Assembly (NCBI RefSeq): GCF_014359955.1
Contig: NZ_JACIYL010000064.1
Location: 1-10,656 of the forward strand
Direction: 5' to 3'
Source: Thermogutta sp.
Lineage (GTDB): Bacteria; Planctomycetota; Planctomycetia; Pirellulales; Thermoguttaceae
DNA: 10,656 nucleotides
Every line of letters starts with the position of its first letter. Position 1 is the stretch's first letter. Both the position numbers and the translations under genes were made by a program. The notes beneath the pieces were generated by a model. The model was given only the letters and a program-made list of their open reading frames with translations. It ran no database searches and was not told the DNA's origin. Positions 1 to 10,656 of the stretch are shown here, in pieces.

Positions 1-1110
1 GTCCTGGGCGAATTTGTTGTCGGGCGGTACCTGACCCGCCTGTACCCATTGCGCCAATCGCACCTGCGGATCCAACTGAGCCAGAACCGGATGCAGGGCG
101 TAACCGGCCAATCCCCCGGCGAGAAGCCACAGCGGAACAGCACCCAGCATGATCGCCAGGCGACGTCGTGCCGTCCGCCGTTCCGCTCGAGGGAGCGGCG
201 GCACAGGGGCCACGATTGCTCCGTAAGGACACGCATCTTCGCACAGCCGGCAGCGAATGCATTCGGTTGGGGGGATGCGCACATGCCAGCGTGCCAGTTT
301 GGAGCAGAGACCCAGGAGTGCACCATACGGACAGAGGAACCGGCAATACGGTCGCCCGACAAAAATCCCAATCAAAAGTAAACTGCCACCGAAAACCAGC
401 ATGGATGTGGCGCCCGACCGCCGGAAAAACGCCACAAACGGATCGTACTCGCAAATGACGTAGCTGGTCCCGGTCGCCGCATAAAGCACGGCCAGGCCAA
501 GGTAGATCCAGGGGAAAAGCCCCAGGGCGTGTTCCAGCCAGTCGGGCAGCTTCTGTGGTCGAACGGCGGCAATTTCCTGGATCGCCCCCAGCGGACATAC
601 GGCCGCACAAAACACCCTACCAAAAAATAAGGCAAAAGCGATCGGCAGCGCAAAAAAGAGCAGCACGCTCCACGGAATAACGTACCGTCCATCAAAAAGG
701 CCCTGAGCCACATCCTGAATGGCCCCGATGGAGCAGACACACCCTTCCCGATGAAAGCCGAACCAGAACAAACTGACACCCGCCAGCACAAACAGCCCGT
801 TTCGCGATCGCTTCGCCAGCGCCAGATAGGTCGCGGTCCCCAGGGCGATGACGAGGGCGATCGTGTCCACCATTTCCCAAACGGGTGAGGGCGGTGGCGG
901 GACGGGCGTTTCCGGGAGCTTATGGGAGGTAAAATCCGGCGGGGGAAATCGCTCGACGGCCAGCGCTGCCCACCGTCCCGCCAGCACAACGGCGGCGACC
1001 CCCAGAAGGACGAACGCCTTCCATCGTCGCGACGCTCCTTTCTGCGAGCAGGACGCTTCTGGCAGCCGACAGTTTTCACGCTGTTCCTGCTTGGGAAAAC
1101 GGTCAATCAT
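1..1110 (-). CDS. NapH/NosR-like polytopic membrane iron-sulphur protein (3' end beyond window)
   Basis: This frame is open from ATG 1110 to the left edge (370 codons visible, no stop), so the C-terminus is missing. I see hydrophobic segments near residues 32-50, 80-98, 106-119, 145-164, 197-212, 236-251 and 318-337. Cysteine motifs are C124-x-C126, C168-x3-C172-P, C256-x3-C260-P and a classical ferredoxin motif C284-x2-C287-x2-C290-x3-C294-P. Paired CxxxCP motifs on membrane helices followed by a 4Fe-4S site are typical of the NapH/NosR/CcoG-like family, which moves electrons between quinols or cytoplasmic donors and exported acceptors. The exported ferredoxin gene ends 69 bases upstream, in the same frame, which suggests a complex of the two. 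No clear Shine-Dalgarno precedes ATG 1110; GTG 1164 is an alternative start. Whether an FMN-binding domain follows, as in some relatives, cannot be seen. The family call is good; the partner enzyme is unknown. Confidence 0.88.
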   Translation of the reverse strand, partial: MIDRFPKQEQRENCRLPEASCSQKGASRRWKAFVLLGVAAVVLAGRWAALAVERFPPPDFTSHKLPETPVPPPPSPVWEMVDTIALVIALGTATYLALAKRSRNGLFVLAGVSLFWFGFHREGCVCSIGAIQDVAQGLFDGRYVIPWSVLLFFALPIAFALFFGRVFCAAVCPLGAIQEIAAVRPQKLPDWLEHALGLFPWIYLGLAVLYAATGTSYVICEYDPFVAFFRRSGATSMLVFGGSLLLIGIFVGRPYCRFLCPYGALLGLCSKLARWHVRIPPTECIRCRLCEDACPYGAIVAPVPPLPRAERRTARRRLAIMLGAVPLWLLAGGLAGYALHPVLAQLDPQVRLAQWVQAGQVPPDNKFAQD

Positions 1111-1179
1111 ATCGGAGGTATCACCGCACCAAAGTCTTTTGGGGCCGACAGAACGGCGAGGCACATCTCCACGATAGAT

Positions 1180-1767
1180 TCAGAGTGTAGCGCTCGGTTT
1201 GTACAGATGTTTCAACAGATAGGGCTGTGACGCTGGAAGCCGCACAAACGCCTGCGAAGGACAGGCGATGGCAATGGAACACTGGTGGCAATTCAGGCAA
1301 CGGTCGTGCCTGACCTGGAGGTAAAGGGAACCGTTGCCGAACGCAGCGCAGCCAACCACACACTTGCCGCACGCAATGCACAGATTCTCGTCGATCGTGT
1401 ATTCGTAGTAAGGCTCTTCGACCAGTTTCCGAATGAGGGCACCCGTGGGGCAGAGCTGGTTTTCCGCCCCGGTATTGAGGGCCAGCGGCTCCGGTGGAAA
1501 ATACCCGGTGCACAAATCGCAGTAGCCGCACATGGGAAAGCTGTTGACGCATTTGACGGCGGAGGGATCCAGAACGCAATGCGTCGCGCAGTTGCCGCAA
1601 GCGATGCACTTGTAAGGATCAATCTGCCAGACCAAAACGTCCCCGGAGGCTTTTTTTCCTGCCAGGAACCCAACCAGCCCACCGACTCCGAGAAACGTTG
1701 CCATCTGGATCCCTTCCCGCAACATTTCTCGTCGCGAAACCCGTTTATCACTACCCGTCGGGCTCAT
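1180..1767 (-). CDS. Tat-exported polyferredoxin, HybA/NapG/DmsB-like electron-transfer subunit
   Basis: This is a 195-residue protein. The N-terminus has a twin-arginine motif (SRREML, residues 11-16) followed by a hydrophobic stretch to about residue 37, as in a Tat signal or anchor. The mature part has C54-x2-C57-x2-C60-x3-C64, C80-x2-C83-x2-C86, C106-P, C130-x2-C133-x2-C136-x3-C140 and C157-x2-C160-x2-C163-x5-C169-P. That is enough ligand for about four [4Fe-4S] clusters in the interleaved arrangement of the HybA/NrfC/DmsB family. Such proteins pass electrons between a membrane quinone-linked subunit and an exported partner, and here the membrane iron-sulphur gene follows directly. The start at 1767 is favoured over upstream in-frame codons (to 1848) because AGGAGGG lies 7 bases before it and because the longer form would overlap the preceding gene. 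The redox partner and direction of flow are inferred only from neighbours. Confidence 0.9.
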   Translation of the reverse strand: MSPTGSDKRVSRREMLREGIQMATFLGVGGLVGFLAGKKASGDVLVWQIDPYKCIACGNCATHCVLDPSAVKCVNSFPMCGYCDLCTGYFPPEPLALNTGAENQLCPTGALIRKLVEEPYYEYTIDENLCIACGKCVVGCAAFGNGSLYLQVRHDRCLNCHQCSIAIACPSQAFVRLPASQPYLLKHLYKPSATL

Positions 1768-1774
1768 GGGATTT

Positions 1775-1781
1775 CCCTCCT
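1775..1781 (-). promoter_or_regulatory. Shine-Dalgarno of the Tat ferredoxin gene
   Basis: On the minus strand the sequence is AGGAGGG, 7 bases before ATG 1767. It decides the start, because the longer in-frame reading (to 1848) would run into the upstream gene and place residues before the twin-arginine motif. Confidence 0.75.
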
Positions 1782-1810
1782 GCCGACAATTCGGCGCCTT
1801 GCCACGGAAA

Positions 1811-2185
1811 TCACCTCGACGATCGAGCGGCGGCCAGTTTCCCATCAACGGGAGATTTCCGCGACTCCTCTTGGGCCTTACTCTTCAGGTCTCCCTCTTG
1901 CTGGGAATTCCTGTTCGCCTGATCATCGCGCAGACTCTGTCGGAATAACTGGGCCTGGGGCAGGAAACAGGCAGCGACCCGCGAACAGCCGTTACATATC
2001 GACCGCCGACAGGCCACGCTGGCTTGCGGACCGATACGTCGCAGCCCCAGAGTCACCGTCGTCGCAGAGAGTGCCATCAGAGCAACCGCCCGAAACGACT
2101 CGCGCCAGAAGTCCCGCCGGGTCACAAACGGGCCAGCTTCGGAGACGTGCTTCTTGTGATGAATTGCAGCATGCGAATCGGTCAT
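1811..2185 (-). CDS. Small Tat-signal protein with a four-cysteine cluster, function unknown
   Basis: This is a 124-residue protein I cannot assign to a named family. It has a His/Lys-rich start (HHKKH, residues 9-13), a twin-arginine motif TRRDFW (22-27), then a hydrophobic helix (about 32-47). After the helix come four closely spaced cysteines, C59-x4-C64-x2-C67-x5-C73, and finally a polar, charged tail without predicted structure (about 85-124). The Cys pattern could hold a metal or an Fe-S cluster, or make disulphides outside the cell; this is inference. It sits between the NHL propeller gene (137 bases upstream) and the Tat ferredoxin gene (43 bases downstream), so it is probably part of the same exported redox module. 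The start ATG 2185 has only a weak purine-rich stretch in front. The frame is convincing because the Tat motif, helix and Cys cluster occur in the right order. Confidence 0.72.
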   Translation of the reverse strand: MTDSHAAIHHKKHVSEAGPFVTRRDFWRESFRAVALMALSATTVTLGLRRIGPQASVACRRSICNGCSRVAACFLPQAQLFRQSLRDDQANRNSQQEGDLKSKAQEESRKSPVDGKLAAARSSR

Positions 2186-2322
2186 GGCTGGAAGCTCTCT
2201 TCTGTATCCCCAGGATTCACCCAGTTTGCCGGGCCACCAGGTTTTTTACCACTCCGAACAGACCACCGAAACACGATACCCCAGCCCGCCCCGGTTCACC
2301 ACACTCCCGCTACCCGAGGACG

Positions 2323-3570
2323 TTATTTCTGCGTGGTAGCATAACCATTGATTGTCTCCCTCATGTGCATGGCACTCCCCTCGGCATGGTCGGAAGCGGC
2401 CGGGTGGCCGTCCTCCTTCGGCCGAAAAGCCTCCAGGACACCCCGTCCGGGATCGAGAACGAGGATCCATTGTTCGCCGGGACTCTCGGGAGGTGAGAAG
2501 ATTTCCACATCGAGCACTGGAAGTCGATCTTCGTCCCGCGTCTCTTCCCATTTGCTGGAAGGGGCAAAATGCTCGGGGGAGGCCACCCAACCCAACAGCT
2601 CGCCGTGTGCCGAGTACACTTTCACCCGTGGAATCCCTTTTTCCGCCGTCACCACCCTCCCATCGGAAAATAGCGCGATATGAGCGGGGTTACAACAGCC
2701 ACAGAAACCCGCCTCATCCAGTCCCGCTTTGCCCCAGAAGATTTCCAAATCACCCTCCGGTGTATAAAGTTCGACGCGATGCACGCCGGGGTTGACCACG
2801 CGCAGGAGGCCGTCGGAACCCCAGGCGAGATCAAAATAGGGACTGGGAATGATAAAACCGAGGATCCCGCGATCCGCGTCGCGGTGCCCAATCTCGGCTA
2901 TTTTCTCACCGTGGCGATCGACACGGTGAACGACCCGGTTGCCTGCATCCGCCACGAAAACGTCCTCACCAGCCACGGCAATGTCCGTAACGACGGCCTT
3001 GGTACCAAAAAAATTCCATTCCGACTGGACGTCACCTTTCGGAGTCAACACGACAACTCTGGAGCCGCTTCCCACGAGGAAGAGCCAATCCGAATCCGAA
3101 CCCCTCCCGGCTCCGCTAACCTCAGGTTCCGAGCGCTTGGCAACGGCGAGACACTGGGGCGCAAAAGACAGGGCCATTTTTTCTTCCAATCGCCCCCCGC
3201 TTGCCGAAAGGGCGACGGGAAGCAGTTGATCATCCACAGCAATCCAGGCGTTGGTTCCCATCACCGCCAGTCGCCGCACCTCCCTTCTCGGAATCTCGAC
3301 CTGCCAGGCGGGCTCGAAAATAATCTTTTCCGCGGGCACGGAGACGTAGTTGTCCAGCGTATAGACAAACCGCTCTGGCAGTGCGTTGGTGCGAGGGCTT
3401 CGCAGATGATTTCGGTACACAAGGACGGCCGTGCCTCCGATGATAAGACCGATGACGACGCAACCGAGTGCCAGCAGCGCTTCCTGCCGAACTGTGCCCC
3501 TCGGGATGGTCGCTGGCCCCTCAACCAACCGGTGATTCCACAACGGAGCTTGTTTTCGTCCTGTGTCCAT
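2323..3570 (-). CDS. Membrane-anchored NHL-repeat beta-propeller protein
   Basis: This is a 415-residue protein with a short cytoplasmic-like N-terminus, one membrane helix at about residues 30-52 and a long exported domain. Repeats of the NHL type are visible, for example DIAVAGEDVFVADAGNRVVHRVD (around 196-218; given here only as a positional guide), LAWGSDGLLRVVNPGVHRVELY (around 248-269) and IALFSDGRVVTAEKGIPRVKVY (around 298-319). NHL propellers usually act as scaffolds or ligand-binding platforms rather than as enzymes. A cysteine group C290-G-C292-C293 precedes one blade and is unusual for a plain NHL protein; it may bind metal or disulphide-bond. The gene lies 41 bases after the PQQ-propeller gene and heads the redox cluster. 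ATG 3570 is chosen because the next in-frame ATG upstream (3636) lies inside the preceding gene. The Shine-Dalgarno is weak. Confidence 0.83.
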   Translation of the reverse strand: MDTGRKQAPLWNHRLVEGPATIPRGTVRQEALLALGCVVIGLIIGGTAVLVYRNHLRSPRTNALPERFVYTLDNYVSVPAEKIIFEPAWQVEIPRREVRRLAVMGTNAWIAVDDQLLPVALSASGGRLEEKMALSFAPQCLAVAKRSEPEVSGAGRGSDSDWLFLVGSGSRVVVLTPKGDVQSEWNFFGTKAVVTDIAVAGEDVFVADAGNRVVHRVDRHGEKIAEIGHRDADRGILGFIIPSPYFDLAWGSDGLLRVVNPGVHRVELYTPEGDLEIFWGKAGLDEAGFCGCCNPAHIALFSDGRVVTAEKGIPRVKVYSAHGELLGWVASPEHFAPSSKWEETRDEDRLPVLDVEIFSPPESPGEQWILVLDPGRGVLEAFRPKEDGHPAASDHAEGSAMHMRETINGYATTQK

Positions 3571-3611
3571 AGTGGTGTTCCGGGCAAGACGTCGATCAAC
3601 CGCCCTCGATC

Positions 3612-5018
3612 TCAGTTGGCCGTCAAATCGAGGCAAACCATCTCCGTGCTGCTGCGAACAATCAGGCGGCCCTTTACAATCGCCATGGGCCCCCAGCAGT
3701 CGTGTCCCTCAAGCACCCGAGCCTGTGCCAGAGGTCGGAAGGCCTCGGGAGTCGCTTCCGCCATGGTCAGTGTGCCGTTGTCGTCGAGTGCCAGCAGCAG
3801 GCCATTTGCGATCATATACGGTCCCAATCCGAATCGGTACTGGGAACCGCTCGCCCAGCGCTGGTTGCCGTTCAGGTCCAGGCAAACCATCTGCTTATCT
3901 TTTTCCCGCACGCCGTAGATAAACCCTTTGTACAGCACGGGGGTTTGCTGGGTCGAGCCGAACTGCTGGGGAGGAAGCCGTGATTCCACCGCGGGGATAA
4001 TCCTGTCGCCCTCTTTTGTTAACCGCATGAACAGGGCCCCTGCATCGTACCCGCCGCAGAAAAAAATGCGATCATCGGGCAGAGGAAGCGGAGACGGGAC
4101 GGTGGCGAGACTGATTTTCCACTCGGGTGTATCCCAAAGGATGGCGCCATCGTCGGCTCGAACCGCGACCACGCCCCCTGTCGCGCAGTACACATACATG
4201 CGCATCCCCTGAAAGACGACCGGCATGATCGAAGAATGAGTCATTTTCCAGTCGCGTGGATTGGGTGTTCGCCACAACTCTTTGCCCGTTGCCGCGTCAA
4301 GGGCGACCATAAGGGCTTCAGGGCCACCCGGCGCGAGGATGACCCGGTCGTTTTCCACCAGGGGACATTGACCGGTGTACCAGGGAGGCACGGTGGCTCC
4401 CCAGCGTTCCGCCATGTCGATGAGCCAGTACTTTTCGCCCGTCAGACGATCCAGACAGGCCACGTGGCACTTCGGGCCGATGGTCACCACATACTTGTCG
4501 GTCACCGTTGGGATGGTACGGGACATGCCATGGTTGCGTTTGACAGTATTGTGATAGCGGAACTGCCAAATATCCCGGCCATCGTCCAGCGAAAGACAGC
4601 GGACGACGTCCTCTTCCTTTTCACGATCGTAGTCGATCATGTACACCCGCCCGTCCTTGATCGCCGCTGCCGCAAATCCCTCCCCTACTTCGATGGACCA
4701 GATGCGCCGGGGTCCTTCCGGGGGCCAGGAGCGGGCCAGCGTCACGCTGGGATCTTCCCAAATGGCGTCCAGATTGGGCCCGCGGAACCTCGGCCATTCC
4801 CCTGGAACCGATGAAGGTTTCCCATCCAGCGTCACAAGTGTGCCGGATAGCTCGTGTTTTTCGGACTCCTGTCTCATCGGGCGGACAGGCCGATCCAGTC
4901 CTGGCACGCGGCGTGCCAGCGGCGGTGCCGGCACCGCGACCATCCAAATGACAATCGCCCCCAATCCCAGGAGGGCGACGGTGAGCGGAAGGAGAACTGT
5001 CCAAGCGAAGGATCGCAT
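3612..5018 (-). CDS. Membrane-anchored PQQ-like (BamB-type) beta-propeller protein
   Basis: This is a 468-residue protein with an N-terminal membrane helix (about residues 7-28) and an exported domain opening with EWPRFRGPN (74-82), a start often seen in planctomycete PQQ-repeat proteins. Several repeats have the typical form 'hydrophobic strand, LD..TG..LW': CLDRLTGEKYW (188-198), ALDAATGKELW (239-249), AVRADDGAILW (285-295) and CLDLNGNQRW (379-388). That fits a multi-bladed propeller. No dehydrogenase-specific catalytic motif (such as the vicinal disulphide or calcium site of methanol dehydrogenase) is evident, so I would not call it an enzyme; a binding or scaffold role outside the cell is more likely. 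Its start lies 23 bases after the Gfo/Idh/MocA stop, which suggests cotranscription. There is no good Shine-Dalgarno before ATG 5018, so translational coupling to the upstream gene is plausible. Confidence 0.87.
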   Translation of the reverse strand: MRSFAWTVLLPLTVALLGLGAIVIWMVAVPAPPLARRVPGLDRPVRPMRQESEKHELSGTLVTLDGKPSSVPGEWPRFRGPNLDAIWEDPSVTLARSWPPEGPRRIWSIEVGEGFAAAAIKDGRVYMIDYDREKEEDVVRCLSLDDGRDIWQFRYHNTVKRNHGMSRTIPTVTDKYVVTIGPKCHVACLDRLTGEKYWLIDMAERWGATVPPWYTGQCPLVENDRVILAPGGPEALMVALDAATGKELWRTPNPRDWKMTHSSIMPVVFQGMRMYVYCATGGVVAVRADDGAILWDTPEWKISLATVPSPLPLPDDRIFFCGGYDAGALFMRLTKEGDRIIPAVESRLPPQQFGSTQQTPVLYKGFIYGVREKDKQMVCLDLNGNQRWASGSQYRFGLGPYMIANGLLLALDDNGTLTMAEATPEAFRPLAQARVLEGHDCWGPMAIVKGRLIVRSSTEMVCLDLTAN

Positions 5019-5041
5019 ACGGCAACGCGAATGGCGGCGAG

Positions 5042-6244
5042 TTACTCCTTGAGGCCTGTCACATCAAAGTCCCATCGTTCGTTTGTGGCCAGCATTTGGT
5101 CCCACGTGACCTCTGCTTTTTGGTACGCAGCCATCCGCCCAAGGATCGTCGTGAGATTGCTGCGGACGCTGGGAGCCACGGTGGGATTGCTGAAATCCCC
5201 CTTGGTAATGGCCTCATAAAAGGTAGCAATGTTTGTTTTCGCACCATCTGTGTAAAGATTGCCAGTCGGGCCGCCTGGAAAAGGCTTTTTCCCCTGGATG
5301 CTGATCGTTCCAAAATAATGGGTGTCGGCCGTTCCTTCCGTGCCGAAGATGCGACAGCCGATGTCGTCATAACCGGCCCCGTACTGTTTGGATGCGAATG
5401 TGAGAATGACCTCATTGGGAAAGGTGAAGATGACGGAGAAATGATCCCAGCAGTCGCCAGGTCCGGTTTTGCCTTTGCGACCGCCCAATCCGTAAGCTCG
5501 CTCGGGAGCCGCATCCAGGAACCAGGTGGCCACGTCCAGCGCATGGATGTTCTGTTCAGTGATGATGTCACCAGAAAGAACCCGAAAGGCCCCCCATGCC
5601 CGAAGGACATGTTCCGGGTTTTTCACATCCAGATCGGCGGGCGCCACCCAGGTGGGACCACAATAATACACCGCCTCGGCACTCACAATCGTGCCGATAT
5701 CACCCGCCTGAACACGGCGAACCGCCTCCTGATAAAGCGGGCAGGCACGGGTTTGAAAGTCCACAAGAAAGGCCAGTTTTTTGGATGTCGCCTTCTGGCC
5801 TGCCTGTTCAATGACCCGGCACCCCGCCACATCGACAGCCACGGGTTTGGCCAGGAAAACGTGCACGCCGGCCTCGACGGCTGCGGCAGCCTGTTCAGGA
5901 TGAAAGAATGGGGGACTTTCAATGGCGACGGCATCCAGGCCGCCGTCGTCCAGCATCCGCCGATGACCCAGCAGTCCGGTGTAACGCCGGTTTTCCGGCA
6001 CCCCAAACTGCGTCCCCGCTGCCTCGGCCCGGTCGGCGAAATAATCGTGGACCGCCGCAATCGCGTAGCCTCCGTGTTCCCGGAACAGGTTGGCGATCCA
6101 GCGGCCCCGGCCACCACATCCAATAAGTCCCAGGCGGATCCGCGAGTTGGCTTCACTCCCGAAAACCCGGTCACGACGGATCAACGAAGCCACGGCTACG
6201 CCGCCAGCAGCCAGAAATGTCCGGCGATCGGTCCTGCTCGGCAT
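5042..6244 (-). CDS. Tat-exported Gfo/Idh/MocA family oxidoreductase
   Basis: This is a 400-residue protein, normal length for the family. It begins with a Tat-like signal (TDRRTFLAAGG, residues 5-15, then a short hydrophobic part). Next comes a Rossmann fold with G42-x-G44-x2-G47 for NAD(P) binding. The family's usual EKP catalytic motif reads AKP here (132-134, lysine K133 kept). Further on is NIHALD (232-237), matching the family's conserved His/Asp region. The C-terminal domain includes FGTEGTA (300-306), typical of sugar or inositol-like substrates. In the family these enzymes oxidise or reduce polyol and sugar carbons with NAD(P); an exported copy must fold with cofactor inside before Tat export. 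ATG 6244 is chosen because AGGAGG lies 7 bases ahead and the Tat signal follows at once; longer in-frame starts (to 6367) add unrelated sequence. The substrate is unknown. Confidence 0.9.
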   Translation of the reverse strand: MPSRTDRRTFLAAGGVAVASLIRRDRVFGSEANSRIRLGLIGCGGRGRWIANLFREHGGYAIAAVHDYFADRAEAAGTQFGVPENRRYTGLLGHRRMLDDGGLDAVAIESPPFFHPEQAAAAVEAGVHVFLAKPVAVDVAGCRVIEQAGQKATSKKLAFLVDFQTRACPLYQEAVRRVQAGDIGTIVSAEAVYYCGPTWVAPADLDVKNPEHVLRAWGAFRVLSGDIITEQNIHALDVATWFLDAAPERAYGLGGRKGKTGPGDCWDHFSVIFTFPNEVILTFASKQYGAGYDDIGCRIFGTEGTADTHYFGTISIQGKKPFPGGPTGNLYTDGAKTNIATFYEAITKGDFSNPTVAPSVRSNLTTILGRMAAYQKAEVTWDQMLATNERWDFDVTGLKE

Positions 6245-6251
6245 GCTCTGT

Positions 6252-6257
6252 CCTCCT
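6252..6257 (-). promoter_or_regulatory. Shine-Dalgarno of the Gfo/Idh/MocA gene
   Basis: A perfect AGGAGG on the minus strand, 7 bases before ATG 6244. It settles the start against the 41-residue longer in-frame reading. Confidence 0.8.
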
Positions 6258-6334
6258 GGTGTATGCGCGTTTTGGGGGATTCTCCGAGTGATGTAAGCAC
6301 GCTCCACATTCGTTCCGCGACATTTCCGAGGGCC

Positions 6335-6350
6335 AGAGGCGGAGGCCTCT
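6335..6350 (-). repeat. Short inverted repeat in the hydrolase-Gfo/Idh/MocA gap
   Basis: AGAGGC and GCCTCT face each other across a 4-base loop, giving a 6-bp GC-rich hairpin about 90 bases upstream of the Gfo/Idh/MocA start. Neither strand has a T run after it, so it is not a clear intrinsic terminator. The rest of the 189-base gap (6245-6433) shows no gene. The hairpin may slow polymerase or be chance. Confidence 0.4.
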
Positions 6351-6433
6351 CGTATTTCGCCCCACACTGCCTGAACGGTGGCTAAGAAACCCTCGGGGTG
6401 TCCTGCAGGAAAGCTCGCGATCCTGGAATCGAC

Positions 6434-7255
6434 TCAGGAACCCGATTTTTCGGTTGTGCCGGAGCGGACCTGCTGAAACAGCCATTCTCGCAATTCCGGC
6501 TCCTGATAGGCCCGGGACCACGAGTTGTGGCCCACGCCGGGGTATTCCGTGTAGCGCACCTTTCCGCCTGCTTTCTTGAGGGCTTCGACCATGGCTCGGG
6601 ACAGGGCGGGCGGCACCACGGGATCAGCGCCGCCATGGAAGATCCACATCGGAATATGGGCAATTTCCCCGGCACGGGATGTGTCTCCACCACCGCATAT
6701 CGGGACGGCCGCGGCGAAATCATGCGGACGCCGCAGCAAAAGGTCGAACGTGCCAAATCCACCCATCGACAGCCCGGTCACGTAGCACCGATCGGGATCC
6801 ACGCTCAATTCCTTGCGAATTTGGTCAAAAAGCTCGATGACCAGTTTCATGGGACGTGTGAGTTCATTGGGCCAGGGTTGAGACGAATCCGCCTGGCGCC
6901 GAATACCCGCCCACCAGGAATCCCGCGGACATTGTGGAGCAATGAGGATGGCCGGATGCTGGGGATCGAGCACAAGTGTCAGAAATTCATCGTTTTTGAG
7001 CTGGGCCTCGTTGTCATCCCCTCGCTCTCCTGCCCCGTGCAGAAAGATGATGAGGGGGTACTTCTTGCTCGGATCGTAGTTTTCCGGCTTCCAGAGACGA
7101 TACGGAAGCGTTTCCCCCTCGGCGTTTTTGTACACCCGTTTTTCCAGTTTGCTGTGGAGCTCTTTGTACATCTGGGCTGAAACAGTCTGGCAGACACTCA
7201 ACCAGGTCAGGACAACCACCGTTCCGACGCCGAAGCCACCGATCCACCGTTTCAT
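6434..7255 (-). CDS. Secreted alpha/beta hydrolase (prolyl oligopeptidase / esterase-depolymerase type)
   Basis: This is a 273-residue protein with a signal peptide (hydrophobic to about residue 25, likely cleavage after VSA, 25-27). The alpha/beta-hydrolase landmarks are in order: oxyanion-hole region FLHGAGERG (71-79), nucleophile elbow GLSMGG (161-166, Ser163), acid D211 in HGGADPVVP (208-216), and base H243 in GVGHNSW (240-246). The catalytic triad is therefore intact. Proteins of this type, often annotated 'prolyl oligopeptidase family' or 'phospholipase/carboxylesterase', cleave esters or polymer-linked acyl groups outside the cell; the precise substrate cannot be read. A GAGAAGGAT Shine-Dalgarno lies 6 bases before ATG 7255. 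The upstream cytochrome unit ends in a terminator, so this gene probably begins its own transcript, possibly continuing into the oxidoreductase gene 189 bases downstream. Confidence 0.9.
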   Translation of the reverse strand: MKRWIGGFGVGTVVVLTWLSVCQTVSAQMYKELHSKLEKRVYKNAEGETLPYRLWKPENYDPSKKYPLIIFLHGAGERGDDNEAQLKNDEFLTLVLDPQHPAILIAPQCPRDSWWAGIRRQADSSQPWPNELTRPMKLVIELFDQIRKELSVDPDRCYVTGLSMGGFGTFDLLLRRPHDFAAAVPICGGGDTSRAGEIAHIPMWIFHGGADPVVPPALSRAMVEALKKAGGKVRYTEYPGVGHNSWSRAYQEPELREWLFQQVRSGTTEKSGS

Positions 7256-7348
7256 GGCATCATCCTTCTCCGAAGCCTACTTCAGGGACCAATTCGAACA
7301 CACCCAGGCATAACCCCCAAAGCATTGCCGTGTAGCCAGAATATCAAG

Positions 7349-7376
7349 AAAAAACGCCGGTGTGAATCCACCGGCG
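7349..7376 (-). terminator. Rho-independent terminator after the cytochrome gene
   Basis: On the minus strand an 8-bp perfect stem (CGCCGGTG / CACCGGCG) with a 6-base loop is followed directly by six T residues. It starts 44 bases after the cytochrome stop codon and separates that gene from the hydrolase gene. Confidence 0.88.
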
Positions 7377-7420
7377 ACAAGTGGCCTGTCTTAACTCAGC
7401 CCGAGCCGGGCGAAGGACTC

Positions 7421-7822
7421 TCACCTCATCAGTTCCGGCGGCACGTCCACCGGGAGTTTACCCGCCTTAATCCGATCGCCGAATGTGGGAGACTTTGGAT
7501 CCTTTGGATCGACCTTTTCCTTTTCCACGATTTCCAGGGCCTTCTGGATCTTTTCCTTGTTGCGTGCATCGGTTTTACGGTCCAGCAGCTTGTCCAGGGC
7601 CTGACCGTAGGCATTTCGTTTGGTCTTGTCATCCCCCAAATGGCAGATGTTGCACCCGGCGCGATCAACCAGCTCGGCAAAGGCCCGATCTTTTGGATCG
7701 TTGCTGTCTTTCTTCACGTACCGAGCGATGAACTGGGTGCGAAACTGCGTCACGGCCAGCGCCGTAGAAGCACACCACACGACACCAATCACCAGAGCGA
7801 TGATTCCCAATGGCTTCTTCAT
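7421..7822 (-). CDS. Small secreted monohaem cytochrome c-like protein
   Basis: This is a 133-residue protein with an N-terminal signal peptide (hydrophobic residues 4-21, likely cleavage after ALA at 21-23). It has one haem c motif, C57-N-I-C60-H61, and a lysine/aspartate-rich, probably helical remainder. Covalent haem attachment outside the membrane and a role in electron transfer follow from the motif. H61 is the only histidine, and the only methionine after the initiator is M132, next to last, so the second haem ligand is not obvious. The Shine-Dalgarno AGGAGG (7833-7838) lies 10 bases before ATG 7822. The gene stands alone: a 453-base gap upstream and a terminator downstream suggest its own promoter and a monocistronic message. 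I do not recognise a named cytochrome subfamily. Confidence 0.85.
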   Translation of the reverse strand: MKKPLGIIALVIGVVWCASTALAVTQFRTQFIARYVKKDSNDPKDRAFAELVDRAGCNICHLGDDKTKRNAYGQALDKLLDRKTDARNKEKIQKALEIVEKEKVDPKDPKSPTFGDRIKAGKLPVDVPPELMR

Positions 7823-7855
7823 CGGGTCAATACCTCCTCATGTCGTCTTCTATTC

Positions 7856-7863
7856 GAACGTTC
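7856..7863. repeat. 8-bp palindrome GAACGTTC in the cytochrome leader/promoter
   Basis: A perfect palindrome, 33 bases upstream of the cytochrome ATG and overlapping a TTCGAA palindrome at 7853-7858. It could be an operator half-site pair, but a single short palindrome is weak evidence. Confidence 0.25.
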
Positions 7864-8098
7864 TATCGCAACACACACGATCCCATTTTGATTCGCAGAT
7901 TCTTCTGTGGTTGCCGTTCCTTCCACCGCTTCCCGCTTGTGGTGGAGCGGTTAGCCCCATGGTTCTTCCGGCGCAGTGAAGTTTGCCACAACGCCCCATT
8001 CGCTCTTGCGTATGTGGAACCCCCCTTTCCGGAAACCGGAGTCTCCGCACGGCCTACGGGGGGACTTATCCAAGTGGCGGGAAGTCGCGTGGCAGTTG

Positions 8099-8140
8099 CC
8101 CCCGAACGGCAAAGCAAGGGGCGTTGCCTTGCTTTCGGGG
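8099..8140. repeat. Strong interrupted inverted repeat between the thiE-fusion and cytochrome genes
   Basis: AAAGCAAGG (8111-8119) pairs with CCTTGCTTT (8127-8135) across a 7-base loop. Outer arms CCCCG (8100-8104) and CGGGG (8136-8140) extend the stem after a one-sided bulge of six bases. It is GC-rich and would be stable in RNA of either strand. No T run follows on either side, so it is not a standard terminator. It could be part of a structured leader or a small RNA. Confidence 0.55.
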
Positions 8141-8226
8141 TCTTTGCATTGCTCAGACCTTCCCGGAAGCAACCTTCCCAATTTTATGCCAGTTGGAAAG
8201 GCATTTGCCAGATTTTACCATCGTTT

Positions 8227-8263
8227 CAGGCCAGGTTCCAATGAATTGCAACGGAAAGGCCTG
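8227..8263 (-). repeat. Imperfect hairpin just after the thiE-fusion stop codon
   Basis: CAGGCC (8227-8232) and GGCCTG (8258-8263) form an outer stem, TTCC (8236-8239) with GGAA (8253-8256) an inner one, and CAAT/ATTG (8239-8248) can pair in the loop as an alternative. It begins 12 bases beyond the stop codon in the direction of transcription. There is no T run after it, so at best it is a weak terminator or a 3' end stabiliser. Confidence 0.4.
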
Positions 8264-8275
8264 TTCTGTGGCCGC

Positions 8276-10114
8276 TCAGCGGGTGGACGTACCCTGAAGT
8301 CTGGCCAGCAGCCGTTTCGCAGCCGCTGACGGATCGGGAGCCTCCACGACGGCGGCGGATACCGCCACGCGGGAAATTCCCGTGTTCAGCACTTCTTCAA
8401 TATTCGACTCGTTAATGCCCCCAATGGCAAATGCGGGCAAAGTGATTTCTGAGGCCACCTGTCGCAAGAACTCCAATCCGGGGAAGTGCGAAAACTGTTT
8501 GGTTGAGGACGGAAACGTCGGGCCACATCCAATGTAATTGGCCCCATCGAGGACAGCCCGTCGGGCCTGCTCGATATCATGGGTGGAAACGCCTATCAAC
8601 ATGTCCGGGCCTACAAGGGTGCGGACATCTTTGACCGTCAGCTCCTCCTGGCCCACATGGACCCCATCCGCTTGACTCAGCACGGCCAGGTCCGGGCGAT
8701 CATTCATGATGAACAACGTTTGTGTGCCGCGGGTGATTTTGCGAAGCATGCGGGCCCTCTCCAGGAGTAAACGATCCTCAAGCTTTTTTTCGCGGAGCTG
8801 GATCACGTGAACGCCCACCCGAACGAGCGCCGTCACCAGGGCCCGAAATTCTTCGGCTGAAGGCCGGGCATCCACCAGGACATAAAGTCGCGCGTTGTGC
8901 AGACGTTCCCGGGAGAGTTCAGTAATGCGGACAGCCCGATGCAGCGTGTAACAGCGGTAGCGAAGTTGTTCAAATCGCTCTGCCAACTCGGGTTGGAGCA
9001 CCTTCGCGCATTCCTCAATGCTGCGGATGGCCTCGCGAACACGGGATAAATTCGCATCGACCAGTCCCTCGACGGATTCCCGTTTCATCTCGTGGGAGTG
9101 CTTGATCCGGGTGCCGACATCGGATTGAGTTTCCCGAGCAGCGAGGCGGTAAGTCATGGGAAACTCCCCCGAGAGCTGCGAAAACGCGTGGCGGATGTCT
9201 TTCAGCTCACCCACCAGAAAAGGATCATCCAGCACAAACCGGCCATAATCTTCCACAACCCGAAGGCCTTCCAACGCACGGTTGATCGCGGCATCCACAA
9301 TGCGATAAAGTCCCATCGCAGTGGATGGGGTGAGTGACGGAATGCTGTCCCCGTTTTTTCGCTTGCCGGACGATACGTTCCGAGAATCTGCTGGCGTTTC
9401 TTTTCGCTGAAAATCTTTTCCTTCGCCAGGTTGCGAAGGATGGCTGGGCACAGTTTCCGCGTCATTTGTCTCGGGCGGAGATGTCGATTCCACCTCCTCG
9501 GACAGCGGAAGACTTTCCTTCTCGCCTCCCACGGCTTCCTCTGGTGACGGCCGCCACTGCCCACCAGTGCCGTAGCGCTGCAGAATCTGCTGCCGGAGTT
9601 GTGCGAAATTCAACCCCTGTTCGCGAAGCCAGTCGGCGACGGGATGATCGCAGCCTGCCAGTCCCAAGAGCAAATGCTCCGTCGAGATAATCGGCGGCCA
9701 GTCACCCCAGTCCATGTACAGATCGACCGCTGTGAAAAGGCTTTTCACTTCCGGATGAAATTGGGGGGGTGACTCCAGGGGGATCGGGGGTGGCTCCGCA
9801 GACCGATGGAGCTCCGGCCAGCGGGCGAGAAGCAATTCCTCGCTGATACCGAGTTCCCGCAAAATCATTGCCGCGCGGCACTCAGGTTCAGCGAGCAGAC
9901 CCATGAGGATACTGACCAGCCGGAGACCGCCGAACCCTTCTCCGTACTGCCAGGTTGCGGCGGCAGCCAGCGCGCGAAGCGCTCCTGGGGTAAATTCGCG
10001 TTCCATGGGAGTTGAGGGAAGCCTAACTTCTGTGAATTCCGGCGGCTTTTCCGCATGCGTGATTCTCGATAAATCGCGCGAGGCGACGATGCACCGCATG
10101 GCGGCCATCTTCAC
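8276..10114 (-). CDS. thiE: Clp_N-like / ThiD2 / ThiE fusion protein (thiamine phosphate synthase)
   Basis: This is a 612-residue protein with three parts. Residues about 40-180 resemble the double Clp_N repeat of ClpA/ClpC: EFTPGALRAL (40-49) and STEHLLLGL (144-152). Residues about 181-265 are a low-complexity, Pro/Glu/Ser-rich linker. Residues about 267-397 match the ThiD2 domain known as an N-terminal partner of some ThiE proteins (DAAINRALEGLRVVEDY, 274-290). Residues about 408-608 are a full thiamine phosphate synthase: QLREK (439-443), NDRPDLA (471-477), DGVHVGQEEL (483-492), GVSTH (508-512), GPTFPSSTKQ (531-540) and AIGGI (563-567). It couples HMP pyrophosphate to thiazole phosphate in the cytoplasm to give thiamine phosphate. 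ThiD2-ThiE fusion is known; the Clp_N addition is unusual. There is no Clp ATPase. The start is uncertain: GTG 10114, ATG 10108, ATG 10099 or ATG 10006, none with a good Shine-Dalgarno. Confidence 0.88.
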   Translation of the reverse strand: MKMAAMRCIVASRDLSRITHAEKPPEFTEVRLPSTPMEREFTPGALRALAAAATWQYGEGFGGLRLVSILMGLLAEPECRAAMILRELGISEELLLARWPELHRSAEPPPIPLESPPQFHPEVKSLFTAVDLYMDWGDWPPIISTEHLLLGLAGCDHPVADWLREQGLNFAQLRQQILQRYGTGGQWRPSPEEAVGGEKESLPLSEEVESTSPPETNDAETVPSHPSQPGEGKDFQRKETPADSRNVSSGKRKNGDSIPSLTPSTAMGLYRIVDAAINRALEGLRVVEDYGRFVLDDPFLVGELKDIRHAFSQLSGEFPMTYRLAARETQSDVGTRIKHSHEMKRESVEGLVDANLSRVREAIRSIEECAKVLQPELAERFEQLRYRCYTLHRAVRITELSRERLHNARLYVLVDARPSAEEFRALVTALVRVGVHVIQLREKKLEDRLLLERARMLRKITRGTQTLFIMNDRPDLAVLSQADGVHVGQEELTVKDVRTLVGPDMLIGVSTHDIEQARRAVLDGANYIGCGPTFPSSTKQFSHFPGLEFLRQVASEITLPAFAIGGINESNIEEVLNTGISRVAVSAAVVEAPDPSAAAKRLLARLQGTSTR

Positions 10115-10150
10115 TTCATGGTACAGAACGGCGGCTCCGCATGGAAAGGG

Positions 10151-10656
10151 TTACAGCAGGCGAAGCCTGGGCATCAACCGCGCCAGACTTTTCTGGAGCG
10201 CGGAGCGCAGGCTCGGCCAGATGGCACCCCTGCGGTGAGGTTGCACCTCGGAAATGGCCAGATAGGAGCGAAAACTGGTGAGGAGTTCTTCCAACCGGGC
10301 AGCAATTTCCCGACGACGCCGTTCCCGGGTGGACTTCGGGGTGATCTTGATTCGGAAGCACGACCGAGCGGGCGTTTCCTCGTTGGCGGGTTTGTCTTCG
10401 CTCATGACCACCACCATGTCGAAGCACACGGGCCGGTCCGAACGGCGTCGGCTGCGGAGGGGATTCCTGACCTCGATCTCCATTTCCAGGCGATTCCCCT
10501 GAACCTTGCGAATCCGCGCCTGGTGATCCGCAATGAATCCGTGCAGTTTTTCCACAGCCAGAGCGAGTGGAAATGGGCTGATGAGGGTCTCTTCCACGGA
10601 GACCTCTGGCGATGCGGAACGCCACCACCAGTGTTTGGAACTGACAGGTGTGGTCT
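10151..10656 (-). CDS. Protein of unknown function, 5' end beyond window
   Basis: The frame is open from the right edge to the stop at 10151 (167 residues visible) with no stop in between, so the gene most likely begins outside the window. A GTG at 10597 would give a 148-residue protein, but the open upstream residues (including KHWWWRS) argue for a longer one. I do not recognise the family. The visible part is soluble, with a strand-like centre (NRLEMEIEV and VCFDMVVVM), an Arg-rich helix near the end (STRERRRREIAARLEEL) and a basic C-terminus. It lies 36 bases before the ThiE-fusion gene and is probably cotranscribed with it. Any link to thiamine metabolism is only positional. Confidence 0.65.
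   Translation of the reverse strand, partial: TTPVSSKHWWWRSASPEVSVEETLISPFPLALAVEKLHGFIADHQARIRKVQGNRLEMEIEVRNPLRSRRRSDRPVCFDMVVVMSEDKPANEETPARSCFRIKITPKSTRERRRREIAARLEELLTSFRSYLAISEVQPHRRGAIWPSLRSALQKSLARLMPRLRLL

Follow-up and report, generated by a model that had tools for sequence, protein, structure and literature searches.

The window, a stretch of 10,656 nucleotides from a Thermogutta sp. contig, contains a gene for a bifunctional ThiD2-ThiE enzyme which, judged from sequence and structure prediction, is headed by a folded and constrained double Clp_N domain (Table 1). By sequence comparison, this Clp_N head is old and has been kept across much of the class Planctomycetia. Tentatively, with a probability of roughly 40%, we propose that the head is a protein-docking module through which the sole thiamine phosphate synthase of the cell would join the ClpC/adaptor network. 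Precomputed domain annotations in sequence databases already show the fusion, and no account of a Clp_N-ThiD2-ThiE architecture was found among the titles and abstract openings listed from the openly licensed literature.

Table 1. Features of the fusion gene in the window (residue numbers, here and in the text, are those of the 612-aa open reading frame)
Feature	Position	Strand	Residues	Remarks
Probable true coding sequence, Clp_N-linker-ThiD2-ThiE	8276..10006	minus		ATG at 10006; 576 aa plus stop
Leader between GTG of the 612-aa frame and ATG at 10006	10007..10114	minus	1-36	Probably untranslated; dN/dS, pLDDT
Double Clp_N domain	9572..9994	minus	41-181	dN/dS 0.045 against G167
Clp_N repeats			Repeat 1 ~41-102; repeat 2 ~119-181	
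Flexible linker	9329..9565	minus	184-262	pLDDT, dN/dS
ThiD2 domain (HMP-phosphate kinase)	8936..9304	minus	271-393	Pfam match
ThiE/TMP-TENI domain (thiamine phosphate synthase)	8348..8887	minus	410-589	Pfam/NCBIfam match
T42 codon	9989..9991	minus	42	Equivalent of ClpC T7 (pArg1 site); residue comparison
E146 codon	9677..9679	minus	146	Equivalent of ClpC E106 (pArg1 site); invariant in 48-sequence alignment

The original prediction had described an uninterrupted frame with ClpA/ClpC-type N-terminal repeats at residues 40 to 180 or so, a flexible linker, ThiD2 and a full ThiE domain, and this order was borne out by Pfam matches and the predicted model. The protein matched PF17792 (ThiD2) at 129.1 bits (cut-off 23.5) and NF002727 (PRK02615) at 378.7 bits (cut-off 335), and the TIGR00693/PF02581 match was also above cut-off. 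Residues Q439, R441, N471, D472, D483, S510, K539, G565 and G566, which we take to be the ThiE active-site residues, were invariant in an alignment of 48 sequences. ThiD2 is described as an HMP-phosphate kinase in the source consulted (PMC12345177). Significant Clp_N matches had been expected for both repeats; PF02861 matched the second repeat only (35.5 bits, cut-off 20.7), but both are present in the predicted fold. The N-terminal part is predicted to fold as two four-helix repeats in tandem, as in Clp N-domains, and it shows sequence homology to ClpC and ClpB. The fold was recovered by structure prediction at residues 40-180; this domain was confidently folded, and pLDDT values below 50 occurred at residues 1-35, 184-191 and 193-256. 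As a structure search with the whole-protein model returned ThiE-like barrels and nothing else among the 50 matches listed, the N-domain was modelled separately. No AAA+ family was among the Pfam matches of the 612-aa frame (E up to 1), indicating that the chain carries no unfoldase module.

Nei-Gojobori dN/dS ratios were determined against a congener (G167), whose homologue is 85% identical; when the window was aligned with two congeners, positions 4796-10656 matched the compared stretch of G167. The ratio was 1.08 for the 12 codons preceding the GTG, 0.82 over residues 1-34, 0.045 over the Clp_N part (35-190) and 0.86 over residues 191-268, with 0.053 for ThiD2 and 0.102 for ThiE. The Clp_N part is therefore constrained while leader and linker evolve freely, which argues for translation of the N-terminus. 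A start near residue 250, considered earlier as a possible objection, was not supported in view of this purifying selection, the class-wide conservation and the confident fold. The true protein most likely has 576 aa, given the ratio over the leader, the ATG at residue 37 and the 576-aa length of the database record P0001, whose aligned part is 100% identical. Three comparisons more distant than G167 were saturated or nearly so, and only G200 yielded values for all three domains (Clp_N 0.204, ThiD2 0.268, ThiE 0.116; dS 1.6-2.2). Slower evolution of Clp_N than of ThiE is therefore a feature of the G167 pair and does not appear with G200.

A protein search with residues 1-260, in which candidates were limited to 0.55-1.75 times the query length, gave 69 matches, with ThiD2 in all 69, TMP-TENI in 68 and a precomputed Clp_N domain in 54. 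A Clp_N profile was built from these matches and iterated over the frames upstream of ThiD2. It identified a head at 100 of 134 ThiD2 loci of the Planctomycetia, a non-random sample made up of the 56 genomes in the relatives set that carry ThiD2, 9 plus 29 best-match loci and 40 hand-picked ones. By group, heads were present at 21/25 loci in f3, 21/23 in f99, 20/20 in f100, 2/2 in f101, 2/2 in f103 and 34/62 in the Pirellulales; one of the 100 is a ClpC-type head (G241), leaving 99 of the old type. Ten shuffles of each region of at least 100 aa produced no profile match. Within the relatives set, 34 of the 56 genomes were fused; three of the other 22 were cut by contig ends, and at least two unfused loci (L112, L140) are short ThiD2-only frames. 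Independently of this profile, which had been iterated on those very loci, the stock Pfam Clp_N model was above cut-off in eight of nine further fusions, namely both replaced ones and six of seven of the old type (L258 failed), the latter taken from Singulisphaera acidiphila, Pan216, a Gemmatales MAG and f3, f100 and f103 genomes. Clp_N was not among the Pfam matches of the Nostoc control, and it was found at none of 18 planctomycete loci outside the class. A scan of named genomes gave 11 fused loci among the 80 matches listed (of 566 relatives), with titles naming Planctomycetia or unclassified planctomycetes; no cyanobacterial or Phycisphaerae locus among these 80 was fused. The fusion was found in every Planctomycetia family group examined, and the expected recurrence of the architecture in several genomes was confirmed by iterated profile and stock model alike.

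When Clp_N domains were placed in a tree, the old-type heads of the fusions formed a single clade (41 rows), separate from the domains of ClpC and ClpB and from stand-alone Clp_N proteins, with support of 97/91 in one tree and 89/90 in another. Derivation of the old head from a neighbouring clpC is unsupported, given this separate clade and the presence of the head where clpC is not adjacent. The fusion of G241 (L119:4934-6523) grouped with ClpC instead; its head is 55.6% identical to the N-domain of its own ClpC, the gene for which is divergent at a distance of 498 bp by ORF edges. A second genome of this genus, G429, has the same arrangement (L352:1-999, minus) beside a divergent clpC, with a frame intact to the contig end (Clp_N at 92.8 bits, then ThiD2). 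A single clade of these two heads with the other fusions was weakly rejected (p-AU 0.036; the tree was already known when this test was chosen). The ClpC-type heads of both genomes and the identity in G241 thus point to a Clp_N head gained or swapped a second time. In a quick tree of ThiD2-ThiE, G241 stood beside L123, a bearer of the old head (SH-aLRT 87), which reads as replacement, or as loss followed by regain. The fusion label changed 16 times on this tree, with five changes forced by the starred branches, indicating that the head was lost often; together with its absence from many Pirellulales, this implies that it is dispensable. Additional ClpC-type replacements may exist. Among the matches listed there were further short frames with ClpC-type N-domains, e.g., G437, G459 and G466. 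Separately, the Pirellulales loci L228, L229, L230, L231, L232, L233, L234 and L235 have short frames of 197-407 aa with Clp_N repeats and without a long AAA+ part; seven or eight of these branch with ClpC, and they may be decoys or adaptors.

Potential partner proteins were widespread. A McsB-type kinase (PF00217) was present in 57 of 60 relatives and ClpS in 51 of 60, each including the window's own genome (kinase at G000:C145:4468-5067, minus), and all 60 had Clp_N proteins. As the kinase also occurs where the head is absent, its presence is uninformative as a correlate of the head. In all 17 genomes searched, the fusion or its unfused counterpart was the sole TMP-TENI match. In the window's own assembly (G000, stated completeness 96%) the one Clp_N match is the fusion itself and no ClpC was found, hence either the assembly or the strain itself lacks clpC and clpB; in the congener G167, ClpC is present and encoded elsewhere on the chromosome.

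The gene clpC was found in the flank of 47 loci, always upstream and divergent, namely 16 fused and 20 unfused loci in the Pirellulales and 10 fused and one unfused in f3. Despite a flank of at least 3.5 kb, it was not seen at 10 fused and five unfused Pirellulales loci, five fused and three unfused f3 loci, all 19 such f100 loci, one f101 and two f99 loci; the remaining loci had short flanks. Among 20 loci preselected for a nearby clpC, a conserved gene whose TPR-like matches fall short of the Pfam cut-offs lay between thiD2-thiE and clpC in 15 (e.g., L342:6312-7295), and mlaE, an ABC ATPase and mlaD lay beyond clpC in 11. Adjacency to clpC was accordingly downgraded as proof of function, as headless loci show it too and further conserved genes make up a longer block around it; a neighbourhood broader than the fusion is weak evidence for function. 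An Rfam search for TPP riboswitches gave none in the window or at nine relatives' loci. The window also holds an Rfam anti-hemB RNA match below threshold (7347-7413, minus; 23.4 against 49.5 bits), probably a chance match.

According to the docking proposal, the head would bind the kinds of ligand that Clp N-domains recognise (an unfolded segment, a degron or an adaptor); the enzyme would thereby be delivered to ClpCP, or would rival ClpC for the ligand. The flexible linker would let the head move independently of the catalytic part. Under this scheme, thiamine phosphate synthesis would respond to proteostasis, controlled either by turnover of the enzyme or by the enzyme acting as a decoy. We favour this reading on the basis of fold and homology, purifying selection on the head and retention of the old clade across the class, and the strongest support comes from the second, ClpC-type head on the same enzyme in combination with the constraint. 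Divergent clpC genes, the frequent McsB-type kinase and ClpS, the sole-enzyme status and the lack of a TPP riboswitch at the loci searched also count in its favour. Counted against it are, above all, the frequent loss of the head and, further, the ratio obtained with G200, clpC adjacency without a head, the missing ClpC of the own assembly, and the pattern of phosphoarginine-site residues described below, with site 2 lost and the site-1 pair shared with ClpB. The tethering to the Clp system suggested in the original prediction is plausible in view of the partner families present, the second acquisition of a ClpC-type domain and the frequently adjacent clpC, the interaction itself being a predicted one. 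A plant precedent is given by a CLPC1 trap, reported to enrich THIC (PMC8889267). The frequent presence of such a head on this enzyme suggests that vitamin B1 synthesis may be tied to protein quality control. More doubtful is the fuller version, in which the sole thiamine phosphate synthase would be wired to ClpC proteolysis through the unfoldase's own reader domain and through shared adaptors or marks, possibly phosphoarginine, so that protein damage would set B1 output, and a ClpC-type gene would have supplied a fresh reader on at least one occasion.

It is also possible, though somewhat less probable than docking, that the head was recruited as a structural or oligomerisation module no longer connected with Clp proteases. 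Its own clade, distant from ClpC and ClpB, agrees with such a role, as do the repeated loss of the head without loss of ThiD2-ThiE, the near-absence of the site-2 phosphoarginine pair and the variable K85 equivalent. However, a purely structural role does not predict a second, ClpC-type N-domain on the same enzyme, and the long disordered linker also speaks against it.

Recognition of phosphoarginine by the head had likewise been considered. T7 and E106 of the N-domain have been assigned to site pArg1 and E32 to pArg2 in the work consulted (EMBO J 2025, PMC12583610); we tentatively pair T81 with E32 in site 2 on grounds of internal symmetry. Both pairs were present in 34/34 ClpC sequences; in ClpB the site-1 pair occurred in 12/12 and the site-2 pair in 0/12, and stand-alone Clp_N proteins had them in 7/8 and 4/8, respectively. 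In the window protein, T42 and E146 preserve site 1, but both site-2 residues are lost, with V67 and H120 in place of E32 and T81. Among old-type heads, the site-1 pair (T or S at T7) was kept in 30/33 Pirellulales, 20/21 f3, 21/21 f99 and 2/2 f103, but only in 4/20 f100, where the E106 equivalent is D in 14/20, and in 0/2 f101; the site-2 pair remained in 2/99. The two replaced heads (G241, G429) kept both pairs, with T7 as S. ClpB is not known to be a phosphoarginine receptor, and as ClpB keeps the same site-1 pair, E146 is not diagnostic of phosphoarginine binding. The idea of phosphoarginine recognition is thus half supported at most, with one pair kept and the other lost, a residue pattern that would fit a half-site reader and equally well an inherited, ClpB-like fold. 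It is unlikely that the head acts as a reader or decoy which binds phosphoarginine-marked or damaged proteins, or ClpC regulators, and tunes thiamine synthesis or ClpC under stress in a ClpC2-like manner. Retention of site 1 in four of the groups, the almost universal McsB-type kinase and the intact sites of the replaced heads are in line with such a function, whereas the ClpB pattern, the divergence in f100 and f101 and the occurrence of McsB where the head is missing are not.

Less likely still is a holdase-like head that binds unfolded segments, as the ClpB N-domain does, and mainly keeps the enzyme soluble in heat or stress; against this, the fusion also occurs in the mesophile Singulisphaera acidiphila. 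An N-terminus that is merely open frame without translation, or that stems from a chimeric gene model, is a reading that fits residues 1-36 only and is highly improbable from residue 37 on, where selection, class-wide conservation and the confident fold refute it, and the spread across the class rules out a recent chimera or assembly artefact.

Most Clp N-domains known so far belong to unfoldases. In the fusion, a core enzyme of vitamin synthesis bears a constrained N-domain that is retained in much of a class and was acquired anew from a ClpC-type source. If the docking proposal holds, proteolysis would be wired directly to cofactor supply, and the relatives, some headed and some headless, form a natural comparison set. 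The cyanobacterial and other planctomycete ThiD2-ThiE enzymes (NF002727/PRK02615; PF17792 plus PF02581) likewise carry ThiD2 followed by ThiE, but, unlike the window protein, the cyanobacterial and non-Planctomycetia loci examined had no Clp_N head. The head shares fold, two repeats and sequence homology with the N-domain of ClpC and ClpB (PF02861), from which the fusion differs in lacking AAA+ modules, in its separate clade and in the loss of the site-2 residues. The plant proteins ClpT1 and ClpT2 are accessory subunits of the ClpPR core and, unlike the planctomycete head, are not known as enzyme fusions. Mycobacterial ClpC2, partially homologous to ClpC1, is described as a sensor which binds cyclomarin A and acts as repressor of its own gene, its Clp domain being joined to a dimerising N-terminal domain and not, as here, to two biosynthetic enzymes (PMC10030653). 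ClpN repeats as portable modules are also seen in vWA proteins, reported as rare variants in MoxR-vWA FtsH ternary systems of planctomycetes among others; these, however, are conflict-system proteins and not metabolic enzymes (PMC7159879).

Two further regions of the window were noted. Just upstream of the fusion and on the same strand, a 148-aa ORF (10151-10597, minus), which has no Pfam or NCBIfam match above cut-off, is open to the contig end. At positions 1-1848 (minus), two adjoining iron-sulphur proteins are encoded, one with Fer4_5 domains that is truncated at the window end and the other a ferredoxin-like protein of 222 aa.
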